Positions 1 through 64,000 of a stretch of 64,000 nucleotides of DNA are shown in pieces; the first letter of the stretch is position 1, and each line of letters opens with the position of its first letter. Under the pieces are notes generated by a model. That model saw only the letters and a list, made by a program, of their open reading frames with translations. It searched no databases and was not told the origin of the DNA. The position numbers were made by a program, and so were the translations under genes. The stretch lies in contig NC_003280.10 in assembly GCF_000002985.6 (NCBI RefSeq), positions 8,118,501 to 8,182,500 on the forward strand. The letters are read 5' to 3'. The stretch is from Caenorhabditis elegans. Its lineage: Eukaryota; Nematoda; Chromadorea; Rhabditida; Rhabditidae.

Positions 1-120
1 ACTAAGCCAAGACATAAACCATCTCCAATGTCAATTCTGATGCCACATCTTATGGTTGGAGAATCATTTCGTAAATATCGACCACATGGTAATACAGTAG
101 TTGAGAAAGATATTTGGTAA
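1..120 (+). CDS. C-terminal fragment of an unidentified + strand gene
   Basis: The first 39 codons are open from the window edge to a TAA, with strongly worm-like codons (CCA, TCA, GGA). The predicted tail ends in GNTVVEKDIW. The start and any domain lie outside the window, so I cannot name it. It sits about 240 bp upstream of the unc-105 start on the same strand. It may be a separate gene that, like unc-105, lies in the ire-1 intron. The alternative is a chance open frame; the minus strand here is also open in one frame but has poorer codon use. Confidence 0.4.
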   Translation, partial: TKPRHKPSPMSILMPHLMVGESFRKYRPHGNTVVEKDIW

Positions 121-360
121 TTTGCCAAAACAGTGCACTATTTTTAGTGTATGTTTTTAATGCATCTCCAAGATATCTAACTTTTCTGCTCATCTTTTTT
201 CTATCATCCCCCTCAAAAAACGTTTTGGAGTAACCTGATATCAACAAACGAAATGACACAGCACTCATTTCTGAACTAGAAAACGAGAAAAGAGCAACAG
301 CTTTCGACTATCACCCAGTGCAAATTTAACTTTTTATTTTTATCACTAATTCTTATTCTA

Positions 361-3300
361 ATGGAAAAATCTTCAAAAAATCAATTGCTAGGGTTTGACC
401 TATCAAATGAAGATCCCTATGGTGTATCACATCTTCGGAGGCTAAGTTCTGGTCGGGAAAAATTTGGAAAAAGTATATTATTTATAACTTGATTTTTTTG
501 TTTTCAGGTCTTCGAAACATACGGATGAATGGTCATTTAGACTGGAACCAGCTCAGAAAAAGTTTCGAAAAACAGTCAACATTCCACGGAATTTCACATG
601 CAGCTACTGCAGATGGAAAATGGAGATGGTATCTCATCTTATATTCAATTAGTAATAACCTAGATATTTTGTTTTCAGGTTCTGGTACACAGCATTTACG
701 ATATGTCTTCTTGCACTGCTCATACAGATATTCTTTCTCATATCAAAATATCGTCAATATGGTAAAACGGTCGATCTTGATGTGAGTTAGAAGCTTCACC
801 TCAATAATAACTTTTAAAAAAATTTTAGCTCAAATTTGAAAACGCTCCATTTCCATCAATCACAATATGCAATTTAAATCCGTATAAGAAAAGTGCAATA
901 CAGTCGAATCCTAATACAAAAGCTATGATGGAAGCATACAGTCGACGGATAGGTTCTGGTGATAAAACTGAAGGAATTGCAGCAGCACTATCAGCAACTG
1001 GTGGACTACATGCTAAAGGTGAATTTTAAGAAACTAAATCATGACAAATTGTTTTAAAAAACCTTTCACAGGGTAAAGATTTTTGAAATTCTAAATATAA
1101 AAAGTCAATATGAAATTTCAATTGTGCGGAAATTGCATCTAATCTTCGAATTTTCTCACACACTTCCTTCCAAAAAGAATTCACACTGTTTGAAAATGTT
1201 TTATTATAAACTATTCAAATTTTCTTACTTTTACAATACCAAAATTTTCAGTTCGTAGAGCAAAACGAAAAGCAAAGGGAAAACCAAGGTTACGGGATCG
1301 TCGATATCATCAAGCATTCGCACAGTGTCTATGTGACATTGAACAGCTAACTGGTGACAGAAAAGGTTCTTGCTTTGCGGCTTTCAAAGGAAAAATAGAA
1401 ATCGATACAAATAATACTGCTGGTTTTATGAATTTGCATACATCTCGATGTCTTTGTCAACTAGATACGGTTTCTAAAGCACTTTGGCCATGTTTTCCAT
1501 GTGAGTTCATTTTGTACAAATCTAGAAAGTATGTTCACGATTTCAGATTCTTCGTGGAAGGAGAAACTATGTTCGGAATGTGTGGATAACACGGGACACT
1601 GTCCAATGAGATTTTACAAAGGAAATGAACTTTATGAAAATATCAAAGAGCAAGTTGATTTATGTCTTTGTCATAAAGAATACAACCATTGTGTTTCTAC
1701 GAGAGATGATGGGATAATTCTTGAAATAAGCCCAAATGACGAACTGAATGATTTGGATATTGGCAAAAAAATCGCATCACAGTTGAGTGCTCAACAGGAA
1801 AAACAAGCCGAAGTTACTACTACGGAAGCACCAACAGTGACTCAGGCGTTAGGATTTGAAGAATTAACTGATGATATTGCAATTACTTCACAAGCACAAG
1901 AAAATCTTATGTTCGCAGTTGGAGAGATGTCAGAAAAAGCGAAGGAAAGTATGTCCTATGAATTAGATGAGCTTGTATTGAAATGCTCTTTTAATCAAAA
2001 AGATTGCCAAATGGATAGGTATGTATTTTAATAGTCATAATATATAGAGAAAATTGTTGAAATTCAGAGACTTCACGTTGCATTATGATAACACATTTGG
2101 AAATTGCTATACTTTCAATTACAATCGAACTGCAGAAGTCGCGTCGCATAGAGCAGGAGCGAATTATGGTCTTCGTGTACTGTTATATGCTAATGTTAGT
2201 GAGTATTTACCAACAACTGAAGCTGTCGGATTTCGGATTACTGTACACGATAAACACATTGTTCCGTTCCCAGATGCTTTTGGTTATTCTGCTCCAACAG
2301 GATTTATGTCGTCTTTTGGAGTTAGAATGGTAAGTTTTGAAATTCGAAAATTATAGAAACTGATATATATAATAAAGTATGGTTTAGAAACAATTCATAC
2401 GTCTCGAACCACCATACGGACATTGTCGTCACGGAGGAGAAGATGCAGCGACGTTTGTGTATACTGGTTTCCAATATTCCGTAGAGGCATGCCATAGAAG
2501 TTGTGCTCAGAAAGTGATAGTTGAAGCGTGCGGATGTGCAGATCCAATGTATCCAGTTGCTGAGATGTTTGGAAATAATACTAAACCGTGTCAGGCTGTT
2601 AATATGGACCAAAGAGAGTGCCTCAGAAATACTACACTCTGGTTGGGAGAATTGTATTCAAAAGGAAAAGAAGCAATCATTCCTGATTGCTACTGCCATC
2701 AGCCTTGCCAGTAAGTTGAACGTTTTGACTCATTTACAATTCTATTATTTTAGAGAGACCAACTATGAAGTTACATATTCATCAGCTCGATGGCCATCAG
2801 GATCCGCAAAGGTTATGGAGTGTTTACCAGGAGACTTTCTTTGCTTGGAAAAGTATCGAAAGAATGCAGCAATGGTTCAAATATTCTACGAAGAATTGAA
2901 CTATGAAACAATGCAAGAAAGCCCCGCGTACACTCTCACATCAGTTCTCGCTGATCTTGGTGGTCTCACAGGTTTATGGATCGGTGCATCAGTTGTATCA
3001 CTTCTTGAAATTGTAACTTTAATCGTATTTGCAACACAAGCTTATGTCAGAAAACGGAAAGGGTGAGTCGATATTTTTTGTTTCAAATCCCTACGTTCCA
3101 CCTAAAACATCCTTTGTTCACAATCTACACTTCTAATCTCATCACGATACTATTTTGTTCATCCCAATACCCTTAGAATAGAGCATGGCCAATAGAAAAA
3201 ACTAGAGTTGCACGTTTCGCATGGATTCACAGCACACACAACATCACAGATGTCGTGATCCATATATTGCAGCTCGATTTCGGCCCAATCACATCATTCA

Positions 3301-4210
3301 GTACCCGTCCATAGAGCTTCCAGGGTTTCATTGAATACTCTTCACAAAAGCAGTACAACTCAAAGTGTCAAATTATCTGTGATGGATATTCGATCAATTA
3401 AGTCGATCCATTCGAATCATTCGTCGAAAAGCAAACAGTCGATTCTCATTGAGGATCTTCCGCCAGCAATTCAGGTAGATAATTATCTCAAATATAAAAC
3501 AAGATATATGTAATTGCAGGAGCAAAGTGACGATGAAGAAGAAACAACAGAATCTTCAAGAACAAATGGTTCATGTCGATATCTGGCGCCTGGAGAAGAT
3601 CTTCCGTGTCTTTGCAAGTATCATCCAGATGGTTCAATACGAATTATGAAAGCATTATGTCCCGTACATGGCTATATGGTTCGTCGAAACTATGACTACA
3701 GGTAGGATCTTGTTTTTTTTCAAAACCTATATTCAAATTCATTCAATTCAAGCGTGTCGAATAGTGAAGAAGAAGACGCAGAAGACGAAGTTCATCGAGA
3801 GCCGGAGCCATTCTATTCTGCCCCGTATGAGCATCGCAAAAAGTGAGAGAATTAGAGTCAGAAAGAAGAATGGTTTGTTGTGGTACGCACCTTTTTGTAC
3901 TTGAAAATCCATAGCTAGGGAATGTTTAGATAGATGAAAGTTACAAGAAAGAAGTTTGGGTTTTTCCTGTTTTTTTTTTGCACTTCTGTTGAAATCTATC
4001 CTTTCACTTCATAACACTTTTCCTTGGGAATTCATTTTTCTAAATAACTTCTGTAATAAAGTTATAGCAAAATTCACAAGCAATTTTAGAAGTCATCCTC
4101 ACAAAAAATCTGTTCATAAGAAATCAACAACGGCACTCGATGAAGATCTAGCCATGGAGGCACACAATGATCCAGATGGTAATCGACCAGTCTCTCCAGA
4201 AGAACCATAA
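361..4210 (+). CDS. unc-105: UNC-105 degenerin (DEG/ENaC cation channel subunit)
   Basis: Subunit of an amiloride-type sodium/cation channel of the degenerin family, known in worms as a muscle channel genetically linked to type IV collagen. Thirteen exons splice in frame to 894 aa: 361-472, 508-628, 679-781, 829-1018, 1252-1500, 1547-2018, 2068-2329, 2388-2710, 2754-3062, 3324-3474, 3520-3701, 3753-3842, 4090-4210. TM1 lies near residues 79-100 and is followed by the family signature [15 protein letters not shown] long cysteine-rich extracellular loop follows. TM2 (about 675-700) carries [10 protein letters not shown], the conserved GxS filter region. The cytoplasmic tail is Ser- and acid-rich. 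A polyA signal AATAAA is at 4218-4223. The whole gene lies in an intron of ire-1 on the other strand. The tail exons (3324 on) are assigned by phase and could differ between isoforms. Confidence 0.95.
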
Positions 4211-4217
4211 ATCGGTG

Positions 4218-4223
4218 AATAAA
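4218..4223 (+). promoter_or_regulatory. polyadenylation signal of unc-105
   Basis: AATAAA lies 8 bp after the unc-105 stop codon, implying a very short 3' UTR. Confidence 0.6.
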
Positions 4224-4410
4224 GATTCCCAACTCCCCCAAATCTTATATAAATGTACGTTGTATCTCACTAAATATAGTTTCTCTCCTTTTCAAATTTT
4301 CACAAACAAAATTGTTCAAGCTTTTCATGTTGCTGCTGTCTTTCTCATTCTCATTGATACAGGTTGTTGATATATAATTGTTTTCACTGCAATAAATATT
4401 GCAAACGTAC

Positions 4411-6340
4411 CTTTGCTACATTTTCCATTGTCTCTTTTCCCATCACTTCAAATGGTAATTTGTGCAATCCATCATCTCGAAGAAGATAAAGTGCAACTAC
4501 AGGTTGTTTCAGATCTTGCTCCCATCTCATTTCTCCTGAAACAAAATTACATGTTAATTGAAAATCATTTTATGGATATGAAACTAAATTTAAAATTAAA
4601 AAAACAACGTTTCTATTTGATATTTTATAAACCAATATTTAACACATGAACTCATGCGAAAAAAGAAACTTTAAATTGTTGAAAAATTCTTGACTTAATA
4701 TAAATAAGAAAAGCATTAAATAATTAACGTTACATATTACCCAGATGTAAAATTTTGCGATTTTTACACTACAGATACTGTACCCGGCCTCGAAGCTACC
4801 GATATTTTTAACCCAAAAGATGTGTGTGCCTTTAAGGAGTACTGTATTTCAACTCCTCGTCACTGCGGAGTTTTTTTTTTCAAGTTTTGATTCCTTATTC
4901 TTATTTATCGAAAAAAAATAAGTGAAAATTAATGGTATCACCTCAAATTTTGAATGAGTGAAAACTTATGAAACATTTAAACGTTAAAAATTACAGTAAT
5001 CCTTAAAGGCGCAAGCTTTTTTGTGTTTGAGAAAAGCAATCGCTTCAAGCCCGGGCACCGTTTTTTGGCGCAGAAATCGTAAATTTCCGAATGTGGGCAG
5101 TAATGCAATTTGAATAATTAAGAAAAATTGAAATTCGCCTACTGAAAAAGTCTCATCGGCGAATAGCCTCCGAGTTTCAAGAGTTTATTCTGATTACGGG
5201 CAACAAAAAACTTGCCAACAGTTTATTTTTCAACAAAAATAATTTTTTATTTATTTTTTCAACAAAGATAATAATTTTTTAGCTATTCACGATTTATGTG
5301 ATCCTAGCGTTTTCCGTATTGATTTTTTGTTGGAAATTTGAGCAGGAAAATGTTTTTTTCAATATATTTTTGGGGAAAAAAGTCATTTTTTATTTGGCAA
5401 TTATTTTTTAGCTTAAATTTATATTTCAACTTTCTAGAAAATAACTGCCTTCTTCATTTTTGGAACAAATAATATTATTTATGTTTATTCTGTTTAATTT
5501 AATATTGCCACTTACCAGTTTCTCTATCGAAAGTCAGTATATATCCATGCGACGACGATGCATAATGCTTAAATGGCCACGTATTCACTTCAGGCAACAA
5601 ATGGGCAGAATAATCATTGAATGTTGCATTCCAGGTCTTTCCACGATTCTTTTCATCAAACATAGAGACCCTGTATTCCGTTCGACCCAAAAAAATTGTC
5701 TGTTTTTGATTTGCAGGGCAGATTCTATCCGCTGACGCTGATGATAGAGTTTCCACCTGTAAAAATAAAATTTTATCAGAAATATTCAACAGTATATATT
5801 CAACCTTTAAGCCTGTTTTTGGATCAATTCCAAACCAAACATCTTTCTTACTTCCTGCGTATAAAATTCCATCATTTCCTTTGCAAGGTGATGCATGAAC
5901 TAATTGTGGAATATTGAATGGAAGTTTTTTCAAAGAACTGTTTTTCAAAACATAAAGTGATCCATCGAGCGGATTCGGAAGAAATGTAAATCCCTGTTTG
6001 ACAGCAGATGGAGATCGTAAAACAGGCTCTGAAACAAAGTAATGTGAATTTTCAAAACTTAAATTTAAAAAATTAAACCTTCTTGCAATGTCCATTTTAT
6101 TTCTCCCGTCTCTGAATCCAAAGCTCTCAAACGTCCATCAATTGTCGAAACAAGTATAGTTGAAGATGTTTTCTCTTCGTCGTCTCCTATTGATTCGTGA
6201 TCCTGAACAACGAAAAATAATGAAATTTTGTTTTTTGTAGTACAGAAACTCACATTCCGGAAGCCAGGTGTGCTAATACAAATTACAGAGGAGAAGAGCA
6301 GCAAAAAAATAAATGTGAATAGATGAAATGTTGCTCTCAT
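4411..6340 (-). CDS. ire-1: IRE-1, ER stress sensor, N-terminal (lumenal) exons only
   Basis: IRE1 is the ER transmembrane kinase/endoribonuclease that senses unfolded protein and splices xbp-1 mRNA. Five exons are visible: 6340-6254, 6202-6079, 6028-5805, 5756-5516, 4535-4411. They give a signal peptide (MRATFHLFTFIFLLLF...) and the beta-propeller-like lumenal domain. Segments match the IRE1 pattern closely: STIDGRLRALDSETGEIKW, PLDGSLYVL, LPFNIPQLVHASPC, DGILYAGSKKDVWFGIDPKTG, FLGRTEYRVSMFD, WNATFNDY, and QPVVALYLLRDDGLHKL. The last exon ends in phase 0 at a strong GTACGT donor. No transmembrane, kinase or RNase exon occurs between 4410 and 1, so the rest is beyond the left edge and unc-105 is inside this intron. 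The gene is partial because of the window, not broken. Confidence 0.95.
4737..5070. repeat. copies of a dispersed short repeat in an ire-1 intron
   Basis: Two adjacent copies of a short interspersed repeat. Core words include a TACTGTA/ACAGTA end, CTTTAAGG or CTTAAAGGCGCA, and a GAGACCGGGTACCGTA-like word followed by TTTTGGCGC. The right part reads CCCGGGCACCGTTTTTTGGC. Related copies are at 17165-17255, 27110-27157 joined to 27503-27720, 29505-29575 (inverted) and 63085-63130. Confidence 0.6.
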
Positions 6341-8004
6341 TTCAATTGCGAATTATTTTCGACGCCAAAAAATCTCCATGAAGACGAGAGCGGGGTTGCT
6401 TAGCTGCAAAAACAGAAAATCAATAGAGAGGGTTTCACCAAGTGTTCCACATATTCAAATTTTGCATAAAACAACGCGATTGCGAAATTATAATATTTGT
6501 TTTGTTACCAAAACGGCGATAATAATGTGTGTGTGCGAAATAAGCCAACGTAATAAATGGAAGGGATACGGTGCACAAGTACGCAAGTACACGCTGATCC
6601 CAAAATGCAGACATTTGTCAACCGTACTCCAGCCAGCCGGCTGCGAACTTTTTTTGAATTTTTAAACTTTTCCTTTTTTAGTTTCTTTTTTTCACAATTC
6701 ATTCGATCAGATCTTTTTTATGTTCCCAGAGCTCGATTCGCCTTTTATTATTCAGAATAATCATTTCTCAATCATTTGCCTCCTATTTAATTTCATGAAA
6801 ATTTCAGCCTTAGAGTGAAAGTCTTTCTTTCAGAAACGATAAAGTTTTACTAAATCAGTTTTGAGAATCTAACTTGCTTAATTTCTCGTTGCAAATAGCA
6901 TGGAATTGTTTAGAAATATTTCGCGCATAGAAATGCATATTCAAATTTGATATTGGAGTGGTAAATTTTTTGAACTCATTCAGCTCATTCTAGCTCACCA
7001 TCATTTACTTTCTGTGTCTAACTTAAGATTTGATATTTTTCATTTGTTTTCTAAAAAAACCGATCTGAATGCACTTTTAAGCAATTTTCAACCGATTCCG
7101 ATGTTTGTGTTGACGTTGACGTCGACTGACAAACAAATCGGCGAAAAAAGTCAATTTCGATGGGTCGCCAGTGCTGAGAAATCGGAGAGAGAAGAAGGAG
7201 AGTATGCACTTTTGCTGTACGCAAACTTTCTTTTTTTGAAGAGAAAAAGACATCAGTTTGACAATCCACTTGGTCTCACGAAACTGTTTTCACGCCTCTA
7301 TCCTTTTTTTGCAGAAAATGCACTCAAAGAATGTACATTCTATAAACCAACGTTTTTGTAGACTTTGAAAATACAGACCATTTTCATCAGAAATTCACAT
7401 CGGTTCTGAGTATATTCCATAGTTGACGACAAATATAAACATTTTCCATTTTCTCTTTATCAGACCTCAACAAAAATTGCCTTCCGTTTTTACGGTATGA
7501 CTGTGTATGGCTTCCGGTTCAACTTTGTTCAATACGTTTTCCACATGCTTCAAACTTTTTCAGTACTTCACAACAAAACAGTATTGAATTTATTTTCTTC
7601 AGGTCTATATTTTCATTTTTTGAACTTTATAAAAGTGGTACCATTGAACATGCACTGTTTGACCTTTTGCTCCTTCACATCAGTGATATTTTATGCTTCT
7701 TCTTCTCTCTTCCATCATTCTTCCGATTCATCACCAGGAGAATTCTCTTTTTTGCAGACGCCGCTGCTGCGACACGGACACGTATGCGCATGCGCTCAAC
7801 TCTCTGCCGTCTCTGCTTTTTGTATTATTTTTTCGTCTCGCCTCTTCCTCGCTTCGTCCTATCGATTCATCTATCGGTGGTGCCCTTGCTGTGTCGCCGC
7901 GTCGCCACGGCCATTTTTTGTAGTGTCCCTTTTACGCTCCCAGCGCTCACCCCCAGTCACATCTTCTTTGCTCAGCAGTTCTTCTTAAAGAACGTTAGAG
8001 TTCT
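6341..8004. other. intergenic stretch upstream of ire-1
   Basis: No gene could be supported. The stretch is AT-rich, with a pyrimidine-rich tract on the + strand from about 7650 to 7990 containing CG-rich patches (CGCATGCGC near 7793, CCGCGTCGCCACGG near 7897). It probably holds the ire-1 promoter. Long open frames here follow the pyrimidine bias and have no recognisable protein features. Confidence 0.5.
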
Positions 8005-8249
8005 CTAGAGGTGCAAGATTTTAACATCGGGCTCTTCTTTCAAATTTTGTGGGCTCTGCTTCAATTTTCCTGCCGAAGCACATGAAAAACAACTAGTCAG
8101 CTATACATTTCAATGTTTGCGTACGAATCTTTTGAACACAAAAACGAATTAATTTCAGATATTGTTGACCCTTTTCCGCCAAAATAGCCGCTCTTTTTCG
8201 TGCCCACCTCATTCTTTTTCTGCTCTTTGGAGCCATGGCACGATCATCT
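8005..8249 (-). CDS. candidate 43-aa basic protein
   Basis: Not recognised. On the minus strand an intron of 41 nt (GTGAGT...CCAG, 8290-8250) joins an upstream exon (8337-8291) to an exon whose reading frame stays open across the join and contains ATG at 8236. The peptide starts MAPKSRKRMRWARKRAAIL. It could splice from a weak donor (GGTCAAC, 8169) to an acceptor TTCGGCAG at 8071, giving a hydrophilic tail that ends in KILHL and a total of 43 aa. The first intron looks genuine; the second is a guess. The start is the first ATG in frame. It could instead be an untranslated or alternative 5' transcript. Confidence 0.3.
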
Positions 8250-8337
8250 CTGGATTGCAAAATTGCAATATCTTTTAACATCACACTCACCTTCCACTAG
8301 GATAATCTCCATTCGGCGCAACTGCCACTGCTCTAAG

Positions 8338-9248
8338 CTATCCGATTTCAAAAAGAGGTCAGCTGTGGTGTGTACAAGCAGAAATTATCATTTCCGTTCT
8401 TCACATCACAGCTAGTTTCCTATTTTTGTTGATAACCTCACTGGCTCCATCTTTCAATAGTTACGGTTTGTGTATAACCCCGTGTGATCAATAAACCACG
8501 ATTGTAAATCAACTGACTGTTCTTCCTCATTGTCAATCAGATCCACAATCTGGATACGGAATAAAGGGTATTCCCCGTCTGTATGCAGATTGATATACGT
8601 TTCGGTTGTCTAACTCACTATTCTTTTTAATTTTCTCTGTCCCTTCCAAAACGCTGTAATACAATATTTTAAAGAAAAGTTTAAAGTTCTAAAATATTTC
8701 TCATATTGAAAGTGCAAAAAACTTGTTTTTACATGACTGTCACCTTTTGGCCAGTCATGTCCTGAGTAAGAACAAAGGGTCATTTATCGGGCCATCTATG
8801 CGCCGCACATCGCACATTCATCAATAGTATAGCTCTTCGCAACATGTAGGATGATGCACTTTCGATATAGACACTAATTGTCGTCGTGTTGGTTATCACA
8901 ATTCGCTCTTATCATTCATAAACCCATTCATTATCTTTGACTGCAACACACTCGTTACAGGTGTGTACAATTCGCAACATTTTTGGGTAGTGAGAGCACT
9001 GACTTGGCCGTGATAACAGAAGAGAAGTGTGTTATTTGTATGCGCACCACTCAACTCATCTTCTTTCCCCCTCGTTTCTCCCCCGAGCGGCAGTAGGTCC
9101 AATAAGATTGTTGCACTTTTGGAATTGGTCATCTCTTTTGTAGCTTGCATTTGTATTTCTCTGATCCCTCTATTCGGAAAAAAAGTATTGCTTAAATTAT
9201 TTCTGAAGTTTGTAACTGTTTGTTTTCAGATTTAAATAGAAAATTTTA
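8338..9248. other. intergenic stretch, no gene supported
   Basis: Nothing coding could be supported. A minus-strand open frame of 84 codons at 9150-8896 has no clear codon bias or motif. A short perfect hairpin (9-bp stem, 12-nt loop) lies at 8731-8760. Confidence 0.4.
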
Positions 9249-9554
9249 TTTCACTAGATTTTGTAGTGCCTAAAGGCGCACGGATTTATTCAGATAGGTC
9301 TCGGCGCGCATAAAAGTTTATGGTATTTTTTCGAAATCTGAGTTTTGAAAACTGATTTTTAACTGTTTTTCACAGAGTTATTAAAAAGGAAACGACGAAA
9401 TTTGCTGAAAACCACGTTATTTCATTGAAAATGCGAAGAAAAAACAAAACCTAATAAAATAAAATGAAAAACTACCATAAACTTTTTTGCGCACCGAGAC
9501 CCATCTGAATAAACCTGTGCGCCTTTAAGAAGGCACTTCAAAATCTAGTGAAAT
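9249..9554. mobile_element. long inverted-repeat element (MITE-like)
   Basis: About 306 bp with arms of roughly 85 nt that are near-perfect reverse complements. The left end reads ATTTCACTAGATTTTG and the right end CAAAATCTAGTGAAAT. Internal blocks AGGCGCAC, TATTCAGAT and CATAAA(A)GTTTATGG also mirror each other. There is no coding capacity. The form is that of a foldback or MITE; I could not identify a clean target-site duplication, so the superfamily is open. Confidence 0.75.
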
Positions 9555-11508
9555 TATGTTTGTCCCTGACTTCGATTAAAGATCTTAAAATAACCATATG
9601 GTATTTTAGACTAAAGTTGTTTACGTTAGCTGTATTTATTTATTTTAAGCTTTTTCAAAATGTTGAGTATAATCCGAGATGTGTGGGTGATCCGTTCTAT
9701 CATTGATGTTTCCGGCTGAACAAATATAATTATAGCTCGAGCTTAATGTCCTTTTATACAAATCTAGTTGTTTCAACAATATTTAATTGCCGATAAAAAT
9801 GTATGATACTCTGTTGTTCCCGGTTTCCTTTGTTGAGCAATCTTATGAAATAATATATTTCTGCTATGTGACATTTAATCATACGTTGAGCTTCGATGTG
9901 GCATCTTTAAAAGTGTAATGTGGTCGAGTTTGATCTAAAAAGTGTCACGAGACGTACCTAGACTAGTCAACGTCTGTCTGCAAAAACCTCTGTGATCAAT
10001 CACATGCGTGTGAAATTTTGAGACTGAGAGAGAAGGTCGTTAACGTTTCAAGGTTCTTCTCGACACCGATAATACGCTTGTACTTCGAATCTATCTTTCG
10101 ATTTCTAAATCCGTTTGCTTGAGTTTCTTCCTCAAAAACTTCCGTGTTTTATCGATATCGAATACATCTCTCCAGTAGTCACTCTCATATCATGCATGCC
10201 AGGATAAGATATGAATATCATCATATACTGAAAAGTCAGAAGACAGAGAGCCTTGATCCTTACATTCTCCTTCTCTTATTCGCTTGGATGTCCCTTTTCT
10301 TGGTGTCCGCCCATTCGGCCCATTCGTCCTCTCCTCAATCACCCCCGTCTGCCCTCGTTCTATCTCTCCGTCTCCACTACCCCCAGGCTGTTGAGCGGCG
10401 GCGGCGACGGTGAAGGCCCCCATCGGCCTGGGGAGGGAGAAAGAAGGAGGAGAGGACGGCAGTTGGAAAGAAAAAAGGTCTCTCCTTTTCCCTCCTCTCG
10501 CTGTCGCCCTGTCGCTCGATGCCACATGCAGTTGGTTTTACCGTTCGCTCTCTGTCTGGTTTTTTGTTGTATTGGCGGGCGCGATACAAACGGCGAGGCG
10601 CCAAAAACAGAATTTGAATTAGCACTGCTGTTTTAAAACGAACAAAGTTTCGACATTCTACGAAGTTACTTGGCATTTCGTCATATCTTACCAACCGTTT
10701 TTCTGTACGAATAGAACAACAATGAGATGTTCACGTGCTTCCTAAACATCAATATTTAAGAAGTGTTTCATTTGTTTCTAATAGCCAATCATGTGATTGC
10801 ACCTGATCTGCGCTTTTAACATTTGTTTGTTCCAGATTGCAGAAGTTTCAGTTGTTTTCAAAGGATCCGTCGATCTAAATAGCAGAAGGATGATGCATGC
10901 GGCAGCATGCATGATCTTGTTGTTACTGGTCATCATACGCCCTCAACATCAACTTCAAACCAAGCCGTATTCATCGGGATATTCATCACTTTTATATAGA
11001 GTGTAAAGTATTCAATATGTATGTTCTATACTCAATAACCCTGAATTGCTTGTATTAATACTGTCATACTGATCGATTGACAGTTTTCTTATCTTGGTTG
11101 TCGAAGATTGAGATACATTTGTAAAATGGCCTTAGCAGTTCCCATCTTTCACTTTGTTTAGTGAACTTGCCCGTCCTTGCCGTACTTTTCATCCGAAATA
11201 CCACCTGTTGGTTATCTATGACGCCACGCCATCCTCAATTCCGAAAATATAGGTCGATGCAATGTGAGTCTGGGACTCGGAGCCATTAGTTTTTTAGATT
11301 CTATCTCTTTTACATTCTTCGATGCACTGAAAGAAGATTGATCTTTTTTGATATTTCTCTCATTTCGTTTTCTGATTTCTCTCAAAAAGTTGTCATTTAA
11401 ACTCTTAATCTTCTATCGTTTTCTATAATATTTTCTTTCTATTAATTTTATTTTTTCAGAATCACCCTCCTTATATGTATTGCACGTAGTACATGAACAA
11501 TAACAGAT
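9555..11508. other. ulp-4 upstream region
   Basis: No firm gene. Includes a GC-rich patch at 10375-10440, an E2F-like word GGCGCCAAAAA at 10597-10607, and a short palindrome ATGCATGC/GCATGCAT at 10894-10913. A TTTTCAG acceptor ends at 11460, and all three frames after it are closed before the ulp-4 ATG. That suggests a 5' UTR exon or trans-splice site for ulp-4. Confidence 0.5.
10890..11006 (+). CDS. candidate 38-aa secreted peptide
   Basis: Not recognised. The short frame starts MMHAAACMILLLLVIIR, a signal-peptide-like hydrophobic core, followed by a polar tail rich in Gln, Ser and Tyr. A TTTGTTCCAG acceptor lies about 55 bp upstream. There is no cysteine framework or dibasic processing site. 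It may be part of a ulp-4 5' leader or a chance frame. Confidence 0.2.
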   Translation: MMHAAACMILLLLVIIRPQHQLQTKPYSSGYSSLLYRV

Positions 11509-14500
11509 ATGGAAGTGTCAACGTCTTACTGTACGCCGGCTGTCAATTTCAAATATGGCAGTTTTCAAGATTCAGATGTCTCAATGCGAGAAGATGACCT
11601 ATTCCGGATGGGGAGCTACAATTCTCAAGGGTACTACGCAGACGGAACTCATCTAGGTAATTTATCAAAAAATGTGATATCTTAAATTTATCAAAATCTT
11701 TTCAGATGGTTCTATCGGAGAAGAGGATGAAACGTCTTCAGGAAGTAACGATCAACACATGGATTTTGAGGAAGACGATTTCGATATGGAATCTTCAATG
11801 ACAGAAGATTTGGTGGACGAAGATGAAGAAGAAGAAGACGAGGAAGATAATGACGAATGGACAAATCAGAAGCGGACTGATAATCAAGTGGGTTATACCT
11901 TCGGGAATACAAAAAAATGCGTATTGGTCAGAGCACTGAGCAATATTCGATGATTGGTGATAAATATATGTTATTATGGCTCCTCCTCTTATAGCCTTAA
12001 ATGTCATCTGATTTTCTGAAAAGTTGAAAAACAAAACGATTCCTTTTATAGAATAGCGTTGCATATTACGCAGCTATGGAGATGCTTCGAATCCGTTTCC
12101 CATTCCAATCAATAGCCATTCGAATTTCGGATTTTTGCTGTCTCCAGGAGAAGGTATGTAATCTGCTCTTCACTATTTTTGGATTATACTTGTGTACAGC
12201 TACTCTCAAACATAAGAAGGCGATGACTATTTGCATACCCTTTTGTTGTTTTTGTGTAGGTCGTCTGCGTCTCTTACTATCTCCTATATTTCAACACTTG
12301 TCTAGACTTTCCACAAGATTTGGGTCCATTTTTATTAGACTGGGGGTTGTGAGAACAAGGTCTCTATCCTCGTATCTAGTTAATCGGTCTATTTTGAATA
12401 AATTTGCCGATTCAAAGAAAGGAAAAATCCGGAAGGCGAAAAAGCGCGAAGTGCACTTTAAATGCACTTTCTCAGTGAAATACACTCGCCCACCACACTG
12501 CCCAAACCTTTTTTATGCTGTGTCTCCCAGCGAATGTGTATGTTGCGGTTTTTGTTTGCCTTGCTGGCGGAGAAACAGAGGAACGAACTTGTTTGCGAAC
12601 TTCAAAAATCCTGAATTAGTTTGAGAATTTTATCCGATAAAAACAATAATATTAGAAACTTGAAAACAAATTAAGTAATTAGTATTTTGGATTTCAGATT
12701 TATCTAGTTTTCAAATTCACCAACTATTCTTTTGTTTGTTATCGGTGAAGACACAGTTCCCATTTTCAAGATAACAAATATCCCGCGAGAAGTTGTTTGT
12801 TGTGCAAAACAAAAATTCATTGAGTTTTGACGAGAAAATTAGTGAAGCGGTGGTGGTTTTCTGTCAACATCCATTCTCACTTCATGGTCTCAACTCCCCA
12901 TCTAGAGCGGTCTGCTTCTAGTACTCAAGGGTTATGCGCACTCTCTTTTTGTCTCTAACTATGACTACTAGCAGATCTTATGGCAGCGCGCCAAAAAGGC
13001 GAGAGTTCGTGTAAAAATAGGAGGGTGTTCGGTGCCAGGTACGTGAAGCGCGGGCTCAGCCGCGGGGCTCCGGGCGCGCAGAGAAACGAGACAACAACTG
13101 AATTCGATGTGTGCGAGGAATTTGTGTGTTGAGCGAACTGAGATGTTGGCACAGCGCCAGCCAATGAAAAGAAGTTGTCGTGGAGTGGGGGAATAATCTA
13201 ATGCTACCTTCGCATCATAACATGTAAACAAAGACCGTTCGAGAACAATTCGATTAATTTCATCCAGATGACAAGGGTCGCCGTCTAAATTCCTTTTCCG
13301 ATTTTCGTAGACCTCCGATGTCATCGTCTTCTTTTTGTGTGGGCAGCTGCGACAGTTCAGGGTCATCTGGTAGTAATAAACTGGTTTTTTTTTCGAATCG
13401 CGCGCGCAAATTTTTCGCGCACGCACCTCCCATACTCTTGAAGAAATTCAGATGATTGAAGGATATCGTAAAATAATGAGTAACAAGCAATGTAATTTAG
13501 TGTTGTGGATTATGGGGGAAGACCGAACGGCGTAACTCGTAGATGAGCAGCAGCAACTGCTGATCTTTGATCGGCTATTCGAACAAAGGAACATATTGTT
13601 ACAACAGAAAAATGCGCGAAGAGGTCAGGAGAATATGTTATATTAAATTGACGAGTCGAATGATTCATTATTTAAAGTTCAAGTTTATATACATTCTGAT
13701 GTAGTACTGTAGTACAATCTCAAAAAAAAGTCTGGAGAAACCATTTAAAATATTTTTGATTCACAAAATTCATTAGTATATTTTTTCAGGATCTTCTCAA
13801 CGATACGATGATCGACTTCTATTTGAATCACATTGTTGAACACGTACTACCAGACAGCAATGGTTCAAATGTCACTGTTCTTCCATCGATATTTTGGCAT
13901 AATCTTTCTTTACGGCAGCACGCCTTTGATTCTGAAGACGAGAAGATGATGAGTGATGAGCAAAAGATGGATCTCAAATTCGGCGATTTGCATGATTTCG
14001 TTGCTGATTTCGATCTCCAAGATTTTGATTACATTGTGGTTCCTGTAAACGAGTGGGAGCATTGGTCATTGGCAGTCATATGTCATCCGTTCACTGCTCA
14101 AGCTCGCACGGTTATCTTTGATTCGCAGCTCACTGCGGATCTTAACAACCTACAGAACATGGCTACATTAATCGAATCATTCATGAAGTATTCATACGAG
14201 AAACGTACCGGAAATGCTATGCCTTTTCCATTGCCGTGCATTTTACCACAAAGAATGCCTCAACAAACCAACAATTTCGACTGTGGTATTTTCATTGCAG
14301 AGTTTGCTAGACGTTTCTTGCTGAGCCCGCCAAAAGATGTAAGTTCATTCTTTTTGACTGATCGTTATAAAAAATATTATGTTTAGCTCGACAACTTCGA
14401 CTTTGCACGAGAATATCCAGATTTCTCAACGGCCACGAAGAGAACTGAAATGCAACGAGTTGTTCTATCACTATCCACGAACAGAGCTCGTTGGCGTCCG

Positions 14501-14554
14501 CTTGTCGAATTGCTCAATGGCTATAGCACTGCCGCACCTCATCGTGCACTTTAA
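11509..14554 (+). CDS. ulp-4: ULP-4, SENP6/7-like SUMO protease (peptidase C48)
   Basis: Cysteine protease of the Ulp/SENP family, which removes SUMO from target proteins. Exons read: 11509-11656, 11706-11887, 12057-12153, 13268-13369, 13790-14338, 14387-14554. The N-terminus is low complexity and highly acidic (DEDEEEEDEEDNDEW). The catalytic exon begins DLLNDTMIDFYLNHI and carries the triad in order: His in EHWSLAV, Asp in VIFDSQ, Cys in NNFDCGIFIAEF, with the Gln of ILPQRMPQQ nearby. The last exon ends at TAA. The first four exons agree in phase (the 13268 exon is reached in phase 1), but the 13369 donor does not join 13790 in frame. Either another exon lies between, or a donor after 13370 is used (for example CTG|GTTTTT at 13382). 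Protein is about 410 aa on this model. Confidence 0.88.
12984..12997 (-). promoter_or_regulatory. E2F-like site in ulp-4 intron 3
   Basis: The minus strand reads TTTTTGGCGCGCTG, a good match to the E2F/DP consensus TTTSGCGC. It lies in a GC-rich island (about 12960-13090, including GGGCGCGCAGAGAAACG) unusual for this AT-rich intron. An internal promoter or a broadly bound regulatory site is plausible; function is inferred. Confidence 0.35.
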
Positions 14555-16378
14555 GCATATCCTTCTGGAATGCATACTTTGTCTCATATGCCCCGGTTCT
14601 TTACCGTCCGTCTTCCATTTCTCATCCCTTCCTGCCGAATTCTCCCACTGAAAAGTCTTCCGAAGAACTGTTTCTCTGATGTCTGAAGGCTTTCGTGACA
14701 AGGGAACCTTTTGTTATATTAACCCATTTTCACTCAAAAAACCACCAAAAATTTTCAAAAAATATCTCTCCATTTCATTGTTGACCCTTGTTACTCTGTT
14801 TTCTTCTCCTTATTTCTGTTGTTAACCACATTCACTTTTTTCTCAGCTGATATCCGTTCATCATTGTTCATCGTTGAACTATTTATTCGGCGTTTCAGTT
14901 TCCCCGTTCCCGCCCTTCACCGACTTCTAGACACAAAACAGGTGTTCCGACAATTTGCGAGTTTATGTTTCTTCGTTCCTTTACGATTCCATTCTTTCCG
15001 ACTGCGCTTATATATCTGTAAGTATTCCATCGTTGTGATCAGTTTTTAACTTTTCTCAACAATAATCGGTTTACCTATAGTATCACGTCACCTCCATTTC
15101 TTCCCTTAACACCTCCATTTTCATTGAATTCAAATTCATATCCCAGCTTTTTCTTCACCTCTTCCCACTTTACTGTTGCCTGCCTTAATCCCCTTCTATC
15201 CACCATTTAGACACTTTCCTTCAACATGGAAGATTGGGTTTTCCGTGCCCAAAACTCTACGTTCACATGGGTTTCGTTGTTTCTTTGTTCCAGCTTGTAG
15301 TGTGAGAGATTTGTGTTTCCTTCAAAAAAATGTCTTTAAGGTGAGTGTGGAGAATGATGATGATTTTTTATGAATTTTAAAAAGCTGAAAAGTATTAATT
15401 AGTGAAGATAACTGTTTTTATGCCTGGTAATTCATAAGATGACATTGTCTGATCCCTCTTACTTTTCAAATTTTTTCCATACCCTTGCAATCTGTACATT
15501 TTTTGTTGGGTATCTAGCATTCAAATACTTGAAGATAATTTATGTCACGAAATTCCATCACAGCGTTGCTCTCTAATGACGAATCTTGTTTCTGTTTTAG
15601 TAGTTATTGGAGATCAGCGCTTTCTTTTCAAAAGTCGTTGACAAAATGTCCTTTCAAATCTTGAATGTTGGTGCATTTCATTGTTATTGTAAAAAATATC
15701 AAGTCTCCCGCTCTCTTTCTCGTTCGAATCTTATGTTTTTCTTTCGTTTTGAGCCAGCTACCATCTCCCTGTGCTTTCACCCTCTTGCTACACTTCTTTA
15801 ATAGTTTTGACTGTCGGATCCATGACACAAATTCCAAAATATATTTGGTAATCGAATATTGAAAAGAAATCAAGAACGACATTTCTCAAAAATTCATTTT
15901 CAATCTTCAATTGTCATTTAAAATTTTGGTGTCCGCTGGTTTTCACATCTTGTTATATTTATGATTTCATTTTCTTTTTTTGTTTTTTTTACTAGCGCCT
16001 CGGTTGATTGGATGATATGGGTCGTATCGTTTTTCTACATTTTTGATTTGATAATATTATTTTTGTCAAACTTCCATGTTATTCGTTCCTACCGTTTTTT
16101 TCTCCCGTTTTCCCAATTTTTATGTGGTTCTCTTTCTTTAGATTCATAGGGTCTGTCCTCATATTGTTCCAAAAAAGCTCTTCTAAAAATCGTTCCATGT
16201 TGTAAAAGATCTTGAGCAAAGGCAATAAACTGTTGATTAAAAGCTTAAAAATCTTATTTCTCACTGAACAAGTTTATCACCGTAGAATCAATATTATTCA
16301 AATCACGATATGCAATAGAAATTTTGAATATGTACAACAAAAGGCACCGAGGAGGGCAAAGAATTTGAATATTATGAT
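14555..16378. other. ulp-4 / ctns-1 convergent spacer
   Basis: No gene seen. The + strand is strongly T/C-rich over most of the stretch, consistent with a long ulp-4 3' UTR; an AATAAA lies near 16222 on the + strand. Open frames here are pyrimidine-biased artefacts. Confidence 0.5.
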
Positions 16379-18407
16379 CTAGTCATGTACAATAATAGGT
16401 TCCGTTGACTCCATCGATTCACTGTCGCCGGCATATTGTTCAGCATCACGAGCAATATTGTCTGGATTGGGATTGTCAACACCATGATATTCATTGTGTG
16501 GAACCTTCAAAAAGTTATATTATTTAAAATATCAGAATTCAATTAATTTTTAAAGATTTAGTAATCTAACATAAAGTTGTTGGTAAGTAATTATTTTTTG
16601 AATTAAAACATATAGAAACATTCAAGGAACCTGATCATAACTATTAAAAACGACTCGTTTCCTGATTTTTCTTTGGTTCCTGAAATTTTTTGTTCTATTC
16701 ATAATTTTTTAAAATAATTAAAGGGATAAAAACTAATTGACTCACTTCTGCATTTGGATACAATACATAATGTTGAACCATGAAAATGATGTCAAAGAAT
16801 ATTGAGACAAATCCCAGTCCGAATTTGACGGGATTCGCATAAAATGCAGACCAATCGTTCACATTAACTGCTTGAAGAATCATTTGAAGAATATCGAGAG
16901 TTCCTCCTGTGAAATCTAGCATGATGTTTCCGATTGACCATCCAACTGTACTTTTTCGGGTATAGTTGAAGTAAGCCTGAAATTATTTACAATTTATTTT
17001 AGATCACTTGTATTTTTTAAAATTAATTTTCAATAGTTAAATATTTTTTGATAATTTCTCTACGATTGGATAAAAATATTTTCGATTGAATAAAATTATA
17101 ATTTAAATTAACATGTTTTCGATAAAACATCATTTTCCCAGCTTTTTTTCGTGAATTTTTGATGACGATACAGTACTTTTTAAGGCGCACAACTTTTTGA
17201 GTTAAACAAAATCTGTCGTATCGAGACCGGATACCGTAGTTTTGGCGCAAAATTTCGCGGTCAAGTTTTGAAAACTTTTTTGGAAAAACTAGTAATTTAA
17301 AAATAATAAAAAATAATTTCAGGCTAGAATACTGTTTACAAATGGACAATATGAAACAAACCTGTGGGAAATATTTACAGCAGGTTACAGCCATTTTTAT
17401 GTACGACAAACTGGTCACAAACGAGAGCAATTGAATTTTCCTGAGAACCGTGGCGGCAGCGGAGCAGAATCCAAAAGAGATCAGCACAATCATAAGGGCG
17501 ATACATTTTGAAGAAACACTCTGATTATCACGTTCATAGAATAAACATTGAAGAATTGTGATAAAGCAGGCAAGAAATGCGTGAACAGCGAACACAACAT
17601 CGTTCAAAAGTACTGGTGGCGGTGACCGAGGATTCACAATATTGTATTCATTCTGAAAGAAGATGAATTAATTTTAGTTATTTATTTTCTAGTTCTCACC
17701 TTTACATGACTATTATAATACATTAACAGATTGAAAATAGCATATGCACAAAATCCGACAAGGTTCAGAGATAAGAAATCGAAGTTTAGCCCGACGACGC
17801 TTTTTCTTTTGAAATTCAGATACATTTGGGGATAAAACGAAATACTCCATGCGAAGAAGTATGTCCATCCAACAATTTGAATCAAAATGGCAAGAAAGTG
17901 AGAGCGAATAACTGTGATTCTAGCAAACGCATCTTCAAGACTGGAAATGAGTTTTGATTTAATTTTTACAATATATAATCATCGACTCACTCCAGAGGAC
18001 AAGTAATTGACCCATCTGTAGTACAATTGAGAGCTTCTAAAATAGCTCCGGACACCAATTGGCTTCCTAAAACTGTCACATTAGCATTCCAATTGTCAAC
18101 GAGAATAGCATCAGGATGGGAGATGTATGGTGACTGCGAGAGGGAGATACGTGTTGCGTTCAATGATTGTGATGTGTGGTTTCTGAAAATTATATTGATT
18201 GAATACAGCACATGTTCGTATGATTGTTTTTATTTTATAACCTGTTGGATGAAAAATATTATTAATAACTCACTTGATCTGGAAATTAACAGAGACTTCT
18301 CCTCCAATTACAATTTCCAATTCTTTCTGTCTAACAACTAAATTATTTGTCGCAAATGTGAATGGAACCAAGAAGAGAACGAGCAAAAATGCCACCGGGA
18401 AACTCAT
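16379..18407 (-). CDS. ctns-1: CTNS-1, cystinosin (lysosomal cystine/H+ symporter)
   Basis: Exports cystine from lysosomes; loss of the human orthologue causes cystinosis. Six exons: 18407-18274, 18182-17991, 17940-17700, 17652-17362, 16976-16746, 16504-16379, total 404 aa. The N-terminus is a signal peptide, then a lumenal domain with NxS/T sites (NHT, NAT, NVT, NCT). The seven-pass core has both PQ-loop motifs: SISFYPQMYLNF in the first and SYIKMAVTCCKYFPQAYFNY in the second, the latter followed by RKSTVGWSIGNIMLDFTGG. All are very close to vertebrate cystinosin. The C-terminus is polar and lacks an obvious GYDQL lysosomal signal. Convergent with ulp-4. Confidence 0.96.
17165..17255 (+). 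repeat. dispersed repeat copy in ctns-1 intron
   Basis: Copy of the family also seen in the ire-1 and AAR2 introns: ACAGTACTTTTTAAGGCGCA, then CGTATCGAGACCGGATACCG and TTTTGGCGCAAAA. Confidence 0.6.
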
Positions 18408-20010
18408 TATATCATTCTGGAAACAATTATACTTCAAAAAATGGAAGCAAAATATAAAACAGGAGTTGTGAATAGAGAAAACGACGCTTTATATCATCAG
18501 TTTTGGCATTGAAATGAATCAATAACATAAATTGAGCGAGAAAAAGAGAAACAGCAAAATAGTGAAAAACGAATGATTGACCGAGAGAACGGGGGAAGGT
18601 TGGAATTTTTGTAAACAAACGAGGGAAACATCATGTTGAAAACATATATATACACATTTTTTATTTAATGCGTCGGAATATTCAGAAAATCGTTCAGATC
18701 ATCGATAATTTTTATTGATAAAAGACCAAAAATCCAGTTTACATGAGGAAAACAATACACTGTGAATTTTAAAGAAAATTAAATATTCCAAAAAAATTTA
18801 ATTTAATTTGTAATTTGGGAAACTGAAACAATAAAACACTATCGAAAACTTAAAAAAAAACATGGATTGAAGCTCAAAAAAACTGTTTTAATGTTTCGTT
18901 TTGTAGAACTTTAGATTTTTGTAAAGCGGGAGACACCACGAATCCGCAAGAAGTTTCTTCCAGAAGCAGATTCGCTGAAAAAAAATGAAGTTGTCTTAAA
19001 CCTGATGCTTTTTTTTGATAATTTTTATACATTATGTGGTTTCCTGGTTGGCCATTTTGTTAAAATCATTATTTCCTGTAATAAAAGTCAGGCGTTCTCA
19101 GTTATTTCCAGATATCGGATTCCTAAAATAGCTGAACTCCAAAAAACGGTCAAGTCTCTGAACACCAAACGCGCTCCTTCGAACAAAAAAAGCAGCGCGT
19201 ACGTTTAACGAACAGTTTTTTCTTCTAGAAATTGTTTTCTCATTGCGCAATGCATTGCTCATTATAAATAATTATGTTTTAAACAGTTGCTGGGAGGTTT
19301 TCGCTATCTCAGTCGTTGTTAAACAATTACCAGAGTGTGTTATCGTATTTATCTTTGCCGTATAATATCTTTTCCATATTTATGCGATTGCGGAAATTTA
19401 CCACTGACTCTGCGGAAACTGCGGAAATTTACCACTGAAATATCACTCATATCGTACGTTTCTTTGAATTCGTCTCCTTGTTATTCAAATTATGTCTTCG
19501 TTTTTGAACGAGATATTTACCTCTAGCTTTCTAGATCGTCACATCACTTAGGTTCGCCTTGAACTTCTGTTCCGCTAAAGACGGCTGGTTCACATATATT
19601 TTTAACAATGTAATTATTACTTATGACCCGAATAAAACGGTAGAACGCTTTGTGAAATTATTCGAAAGCAAATGCGCCCCAAGGAGAGAGTGTGAATGAG
19701 AGGCTGCGTTTTGTCATCATGTAGAGGCAGCATTGGGGTGTTCTGTAGAGAACTTAGTCTACGTGTCTCATCTTCCATATTTCTTAATTTTGTTCTATTG
19801 GCTCTTTTTGCATCTCTTCTTTGATTCGATTCTTTAACTGAATTAGATCAGAAATTATACTTGAAGTTTTATCTTGAAAACCTACTGTAGAAAAGTTTGT
19901 CCGTGTTCTACTTTCTTATTAGACTTTCGCGTTTCGGCCTTTCCTATGTTCTACCCCCATCTTCCGTTCTTTTTTATTATTCCAAGATTTTACAGAGAAG
20001 TCGTTTAACC
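18408..20010. other. ctns-1 / cdc-48.2 divergent spacer
   Basis: Likely promoters of both genes. Two short coding-like segments with good acceptors are present (minus 18974-18911, plus 19112-19208; see findings) but no whole gene could be assembled. From 19630 to 19770 the sequence is less AT-rich and probably is the cdc-48.2 promoter. Confidence 0.45.
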
Positions 20011-22648
<2,638 letters not shown>

Positions 22649-22785
22649 ATTTCGCTAAAATTGTTTTATTCTATTTATTGTAAATGCATCCTTGCGAGGG
22701 TATCAAATGTTCTCATGAATGTTAAATTTATTTCCAACTTTTACAAGTAAAAAAATCGTAACCGTAAAAAGTATTTGTTAAAATC

Positions 22786-24797
22786 TTATGCTTTAACAGA
22801 GATAGCAGGAGGGACCGGGGAGGATTCGGGTGAAATGAGATCAGTGATGGCTTTATGGATAACCTTGAACCACTGTTCACGGCATTCGTCCCAGATCAGT
22901 TCAAGCTCTGTTTCATCAGAATTGTTTGCTAAAATAGTGATTTCTCCATCAAACATTTCAATGCCGTCGTCTTTTAGTTGCAAGTGTGGATCATAGAGTA
23001 GAAGCTCGTTTGATAATTCCTTCCAATTCACTTTTTTGCCTTTGATGATTTCTGACAATGAGAGAGTGATCGGCATGCAGTTTTTATCTTTTATCAAATC
23101 TTCTGATTCTGCTGTAGACATGATATTCAGTCGTTCATTCTAAAATTATTTGAAGTTATTGCAAAATAAAGTTCAATAATCTTACTTCTTGATCGTAAAC
23201 GAGCTCGGCGACAAATGGGCATTCCGATTTGGCAGGATTCGGATCGAGGCTTAGGCTTCTGTCAATTTTCTGGAATTTTTTATTTGAGTTCAATTTGTTT
23301 TAGAAACACACAAACCTCAAGTGGAACTCGTATATCAAGCTTCGGTTGAGCAGAAATCACTACAGTCTCTCCGTTTGCTGGCATGTGAACAGGTACTTTG
23401 TACTCCTTTTCCACTTTTCCTTTCAAGAACTCCATCTTTGAAGCTTCGCCGTGCACAAACATGACGTGTTGAGGCTCACATTGACGGATAAGCTGCATAA
23501 TTCCTTTAGCATCAGCATGAGCACTAAACGACATGTATTCCACACCAAGTCGAATTTCGTGCATCTTTTGATCAATTTCAATTTTCTTTTCGCCATTAAT
23601 AACTCTTGCTCCAACTGTTCCAGCGACACAGTAACCAGGCATAATGATCATGTTCAGAGGATCTGAGCACCATTTTTTGAAAACTTTGAGCGATTGACCT
23701 CCGTGAAGCATTCCAGGAGTAGAAAAGAGAACCTGAGGTCCTGGTTGATCTTCACATCCCTTTTCCATTGGTTTGATATGCTTGAATTCGAACATATTTC
23801 TTTCTACGAAAGTTTTCTTAATGTTCTCGTTGGTCCAGCTGATGAAAAGTCGGTAATACTGATTTGCCCGTTCTGCAAGACCTTGGGAAAAATAGATTGG
23901 TACGTTGAGAGCCATTCTCTCCCAATATGATTCAAGCAGGATACACAGCTCCTGCGCTCGTCCCAAGGCAAAGACTGGAATAATTACTTTTCCTCCTTTC
24001 ATCACACATTCATGAACTTTTCGAAGGAAATCTCTTTCTCTTGCCCTTTTCGAATCACGGATTGTGGTCGCATATGTTGACTCAGAAATAAGGACAGTTG
24101 GTCTAACACCAGGAAGAACTCTCGCCGCTCCAAGATGCCTATCTGGAGTCATGTTGTAATCACCAGTGTATAGAACAGAATGATCTCCAAGTCGAATTTC
24201 AAACATTGCAGCTCCAAGAACATGTCCAGCATAAAATGCACGAATAGAAAGTTCGTTGTCAACGTGAATAATTTCATGAAGTGCACATCCGACAACCTTT
24301 TTCATACAATTCTTGATGTCATCTGAGGTGAAAAAGTTTGTCTCGCCTTTGATGTCACATTGAACTTTTCGGTAATCTTCCAATAAAACTGGGCAAATGG
24401 CTTTTGTAGGGTAAGTCATGTAAATTGGTCCGTCGTATCCCACAATTTCGCTCATATGAGGCAAACTTCCACAGTGATCCAAATGAAAATGTGAAATGAT
24501 GACACAATCTAGGTAATCAGTTAGTCTTCCACCTCCACCAATATACCTGAAAAAGTTATTATTTTAGATTTGAATTGAATAAGCTTGCAGAACTTACGAA
24601 AAGTCAGGAAATCTTCGATCATCTTGGTATCCCATATGCATTCCACAATCTACCATAATATTCTTTCCACCGATAGTAATAAGAATACACGACCGTCCAA
24701 CATCTTGTCCCGCACCCAGTGGAACAATCTAAAATTGTATTTTTTTTCAGAAAAGTCCTTCAGAACTCACCTTGATTTCAGGAATTTTGTCGGGCAT
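22786..24797 (-). CDS. ints-11: INTS-11, Integrator endonuclease (CPSF73-like MBL/beta-CASP)
   Basis: Catalytic subunit of the Integrator complex, which cleaves snRNA and other nascent transcripts. Exons: 24797-24771, 24728-24598, 24546-23316, 23269-23186, 23139-22786, total 608 aa. The metallo-beta-lactamase motif HFHLDHCG sits near residues 70-77, after [13 protein letters not shown] and [18 protein letters not shown]. The later ligands are in [10 protein letters not shown] and TGDYN. The beta-CASP region shows [23 protein letters not shown] and the late histidines in [11 protein letters not shown] and FVHGE. Length and the [19 protein letters not shown] stretch fit IntS11 better than CPSF73 itself. 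Divergent from rpl-10. Confidence 0.95.
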
Positions 24798-25383
24798 TGT
24801 GAAATATAGCTATAAAGTTCTAAAAATACTCAATTTTAGCCTTGAGTAATGAATTAATTGCAAAAAATGCCTTCGCGAAATAGGATTTTAATGAAAAATC
24901 TTTTTTGTTTGTCCGAAATTTCGAAATGAGTACGGTGCACAAATGTCGTCAATTGTTATGCTTTGTATGTAGTTCACCGACGGCAGTGAACATTAGTGTT
25001 GTCCTCAATTTCTCTTTGGCCTAAAATTTTTCTCTCGATTTTCTCTTGAAGCAGTGGATTTTTTGCCTTTTTGTTTTATTTTATACATTTTTTTCTGATT
25101 TATCATGATTCAAACGTCAGTTATTTAAAACTATAGCTCTCATTGTCTTAAATATTGCAAACGAAATTTGTTTGAATCATTTCGAAATTCGAAGTCATGT
25201 TTGATATTGTTTTCCTATTATCCACTGTTTTTAGTTCTCGAATCAATAATGCTTTGACAGTATTTCGAAATAATGATGACAATTCTTGGCGTGATGGTGA
25301 CAAAACATGTTCTTTGATTCTCTTCTATATATATATATTCTCCGTTTGTCGTAATTTATTGTAGTCTTCTCAATTTTCAGAAC
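24798..25383. other. ints-11 / rpl-10 divergent promoter region
   Basis: 586 bp without coding capacity. AT-rich, with a TATATATATATA run at 25328-25339 just upstream of rpl-10. An acceptor CAATTTTCAG ends 3 bp before the rpl-10 ATG, the usual place for trans-splicing or a 5' UTR intron. Confidence 0.5.
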
Positions 25384-26122
25384 ATGGGTAGACGTCCAGC
25401 GCGGTGCTACCGCTATATCAAGAACAAGCCATACCCAAAGTCCCGCTTCTGCAGAGGAGTTCCGGACGCGAAGATCAGAATCTTCGATTTGGGAAACAAG
25501 AGGGCTAACGTTGACACCTTCCCAGCATGTGTGCACATGATGTCCAACGAGCGTGAGCATCTTTCCTCTGAAGCTCTCGAAGCCGCCCGTATTTGCGCCA
25601 ACAAGTACATGGTCAAGAACTGCGGAAAGGTAAGACAAGGATTTAGTTCAATTTTTCATCCAACCTGTATTTTGTAGGACGGATTCCATCTCCGTGTTCG
25701 CAAGCATCCATTCCACGTCACCCGTATCAACAAAATGCTTTCCTGTGCCGGAGCTGATCGTCTCCAAACTGGAATGCGTGGAGCTTACGGAAAGCCACAA
25801 GGATTGGTCGCTCGTGTCGACATTGGAGATATTCTTTTCTCCATGAGAATCAAGGAAGGAGTAAGTTCCTCCACTAGAAATATCAGGTGCTAATAATTGT
25901 GTTCAGAACGTCAAGCACGCTATTGAAGCCTTCCGTCGTGCCAAGTTCAAGTTCCCAGGACGTCAAATCATCGTCTCTTCCCGCAAGTGGGGATTCACCA
26001 AGTGGGATCGCGAAGACTACGAGCGCATGCGTGCTGAAGGAAGACTCCGCTCCGACGGAGTTGGAGTTCAACTCCAACGTGAGCATGGACCACTCACCAA
26101 GTGGATTGAGAACCCAATCTAA
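25384..26122 (+). CDS. rpl-10: RPL-10, large ribosomal subunit protein uL16
   Basis: Essential 60S protein (human RPL10/QM), which completes the peptidyl-transferase region during late subunit maturation. Three exons, 25384-25629, 25678-25860, 25907-26122, give 214 aa, the standard length. Diagnostic words: [61 protein letters not shown] with [11 protein letters not shown] following, and [15 protein letters not shown]. Codon use is highly biased toward C-ending optimal codons, as expected for a ribosomal protein. AATAAA is at 26152-26157. The next gene starts 139 bp after the stop on the same strand. Confidence 0.98.
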
Positions 26123-26151
26123 TTTGGTATCCACTGTATTTGTTGAAAGCA

Positions 26152-26157
26152 AATAAA
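26152..26157 (+). promoter_or_regulatory. polyadenylation signal of rpl-10
   Basis: AATAAA 30 bp after the stop, followed about 100 bp later by the next start codon. This is the layout of a worm operon junction. Confidence 0.65.
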
Positions 26158-26261
26158 TAATTTCTTATGTTATATTTTTCTTTGTTGTTTTTCCAATCAT
26201 GTAAAATTCGTCAAGGTATTATGCGGGTAGATCTATAGATATAACATGCACTACGTTTTAG

Positions 26262-28650
26262 ATGAGCGACAACACTGCGATCTTGCTTCAAGCTATGCGA
26301 ATGGGTGGCGCATTGCCTCCTGAAATTGTAGACTACATGTATCGCAATGGAGCTTTTCTTCTTTTTCTGGGATTTCCGCAGGCTTCAGAGTTCGGTATTG
26401 ACTACAAATCATGGAAGACGGGAGAAAAGTTCATGGGTCTGAAAATGATTCCGCCTGGAGTTCATTTTGTTTATTGCAGCATTAAATCTGCTCCAAGAAT
26501 TGGTTAGATAGCGACAATATTACATTTTGTGAAACATTTTACTTTCAGGATTCTTTCATAACTTCAAAGCTGGGGAAATTTTGGTAAAGAAATGGAACAC
26601 AGAGAGTGAAACATTTGAAGATGAAGAAGTTCCAACTGATGTAACTATTTAAATTCATAAATTCTATGTCGTAGTATGTTTTCAGCAAATCTCTGAAAAG
26701 AAGCGTCAACTGAAGAATATGGATTCATCACTAGCCCCCTATCCATATGAAAACTATAGAAGCTGGTATGGTCTTACTGATTTTATCACGGCCGACACTG
26801 TCGAAAGAATTCATCCCATACTTGGTCGTATCACTTCACAAGCAGAGCTCGTCAGCCTTGAGACTGAGTTCATGGAAAATGCAGAAAAAGAGCACAAAGA
26901 CAGTCATTTTCGAAATCGAGTGGATCGAGAGAATCCAGTTCGGACGAGATTCACAGATCAGCATGGATTACCGATTATGAAGATTCGAGAGGGATACGAA
27001 ATTCGATTCCAAGATATACCACCTCTCACGGTAAATTTTTTTTCGTTTTTGCTTTAAAAATATAAATTTTCGAGTTATGAGAAAAGTTTTAAAATTAGTT
27101 TTTTTATATTACCCAGACACAGTGTTGCGATTTTTGTGCCTAAAATTATTATCCGGGGTCAACACCAGGGCTGAGCAGCCGCCCAAAAAAAATCGGCGAT
27201 CGGCGATCACAAATTGCCAAAAAAAAATCGGCGATCGCCGATTGCCGATCAGTGTGCGTCTAATTTTTTTCAATTTTAAAATCCTAATTTTAAGAGCTCT
27301 TTCAAATAATTTTTTATAAAAACAGGAATATTAGGCAACGAAAAGCACTCCTTGATACCTTAAAATTCGAAAAGTAGTGAAAAATAGTCCGAAAATATAC
27401 CTTCTTCCTTCTTCAGAGGGGTCTATCTTGGACTATAAAATTTCATCGGCGATCGCCGAAAAATCACGAAAATCGCCGATCGCCGATTGCCGCTCACCCC
27501 TGGTCAACACGACAAATTTTTGTTGAATCCTTTTAAAGAGTACTGTACTTTCGAACTCGTTTCTTCGGAATTTTCATCGATTTGTCATAGTTTTTCGATG
27601 AAATTTTTTATCTACTGAAAATCGTAAGAAAGATTATGCAAAATCGACGAAATTTCTGCAGCTTGTAATTCAATCGCACTTTCCAAAAAATTTGTCGTGT
27701 CGAGACCGGATACTGTATCGGATTTTCTAAACAAAAAAAACCTGAAATTTCGCGCATGGGTAACATCTATAAATATGCTATATTCAAAAGGTTTCTTTTT
27801 AAAAACATCTTAGTATCCATTGAACACGATATTACATAGCTAAATATTTAAATTATTTTCATTTAATGTCGGAACCAGTAAAAAAGTTGATTTGAAATAC
27901 TAATTCCTGTATGAGTAATTTTTTTAATGAAATTTACAATAATTCCAGTTTTGTCGAAAAACTTATTTCTAAAAAAAAATTTTATAATGCTTTTTAAAGT
28001 TTAATGTTGTTTTTTTTCTTTGAGAAAAAAATTATCAGAGTTCCGAATTCCATGGGAAATTGCTTGAAATATGGCAAATCTATTTAGTTTTCTGTCTTGT
28101 AATAAAAAAATAAAATTGTTTTTTCTAAAAATGTATTTAAAAATAAATATAAAAATATTTCAGGTTAGCCAGAATCGAGTAGGAATTGAATATTCTGATC
28201 GTCTTTACCGTCTTCTTCGCGCTCTCGGTGGTGATTGGAAGCAATTGCTGGCTGAAATGCAAATTGCATTTGTTTGTTTTCTGCAGGGACAAGTTTTTGA
28301 AGGATTCGAGCAATGGAAACGAATTATTCATTTGATGTCGTGTTGTCCAAATTCATTAGGCTCTGAGAAAGAGTTGTTCATGTCATTTATCAGAGTAAGA
28401 ACATACGGAACACAATTAGAAAATACTTCAAATACATAAATTACAGGTTCTCTTCTTCCAACTCAAAGAATGCCCCACTGACTTTTTCGTCGATATTGTT
28501 TCTCGTGACAACTTTTTGACAACTACTCTCTCAATGTTGTTCGCCAACGTCCGAGACTCTGCACACGCCGGTGATGATTTGAAAAAGAAGACTGCCCAAT
28601 TCAAACAGTATCTCACGAATCAATTCAAGTGGGATTTCAATTGTGATTAA
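26262..28650 (+). CDS. AAR2-family U5 snRNP assembly factor
   Basis: AAR2 chaperones Prp8 and holds back Brr2 during U5 snRNP maturation. Exons: 26262-26502, 26549-26640, 26686-27030, 28164-28394, 28447-28650, total 370 aa, near the roughly 384 aa of human AAR2. The N-terminal half has the family words FLLFLGFPQASEFGIDYKSW and FMGLKMIPPGVHFVYCS. The middle has NYRSWYGLTDFI and the C-terminal half SDRLYRLLRALGGDWKQLLAE and LGEMQIAFVCFL-type helices. The ATG follows directly on an acceptor (GTTTTAG|ATG), as expected for trans-splicing of a downstream operon gene. The third intron, 1.1 kb, is enlarged by repeats including a hAT-like MITE. Confidence 0.92.
27110..27720 (+). repeat. dispersed repeat block split by a MITE
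   Basis: The block at 27110-27157 (TTACCCAGACA...GCGATTTTTGTGCC) resumes after the MITE with TTTTAAAGAGTACTGTACTT at about 27530 and ends TTTGTCGTGTCGAGACCGG at about 27690-27710. The same order of words occurs uninterrupted at 4737-4850 in the ire-1 intron. Confidence 0.6.
27166..27502. mobile_element. hAT-like MITE with 8-bp target-site duplication
   Basis: A 337-bp non-coding element. Ends are inverted repeats CAGGGCTGAGCAGC and, reading in from the right, CAGGGGTGAGCGGC (12 of 14 match). It is flanked on both sides by GTCAACAC (27158-27165 and 27503-27510). An 8-bp duplication with CAGGG ends is the hAT pattern. Inner arms are runs of the GGCGATC/GATCGCC unit, which is itself palindromic. 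No transposase, so it is non-autonomous. Confidence 0.85.
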
Positions 28651-28862
28651 TATGAAGATCTCTCGTGGAAAATTGCATCTCAATTTAAATATTTTTTTTT
28701 AATTGGTTTATTGTAAAAAAAGAATTTTGAAAATACAAAGGCACTGGGTATTTAGAAAGAAAACGTGAACCAATTTCAGAGGTTGGGGGATCACAAGCAT
28801 CTAAAGCCCTAACAAAAAAATGAAGTAGTAAAATATAGGTCATGATTTGGAAGAAGATCAAT

Positions 28863-31515
28863 TCAATTAGATAATGGAGTATTTAAGTGAAGCATTAATG
28901 ACTGATCAATTAATGGTTTCACATCTAAATCAATATCAGTTATCATTGGTTCACCATCACTACTACTTGATGTAGATGTTTCTGAAGAATTATCTGCAAG
29001 TAATCCTGAACATTGTGCAAGTTCCTGAGCATGCTGCATTGCCAAATGAATGAACAGAAGATCTGTGGAGTGAGTGGAGAACGGGCACAATGAGCATTGA
29101 ATCGGAATATTTCCAGCTGGATTTGTTGGAGCAAAGATTGAGGAAACATTCGGATCAATGACGTCAGTAGTCATTGTTGGAACAATTTTCTTTCTGAAAT
29201 TTGGAAGATATCTTCATTTCATTTGTCTCAACTGATCGCCCAACCAAAAATCTTCGTGTTTTTCCCCCCAACTACTACTACTTCCCCGTTCTGTTACTAT
29301 CCGAAAAAATCCAGTTTTTTCTTGTCTTCCGAATTCACTCGTTCCGATATATTTTCAGTAAAAACTGAAAACATAGCGCGTGCGAAGATAGACTATAAAC
29401 AAACATCGCGAAAATTAAAGATGACTTTAAAAGTTTGAAGGGAACCAAAGTTTTCGATACAAGATGGAAGGATTTTCTGAATAAAACAGATTACCAACCC
29501 AGAATACGGTGCCCGGTCTCGACACGGAAATGTTTTGTTAACTGAGAAAATTTGTGTGCCTTTGAAGACAATACTGTAATTGTTAAAACTTGTTAAAATA
29601 TAAATTTTAGACAAATTCAATATTTTGTTCTTAGGGTTTTTAGTGAGAAAATGTTGATTCCCATGAGCTATAAGGTAAAAATTAAAATCAGAATTAGATT
29701 CACCAGACACCTATTAGGGGGTTTTATTGGATTTTCGCAGGCTCTCTCATTCCGAAAAGTACATTCCCGACTAGTCAATAAATGCACCGTACAATAGACC
29801 CCAATTAGGTTGTTAACATTTCCCAACATCCGAAATTCAAAAAATCTACAGTAACCTACTTGCTCTGTGCTCTTTTCAATGCGCCTGGTGTGCCACCACT
29901 TGTCCCATCGGTTTCGTGTCGAGCAATATGTTTTTCCAACATTGCAGGACTTTTTGAGACGTGTCTACAGAATGGACACTTTCGAGAACCTGGAATGAAT
30001 AAGATAAATGGTAAAAATTAGAAACTGGAGCTCACCTAAATCAATATTTTCCGGAAGAGGAATGTGATGACGATAATATTTATGAAAATGAATATATCTT
30101 GCTTCACGAGTTGAAAAGTTACATCCATTTTCTTCACATTTAATTGGTGGATTTCTATGATAAATGGTAACATGATATGAAACTGAATTGTACCGTCCAT
30201 AGATCTTTCGGCATACAGTGCACATAAATCCGCCATCAACTTTTTCAATATATTTCTTATTTCGACACCATCCTTCTTTATCATCATTTGGTACAATCTT
30301 TTCAAGATCAGTTGTTGGTGGAGTTGATGTTGAATTAGCACGTGGTGAACTTCCTTCTGATTGTGTTCTACTATTCTCTGTATCCGATTGTGGTGAAAAT
30401 GGCAGACTTGGTGTACCAGTTGTATTTCCAAAAAGTGCACTGAAGAATGGATTACTCCATAAACTGATCATACTGGACAAATAGTTTTGAATTGGCGGTG
30501 AGGTGTACTGTAGGAAAGGATTTGAATTCAAAGGTACACTTTGTGAGCAATTCAGTATATTGGCTAGATTTAAAGGCAATGGAGCAACTGCTGACATGAT
30601 TTTTGGCTCCAGACTCGATATTTGACAATGACGAGATACCGCGAGAACCTGAAAATAAAAGTAAAATCGTAAATCGTCAAAAAATTTAATTTATAGAGAA
30701 AACTCCAATCAAAAAACTCCAATCAACTTTGATTTTCGAATTAGGCTTAAAAATTGGTATATTTTTTGACAGGATTTTATTTAGAACCTGAAATTCTAGG
30801 ATTTCAAAAGTTGCTACCTTATAAAACCATTTCGGATTTTTACAGATTTTAGAGCATATCTGTTATACCTTCATAGTGATTTTTATTTATTTTCAAGAAT
30901 TTTCTATCAGAGATTTCATCTAAATCAATTTATTTACGCACGAACTCTTGTTCAAAAATCACGCGGAACTAAAAGTGAAATGACGAATCCCCGTAATAGT
31001 GATTTCTAGAAACATCATTCATTACTACTCCCGCCTGTCCAACTTGAAAATATTGTTATCAACGTCGTGTTTTTTCAAAATATTACTGTATTAGAACCTA
31101 ATTCTGTTTACTTTGGGAACTGCTCTCACCTCATTCGCTGCGACACTTTTCATTTTTATATCACCAGTGTATAACGCTTCCAGTATCACTTTGAATGCGG
31201 CAAGGGCGTTTGGGAACGCTGTTAGATCCAAACTGATTGAAATGACGTCATCTGATGATGTGGAAGATGTGGTAGATGTGCTTGATGACGTGGCATCCTG
31301 GAGCAATTGCTGGAAGAGGGGAGAGAATGTTGAAAGGACTAGACGATGGGCAAACACTGATTCTTCTGGAAATTGAACCCTAGTCTCAAATGATTTAATA
31401 TAATTTTACCTTCTGATTTATTATTTTTTGTGGAATACAAGACTCGAATTTTGGCATCATAATCAGTTTTAATTGATGATTCCGATGGACTAGGACTTTG
31501 GTTATCTTCCTCCAT
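28863..31515 (-). CDS. BTB-domain protein with four C2H2 zinc fingers
   Basis: Probable DNA-binding regulator; I recognise the architecture but no characterised orthologue (I believe this is F10B5.3). Exons: 31515-31410, 31365-31130, 30648-30036, 29989-29860, 29193-28863, total 471 aa. The N-terminal BTB fold shows YDAKIRVLYS, ESVFAHRLVLSTFSPLFQ and LEALYTGDIKM, ending NEVLAVSRHCQI, and is interrupted by a Ser/Thr-rich loop. The fingers are FMCTVCRKIYGRYNSVSYH..H, IKCEENGCNFSTREARYIHF, RKCPFCRHVSKSPAML..H..H and IQCSLCPFSTHSTDLLFIH. The first intron is only 44 nt. The last 35 residues are acidic. Convergent with the AAR2 gene. Confidence 0.88.
29505..29575 (-). repeat. dispersed repeat copy in intron of the BTB-ZF gene
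   Basis: Inverted copy of the family: + strand reads TACGGTGCCCGGTCTCGACA, then TTGTGTGCCTTTGAAGACAA and TACTGTAA. Confidence 0.55.
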
Positions 31516-34500
31516 TTGATATCACCGAATCTGAAAAAATCAAATAAAATACGAGGAATGTTCAGATTACGTAAAACAAAAGGGAAAGTGACCGTGTTAT
31601 GGTTGAGCACCACGAGGGGAAGAGCCAAAACTTGTAGGCGGGGCCATAGATGAGGTGAACAGTAAAGAAGAGATGCCGGCGGTAAAGGTGAGAAATGAGG
31701 GAAAGTTGTTTTGAGCAACAATAAGTAATATTTAAAACCGGAAGAACTGTTCCATTTTTTGAAAACGTTTAATAGTGAGACTTACATGTGGTCTGTATGA
31801 ATGAAGTACAACAACGTTTGAGCAGAAGATTTCAGTGATTCTTTTAAAAACCTTATTTCGGCAAATATGTGTTTATTAATTTGTAAAATTACTTTAAAAT
31901 GCGCAATTATGATATATCTCATAAACTTCTTGCTAGAGTAATTATAAGGTAAGGAAAACAACCGACATCTGCGAAAAAAACGCACTGAAGCACTGTTCTG
32001 AGAGTTGAGCCAAAAGTTTTTCTGGCGATTTATTTTGAGCATACTCTTTCTAATTTCATAAATCGCGATTTGAAATCCGGGACTACTTTCCCTGTCTTTC
32101 CTTCTTATACATAAATACAGTTATTAGAATGCTTCCAAATTTGTTCCAACCTACTTTTTGGTTACTTAGCAAATTTTCTCCATACATTTTGCTCATTTCA
32201 TTTTTGTGAAATGTTTTACAAAAATGATAATGCGTAATAAGGGAATTTACAAGTTGCGCAACAGTGATCTATGAGAACTTCTTGAAATTTGTCAAGTATC
32301 TTATAAATCAATAAAACGTAGAATTCGGACAGCATGGAGGTCGGAGTACACCTTTTTTCAACCTGTTTTTCAGGTGTCTCGATTCGAAAAACACACTTAG
32401 AATTGTCTTTGATCGTGAATGATAAGAAATTAAATGTCTTTCTAGTATTTGGAAACCTCTTACTGTATTCATATTCTCACAATGACCTCATTATGTTTTT
32501 GTTTTTAGAGGTCCCTGGCTCCGGTCGGTACGGTAGGCTTTTCCTCTTTTTTCCTGAGTCATCTCACATTGTCAAAGGTCTCATGATATTTGCTCAGTCT
32601 ATCGTTTCTACAGTAACAAGAAAAAAAACTTCAAAAATTTTGAAAATGGAAGAATTACAGCAACTCAGCATTCAACACATGTTCGCTATACTGATTTGCC
32701 AAAACAGTTCGCAGTTATCATTTTCCCATGTTGGGTGGGGTAATACAACTTGAACAAAATAAACTAAACTTCTGTAGTGATAAGGTTTTTTTAAGAGCTT
32801 GTTTTGAAATTTCTGAAAAAAACAAATATGCAAGAAAGTGATAGTAACGGAGAATCATTAATTGACCATTTTGAGAAGTGAAGTTGAGTATTTTGATATC
32901 AAAAAACAAAAGATAGTTTCCATTTGTCTTTCTTATTATCAAGTTTGAAATTTTATACACCAAAATGTTAAGCGAGACCTTAAAAAAGAAAAATGTACCC
33001 TTTCATTTTTCTAGAACTTTTTTAAAATTTGGTAACAGTGAAAACAAAAGAGTTGGAAGCAGCCAGACTCAATATGCTGGTTTATAAGATCAAGCTTAAT
33101 GTACTCTAGGTTTGACAGGATCTACGTTTTTTTTTAAATTTTTGTCAAGAAAACGGTATCGTATTTCCTTTATTAGTAGTAATACAATTAGGACAATTCA
33201 TTTTCTGTTGTAACTAGTGAATACCAAAATACTATAATTCTCAAAACAAATACTGAAACCAACAATCTGAAATTCAAAAAGAAAAACCAAAACATACATT
33301 TCGAAATTTTCTTAAAATGATCGAAGACATGGCCATCGGCGGCCGAAATAAAAAGTGGGCGGTCCATTAATTACTGACCCACCGAGAGTGGTAGAGTAGG
33401 CAGGGAGATTATTTGAATTGGTTCCAAAATGTAAAGTGTAAAAGTGTAGAGTAATAACAGAAAAAACTGGATTTCATTTCTCTTCGTAGTATTTTTTTTA
33501 AAGAAATCAAAATAAAAATGAAAGACAAGTGTTTGTCTGTGAACACCGGTTTTCAAGTTTTCAGCGTTAGTTCCTGATTCTCAAATGTTTCAGATAATGA
33601 TCTTGAAGATTTCGAACTGATACATAGAGTCATCACAATGAGAGCTGTACTCATCATATCATAAAAAGAGATTTTTGAATTTAAAATCTAAACTAACTGC
33701 GCCTACAGCTTTTATCGTTTAATTTTGAAAACATGTATACTGATTTGTGTAATATAATTAATCAAAAATTGAGAGCTAGATCAAACTAGATAAAATTATA
33801 TGAGTTTACTTGCAATTCGATGTTTTATGAATCAAAAGACTTTTAAAGTTCTTAACACTGGAAAGGTAAACATGACATCCTAAAAAGACTAGTCTAGTAA
33901 GTTCAAAATCTAGAAACTGACTTCTACCTAGCCTAGATGATTAAGTGGAATAATGTTGATTTCTGTTAATTTGAGTTAGGACACATACTTTGCAAAATGA
34001 TGTTGGCTACCGTAATCCTTAACAAAAAGCAACACAAAGCATTCTAACTCGCGTACTAAAAGAATTTCTAGAAAACCATAAAGAACTAATTCTCTCTTTT
34101 TTCATTTGTTATGCGCGTAAATGTTTCAAATTGAGCCTCCTCCATATATTCTTGTATATGTGGGTACTTAAAAAATGAGTCACCTTCAGGATGTTCGATT
34201 TTTGCATTTATGGAGTCAACCTAGAATCTTTGAAAAAATCTAGAATTGTCTTAGACAAAAAACTCAAATCCTACCGAGATTTAGGTAAGACATGATTTGA
34301 CCCAAACGGAAATGGAAAACGGATAAACTGAGGCACTCGGAGCCAGGAGGCAACACACAAATTGAGCCCCCGAGAAGCTCATTTCAAGGTTTCCGCGAAA
34401 TTCAATTTCGTGGCCATGTTTGCCCATCATCATTCTGCTCTCTTTTTGCTCCTTTTACCCCCGTGTCACTGACCGCTCTCTTTCTTCTTTTTTTTCTTCG

Positions 34501-36270
34501 CATTTTCTTTTTCTTCTTCCTCTTCTTGTCCTTCCTTTTTTCATATTTCTTTTCTTTTCTCTTTCTTTGAGTCATTCCCTGTGTGTCTGTCTAGTCTTTC
34601 ACTACTTCTACAGTAACTTTACACAATGGATGTGTATTTGTGAGAGACATTAACAATGGAACGACGATGCAGGCAAAAGCAGCAAAAGAGCAAGAAAATA
34701 GAGAAATTATTGCAACGTGGAAAGGGCACAATCACACTGTCACCATTCAATGTTTACGGTAGGAAAGGCACCGATATTTGAATTTTTGAGAAACAGGAAG
34801 AGCAGGGCTCTCCGAGTTTAATGAATAAGGGAAAAATTGCACGCTCTCGGAAAGTAGCTGTCTCCAATATTCAGAGAAAAATTTAAAAACCAATCTCCTC
34901 TGAATATGCTTACGTTTTCCTGTAGATCCAAAAAGAATCTTTCAAAACCATATTTATTAACAAATACCAAACCTATTCTCTAGGTTTCTAGATTCGCCTT
35001 GTTGTAAGTCCACGTGGCTTTTCACACAACTTTCTGAAATGTTTCTTTACAGTAGATCGTGTGCTACGTATTTTTATTTCTTCCATGCCAATATGTTGGT
35101 CATCAAAAAACGAACAAGAAATGGTATAGCAGAAGCAGACGAAAAACAAGTTTAATGTACTACTACTACTACTTCTGCTACATTAAACTGAAACCATTCT
35201 CTCGCATTTCATCTATTTTTCGCAACATCAAAAACTTCAAAATAATTCTACAGTCCCAACATTTCCAGCCAGTTTTTTCTCCCGTCAATTCGGTCAAAGC
35301 TCCTCTCGATAGCATCGTTTTTTTCAGATGTAACCTGTTTCAATGTTTTGACCAAAAAATTGGGTTTGTATTAATTGGACTACTTGAAAACTGTTCAAAA
35401 GTTGTTTTAAAGCTGGACGGTTCTACAATTCTTCGGTATTTTTTGAATAAAGTGGTCAGTGAAAAGGAGAAGATGTTTTAATTGTTATCTGACTCATTTT
35501 CTGACACGGGCGGCACTCTTTTCTGATCTCTTATTGTGTTTGATTTCACGCTTTCGGGTTGCCGCCGACGAGTAAAATTATTATTATTGCATGAGTGTGT
35601 TACTTTATGTTTATTTGAAATAAGAAAAAGGAAAATTGTGACAATCATGATGATGATGATGATGGGACGGAACATTTGAATGATGGGACAAGGAAAATCG
35701 AACGGAGAACAAATACATCACAGTGTCACTTTGTTTAGGTGGCTCATTAGTATATCAGGATAGTATGGATACAAACATTTGAAAAGTGTTACAGACAAAA
35801 GGATTACAGAGAAACAGACTAAAAAAATATGTGTCAATCAAAATTTGAAAGATGTTTAAAATGTTTGAATATGAGCTACTTGTGCATTACAAACCCACAC
35901 TAAACAATTGCATTGAAACCTTTAAAAAGAGTTTCGCGGGCTTGCTTGAATTTTTTAAACAGATATTTATTGAGGTTTTCTAAAATTATCTCAATTTTGA
36001 ACTATCATTGGAAAATCCCTGGGCATTTCTGACGTTCTTGTACCCAGGATTTCCCGGGGTTATCTGAAAATTATCTAAAATGTGTGGTTTTAATGTACAA
36101 GTACGGAAATGTTGACAGGTATGAAACTGAAATGATTATTAAATAAAGCTCCAAAAAGAGAGAGAGAGGGAGCAACCGAGATTGTTAGCGTTAAAAATAA
36201 TTATTGGGAAGTTTAGTTGTCGGATGATCTACCAGAAAGTTTTTTGGTTTTCTCTTAAAATAAAGGACAT
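31516..36270. other. 4.7-kb gene-poor region upstream of the BTB-ZF gene
   Basis: No firm gene apart from the candidate at 35675-35478. A pyrimidine-rich + strand tract runs from 34430 to 34570. The upstream regulatory region of the BTB-ZF gene and the 3' UTR of tub-1 probably lie here. A + frame at 32334-32753 (139 codons) has no recognisable features. Confidence 0.45.
35478..35675 (-). CDS. candidate 65-aa secreted or signal-anchored peptide
   Basis: Not recognised. Single exon. The N-terminus MFRPIIIIIMIVTIFLFLIS is a strong hydrophobic signal or anchor; the rest is very polar with basic sites (RRR at about residue 36, QKR near 53) and an acidic tail. The isoleucine run comes from an ATC repeat (ATCATCATCATC), so the hydrophobic stretch could be an accident of a microsatellite. 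Confidence 0.25.
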   Translation of the reverse strand: MFRPIIIIIMIVTIFLFLISNKHKVTHSCNNNNFTRRRQPESVKSNTIRDQKRVPPVSENESDNN

Positions 36271-38437
36271 TCATTCACATGCAAGTTTTCCGTGGAAACT
36301 TGTCATTGCAATTCCAAATGCTTGAACCGCCGACAGTGGATACCTAAAGTCCATTGTGAACTCATCATCTGAAATTCTACCAAACTGCATAACGATATAT
36401 TCAGGAGAACTTTGATGAATTATTTGAAAGTTTTTAACAGATGCTTGAGTGACTCTTCCATGGAAGTTTAGAACGTATGATTGAGTTTCTGAAATTCAAA
36501 TTTGTAAATTTGATTAATTATTTTCAATCTCACCATCGTTCCATTGTGGACTCTTATTGGATAATATTTTCAGAGAATCCAAATCATTGAGTCTATATCT
36601 CTCGAGTAATGTGTGTTTGTCCTGAATTGGACGAACCGGGCAACGAACTGCCGGTCTATTTTCAGTCGGAGGCTCAATTCCAGGCATAACAATTGTCATT
36701 TTTCGAGGGCCTTTAAATCCGAGAACATTTGTTTCCTGAAAGAGAAAATAATACTAATGAAGTATTTTCGAAACTCACATAAATAACGGCAGCAAGCTCT
36801 TGGCGGATAGCCGCGTGATTTGTAGTTTTCTTTGGATTTTGTCCAGAATCATATACTGTGAATTGAGTTCCTAGAGCGTTTGACCTAACTTTTGCACAGT
36901 ATCCCTCTCCTTCACGAGATAAGTTTGTTGGATCTGTACTGAGTAAATAGTTTGCTGTAGTACTCTTCTTCCGTTTTCTAGCAGCCAATAAGAAAATCTT
37001 TTGCCGTTTATCCGTGTCAAACTCTTCCAAATGAAGAAAATACGTAGGAAACATTCCCTTATCAACTCCACTTTTTTGGCGAGTTATTGAGCATTTATAA
37101 AGACAATGCTCCACTGCTGGATCTTCAACAAATCTGAAATTGTAACATGTACATCGTCAAATGCGCCATTCTCTAACATACTTAGCCAAGTTATTCTTAA
37201 TAAAATTATAATCAGGGAGTACTTCACTTGGAATCCTATCAGCCACTACATCAGTGTTCCATGGACTATCAGCATAACTTCTCTTATCTTCATCCTCATC
37301 ATCAGATACAACACACGAAGTTAAATTTACTTTTGAGAGTTTTGCATTGATGTCATTATCAGGATAATCACCGATTGAGCTGAAATAGCTTGGAAATTGG
37401 AAAAATTATTAAAATCAGGAAAAGTCGGTGAAATTAAAAAATTACTGCTGCATCGAGCTTATTTTTCTTGAAAATAGGGTTAATACAACTTCATTTGATA
37501 TACTGATTAACTCACATGAGTGACTCTTGAACTTGCTGTGGCTGTTGACGTGGCATCGACTGCATACGTGGTTGAGCAATTGGATCTTGAGTTGGAATTA
37601 ATGGAGTATTCATGCTCACAGAAACCGATGAGTTATCAGAAATGCTAAACGGCAACGAGTTGTCAAATGTTGGATAGTCTTTCATACTGGAAATATGTTT
37701 ATTTTTGAATTCTTTAATGATAGCTTTAAAGCTTTTCGAATTCTGAAATGCCACACAAAGTTTTCCAAAACTAATTACTCCTTTCACTTTTTCAGTAACC
37801 AAACAATATTGTTTTCTGAATTCCCATGTGTTCAATTACGTAGGTAATTCTACATTTCTGCATCTGAAAATTGAGTTTCTGATAGAAAAATACGTAATAC
37901 TCTTTCGAAAAATAATTTTATCAAATATTAGAATTTTAGAAATCTTGAATAGGTTATAAGATACACTGGTTTTTTCACTGACAAACGTAGAGACTACAAT
38001 GCTGAACACATTTTTCTTTCTCTGGTACTAGACTTCTCTACACATCACCTTAGAACTTTTGATCAGCTATTTTGCAAACTTTCTTATGAAATTGTATTGG
38101 TCCATCGTATACTCTAATACATTGAAAAAGGATTCGTTATAATGACAATTACTGAGCTTCTTTTAGCTTTGCATTTGTCTTCAACTTTTTGTCTAACAAG
38201 TATAGTTGGTCCAAAAAAAAGAGTATGCACAAATGCCGAAAATTACTCTATTTGCACCTTAACTTCAACTTAAGAAAGAGTCTTCTAGAAAAGAACAAAC
38301 CTATTCATACTCATTGCTGTTGAAGTGGTTCTCACGCTTCCCGCACTTTGATGACGTTTTTGTTTTTGCTTGTCTTCGAGCATTTTTCGTTGTCTTTGCA
38401 AGTTCATTTCAATCCATTGTGAGTTAGTATCAGTCAT
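36271..38437 (-). CDS. tub-1: TUB-1, Tubby-family protein
   Basis: Phosphoinositide-binding adaptor needed for receptor traffic into sensory cilia; in worms it also affects chemotaxis, fat storage and lifespan. Exons: 38437-38301, 37686-37516, 37379-37182, 37133-36779, 36735-36534, 36488-36271, total 426 aa. The N-terminal half is polar and Gln/Ser-rich ([10 protein letters not shown]). The tubby barrel starts near [19 protein letters not shown] and includes [55 protein letters not shown] and ends [19 protein letters not shown]. The last residues are FHGKLACE, the family C-terminus. Shares an upstream region with tmem-138. Confidence 0.97.
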
Positions 38438-38606
38438 GATTACCTGGAAACTTTGAATAGTTTTTGAACTAAAAATGATTGGAAACAAGCCGATTATATT
38501 CTTAAATGAGGATAAGAGGAATGAAACAAAAAAACAAAAGCGGATTGATATCTTGACTCGAATACTGAAGAAGAGAGAAATGGGACTGAGAGAGCATTGG
38601 CTCCAC

Positions 38607-38620
38607 GTTGTCATGGAGAT
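38607..38620 (-). promoter_or_regulatory. X-box (DAF-19/RFX site) between tub-1 and tmem-138
   Basis: The minus strand reads ATCTCCATGACAAC, a 14-bp RFX half-site pair around a central AT, matching the worm X-box pattern and lying 170 bp upstream of the tub-1 ATG. It is 241 bp from the tmem-138 ATG. DAF-19 drives ciliary genes through such sites. Being nearly symmetrical it could serve both genes. Confidence 0.8.
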
Positions 38621-38684
38621 TTTGTGAGAGAAGGCGAAGAAAGAGTAAAGAGCCCCGTTCGAAGCGTGTGGTGTGTCAAAAGAT

Positions 38685-38713
38685 ATTGGCATCGTCTCCA
38701 AGACGACGCCAAT
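38685..38713. promoter_or_regulatory. 29-bp near-perfect palindrome in the tub-1/tmem-138 promoter
   Basis: Arms ATTGGCATCGTCT and AGACGACGCCAAT are reverse complements at 12 of 13 positions, separated by CCA. Both outer ends spell a CCAAT box (ATTGG / CCAAT) facing inward. No known worm factor is assigned here. Confidence 0.6.
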
Positions 38714-38861
38714 GCACCTTTTAATACTTTTTTCCTTTAGTGGCTCTGAAAAAGAGAGTTTAGACGATCAAAGATAACAATTAGAGCCGTTCATGCAAAA
38801 AATTTGAATTTTTTAAAATTTCAGCAGCTAAAGCAACATAAATGAATGTATAATTTTTAGC

Positions 38862-39493
38862 ATGACATCCAAATATCCATATGTATTAACAACTCAAGTC
38901 TTCATGCTTTCCATCGATATATTATTCAATGCACTTGGAGTTCTCTGCTATGGGAATAACATGACTTTGCTTTTAATTTATATGTAAGAAAGTTTCAAAT
39001 TTAGTTTAATTTTGTGTTTTTTTAAAATTAAAATTTTTAGACTACAAGATACTCTACTCATTATGTCTTCACTCGTTCTTTTTGTCTCATTCACTGCAAC
39101 ATTTGTATTTCAACTTGGTCTTATTCATATCGTCATTTTTCAATTTTTGCCAACAGTCATCATTTCGATACTTTATACATTTGTTTCTATTGGATATCAC
39201 TATGCGAGTTTGGTCAGTATTTTTGCATATTTGCATAGTTGTAAAAGTTATTTCAGAGCTCAACTTGGGAAGACCGCACAGTTAATATTTTTATGAACGG
39301 ACCTTTACTTTTGTTTTTTATAATTCACAAAATTGTTTCATGTGTTTTCTATGCATACTACAAGCGTACAGCTCTTCAGATATCGGATCCAAAGTATAAC
39401 TCCGATTCAACGTGGCTTCGAGAACTTTTCATTAAGCACATGAACGATAAGGCAGCGAAAATCGAAGCTAGAACAGCTGCAGAAAATAATTAG
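38862..39493 (+). CDS. tmem-138: TMEM-138, ciliary transition-zone membrane protein
   Basis: Orthologue of human TMEM138 (Joubert syndrome gene), a small four-pass protein needed for ciliary transport at the transition zone. Exons: 38862-38983, 39041-39212, 39257-39493, total 176 aa (human 162). Matching words: TFVFQLGLIHIVIFQF against the human FVFQAGLVNLLFHKF, then YYKRTALQISDPKYNSDSTW with LRELF close to the human [20 protein letters not shown]. Four hydrophobic segments are visible. The tail is extended with Ala/Glu/Lys. AATAAA at 39527-39532. Divergent from tub-1 with an X-box between. Symbol given from orthology. Confidence 0.93.
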
Positions 39494-39856
39494 AGATTTA
39501 ATTCTCATTTTTCGCTATTCCTTTGAAATAAATTAATGTTTTTTTAAAATATGAATCTAATGCAGATATCTGGCCTCACTTTTAATTATTAATCAATTCG
39601 AAAAATTACCGTAAACCTCCTAAGCCCCGCCCATATATTCAAAATGGCACAAAACGTGCGTCAGCAAAGGTAAGTGCGTCAATCACCTGTTGACGCTTAC
39701 TTTGATTTTCGCGGGACCTGCGATTATTTAAAACTTTGCCGGCATTTCGCTAACTTTTAATCAAATAAACTATATACTTGCCTTTATTCGTTTACTTGAT
39801 TTACCTTGATTTCCTTTATTAACTGTTTAAGTTTAGCGGAATTTTCAGACTAAAGT

Positions 39857-41331
39857 ATGCACGAGCCAATGAAGACTTTGAAAAACATCCATGCCGAAAT
39901 TCGAATTTGTCAAAAGTTGTGAGCGATAAATAATATTATTTTTAATAAATAATAATTTTCGAAATTTGCAGTCCTAAATCAACAGTTCAAAAGAGGTTTT
40001 CCGAATTCGAAGAACTAATTAAAGCAGCCTCGAAAAACGCGAGAAACTGGAAGCCAATTTCGTCTGTCGAACTGTTTCAAGGGGATTCGTCACGTAAGAT
40101 TTCAATTTTAAAATTCCTCATTTTTAACATATTCATTTCAGTCAATGAATTGTTCGAAAAACTAGTTATTGGAACTTGTGAACTCAGAGATGGGGAACTT
40201 TTTGAAAACGTCAATGATTTAACAATCAATCCTTCGAATATTCATGTCTACAAGCTTCATAAGGACGGACCACTATCGCAAAATATCGGTGACGATGATG
40301 GAGATGAAAGCATCATTGGATCTCAATTATGGCAGCTCCCATGTGTTGAGTTCGATTCCATTTGGGAGAATCTAATTTATGATTCAAATCTTAAAAATGA
40401 AGTTATGTCTTACGTAGCAGCTTTGGCAAGACTTTCGGAGAAACACGTAAACACAAAAATCATCAATGTGAATCGACTAATTCTTTTAACTGGACCACCA
40501 GGAACAGGGAAAACTTCTTTATGCAAAGGACTTGCCCAGCATTTATCAATTCGAATGAACGATAAATATTCAAAATCTGTAATGTTGGAAATCAATAGTC
40601 ATAGCCTGTTTTCAAAATGGTTCTCAGAAAGTGGAAAACTCGTTCAAAAAATGTTCGATCAAATTGATGAACTAGCTGAAGATGAGAAGTGCATGGTTTT
40701 TGTTCTTATCGACGAGGTTTGATTTTTTTAAAAAACAATTTTTCTGGTTTTCATCAGTTTTTATGTCAGGTTGAATCGCTCGGAATGTGTCGTGAATCCT
40801 CATCATCTCGTTCTGAACCATCGGACGCCATTCGAGCAGTCAACGCCCTTCTCACTCAAATTGATAGAATCAGGAGACGTGATAACGTACTTATTCTGTG
40901 TACGTCGAACCTGGAATCAACTCTGGATAAAGCTCTCGTTGATCGAGCCGACATTGTAAAAAATGTCGGGCAGCCTTCGGACTTTGCACGATATTCTATG
41001 CTGAAATCATCAATTATGGAATTGGCCCGGATTGGTGTTGTTATTGATAATGAAGTTCACACTGATTATTGGCCACAAGATATTTGTGATGTGAGTTTAA
41101 CACAAATGTTTCGAAATAATTGTCAACTGTTTACAGACGAAAGCACCAAGAAATGAGTTTACCGAGATTCTTTTTAAAATCGCCCAAGAAGCGCGTGGAC
41201 TCTCTGGACGAGCAATATCCATGCTTCCTACACTGGTTTATTCAAAAAGTCCGGAAGAAACTATCACACTGCCGAATTGCATGAATCTCTTTCTCGAGGC
41301 TGTAAAAGAGCGTCTGAGTAGAAATAATTAA
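39857..41331 (+). CDS. pch-2: PCH-2/TRIP13 AAA+ ATPase
   Basis: Hexameric remodeler of HORMA-domain proteins (Mad2, meiotic HORMADs); acts in the synapsis checkpoint and in spindle checkpoint control. Exons: 39857-39918, 39972-40093, 40142-40716, 40770-41090, 41137-41331, total 424 aa. Walker [17 protein letters not shown] is near residue 178. The pore-loop region is SHSLFSKWFSESGKLVQKMF. Walker B, VFVLIDEVESL, is split by the third intron. Sensor and arginine-finger words CTSNLESTLDKALVDRAD follow, and the family-typical GLSGRAISMLPTL is near the C-terminus. An acceptor TTTTCAG lies 8 bp before the ATG. The gene follows tmem-138 by 363 bp. Confidence 0.97.
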
Positions 41332-41428
41332 ATTTTATGCGTTGTTTTTTGTCATTCTCGAAATGAAGGATTAAAAATTTATAATTGAAAGACTTAAAAA
41401 TTGGATGAATAAATAAAGTTGCGACATT

Positions 41429-43669
41429 TTACACTTGATTTCCTGCATCGTTATCTGGCTCTTGTGCATATAGTTGATCCTGTCTTCGCAAACGATCTCT
41501 CAGCATCGACATAAATGGTTGGCTTGACGATACGATGGACGGAACAACGAATCCATCATTTCGTGGTTTTCTTATTGCACAGTACGGAAGAATTTCTTGT
41601 GCACCGAAGTATGTTTCAGAGTTGTATGCGGGCGGGAGCTGAAAACAAAAAACCTAGATAACATAAGATATAGTATATTTACCGTTTGTTGATCAACAGA
41701 ATAACTTTCTTTTGACGCTTGAATCATTTTTGACAGACATTGACGGATTGTTTCATTAAATGGATCGATCGCAAGAGCTTTATTGAAGAATTCAGTTGCT
41801 TTATCAATGTTGCCGAGAACTGCGTAACAGAGAGCAGTTGATGCAATGGCATCTACAAACTTTGGCTCCATTCGGATAGCTTTTTGATAAAACATGATTG
41901 CTTCATTCAGCCTTCCTTGCCGTCTGGCTATGTGGCCAATGTTATTGAGCATTGGGTGCCAAAAGTCGTCGATTTTCCTGAAAAAATGTTATTTTTCTCT
42001 CAAATAATCATCGAATTAGATACTTACTTTTTCAAGACTTCTTCAATTGGAATGATTTCATCGGTCTCTGTAACCATATACAAAACAGTTCTGAATAAAA
42101 TATCGGCTTCCGCGTAACTTTTTGCAGTATAGGCTACACAAGCTTCTTCGTGACGAATCAGAGGGTCATTCGGTGCCCGAGCAACTGCTTCTCCCATGAA
42201 CTTCTTGCTCAGCTTCTGACTATGCGTACTGTACTGAAGAGAAGTGTACAAGAACGGTTCAGAACTTTTATCCACAAGTTTCGACGCTCTGTAATAGCAA
42301 CTCATGGACTGTTCGTGTTCAACTTCATAGTGAAGAATATGACCAAAAGCCACCCATCCTTCAGCAAACGTCGAATCCATCATCGTGCATTTACCTAAAG
42401 AAGCTCTATTTAAACCTCAATGAAATGGGAAACATACTGATGAAATTTCGAGCTCTTGAGTTTGCTCCAATACTATAATAATACATAGCAACACAATACC
42501 ATGGAAGTGGAATATGAGGATCATCACTAACTAGTTGATGACCTAATTCAAGCAGAGATCGAGAATCCTTTAACATTGTTAGGCAGTGAATACGAAGAAT
42601 AATGCACTCAGGATGTGGTCCAAATAGATCAAATAGCTCGTCAGTGATTTTTTTTGTTTCTCGAAATCGACCCATCTCGTAGGCACGTTGAGCACGTTCC
42701 ATAAGAATTCGTGGATCATGATTTCCTTCGTGTAACTTCAGCTGTTCATTTCTGACTTTTCTGTACTTCTCCCACATCGCAGGCTCAACCAGATTGTATT
42801 TTGCCATTAATCGTTCGACATGGAGAGTTGTATTATCCTGAAATAATAAAACACGGTCAAATCATGTATAAAAGATGACTTACAAGACTCAGCGCGTAAT
42901 TAATACAAATCATTGCAGCATCACGATTCATCAATTTCAAAAAACTTTCTGCTATGGTTATCATAAGAGCTGGAACCATTCTGAGCTTTTTAGAGCTATT
43001 ATCCAATTCGGCCATATTTGCAAATGAGTACTTCATTCTTTCTTCCTCGACATATCTCCCCGTCACTTGTGAAAGTGTTCGAACAGGAAGAGGTCCAATT
43101 TGGCCATTACTTGGAAGAAGATGACCGACCGATAATTCAGCTACATCTTCGTATAATTTCCGTTGGAAAAGTGCGGTAGCGGCATAATAAGCAAAAACAA
43201 TGTGAATCTGATGATAGTTCCCACGAGCAATAATATGGCTAATACGCCGCCATTGACGGAGAACGACGAGAATTTTTACGTATTCAGCGATGGTGACAAT
43301 ATCTTGCTGTTCATCATCAATTATATTAGAGTATAATGTATCCGCGTAAGCTACAGCTTCATCGGTTCTGCCGATTTCAAGCATTTCCCTAAAAATATAA
43401 CATATTAATATATATGCTGGTCTCAAACTGACATCACTTTCTCCATGCTCGCCTCGTCATAATACTCCGATCCATCAATTCTACTTGCAAGTGTTTTAAT
43501 CGGCTTGAAACGAATAGACTCGTGTTTCGGCAAATCTCTGAAAAATTGTAGTTTGAAAAAGAAATGTTATTTATTAAACTCACAAAGATGATGCTGGCTT
43601 GCTTGAGGAACCTTCATCAGCCAATGTCGGAATCGCAAAACTTTTTGTATCAGGCGAGATCGCGCTCAT
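41429..43669 (-). CDS. emb-27: EMB-27, CDC16/APC6 subunit of the anaphase-promoting complex
   Basis: TPR scaffold subunit of the APC/C ubiquitin ligase, required for the metaphase-anaphase transition in meiosis. Exons: 43669-43584, 43537-43433, 43388-42884, 42837-42438, 42394-42028, 41977-41683, 41638-41429, total 655 aa. TPR repeats fill the middle and C-terminal half, for example [60 protein letters not shown] and [19 protein letters not shown]. The [15 protein letters not shown] block is typical of CDC16. The C-terminus is polar and acidic. Convergent with pch-2 (97 bp between stops) and divergent from rrf-3. Confidence 0.96.
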
Positions 43670-44057
43670 GCTGTAAAGGCTTCGTATATTTGTTTAGTAA
43701 GTAGAGAACTTAAGTTAAGCAACAAGAATTGTAAAATAGAAATTCAATAATGACGTTAATTGCAATGGAACTGTTGTGAAAAAGTGTTGAGATTATAGTC
43801 TTATTTTTAGATTATAATTTTACAGCTTACACGGAGTAGTTACAGCTACTTTAACTAAATAACATAAAGGCGCGCCTAGGCGCTTAAAAACAAAATAAAA
43901 AGGATTTAATGCTTGATCAAATTTAAATTTTAGCCGTAACTGCGGAGTCTCGTTGCTAATTGTCAATGGAGCGAACATACATCATCAAATTTTTGAATAA
44001 AATTGTTTCTCATTTTTTTCGTAAAATAAATGCCATTTTCAAAAAGTCTTTCACAAA
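43670..44057. other. emb-27 / rrf-3 divergent promoter
   Basis: 388 bp without coding capacity. Contains AGGCGCGCCTAGGCGC at 43867-43882, a GC island in AT-rich sequence. It probably serves both germline-expressed genes; that is inference. Confidence 0.45.
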
Positions 44058-47000
44058 ATGCTCCCGTTTGATAATGATGACTCTAGCGATGATGCTACAA
44101 CTTCTGTTAGGCCGAAGCATCCAAGGTAATTGAAATTCGGTGAGCAAACGGTAGTCAAATGAAACAATGTTTTTTTCCAGAGGAGTTCCTCAGAGTCAAT
44201 CAACATTTCCACGTGGTAGATCGAATTTTTCGTCTGGAACTTTACCAAATCGAAAAACAGAATGCACTCCAGTGAACACCTTAACAATTGGGCATTCAAA
44301 CAAGATGCTATTGACAACGTTTCGGATGGATCGAAATTCAAAATCTAAATCGGAAGTTGACGTACAAGAACAGCCTGTTCACTCTTCATCGTCGGCTTTT
44401 CCAGGAAATCATTTAAACAATTTTTCGTATCCAGTGAATCGTGGATATCTTCGTGATTACCTGCTACAGTCACAAAGGCCTTCTACTTCAAAACCAGTCG
44501 ACTGTTCTGTTCTAAAACGGCACTCTCTCCCATCAACTCACATTCTTTATGAGAAAACGAAGCACAGAGGTGGTGTAAATATCGAAGAACAAGAAAAACT
44601 CGTGCGGATGTTATGGGCCGCTGCAGAAGAATCGGAAACAGTTGCGAAGACGAGACAGTTTAGTAAAAAACAGGCGATTGAGCTGAATTTCGATGCTAAG
44701 CTCATTGGCAGCATGAATAATGATTGCTTTGGATATTGCCGAGCACACATGGAAAATATAAAAGATGTTTTGAAAACACACTTGAAATTGGTAAGCGATT
44801 TTTTAATTGGCCGTATTTGAAACAATTTAATTTCAGTCTAAAGTTGACGAGGTAAACTGGATCAAGGTGGGGATGGTGCCACGAGCTGCGTACGAAGATA
44901 AATCATACGTCATCGATGCTCATTTAGTTTTGACGCCAAACGGTGAAGTAGAAGATGAAAATGAATTGTTCTCCGAGTTCGCATCAAGTTTCACATCTAG
45001 AATAACTGGAATGCTCCATGATCAAGTATTTTTGGAAGTCCCGAAAATGCATACGCTTTTCACAAAAATAACGTAATAGAATACTCATCCGCTTTTTATA
45101 TACTCAAGTTATAATTTAGACCCCAACACATGGATATAAATATTTCTGCGATTGCGATTGGAAACTGCCCTAATTCAGGACTTTTCCTTGTTAGAGGAGA
45201 TTTCATCAGTCAAGAAAACACAGTTTGTAGTGTGTAAGTTGCACATATTCTACAGAATTTCTAATCAGATTTTTGTTTTTAAGAAAGCTTCAGTCACACC
45301 ATAATGCAGATGCATCCCGTGAAAACAGTTCATTCAAAGTGGCAGGAAGCAATAAATACCTCTCGTATGCGAGATTTGAGCATGACAAAAGACTGGCAGT
45401 GGTATATTTCGGAGTTCGATTAGCCGAATTCGCTGATGATGGTTTGGATCATGCCGGATTTCGTCTTAATCTATATTATAATTTGTTTGTTCGAATTGTT
45501 GTCGACATGTCTCATGAAACTACGAACAGTATTTATATACAAATGAAAAATCCACCGCATCTCTGGGAAGGAATTCCGAAAAATACGATTTTTCACCCAT
45601 CAAAGTCGAAGGTTCTCAATATGGAAACGTGCACAGAATGGGTGATATGGTATGCAAATAACTTTTAAAAACTTGTAAATTTTCAGACAAGAGTATTGAG
45701 TTGGCCTGGCGATGCTGAGGGCCGAGGTGTCGGTTGTACTTCTGAAGCTTTCTCGCAAAGCTCCTGGATCCGGTTGACAATGAGAAAAGATGATGATAAC
45801 GATTCGGTATCGTCTACACAATTGATGGATATTGTTACTAGACTTTCTGCTCGAAGCAAAGCAAAAGTGATGTTCGGCTCCATTTTTTCAATTCGCCGAA
45901 AACTTGCACCATCCCCGGCTTTCCATTCTCTGGGATCTTTCCGAGCGAATTATGCTCTCCAGGCTCTAATCACACGCGGAAGTGTATTTACGGACCAACT
46001 TTTCGACGCAACTGATGAAAATATTCCAAGTTCAGACAATGACAATGATGAAGATGATGACGATGATGTTGATGACACGAAAAAGCCAATGGAATTAGTA
46101 CACGAGCCGCTCTTTCTGAAATTAGTTCGTAGGGGAATGAAAGAATGCTCTCAAGCCACAGAAGAGACTCTCGAACAACTTTTGAATGCATTTGATGAAC
46201 GTCGTCAAATCGATGTAGTTACCGCGTTCACAACAATGTATCAATCAAGAAAGATTCAATACGAAAGACTTCTGAAAGGAGAAAGCCTTCAAGATGTAGG
46301 CCTTGCAAAGCCATTGCCGAAGAATTGTGTTTCAGTGGCTAAAGTTATTGTAACACCATCTCGAATACTGCTAATGGCTCCAGAAGTAATGATGGTAAAT
46401 CGAGTTGTTAGAAGATTTGGACCTGATTATGCTCTTCGTTGTGTGTTCCGAGATGACAATCTGGGCCGGCTCGCTATTCGCGACTTTTCCATCAATAATA
46501 TAGATCGTAAGAAATTCTTTAAATATTTTTAAATATATTATCTAAGTTTCCAGACATGTCGAATATTGTCACCGAAGGAATTTATTTGACTCTCAAAAAT
46601 GGAATTCAAGTTGCTGATCGTGTCTACAGTTTTCTAGGATGGAGTAATTCTCAAATGCGTGATCAAGGATGTTATTTATACGCTCCTCGAGTCAATGCAT
46701 TAACTGGTGAAGTCACAGGAACTGTAGAAGATATTAGAGTATGGATGGGAGATTTCCGAGATGCGATTAGTGTTCCAAAGATGATGAGTCGAATGGGACA
46801 ATGCTTTACACAAGCACAACCAACGGTATATTCTAGTGTTAAAAATATTCATATAGTCGAAAATATTCAGGTACGTCTTGAACGACATCACTGGATCGTT
46901 GAACCTGACATTGAAGGTGGTGTAGAGAACAAATATTGTTTTTCTGATGGTTGTGGTCGAATTTCTATCAAACTGGCAACACATATATCTAAGATTCTCC

Positions 47001-50000
47001 AATTGAAGGAAGTACCAGCTTGTTTCCAAGTGCGATTTAAAGGTTTCAAAGGAATTCTAGTTATTGATCCAACAATCGATGATATTATAAATATGCCTAA
47101 AGTTATCTTCAGGTAGTGATGATCTATCAAACAAATTATATGATCAATTTTCAGAAAAAGTCAGCAAAAGTTTGGTGAAGGTGGTGGAGAGCTGCAAGAT
47201 GAATACCTCGAAGTAGTAAAATACGCTATGCCATCTCCAGTTTGTCTCAACCGTCCATTCATTACAATCCTGGATCAAGTGTCGGAAAAACAATCTGCAA
47301 GCTCTCACAGAAGGATCACAAATCGTGTTCATTATTACTTGGAAAGAGAACTATGTTCTCTGAGTAGTATGTAGTTACTGTATGGTTACAAATCATAATC
47401 TCCTAATTTTAGATATGCTCATAAATGAAAATCAAGCAGCAGAAGAGCTAGTCAATCGCACAAACTTGGCAATCGACTGGAACGCAGCAAGCAAACGAGC
47501 CGGGTTCGAATTGAGTGTAGATCCATTGATACGAGATATGCTATTCTCTATTTATCGCTACAACATCATCCATCACATTTCTAAAGCTAAAATTTTCTTG
47601 CCTCCAAGTTTGGGAAGATCAATGTACGGTGTTGTCGATGAGACTGGACTTTTACAGTACGGACAGGTTTTCATCCAGTATTCACCAAGTATCCGACAAA
47701 CCAGTAACCGTCCAATATTGAAAACAGGCAAAGTTTTGATTACCAAAAATCCGTGTCACGTTCCTGGAGATGTTCGAGTTTTCGACGCAGTTTGGCAACC
47801 AGCATTAGCTCATTTAGTCGATGTTGTAGTATTTCCACAACATGGCCCACGACCACATCCCGATGAAATGGCAGGTTCAGATTTGGATGGAGATGAGTAT
47901 TCTATAATATGGGATCAAGAAATGCTACTCGATTATAATGAAGAAGCAATGGTTTTTCCGAGTAGTTCAGCTGCAGAAGAAGACAAAGAACCTACTACAG
48001 ATGATATGGTTGAATTCTTCCTTCGATACCTTCAACAGGATTCAATTGGAAGAATGAGTCACGCTCATTTGGCTTATGCTGATCTTCACGGACTTTTCCA
48101 GTATGTTCCTTGAAATTATCCATGTTAAGCCAATATCTTATTTTTCAGCGAAAATTGTCACGCCATCGCGCTCAAATGTGCAGTAGCTGTAGATTTTCCG
48201 AAAAGTGGAGTTCCCGCGGAACCATTGTCAAGTTTCGAGCAATGCGAAATGACACCTGATTATATGATGTCAGGTGGAAAACCGATGTACTACAGTACCC
48301 GATTAAATGGACAATTGCACCGAAAAGCTCGAAAAGTTGAAGAAGTTTTGGAAGAATTTGAAACACGCGGGAGTGTATTCGAAAGAGAATATGATAAACT
48401 GATTTGTCCAGAAGACGTTGATGTTTTCTTCGGAAATGAAATAAAACTTGTACAAACATTGACTCTTCGCGATGAATACGTTGATCGAATGCAACAACTT
48501 TTGGATGAATATGGAATTGAAGACGAAGCTTCAGTTGTGTCTGGACATGCTGCAAGTATCAAGAGATTAGCTGGAATGGAGAGAGACGACTATTCATTTT
48601 ATCACACTGATAAGGTCGTTGAGCTTCGTTATGAAAAATTGTATGCTGTATTTCGTGCAAAATTCTTTGAAGAGTTTGGTGGAGAAGAAATCAACATTGA
48701 GAATGATGGAAAGAACACTCGGTTGAAATGTACGAAGGCAATGCATGAAAAGATTCGGCAATGGTATTTCGTGGCATATGTGCAGCCAAAGATAAATAAG
48801 GCTGGAAGATGCATTGGACAGAGTCTTCCCTGGGTTGCTTGGGATGCATTGTGTGATTTGAGGCGACAATTAGTAAGTTAAAATTATGAAATAAATATAT
48901 TAATTTTTTGTTGCAGATGCTCGATAAAAATGACGCAGTTTTACGAGGCAAATATCCAATTGCTGCTCGTTTAGAAGAGGAGATCGAAAACTCCATTGAA
49001 AGGCAGTTTGACAAGTTTCTCAAATTGAAAGATTTGATTGAATCTCACAAAGATGCGCTTTTCCTGAGACGATACGTATATTTTTATGGAGATCAGATTA
49101 TAAAAATGTTGTTCATCCTGAAAGTTTGGCTTGAACGAGAAAATGTGCTCCCATCAAGTGTTTTGTCGATTTGGCAGCTGGGAAGACTTTTGATTCGTCT
49201 AGGGCTCGGAGATCTCCTGGGAAATCCCACTATTGATTATGAAAAAAGTCTTCTGATGCCAACAACAATGTTTCAGCAATGGATTTCGAAGAAAGAAGAT
49301 GCAGATGAAGCTCCGATATTGAGAAATTTCGATATGGGAACAATGATGCTCGAATTTCTCAGATATTTGGCAAGGTAAATTTAAAAATCTAGTGTTGGAA
49401 AAATTTTTCAATATTTCAGTCAATCTTTCGCATCAGCTGAAAGCATAAGTCTTCGAGTTTTCTACGAAAAAGATATTGTTGAGCCAATACTTACTAAAAG
49501 TGCACAATGGATGCCTTTACATCTTGTAAGCTCGATCTTTAATATTCCAGATCTATCAACAAAAAACATATTCCAGATTGCATATCGTACATTTCATTCC
49601 ATCGCTGTGTCTGGACGGTTTGATGCGCTTCATTTGGACGATGAGGATGCGGTGGATCAGATTACAGAAAGCAAGGATCCAATACTAGTTAACGAGTCAT
49701 TGTTCTCTTCGAGAAACTACAACGATGATTATCCGATCAGTAGGAGTAGAATATTGCAATCTTTGAAGGTAAGTGGTTCGAAAATACTTTTCGTTTCTAG
49801 TGAAAAACTTTCAGGATTGGTCTGGTGTCAAAGAAATAATTCCTCGCGAAATCACTGGAACTCGGAAGTCTGATATGATCTATGTTACATCAGTTGGAAC
49901 GGTTCTTGCACGACAACGCCTCGCTCGACTTTTACTTCTCAGTGGAGAGACAATTAGGGACGCGATTGCCAACAACGTCGTGCCGAATGAAGTACGCGAC

Positions 50001-50012
50001 GAGTTCTTGTAA
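44058..50012 (+). CDS. rrf-3: RRF-3, RNA-dependent RNA polymerase (RRF-1/EGO-1 family)
   Basis: RdRP of the ERI complex that makes 26G siRNAs; loss gives enhanced RNAi and temperature-sensitive sterility. Exons: 44058-44125, 44181-44790, 44837-45072, 45120-45233, 45284-45641, 45687-46506, 46554-47112, 47155-47366, 47413-48100, 48149-48872, 48917-49374, 49420-49768, 49815-50012. They give about 1797 aa with phase agreeing throughout. The catalytic DLDGD (in AGSDLDGDEYSIIW) is near residue 1149. Other family words: RVLSWPGDAEGRGVG, SIFSIRRKLAPSPAFHSLGS, FRDDNLGRLAIRDFS, MRDQGCYLYAPRVN, FSDGCGRIS, QVRFKGFKGILVIDP, VLITKNPCHVPGDVRVFDAV and FPQHGPRPHPDEM. An acidic run (DNDNDEDDDDDVDD) is in exon 6. 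The exon 5 donor is GTGATA, chosen because the nearby GTATGC would bring a stop into frame. Confidence 0.96.
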
Positions 50013-50181
50013 TATAGATTTCCACTTATATCATGTTTTATGTTTTGCTTGTTTTATAGAATTTTTAATGATGAGACGAGTATATTTGTATGTGTAATAA
50101 TGTTTTGATCTCGGTTCGATTTTCAGATAAATTTATTGGGTTTTTTTAAATTGGAAAGAAATATTATTTTAAATCACATAT

Positions 50182-51858
50182 TCAAGCATCAACTGCAAAT
50201 GGAGATTTACCACCTCTTGGCTTAGTCATTAGATAGAAAACTGTAAAAGTTCCGAAAACAGCAAGAAAAAGCATAATAGTACAAACAATAACAGAACAAA
50301 GTACAAATGTGATTGACCATTCCTTATTCACTGCATGAGTCCACGAACTTTCCATTTTCGGTTCACTTGTACTACTGCTCACAGTTGGATTCTTGCCAAG
50401 TGTGAACTTACTCCATTTATTCGTGTCGTTTTTTGTAGTTGTTCTAGAAGTTGATGTAGATGGAGTTGTAGTCAGAACAAGAGAAGATGACGTGGATCCA
50501 AAAACTTCCAGAATTCTTTTGTATGATGATTTTGATGAAGTGAAAAATCTAGTTGAAACTGATGTATAGGCATCGAGATCGGAGTTATTAAGGAAAAGTG
50601 CTCGAATTAAACAGCAAGCAACTTTTTGAGGTATTAGGATTTTGATATTATTTTGTGTTGAATCAAATGGTCGTCGAATTATTTGATCGTCCACTTTGAA
50701 AGTTATTGTATCATTTGATGTTCGAATCTGAAATTAATGAACATGGTTACATTTTTAGGTTTAGTCTTAGACTTAGGCGAAGGCTTAGGCTTAGGATTCG
50801 GTTTAGGCCTAGGCACAAGATCTTACTTTAATTCTTAAAATTTTTCGATTATTCTCTCGACACGTTCCCAACATTTTTGGAGATACTGGAACTTGAACAG
50901 CATTGCCAATCGATTGAACATCAATCTTTTTCAATGTTACATCGTAATATGAGAACTCAAATCGTGTTGATTCATTAGGTTCTGTCATGAATAACACGGA
51001 GAATCTGAAGAGAATTAGATGTTTGAATGATAGACAGCTGTTGTCTGGAAATATTTTGAGAGAAAGAAAATCATTTTGTCACTCCCGACTCCCGAGAACA
51101 TGAAACTTTTCCTTCTTATTTTCTGTATTCTGGCTTCACTTGTTTTCACAGAAGTAAGGTTTTGAAGTATAATATAATTTTCCAATTATTTATGATTCAA
51201 ACCTTTTAGATATACCAAAAGAATTGCAGGCTATCCAAACAATGGACCTATGTCGTTCAAATTGCAACACCTACATTGACACTAATTCGAAAAAAACTTG
51301 CATTGAAAGATGTGGTATTGTTAATTAAGTCTAACCTTGTTTCATAAATAATTTCAAAAAATAACCTACTTTTCACACGTGGCAAATAAATGAAAATCAA
51401 TAAGAGCATCTTCATCTTCAGTCCCTTTTACAGGAATATCATGCCATTCATTAACTCGAATCAGCTTCTGAAAACTATGAATATTAGAGATGAAAAATAT
51501 AAAGTTGAAGCTGTGCAAATCTACCAAACTTTTAATGAAGCACATTGTGAACATTTATGATTAGTTGATTAGCTTGAAAAGCATTCAAAATACTAACTAT
51601 GTGCTTTTTCAATTAGATAATCCAGGCATTCCGAAAATTGAATATCTTTGTTACCTAGTCAATTTAAGTCTAGAGATATTAAAAGCGGTAGCCTAAGATT
51701 TACAGAAGCGTGATGAAATAGCCATTTTTAATAAAAATTACCTCCTGTATCACATCAGTCTGAAAATATTCTTTTTTAATTTCAAAATTATTATTATAGT
51801 CCAAAACAAAACTCACCGATAAAACGACATTAAATAATAGTAGAATTAAAATAATCAT
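50182..51858 (-). CDS. type I single-pass membrane protein, nematode, function unknown
   Basis: Not recognised. Five exons, 51858-51817, 51759-51742, 51467-51370, 51004-50827, 50727-50182, phase-consistent, total 293 aa. Residues 1-14 (MIILILLLFNVVLS) are a signal peptide. An extracellular part of about 220 aa follows, with few cysteines and NxS/T sites (NES, NDT, NNS). Next comes a Ser/Thr-rich stalk (TTTPSTSTSRTTTKNDT), then one TM (ITFVLCSVIVCTIMLFLAVF) and a 15-residue cytosolic tail. Exon 2 is only 18 nt. The introns hold a telomere-like repeat (50728-50826) and a complete opposite-strand gene (51005-51369). Convergent with rrf-3. Confidence 0.75.
50754..50815 (+). repeat. degenerate interstitial telomere-like repeat (TTAGGC)
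   Basis: Within one intron the + strand carries about ten diverged units of the nematode telomere hexamer, the clearest stretch being GGCTTAGGCTTAGG, with TTTAGGCCTAGGC close by. It lies on a chromosome arm or centre far from any end. Confidence 0.75.
51100..51328 (+). CDS. 50-aa secreted four-cysteine peptide, nested in an antisense intron
   Basis: Not recognised. Exon 1, 51100-51153, encodes exactly a signal peptide (MKLFLLIFCILASLVFTE) and ends at a GTAAGG donor. Exon 2, 51230-51328, starts after AAGAATTGCAG and encodes AIQTMDLC...GIVN then TAA, in frame. The mature part is about 33 aa with cysteines spaced C-x3-C-x11-C-x3-C, a spacing that can close an alpha-helical hairpin. The intron boundary falls at the signal/mature junction, a common layout for secreted peptide genes. 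The first acceptor in the intron (CCTTTTAG) would destroy the cysteine frame, so the second is chosen. The gene lies wholly inside an intron of the minus-strand membrane protein. Role unknown; antimicrobial or signalling peptide are possibilities. Confidence 0.6.
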
Positions 51859-53775
51859 AGTGATATAAGTCAGCAACTCAATCGGTTAATGCTCATTTCT
51901 GATCTGAAATTCGAAAAAAAAAGTTCAGATTTCAGTTATAAATTTTTCATAATCCACCCACAAGGCAACATAAACTGCAAAAAGTGGCAAATGTGTGACA
52001 GAGAAGCATTTTATAGAGACGAAAAAAAATTATTCCACAAGAGTTACTCAAGCAATAATAAAAGGTGGTGGTCCCTGAGAGAGTCAAATTGGTCTCTGAG
52101 AATCAACTAGTAAGCAGGAATGAAAAATGCGGGTTTTTTGAACAAAGGGTGAGTACATAGAATGTACTTTTGGATTCATTGAAACAATTGAGGAAGAAAA
52201 AAGTATGGAAATGCTTTAACTTTAGACGAAATGTTTCATGATAATTATTGAATTCAAATTAAGAGTTTCGGGTTTTTTTTATTTTAGAAAAAAGTCACAT
52301 GATGCATACCTTTTTTCTATTGTTAATAGATTTACTAAAGCACAATAAATGTGAATATTAGAAAAGATCAAACAATTAGTGGGATTTTTTGTTCTTTTCT
52401 TTTTAAAATTTCTGTTTATCAGCAAAGACAAAACATAAACTGAATTTAAGAAAAAAACAAGAAAACAAAAAACACTTGCCAAGTTTATAATACAGCTGTT
52501 GGTTTTTGATTCAATTTTTGATGTATTTGCTCTTTCCATAATGCTAAAAGAAGAAAAAGTGAAGAATGAGGACATAAAAAAGGAATAAAAGAAACGTTTT
52601 TTTCTATTTCGAGAGTGGACATTCTGAGGAAATTTAACTTTCCAAAGTGCCATCCTCATTTCATTTTTCGATTGGATTTTTTTTGAGTGAAGTTTCAATT
52701 AAGAATTAGTTTAATTTCTTCTATTTTTGGAAAGGAATTGGAAATAGGGGAGTTTTTTGATACTTGGATTAAAATTCGTAAAAAAACTTTTACAAATTGT
52801 CTGATCTTTTGAATAGTTGGGTATTTATGATTGGTTGAATAAATATATTATTCAGCTTCACGAGAATTTAAAATCAAATAAATTATATTGTCAAAAGAGA
52901 TATGAAAATAGAATGCATTGTTTGATGCGCCATATTTTGAATAAGGAAGAATGAGAAAATAATTTTCCAACACATGGGAAGAGGAAGCTTTTAGTTCTCT
53001 ATCTTCAGTTTCTCAAAACATAAACTTAACAATAATACTATCCAATGAACAAAACGTATCACTATTTCAAAAACTAAACCATGTATCAATTTCGTTTTCA
53101 AATTTTTCAAATCGTCCAAACGGAAAGCACAAAGAACATCGTATTTTTTATCCGGAAGTCATGTCTTGCCTCGAGAACCAACAAAAAATTAAATCGTAAA
53201 GTGTCTCTCTTTTTTGTTGAAAAAGGTACCGTGTGCACCTCAATCCCCTTCACAACACAATGAATATTAGAGCACAACACAATACGTGGGCGGTCCCTTC
53301 ATTCTTTCTCACTCTCTCAATTTTACCTTGAAAATATATGAATGTAGTTGTGGTGGTTCAATTTTCTGCTATTTTTCCTGTTTTGACGATGTGTCACCGT
53401 TCTATGAAAGTATTGAAAGGGAGTGAGAAGTTCTGAAATAGTGGGAAAAAATTATGGAACACTTTGAATTCTAAATTAAAGCTTTTTTAGGAAATATTTT
53501 CATGCTCACCGTTGTCCTTTTCATGTCAAGTTATTTGCAGTCATGAGTAGGAAATTGTTTAGGATAAACTAATAAAGAATGCAAATAAACGCTTTTCATT
53601 CGAAACGTAAAGAATAGTCGTGCAGCATATCTTTCCAGCAATCTTTGCAATATCATGTTCAGTGATCAAATGCTTTAACTATGTTCGAGGGTTCTTTGAA
53701 AAAGCGGGAAACTCCGAAAATATATCTTATTCCAAACAAAATTTATTCATAACCTAATCGTTAAAAACATAATAT
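51859..53775. other. spacer between membrane-protein gene and decr-1.3
   Basis: No gene supported. AT-rich. A minus frame at 52698-52279 includes a hydrophobic stretch (IINLASVFCFLVFFLNSVYV) preceded by a fair acceptor, but codon use is weak and no exon partner was found. Confidence 0.45.
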
Positions 53776-55039
<1,264 letters not shown>

Positions 55040-55204
55040 CCTAGACAACTTTTACATAATAAATTATTAATTCCCGAGTATAGTCCCGTGGAACACCCTT
55101 TTTAATCTTTAAACTTTATTATTTAGACGGTCACGTTTGAAATTTGTCTCGATCTTTAGAAGTTAGTCGATATTAATTTATTTCTTGATTACTCTTCCAC
55201 AAAA

Positions 55205-56327
55205 ATGTTGAACGTAAGTTAATCATCTCCTCCGTGTCCAACATATTATTTTTTAAAGCGTAACCGAAACGTTAACAAGCAAAACGGTCATCAGAAACAA
55301 AATGGAGCTCAAAAGTCAGAACTTCGAGGAAAAAATGCACCACCATATCTTGAAAGGGAAACTTGTCTGGGGAGAAACGATATTTTTGTCGTTGAAAAAA
55401 TGATTGCTGGTGGAGGATTTGGACAAGTATATAGAGCAAGAAATACTGTAAGATTTGAGATTTTTCTGATTTTTTTTTCATTTCATTTTAATTTTCAGGA
55501 AACTCAAGAAGAAGTGGCTGTCAAAGTGGAGCGAGCAACAACAAATGACTCTCAGAGAATGATTTTGGAATCAAAAGTTTTGGATGATATGCTCGGTTCA
55601 AAGCATTTTCCAAATGTCTATTACATTGGACCATATCACTCGTACAACTTTATTGTGATGCAAATGCTTGGAAAGAATATTGGAGATATTCGAAAAATGA
55701 TGCCAAACAAAAAGATTTCAATCTTATCTTCTGTTCGAATTGGCATTCAAATCATTGAAGCTCTATCTTTGCTTCATTCAAAAGGATGGCTTCATCGTGA
55801 TTTGAAACCAACTAACTGTTGCCTGGGACTTGATGAAAAACGGAAGACGGTTTATCTCGTTGATTTTGGAATGTCCCGAAAGTTTCGTAATGATAATGGA
55901 AGTCTCCGTGAAAGTAGAACATATTGTGGATTCAGAGGAACTACTCGTTATTGTTCGTATAGAATGCATGACCGCCGGGAGCAGGGACCAGTTGATGATT
56001 TATGGTGTCTTTATTATTCGTTGGGTGAATTGATTGAAGGATGTTTGCCATGGAGAGATATCGAATCAGCTGATGAGATGGCTCATGTTAAGAAGATTTT
56101 GAAACATGAGGACATATTTCAGTTAGTGAAACATTTATTTCGACCTTATTCGAATTTAAACAATTTTCAGTTCAATGCCATCAAAATTCGCAAGTTTTGG
56201 AAGAAACCTTCGTCGTCTTCGTCCAGCCAACACTCCGGATTATACCAAATTCCAGAATATTTTGGCCTACTGTGTGAAATTTGTAGACGATAATGCTGAG
56301 TTTGAATGGGATGTAATGGATTACTAG
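55205..56327 (+). CDS. TTBK/CK1-superfamily protein kinase
   Basis: Serine/threonine kinase of the worm-expanded tau-tubulin-kinase-like branch of the CK1 group. Exons: 55205-55213, 55259-55447, 55499-56121, 56171-56327, total 325 aa; exon 1 holds only three codons. The glycine loop is MIAGGGFGQVYRA, the lysine is in VAVKVE, the catalytic loop is LHRDLKPTNCCLGLD, DFG is in LVDFGMSRKFR, and the activation/P+1 segment is FRGTTRYCSYRMHD, all intact. The DDLWCLYYSLGELIEGCLPW helix and the C-terminal SMPSKF block are typical of TTBKs. It should be active. Only 165 bp separate it from the divergent decr gene. Substrates unknown; many worm relatives are sperm-enriched. Confidence 0.9.
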
Positions 56328-56436
56328 GAAAGATACTGACTTGAATAAAATGTTTATAGAGATTTCAATGTTTTGAAGACATATCACAGAATTAGAAAAT
56401 GAAAGAAACAAGATGAGCATAGATAAACTTTGGTAT

Positions 56437-58695
56437 TTAAATGTTTGCCAGTATATGTGGGACAATCAATCCACATGTAATCATTGTGATAAAAGCAGAA
56501 AATACGTAAAGACATAGTCGGTCAACTGCCATCGCAGCGAATCTCCATTCCGATCGAAGCTGAAAACGGGAACACAAGAGTGTAAAAGAAAAAAAGAAAT
56601 AACCATATCTTCCTTCGTATCCTCTTCAATTTTGTCCAACATTTTTTCGATATCTCGTTCAATGATCAAAAGCTCAGCGCAAATCCGAGACGTGTTTTTT
56701 ATAACTGCAGGAACCTCTGAAAGTTGATTTTTGAAGACAAATCTATTTTTAAAAATATAAAAATCAGCTTGATATCAATTGCAGTACGAAGTATTTGAAA
56801 CTTCAACCCACCATGATATACAAAAACATTTTTATCCGGAAAAGTAGTTTGAGACACTCTAGGTAGATTGAGCATTGGAATAGTAGATAATCTGTGAATC
56901 GGTGCAATTGATTTTCCAAGAACTTTTGGTTTCGGAGTCTTTGGATGATCTGGTTTACACATACAAAGAATATAAGGAAGCCAGTCGATGAATATTTTTC
57001 TCATCTAAAAACTTCATAGAGTTATAGTTAAACAGTGAGCAGCTAACCGTTGGACTCATTTCGTGTGTTTCCGGTTTCCTATGATGTAGTGATAATGTGA
57101 GTACTGTGAAGACACATGAACAGGCTACAAGCATCAGGCAACAAGAAAAGAATGCAGCTAGAATGGGAACACTTTGTGATTGAGGAGGACTTGTACTTGA
57201 CACCATTTGGAGGAAGAAAATGACCGAGAGCAAGACCGTTGTTTCTGAAGAAATTTTAAATTTTTGACAAATGCATATTTCTATTCATGTACCTAATGTA
57301 ATCTTTTCACAAGCGTCTGGTGGTAGAGTAAATCCTAGAATAGTCATCATTGATATTACCAATGATGGAATAATCAAATTAATTCCATAGGCTAGAGTTC
57401 GCCGTCGGATGTGAATATAGAAGTAGAGCTCATGGTACTCGTCAGTTCCAAATTTTTGAACCACTCGTTTACCTGAAATTTGTTTCAATTTACACCTTCA
57501 TATCAATATAATTTAATATGTGATTTTTGCCTGGTGTTCCTTCCAAATCCCATTCTCCATTTTGTAGATAAACTTGCAAATCTATAGATTCATTTACAAA
57601 ATACGACGCATAATTTGTTGATGATCTTTCTGGTTCCACAACAATTGGAATTCCGTGTAGACCTATAACACTAGTATGTTTCTATAAACTGAATGTTCTC
57701 TTACCAATAATTTGAGTTAAAAGGAAATCCAAATTAATATATTGTCCATTATATGTCCATGATCCCAATTTCAGAAAACAAGTTTGTTTATCAAATGGAT
57801 AATAAGTGACATCAATCTAAAATAATGTGGTTTTGAAATCATTAAGTATCGTTTTCTCACTTGACAAACGAATCTAAAAATTCCAGGTGGGTTTTGTTGA
57901 ACATCTCCATTTGATGATACTATGAATCTTGAAGAATATGTTGAATCAAATGATTCCGATACACTGCAAAGTGGTTTAGATTTAAATATTTCTAAGAACA
58001 AGAGTTACCTATTGAATAAAAGCACGTCTGGTCTCCAAAGTTTGAAACTTGCATCATCATCTCCTGAAATTTAAGATAGTATCTAGAATAATTTTAGAAA
58101 ATGCAATTTAAATCAGCTGAGCCGCAATGGAGACGCAACCTAATGTAAGTTTGAGACGCGTAATTACCTGAAAATCGTACATCTCGAATTCCGCCAAATA
58201 ATTTAGGATCCCAAGTCAATTTATAATCATTCCAGTGCTGTAAATTAGTTGTTTTCATTTGCTCAGAGGGTATCGCTTACATAATCCATATAAGCAAGAA
58301 TCGACATCACTTGATTTTTCTCATCAACATCCATAATTTGATTCAATAAAAATCGAACTTTTACGTCAAGAGGCGCTGAACTGTTCTCTACTGGTCGTTC
58401 AAAGGAATCATAGTTCTGAAATTTTACATCCAAAGTGGTTATTTTTTTGACGGATTATCTCAGATTTTCTTGAACCGAGTTTTTACTATATTGTTTCTGG
58501 TTATTTAAAGCATATTACAGTTATTTGAAAAAATTAAAGCAAAGTCTCCAAACTTATACATTTAAAACCTTATAATTTTTGCACGAGCAATACAATGTTC
58601 CATACCTCTTTCAAATATTGTAAAAGTCGATATTCGTCTACACTTCCTTTCACTTGAATATAAAAAGTTAATAAAATAAAGAAAACAAAAGACAT
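56437..58695 (-). CDS. acr-14: ACR-14, non-alpha nicotinic acetylcholine receptor subunit
   Basis: Pentameric ligand-gated cation channel subunit. Twelve exons: 58695-58606, 58415-58281, 58237-58168, 58063-58009, 57963-57861, 57816-57705, 57662-57531, 57472-57293, 57244-57048, 57004-56812, 56716-56604, 56559-56437, total 500 aa with consistent phase. Signal peptide [17 protein letters not shown]. The Cys-loop begins in [22 protein letters not shown]1-TM2 span [20 protein letters not shown] and [18 protein letters not shown], with Glu-Lys-Ile-Thr-Leu at the cation selectivity ring; TM3 is [20 protein letters not shown] and TM4 is near the C-terminus. No vicinal CC precedes TM1, so it is a non-alpha subunit. 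The 57530 donor is GC, not GT. Convergent with the kinase gene. Confidence 0.93.
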
Positions 58696-59077
58696 TGATG
58701 ATGACCTCCTATTTGAAAAGTAAAGAGGAAAAGGGTGAACACATGGACGATTGAAATGGAGGATTAGTGACTGATCCCCCATGGGACCACACAAAGAAAA
58801 GAGAGAAAGCACTCACTTGACAAATAGATACTTACGATGTGTTTTCTTTTCCTGAAAAAAACTTTCAAATATTTTATGAACATCAACCTGTATACAAATA
58901 GGACTGATTTCAGAGCTTCCGAGCAGTGATATTTCAGGATGTGATCTGCCGAGAAACTTCATTTAGAAACATTTCTAGCTTTATATAATTCAGTAAAAAT
59001 TTATTACAACTCGATAAACCATTTAATTAAAAATACATTTGGGAACCCGTAGTCTCCATTTAAAACGAAAAAAAAAT
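58696..59077. other. spacer upstream of acr-14
   Basis: 382 bp, AT-rich, no coding capacity. Probably the acr-14 promoter and the 3' UTR of the next minus-strand gene. Confidence 0.5.
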
Positions 59078-61545
59078 TTAAATCTGTCCATAAACTGCAT
59101 AGCCAGTTGTAACTTCATCATCTGGATAGATTACTGTACTTTGATAACGGGGGAATTCCTGAAAATATTGAAATGTTAGTTACCGTAGTTACTCTACTCT
59201 ATTAGTCTTGCATCTCTACGGACAATTTACCTGTTGTTTTGAAAATTGTCTCCCAGCGAAATTATCAGCAGCATTCCAATAAAATTCACTACTCATTCGA
59301 AAATAGTACTTCACAAGTTTGAACATTGCAAAAACACATGGAAGCAATGAAATACATAATAGAAGTGATGAAAGGAGCAGAGATTGAACAGGAGCCAATG
59401 ATCGAGAACATTGATTTGTATTGATTGAATAATTTTCAATAAGACTCTGATGATTTGTATCGACTAATCCTCTTGCTTGTTGATTTTGAAGTTGAATTGT
59501 AGCACATAACAGTTCGTGACAGTGAGTGTAGAATAGAGTAAAACATGAAAATACCAGCATACATGGTGACATTAATAACAAGATTGCAGCATTTACGGAG
59601 ACTACTTTGCCAATCTGAAATTTCAATTTAGTTTTCAATCATAAATAACCTATAGTCAACCTTATTCGAAACGCTACTTCGATTCATAGGATGATCACTA
59701 TAAATGTAACATCCAGTGCCAGCGACAACAAGAAAAAATGTGGGTAATATCACAAAAAGAAGAGCCAAAGCAACAAAACAGAACGCCAATCTGCAGATGA
59801 AAACGAGCAATCTTGAATGAAGACTGAAGTACGTCAAATTTGGATTGTAAGACAGACTGTTGTCAGATGGAATTTCAGCATTGTTTTCAGCGTGAGTGAG
59901 AAGTTGGTCTAGAACATTGTTCTGGAAATTTCAAATACTGCTAATGATTAGTTTTAAAAAAATTAGCCAAGTAAATTTGCTTATATGAAAATTTATTTTA
60001 ATCTCGTGCTTATGAGAAACGAGAACAGATAACTTATGAAGGATCCAATTGAGAGGATATGCCATGCTTGATAACATTTTTAAAATTGAAAACTCACGGA
60101 ATCAGTTTCCTCAATTTGTTTCCAGGTTACTTCTTGGAACAACTGAGTTGAGGATGTAGTGGCTTTTGATGTTGTGGATATAGGCGTAGAAGTTGCAATC
60201 GTTGTAGGAGCTGACGTTGTGGTTGTGATTGTGGTAGTAGTAGTAGTAGTAGTAGTTGTTCTTGGTGTAGTTGTGGATGTCGTTTCCTCGCTTTCCACGT
60301 CATCAATCAAATCAGATTCTTCCTCAATCGTCATTGTTTCTCCATTCACCACAAGAATATTCGATTGATTCTCAGCTTCTTCATTGTCTGTAGAATTTTC
60401 TGGTTCTTCTGTTGAATCTTCTATACCATCTAGGTTTTCAGAATTATCTGATGTTTGAAAAACTTGAGGAATTCTTGGAATTTCAGAAAGTTGATCCTTA
60501 TGATTCACTAAAATTTTTTTCGTAGGCTGATGCATATTTTGAATTGAAACTTCCTCTTGGTCCCCACTCAAATTCTGAAATTAAAACTGGAAAAGTCATA
60601 CATTTTAAGAAACATCTCTTACAATAATGTCATCGACTTCTTCTTTTTCATCTGATACTTTATTCAAATTTGAATCAATAATTGGTCGATTCTTTGTAAT
60701 AAACTTATCAGATGTTCCAGAAAATGTAACTTCGGCCAGTGGTCGAATGGGAATTTCAATTCTTTTTCGAAAAGTTTGAAGTGGTTTTCTACTCTGAAAG
60801 AAATAAAAATGAACATTTTGAATAAAGATTTTGTAGATTTCAAGAAAGTTATTTTTGATAACATAGTTTTTTAGTTGGAAGTTTTGTTATTTAAAAATAT
60901 TTTATTTGGATCTAACTCACAATATGAATTCTCTTCAGCCCACTTTTGGGCAGCTCAGAAACGTTTTCAAAATCTCCATGATAATCATAATTAGCAAATA
61001 GATCACTGATAGTGCTTCTCGAAAATCTCTGAAAATTAGGATATAAACGTTTCACTTTGAAATGAGTAAATGTCTAAAAAACCACAAGAGACGCATTAGC
61101 AAATGGTTTCTTTGCATCCAATTTTTCACTCCAAAATCCAATTCCAGCGAGAACAAAATAAGCAGAAGCTGATGTGACGATGAGCCAGGAAATGAAAAAT
61201 AACATAAGATATATTGCATAAGTGTTGGAATTTGAAGGATATTCCTAGAAATATTAATATTAAAAGAAGGGATCCTCGAAACCTTACTTGATATTTTTGT
61301 GATCCACATCGCCCTCGAAACCTACATGTGAGGAATACGATTGTAAAGATAACAAGACCAAATGAGCAAGAAATTAAAGAAAATAAACTTGCAGCCAAAA
61401 GGGGTTGACTTGCAATATGTTCTTCAATTAACCCGGAATCCAGAAGATCTTTCTGAAGTATGTAAACTGAATTTAGATAAACTCTAAATTTTTAATTTAA
61501 TCATTAAAAACTTACATCACCTAAATCGAATATAAAGTCATTCAT
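59078..61545 (-). CDS. five-pass membrane protein with large Thr-rich acidic loop
   Basis: Not firmly recognised. Nine exons, 61545-61516, 61452-61288, 61244-61083, 61028-60921, 60793-60623, 60574-60098, 59921-59661, 59614-59231, 59158-59078, total 612 aa; every intron is phase 0. Hydrophobic segments lie near residues 30-52 (ISCSFGLVIFTIVFLTC), 74-105, 405-445, 462-490 and 540-565. TM1 is followed by a short CRFRGRCG loop and then TM2, an arrangement seen in prominins and in tweety-type channels, both five-pass; identity is too low to decide by eye. Between TM2 and TM3 is about 300 aa of acidic sequence with an almost pure threonine run (residues about 315-345) encoded by a trinucleotide repeat. 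Confidence 0.75.
60220..60262 (+). repeat. GTA/ACT trinucleotide repeat in coding sequence
   Basis: GTGGTAGTAGTAGTAGTAGT on the + strand, read on the minus strand as ACT/ACC threonine codons inside the five-pass membrane protein. Its length may vary between strains. Confidence 0.8.
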
Positions 61546-63317
61546 TACTATAAAAACTTTATAATAAAAGTAAGTCTATAATATTAATAACAATAATAAA
61601 ATGCCCAACACTCGTTAGATCCTATCATGCAAAGGTGAAATTTGCGAGACTAGGTCATCTTCAGCTGTTTTTTTTTGAATTTCATTTTCCGTTCAAAAAC
61701 GAATGTAACGGGAATGACCCTTCCAATCATGTGGAAATAATCTTTTCATTCACGAAAAGAGACCGGAACTTTTCCTTCACGTACCGTATCCCAAAAATGG
61801 TGCAATGTTCGTTCAGCTGCGTCATGGTCGTGACGAAGTGTAAGTGCGTTTAGAATATATGAGGCCATTAGGACATATTATCTGAAATTTCTGAAAATTA
61901 AATAAAGAAATCTGTTGAATGATTGTGTGTCAAATAGAGTCAAGATTAGAGACGCTTCCGTATGGGAAATTCAGATCCGATCAGTTTATGAAAAGATCCG
62001 TATTTTTCCTATAACTCACTGCTCTACTTTGAAAGCTCATATCTCGATTGTCTTTCGATATATCAAAAATTGACTATGAAAATATAGAAAAATATGTGAT
62101 ACCTTTTTGCTGTTAAATATCTTTTGACAAAATCAAAGATAACCGGCATGAGAGCTGTCAAAGTAGAGCAAACAGGATACAAGACTAATAAAAGAAATAT
62201 AATAAAGGTGCATACATAAAGCATTCACTATAAAATAACTATGTTTTCCAATTTGTTTTCAAGAAGTTGCACAAAGCCATTTTAAATTAATTTTCATTGT
62301 TATAATTGAATATGAAGTTAAATTTTTCCATTCCAGAATTTACAGGAAATCTAATTAAATAGTTTGAATGGAAACAGAAAGAAACGTTCCACAAACCTTG
62401 ATCAAGAGTCTGTAGACATTATTGAGGTGCGCATATTACAAAAAGATTTATTGAATGATAGATATAAGAGGGATAAGTGTTAATGACCGGCTCATCTACA
62501 AACAATTAAAGGATGAGAGAAAGTGTTTGTGATGAGAAAGGCAAACTTGCCATGACGGACCGGAAATACTTTTTGTCTATTGGACTGATGATGACTTTTT
62601 GGATATTAGAGGAACTTCAAAGGTGAAGGTTTTTTTCAGTAAATGTTTTGGTCACTTGCTACATTTCCAAAACTGTGCATTTTCTGAGTAATTCGCATCA
62701 CATTTAAGTAAACATTTAAGAGTTAATGAAATTTCAAATTATGAGGAAATCATAGTAGGAAGCAGAACATTTTCCGTAAATCACTGATGGCAAGCTAATC
62801 AGTCAGCTTTCCCCCCACTATTCCTTCGAACCGTATTTCCGTCTTCCACCACCCACCTTTGTTAGCTCAACCGACCCCTGCAAACATGTCAATTTCGGAT
62901 ACGGAACGCCATCAACATTACACAATTTCTGTGTGTCCGGTGCTCCAAACTGGTGCACTTTTAGTGTAAAATCTGGTACAGAGCCGCGGAAACAAAACAA
63001 AAACTTAACAACACATTTTATAATAAAATTAATTTTTTCGCTCCCGGTCGGAGATGCTGTGCCCACACCTTTTTGCATTTAAAAACAATGTTTCGTGTCG
63101 AGACCAGGTACCGTGTTTTTGGCACAAAAAGCGCAAAATTTTCGGGTCTAATTGTAAGTAATATTTTGAATTGGCACTAAACACTTCGCCTTCAGAGCGT
63201 GTTCTAATTACACGCACTGTTAAAAAAATTTATACCAGATTCTAATATATATATCAAATTTAGAAAACAAATGTTTATCGCATAACTTTAATTATTTCAT
63301 TCATTCCTTGTTTCAAA
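61546..63317. other. 1.8-kb divergent spacer
   Basis: Promoters of the five-pass protein gene and the dynein light chain. A repeat copy occurs at 63085-63130. A + strand stretch at about 61713-61845 is open in more than one frame but has no acceptor or start. No gene supported. Confidence 0.45.
63085..63130 (+). repeat. fragment of the dispersed repeat
   Basis: GTGTCGAGACCAGGTACCGT followed by TTTTTGGCACAAAAA, the right half of the family described at 4737-5070. Confidence 0.55.
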
Positions 63318-63809
63318 ATGACAGGTTAGTTTTCTTTGTCACATTATGCAACATCATTTGAAATTTTAGACACTTCTACAACTTCTTCTGTAGCAAAGCG
63401 GCAAATTGAATCAAAAAACGCTCAGCTTTTGAGACAATTGATTGAAAAGAAAAATAAGAAACTCAAAAAGAAAGTCTATTCAAATGCCGAAGAACAAGAA
63501 ATTGATTTAATTATTCAAAAATCATTTGATTCAATAATTGGTAAAACTCCATATTCTCCATTCAAAATGTCTGATTGGATGAGCAAGATGATCCAAACAA
63601 TTTCGGATAATTTAGTGAAGCTCAATGGAAGCAAAAAGTTTTTGGTTCATTGTACTATTTCTGCAAAAACCGATAATCTTGCAATTTGCACGGCCAACAT
63701 GTGCTCCTGGGATACTACGAAGGATACTGCATACTACTCGGAATGGATGTCTAAAACTATCTTCGGTGCTGTCCAAGTCTTCTTCATCACACATCGTTTT
63801 TCGAAGTGA
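63318..63809 (+). CDS. Tctex1-type dynein light chain (DYNLT/TCTEX1D)
   Basis: Light chain of the dynein motor or a Tctex-domain relative, which binds dynein intermediate chain as a dimer. Two exons, 63318-63324 (ATGACAG only) and 63370-63809, give 148 aa. An N-terminal basic, helical extension (KNKKLKKKVY) of about 50 residues precedes the Tctex fold. That fold shows the typical W(S/M)...I..T...L.....YKF/KFLVHCTI, then CSWDTTKDTAYYSEW and a final FGAVQVFFITHRF-type strand. I believe this is T05C12.5, a dylt gene, but am not sure which number. Confidence 0.82.
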
Positions 63810-64000
63810 ACATCGTCATGAAGAAATTTAAAATAATTCATAAATAGACTCAAAATTACATGAATGAATGAAAACGTTAGTCTTACTGAAATACATGAAA
63901 ACAGGGCATAGTTTTAAATATTAATAAAGCATGTGGGAATTAAGGCGAGAATCGGTAAAGGCAATGAGTTTTAAATTTTAAGTCCGTAAAATACGCGTTC
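63810..64000. other. 3' flank of the dynein light chain gene
   Basis: A TTAATAAAGC polyadenylation-type signal lies near 63922. Nothing else is seen to the window end. Confidence 0.5.

What the first reader, a model, noticed from the sequence alone, without database searches (positions are those of the whole stretch)
51100..51328. Tiny secreted four-Cys peptide gene nested antisense in an intron
A two-exon gene (signal peptide exon, then a C-x3-C-x11-C-x3-C exon) sits completely inside a 365-bp intron of an opposite-strand membrane protein gene. The splice junction keeps frame and falls at the signal/mature boundary. The cysteine spacing suggests a helical-hairpin peptide. Genes this small inside introns are easily missed. 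Host and guest are both secretory-pathway products, so antisense overlap could regulate either.
Basis: partly seen in the sequence, partly recalled or inferred. Interest (0 to 1): 0.8.

Follow-up and report, generated by a model that had tools for sequence, protein, structure and literature searches.

The report
Nested gene for a helical-hairpin peptide
In a roundworm genome that matches C. elegans, an intron of one gene appears to hold a second, tiny gene on the other strand that would make a secreted peptide folded as two helices stapled by two disulphide bonds, a shape known from plant defence peptides and scorpion and cone-snail venoms; it looks real by sequence but nothing here shows that it is transcribed.

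Summary
The sequence observation holds. The window fits C. elegans chromosome II by size. Exons 51100-51153 and 51230-51328 (+) join in frame into a 50-residue protein with a signal-like start and C-x3-C-x11-C-x3-C, inside a 365-bp intron (51005-51369) of a minus-strand membrane protein gene. Chance is unlikely: a broad search for small two-exon secreted Cys-rich ORFs expects 0.002 per 64 kb and finds only this one in 264 kb. The helical-hairpin guess gains support: the best, sub-threshold, Pfam match is the plant alpha-hairpinin family; this exon is that family's best match in the genome (E 0.39); 0 of 60 Cys-fixed shuffles match it; the AlphaFold2 model is two helices, closest to hairpinin-type structures, all weak matches. 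Weak points: poor donor, a rival acceptor at 51209, borderline codon signal, no paralogue found, no RNA or sister-species data. Opposite-strand nested genes are common in C. elegans (567 pairs in print), so the arrangement is ordinary; antisense regulation is not supported. Most likely: an independent gene for an orphan secreted helical-hairpin peptide, its defence or signalling role only inferred. Whether WormBase already lists it could not be checked.

The parts
51100..51153 (+). guest exon 1: start codon and 18 residues of a signal-peptide-like sequence
   Evidence: open frame from ATG; best 11-residue core has mean hydropathy 3.15 with no charged or N/Q/H residue
51154..51229 (+). guest intron, 76 nt, GTAAGG...TTGCAG, 76% A+T
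   Evidence: keeps frame; donor consensus 6/8, acceptor 5/7; on a 43-intron matrix donor -0.02 bits, acceptor 7.09 bits, 14th percentile
51230..51328 (+). guest exon 2: 32 residues and stop; C-x3-C-x11-C-x3-C; signal cleavage most likely after its first residue (Ala)
   Evidence: best genome-wide match to PF14861; helices at residues 5-12 and 18-27 of the exon 2 peptide; cleavage site inferred from the -3,-1 rule (recalled), not predicted by a tool
51204..51209 (+). rival acceptor TTTTAG, which would shift the downstream frame
   Evidence: 4.36 bits against 7.09 for the acceptor at 51229; product without the four-Cys pattern
51385..51390 (+). possible guest poly(A) signal AATAAA, lying opposite host exon 3 (weaker CATAAA at 51343)
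   Evidence: string match only
51005..51369 (-). host intron 3, 365 bp, that holds the guest
   Evidence: donor 7.93 bits, acceptor 6.37 bits
51817..51858 (-). host exon 1, signal-peptide-like start
   Evidence: gene model; signal-like by eye
51742..51759 (-). host exon 2, 18 nt
51370..51467 (-). host exon 3
50827..51004 (-). host exon 4
50182..50727 (-). host exon 5: Ser/Thr-rich stretch, one hydrophobic segment near the C-terminus, short tail (by eye)
   Evidence: no Pfam family at E<=1 for the 293-residue host protein

Best explanation
A small independent gene lies on the + strand inside an intron of a minus-strand membrane protein gene. Its spliced mRNA encodes a 50-residue precursor; the signal peptide is cut at or near the exon junction and about 31 residues are released into the secretory pathway. 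The two CxxxC motifs sit on two short antiparallel helices and staple them by disulphides (Cys1-Cys4 and Cys2-Cys3, as in alpha-hairpinins). The peptide then acts outside the cell as a small rigid scaffold whose exposed helix faces bind a target, either microbial (defence) or a host receptor or channel (signalling). Shown by computation: open spliced frame, hydrophobic start, Cys spacing, helix-hairpin prediction, profile resemblance, single copy as far as the search sees. Inferred: transcription, splicing, secretion, disulphide pairing, any function. No step needs the antisense arrangement.
Confidence: 0.68

Rival explanations
1. Relic or young unfixed gene: a once or barely expressed secreted-peptide gene that is no longer, or not yet, functional.
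For: Weak donor, borderline codon usage, no paralogue.
Against: No stop, frameshift or lost cysteine in 50 codons; non-Cys residues fit the hairpin profile, which 0 of 60 shuffles do at E<=1.
Confidence: 0.17
2. The exon pair is real but splicing uses the acceptor at 51209, giving a 63-residue signal-plus-helix product without the four-Cys pattern.
For: TTTTAG gives a 56-nt intron, nearer the median of 49 among 43 introns; the frame stays open to 51347.
Against: Lower acceptor score (4.36 against 7.09 bits); its exon 2 product has no Pfam match at E<=1 and folds as one long helix at pLDDT 73; it would leave the Cys pattern, its profile match and the in-frame stop as coincidence.
Confidence: 0.05
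3. Chance: a fortuitous open frame in A+T-rich intron DNA.
For: Motif CxxxC-x(4-20)-CxxxC alone is common (15 occurrences in 264 kb); borderline codon score and a poor donor.
Against: Joint expectation 0.002 per 64 kb under a broad definition, 3 in 534 Mb simulated under the motif definition with laxer splice sites. The null is first-order Markov and the choice of feature was made after seeing it.
Confidence: 0.07
4. An antisense regulatory RNA whose main role is to control the host membrane protein gene, the peptide being incidental.
For: Position; a nested gene can induce its host in C. elegans (ceh-10/polq-1, PMC12274878, part 1 of 6 and passages).
Against: Coding exons lie inside a host intron, so no overlap with spliced host mRNA; the protein-level features would be unexplained.
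Confidence: 0.03

Closest known systems
Plant alpha-hairpinins (Pfam PF14861 Antimicrobial21; Tk-AMP-X2, BWI-2c, VhTI, EcAMP1)
   Same: CxxxC-xn-CxxxC with n within the published 4-20 range (PMC11591084, passages); predicted helix-loop-helix; best profile and structure matches
   Different: Nematode; below the Pfam cut-off; single-module precursor; mature net charge about +1 (counted from the sequence), low for a membrane-active AMP; Ile, not Arg, at the fourth residue after Cys2, where the P1 Arg of VhTI and BWI-2c lies (PMC7191063, passages)
Scorpion kappa-KTx (CS-alpha/alpha) and cone-snail vil14a/flf14 peptides
   Same: Same Cys spacing type, similar size and fold class, as described in PMC7191063 (passages) and PMC11722136 (abstract and introduction)
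   Different: Venom peptides; no direct sequence comparison made here
Hairpin Loop Peptides (HLPs) of fungi and insects (PMC13357843, passages)
   Same: Secreted two-helix hairpin with symmetric disulphides; that paper also reports 17 sequences among nematodes
   Different: Six cysteines and three disulphides, about 85 residues with the signal, highly hydrophobic; the guest has four cysteines and 50 residues. No sequence comparison made here
Opposite-strand nested gene pairs of C. elegans (567 pairs; e.g. ceh-10 in polq-1)
   Same: Whole gene within an intron of a host on the other strand (PMC12274878)
   Different: Guest coding span is only 229 bp in a 365-bp intron
Known nematode antimicrobial peptides (cecropins, caenopores, ABFs, neuropeptide-like, caenacins; PMC6780910, passages)
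   Same: Small secreted peptides
   Different: None of these five nematode groups in the review's Table 2 is described, in the passages I saw, as a four-Cys helical hairpin

Membership tests
Alpha-hairpinin / PF14861 | Cys motif C-x3-C-x(4-20)-C-x3-C | tested here: met
   x11 spacing; motif as given in PMC11591084
Alpha-hairpinin / PF14861 | Profile score over the curated cut-off (27 bits) | tested here: not met
   18.3-20 bits depending on the query
Alpha-hairpinin / PF14861 | Helix-loop-helix fold | tested here: inconclusive
Alpha-hairpinin / PF14861 | Disulphides Cys1-Cys4 and Cys2-Cys3 | not testable with these tools
   pairing inferred from the spacing
Alpha-hairpinin / PF14861 | Antimicrobial or trypsin-inhibiting activity | not testable with these tools
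   no assay; the P1 Arg four after Cys2 of VhTI and BWI-2c is Ile here, from the sequence
Scorpion/cone-snail CS-alpha/alpha peptides | Common descent or channel-blocking activity | not tested
   only fold class and spacing are shared
Hairpin Loop Peptides (HLPs) | Six symmetric cysteines, three disulphides | tested here: not met
   four cysteines in the mature part; definition from PMC13357843
Opposite-strand nested gene | Guest lies within one intron of a host on the other strand | tested here: met
   guest coding span 51100-51328 inside host intron 51005-51369
Opposite-strand nested gene | Both genes transcribed | not testable with these tools
   no RNA data

The most novel reading that the evidence does not exclude
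A nematode has its own endogenous, non-venom, four-Cys CS-alpha/alpha (alpha-hairpinin-type) secreted peptide, a scaffold described in plants and in scorpion and cone-snail venoms, reached independently and carried as a single-copy gene within another gene's intron. A genetically tractable worm would then allow the native role of this scaffold in an animal to be tested.
Probability: 0.45. Interest if true: 0.53.

Novelty: new member of a known kind. Interest (0 to 1): 0.4.

Why it matters
If expressed, it adds a four-Cys helical-hairpin peptide to the nematode secreted repertoire; the nematode groups in the review of worm antimicrobial peptides seen here (passages) are not described as that fold. 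It would also be a compact case of a gene hidden in an intron, and C. elegans genetics could give a native function for this scaffold in an animal. A related six-Cys hairpin family has already been reported with some nematode sequences, which lessens the surprise. If the gene is already annotated or a relic, the interest is small.

Tried and rejected
Paralogues: the exon 2 peptide finds only itself in the genome at E<=10; only one candidate passed the first look, and the search is exon by exon, so distant or split paralogues could be missed. The host protein finds three matches at E<=1, all its own exons. Rfam: no family in the window at gathering score; no tRNA by ARAGORN.

Print: no paper in the held library contains any of three stretches of the peptide. 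The search for alpha-hairpinin found 96 papers, 25 listed; that for nematode or C. elegans with hairpinin, hefutoxin or related terms found 9, 8 listed. No listed title or start of abstract named such a peptide in a nematode; of these I opened PMC11591084, PMC11722136, PMC7191063 and PMC13357843 in part. The cosmid name T05C12 (recalled) gave 14 papers; one, PMC2448379, was opened and held no passage with the term.

A first splice matrix from loosely chosen ORF pairs was contaminated and had wrong host indices; it was replaced, whose matrix rests on only 43 introns chosen by an iterative score from 73 ORF pairs, so percentiles are rough. Shuffle control: 7 other families each matched one of the 61 members of the set at E 0.025-0.081, none of them for the real peptide; HMMER's filters drop most matches above about 0.1, so the shuffles' PF14861 scores below that are unseen. 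AtDEF-like and CoV_E Pfam matches of the 50-residue precursor (E 0.02 and 1.3) include its hydrophobic signal, are below their cut-offs, and do not appear for the mature part alone at E<=1. Saposin A and a mitochondrial ATP synthase subunit also appear among the weak structural rows; not followed.

No positive control on known small secreted genes was run for the ORF scans.

Full report
Where it is. The window's assembly has 100,286,401 bases in 7 contigs, and the window is contig C2 8,118,501-8,182,500 of 15,279,421. These sizes are those of the C. elegans reference and its chromosome II (recalled). An RNA-dependent RNA polymerase exon lies at 46,523-47,116 (Pfam RdRP, E 3e-43), which fits rrf-3 (name recalled).

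Observation. Exon 1 (51100-51153) codes for 18 residues with a strongly hydrophobic core; a GT-AG intron of 76 nt follows; exon 2 (51230-51328) codes for 32 residues and a stop. The joined frame has the pattern C-x3-C-x11-C-x3-C. The most likely signal cleavage is after the first residue of exon 2 (T-E-A; inferred from the -3,-1 rule, recalled). The host on the minus strand is modelled as a five-exon gene for a 293-residue protein with a signal-like start and one C-terminal hydrophobic segment (by eye); the guest's coding span lies wholly within its 365-bp third intron, 51005-51369.

Chance. In 264 kb of real sequence (the window plus 20 regions) the Cys motif with any loop of 4-20 occurs 15 times, 2 with a stop within 30 codons, 1 as a two-exon secreted ORF: this one. 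In 534 Mb of first-order Markov sequence 3 such ORFs reached a hydrophobic core of 2.3 with lax splice sites, and 0 with splice sites as good as the guest's. Because a reader might have picked any Cys-rich pattern, I repeated this with 4, 6 or 8 cysteines at 10% or more: 12 in 348 Mb, or 0.0022 per 64 kb, against one real hit in 264 kb. The stricter splice cut-offs were set at the candidate's own values, and the null keeps only dinucleotides, so the figures are guides. Against the gene: the donor scores below all 43 introns of a small matrix (-0.02 bits, although GTAAG is intact), the acceptor is at the 14th percentile, and the codon log-odds is reached by 3.6% of 4000 open Markov frames.

How it most likely works. 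An independent + strand gene makes a secreted two-helix peptide stapled by two disulphides. Plant peptides of this fold are antifungal, antibacterial, or trypsin inhibitors, and venom peptides of this fold include potassium-channel blockers (PMC7191063, passages; PMC11722136, abstract and introduction). For the guest, the trypsin-inhibitor version is not favoured, since the residue four after Cys2 (P1 Arg in VhTI and BWI-2c) is Ile; a membrane-active version is not favoured by the net charge of about +1. A binding role in defence or signalling remains, and is inference only.

Nesting. C. elegans has 567 opposite-strand nested protein-coding pairs, given as 5% of genes, with less co-expression on average than neighbouring non-nested genes, and a worked case in which a nested gene induces its host (PMC12274878, part 1 of 6 and passages). 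In worm, overlapping genes were about 12-fold fewer than expected and nested ones the preferred type (PMC2330155, passages). So the arrangement is a known kind. The guest's only likely overlap with a host exon on its 3' side is a UTR reaching the AATAAA at 51385, opposite host exon 3; its 5' end is unknown. Antisense control of the host is possible but nothing here supports it.

Novelty. The closest scaffolds are the plant alpha-hairpinins and the venom CS-alpha/alpha peptides. A six-Cys relative in shape, the Hairpin Loop Peptides of fungi and insects, is reported with 17 sequences among nematodes (PMC13357843, passages); the guest has four cysteines and does not meet that definition. I lowered the interest scores slightly after seeing this.

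Limits. I had no other nematode genome, no RNA data and no WormBase annotation. The gene may already be listed there. Statements on print rest.

Noticed in passing
window 50755-50814: About ten degenerate copies of TTAGGC (74% match), the worm telomere hexamer (recalled), inside host intron 4 (50728-50826).
   Followed up: no
window 50182-51858, minus strand: The host protein (293 residues, signal-like start, one C-terminal hydrophobic segment) has no Pfam family at E<=1 and no paralogue seen in its genome at E<=1: an orphan membrane protein.
   Followed up: partly
window 49773-50182: A + strand ORF ending at 50012, which may be the last exon of the RdRP gene, and the minus-strand host gene converge tail to tail, with about 170 bp between stop codons.
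   Followed up: no
window 51468-51741: The host's second-longest intron (274 bp) is also much longer than the median of 49 among 43 introns, and its donor is weak (3.87 bits). The ORF scans covered it and found no Cys-rich guest; nothing else was looked for.
   Followed up: partly
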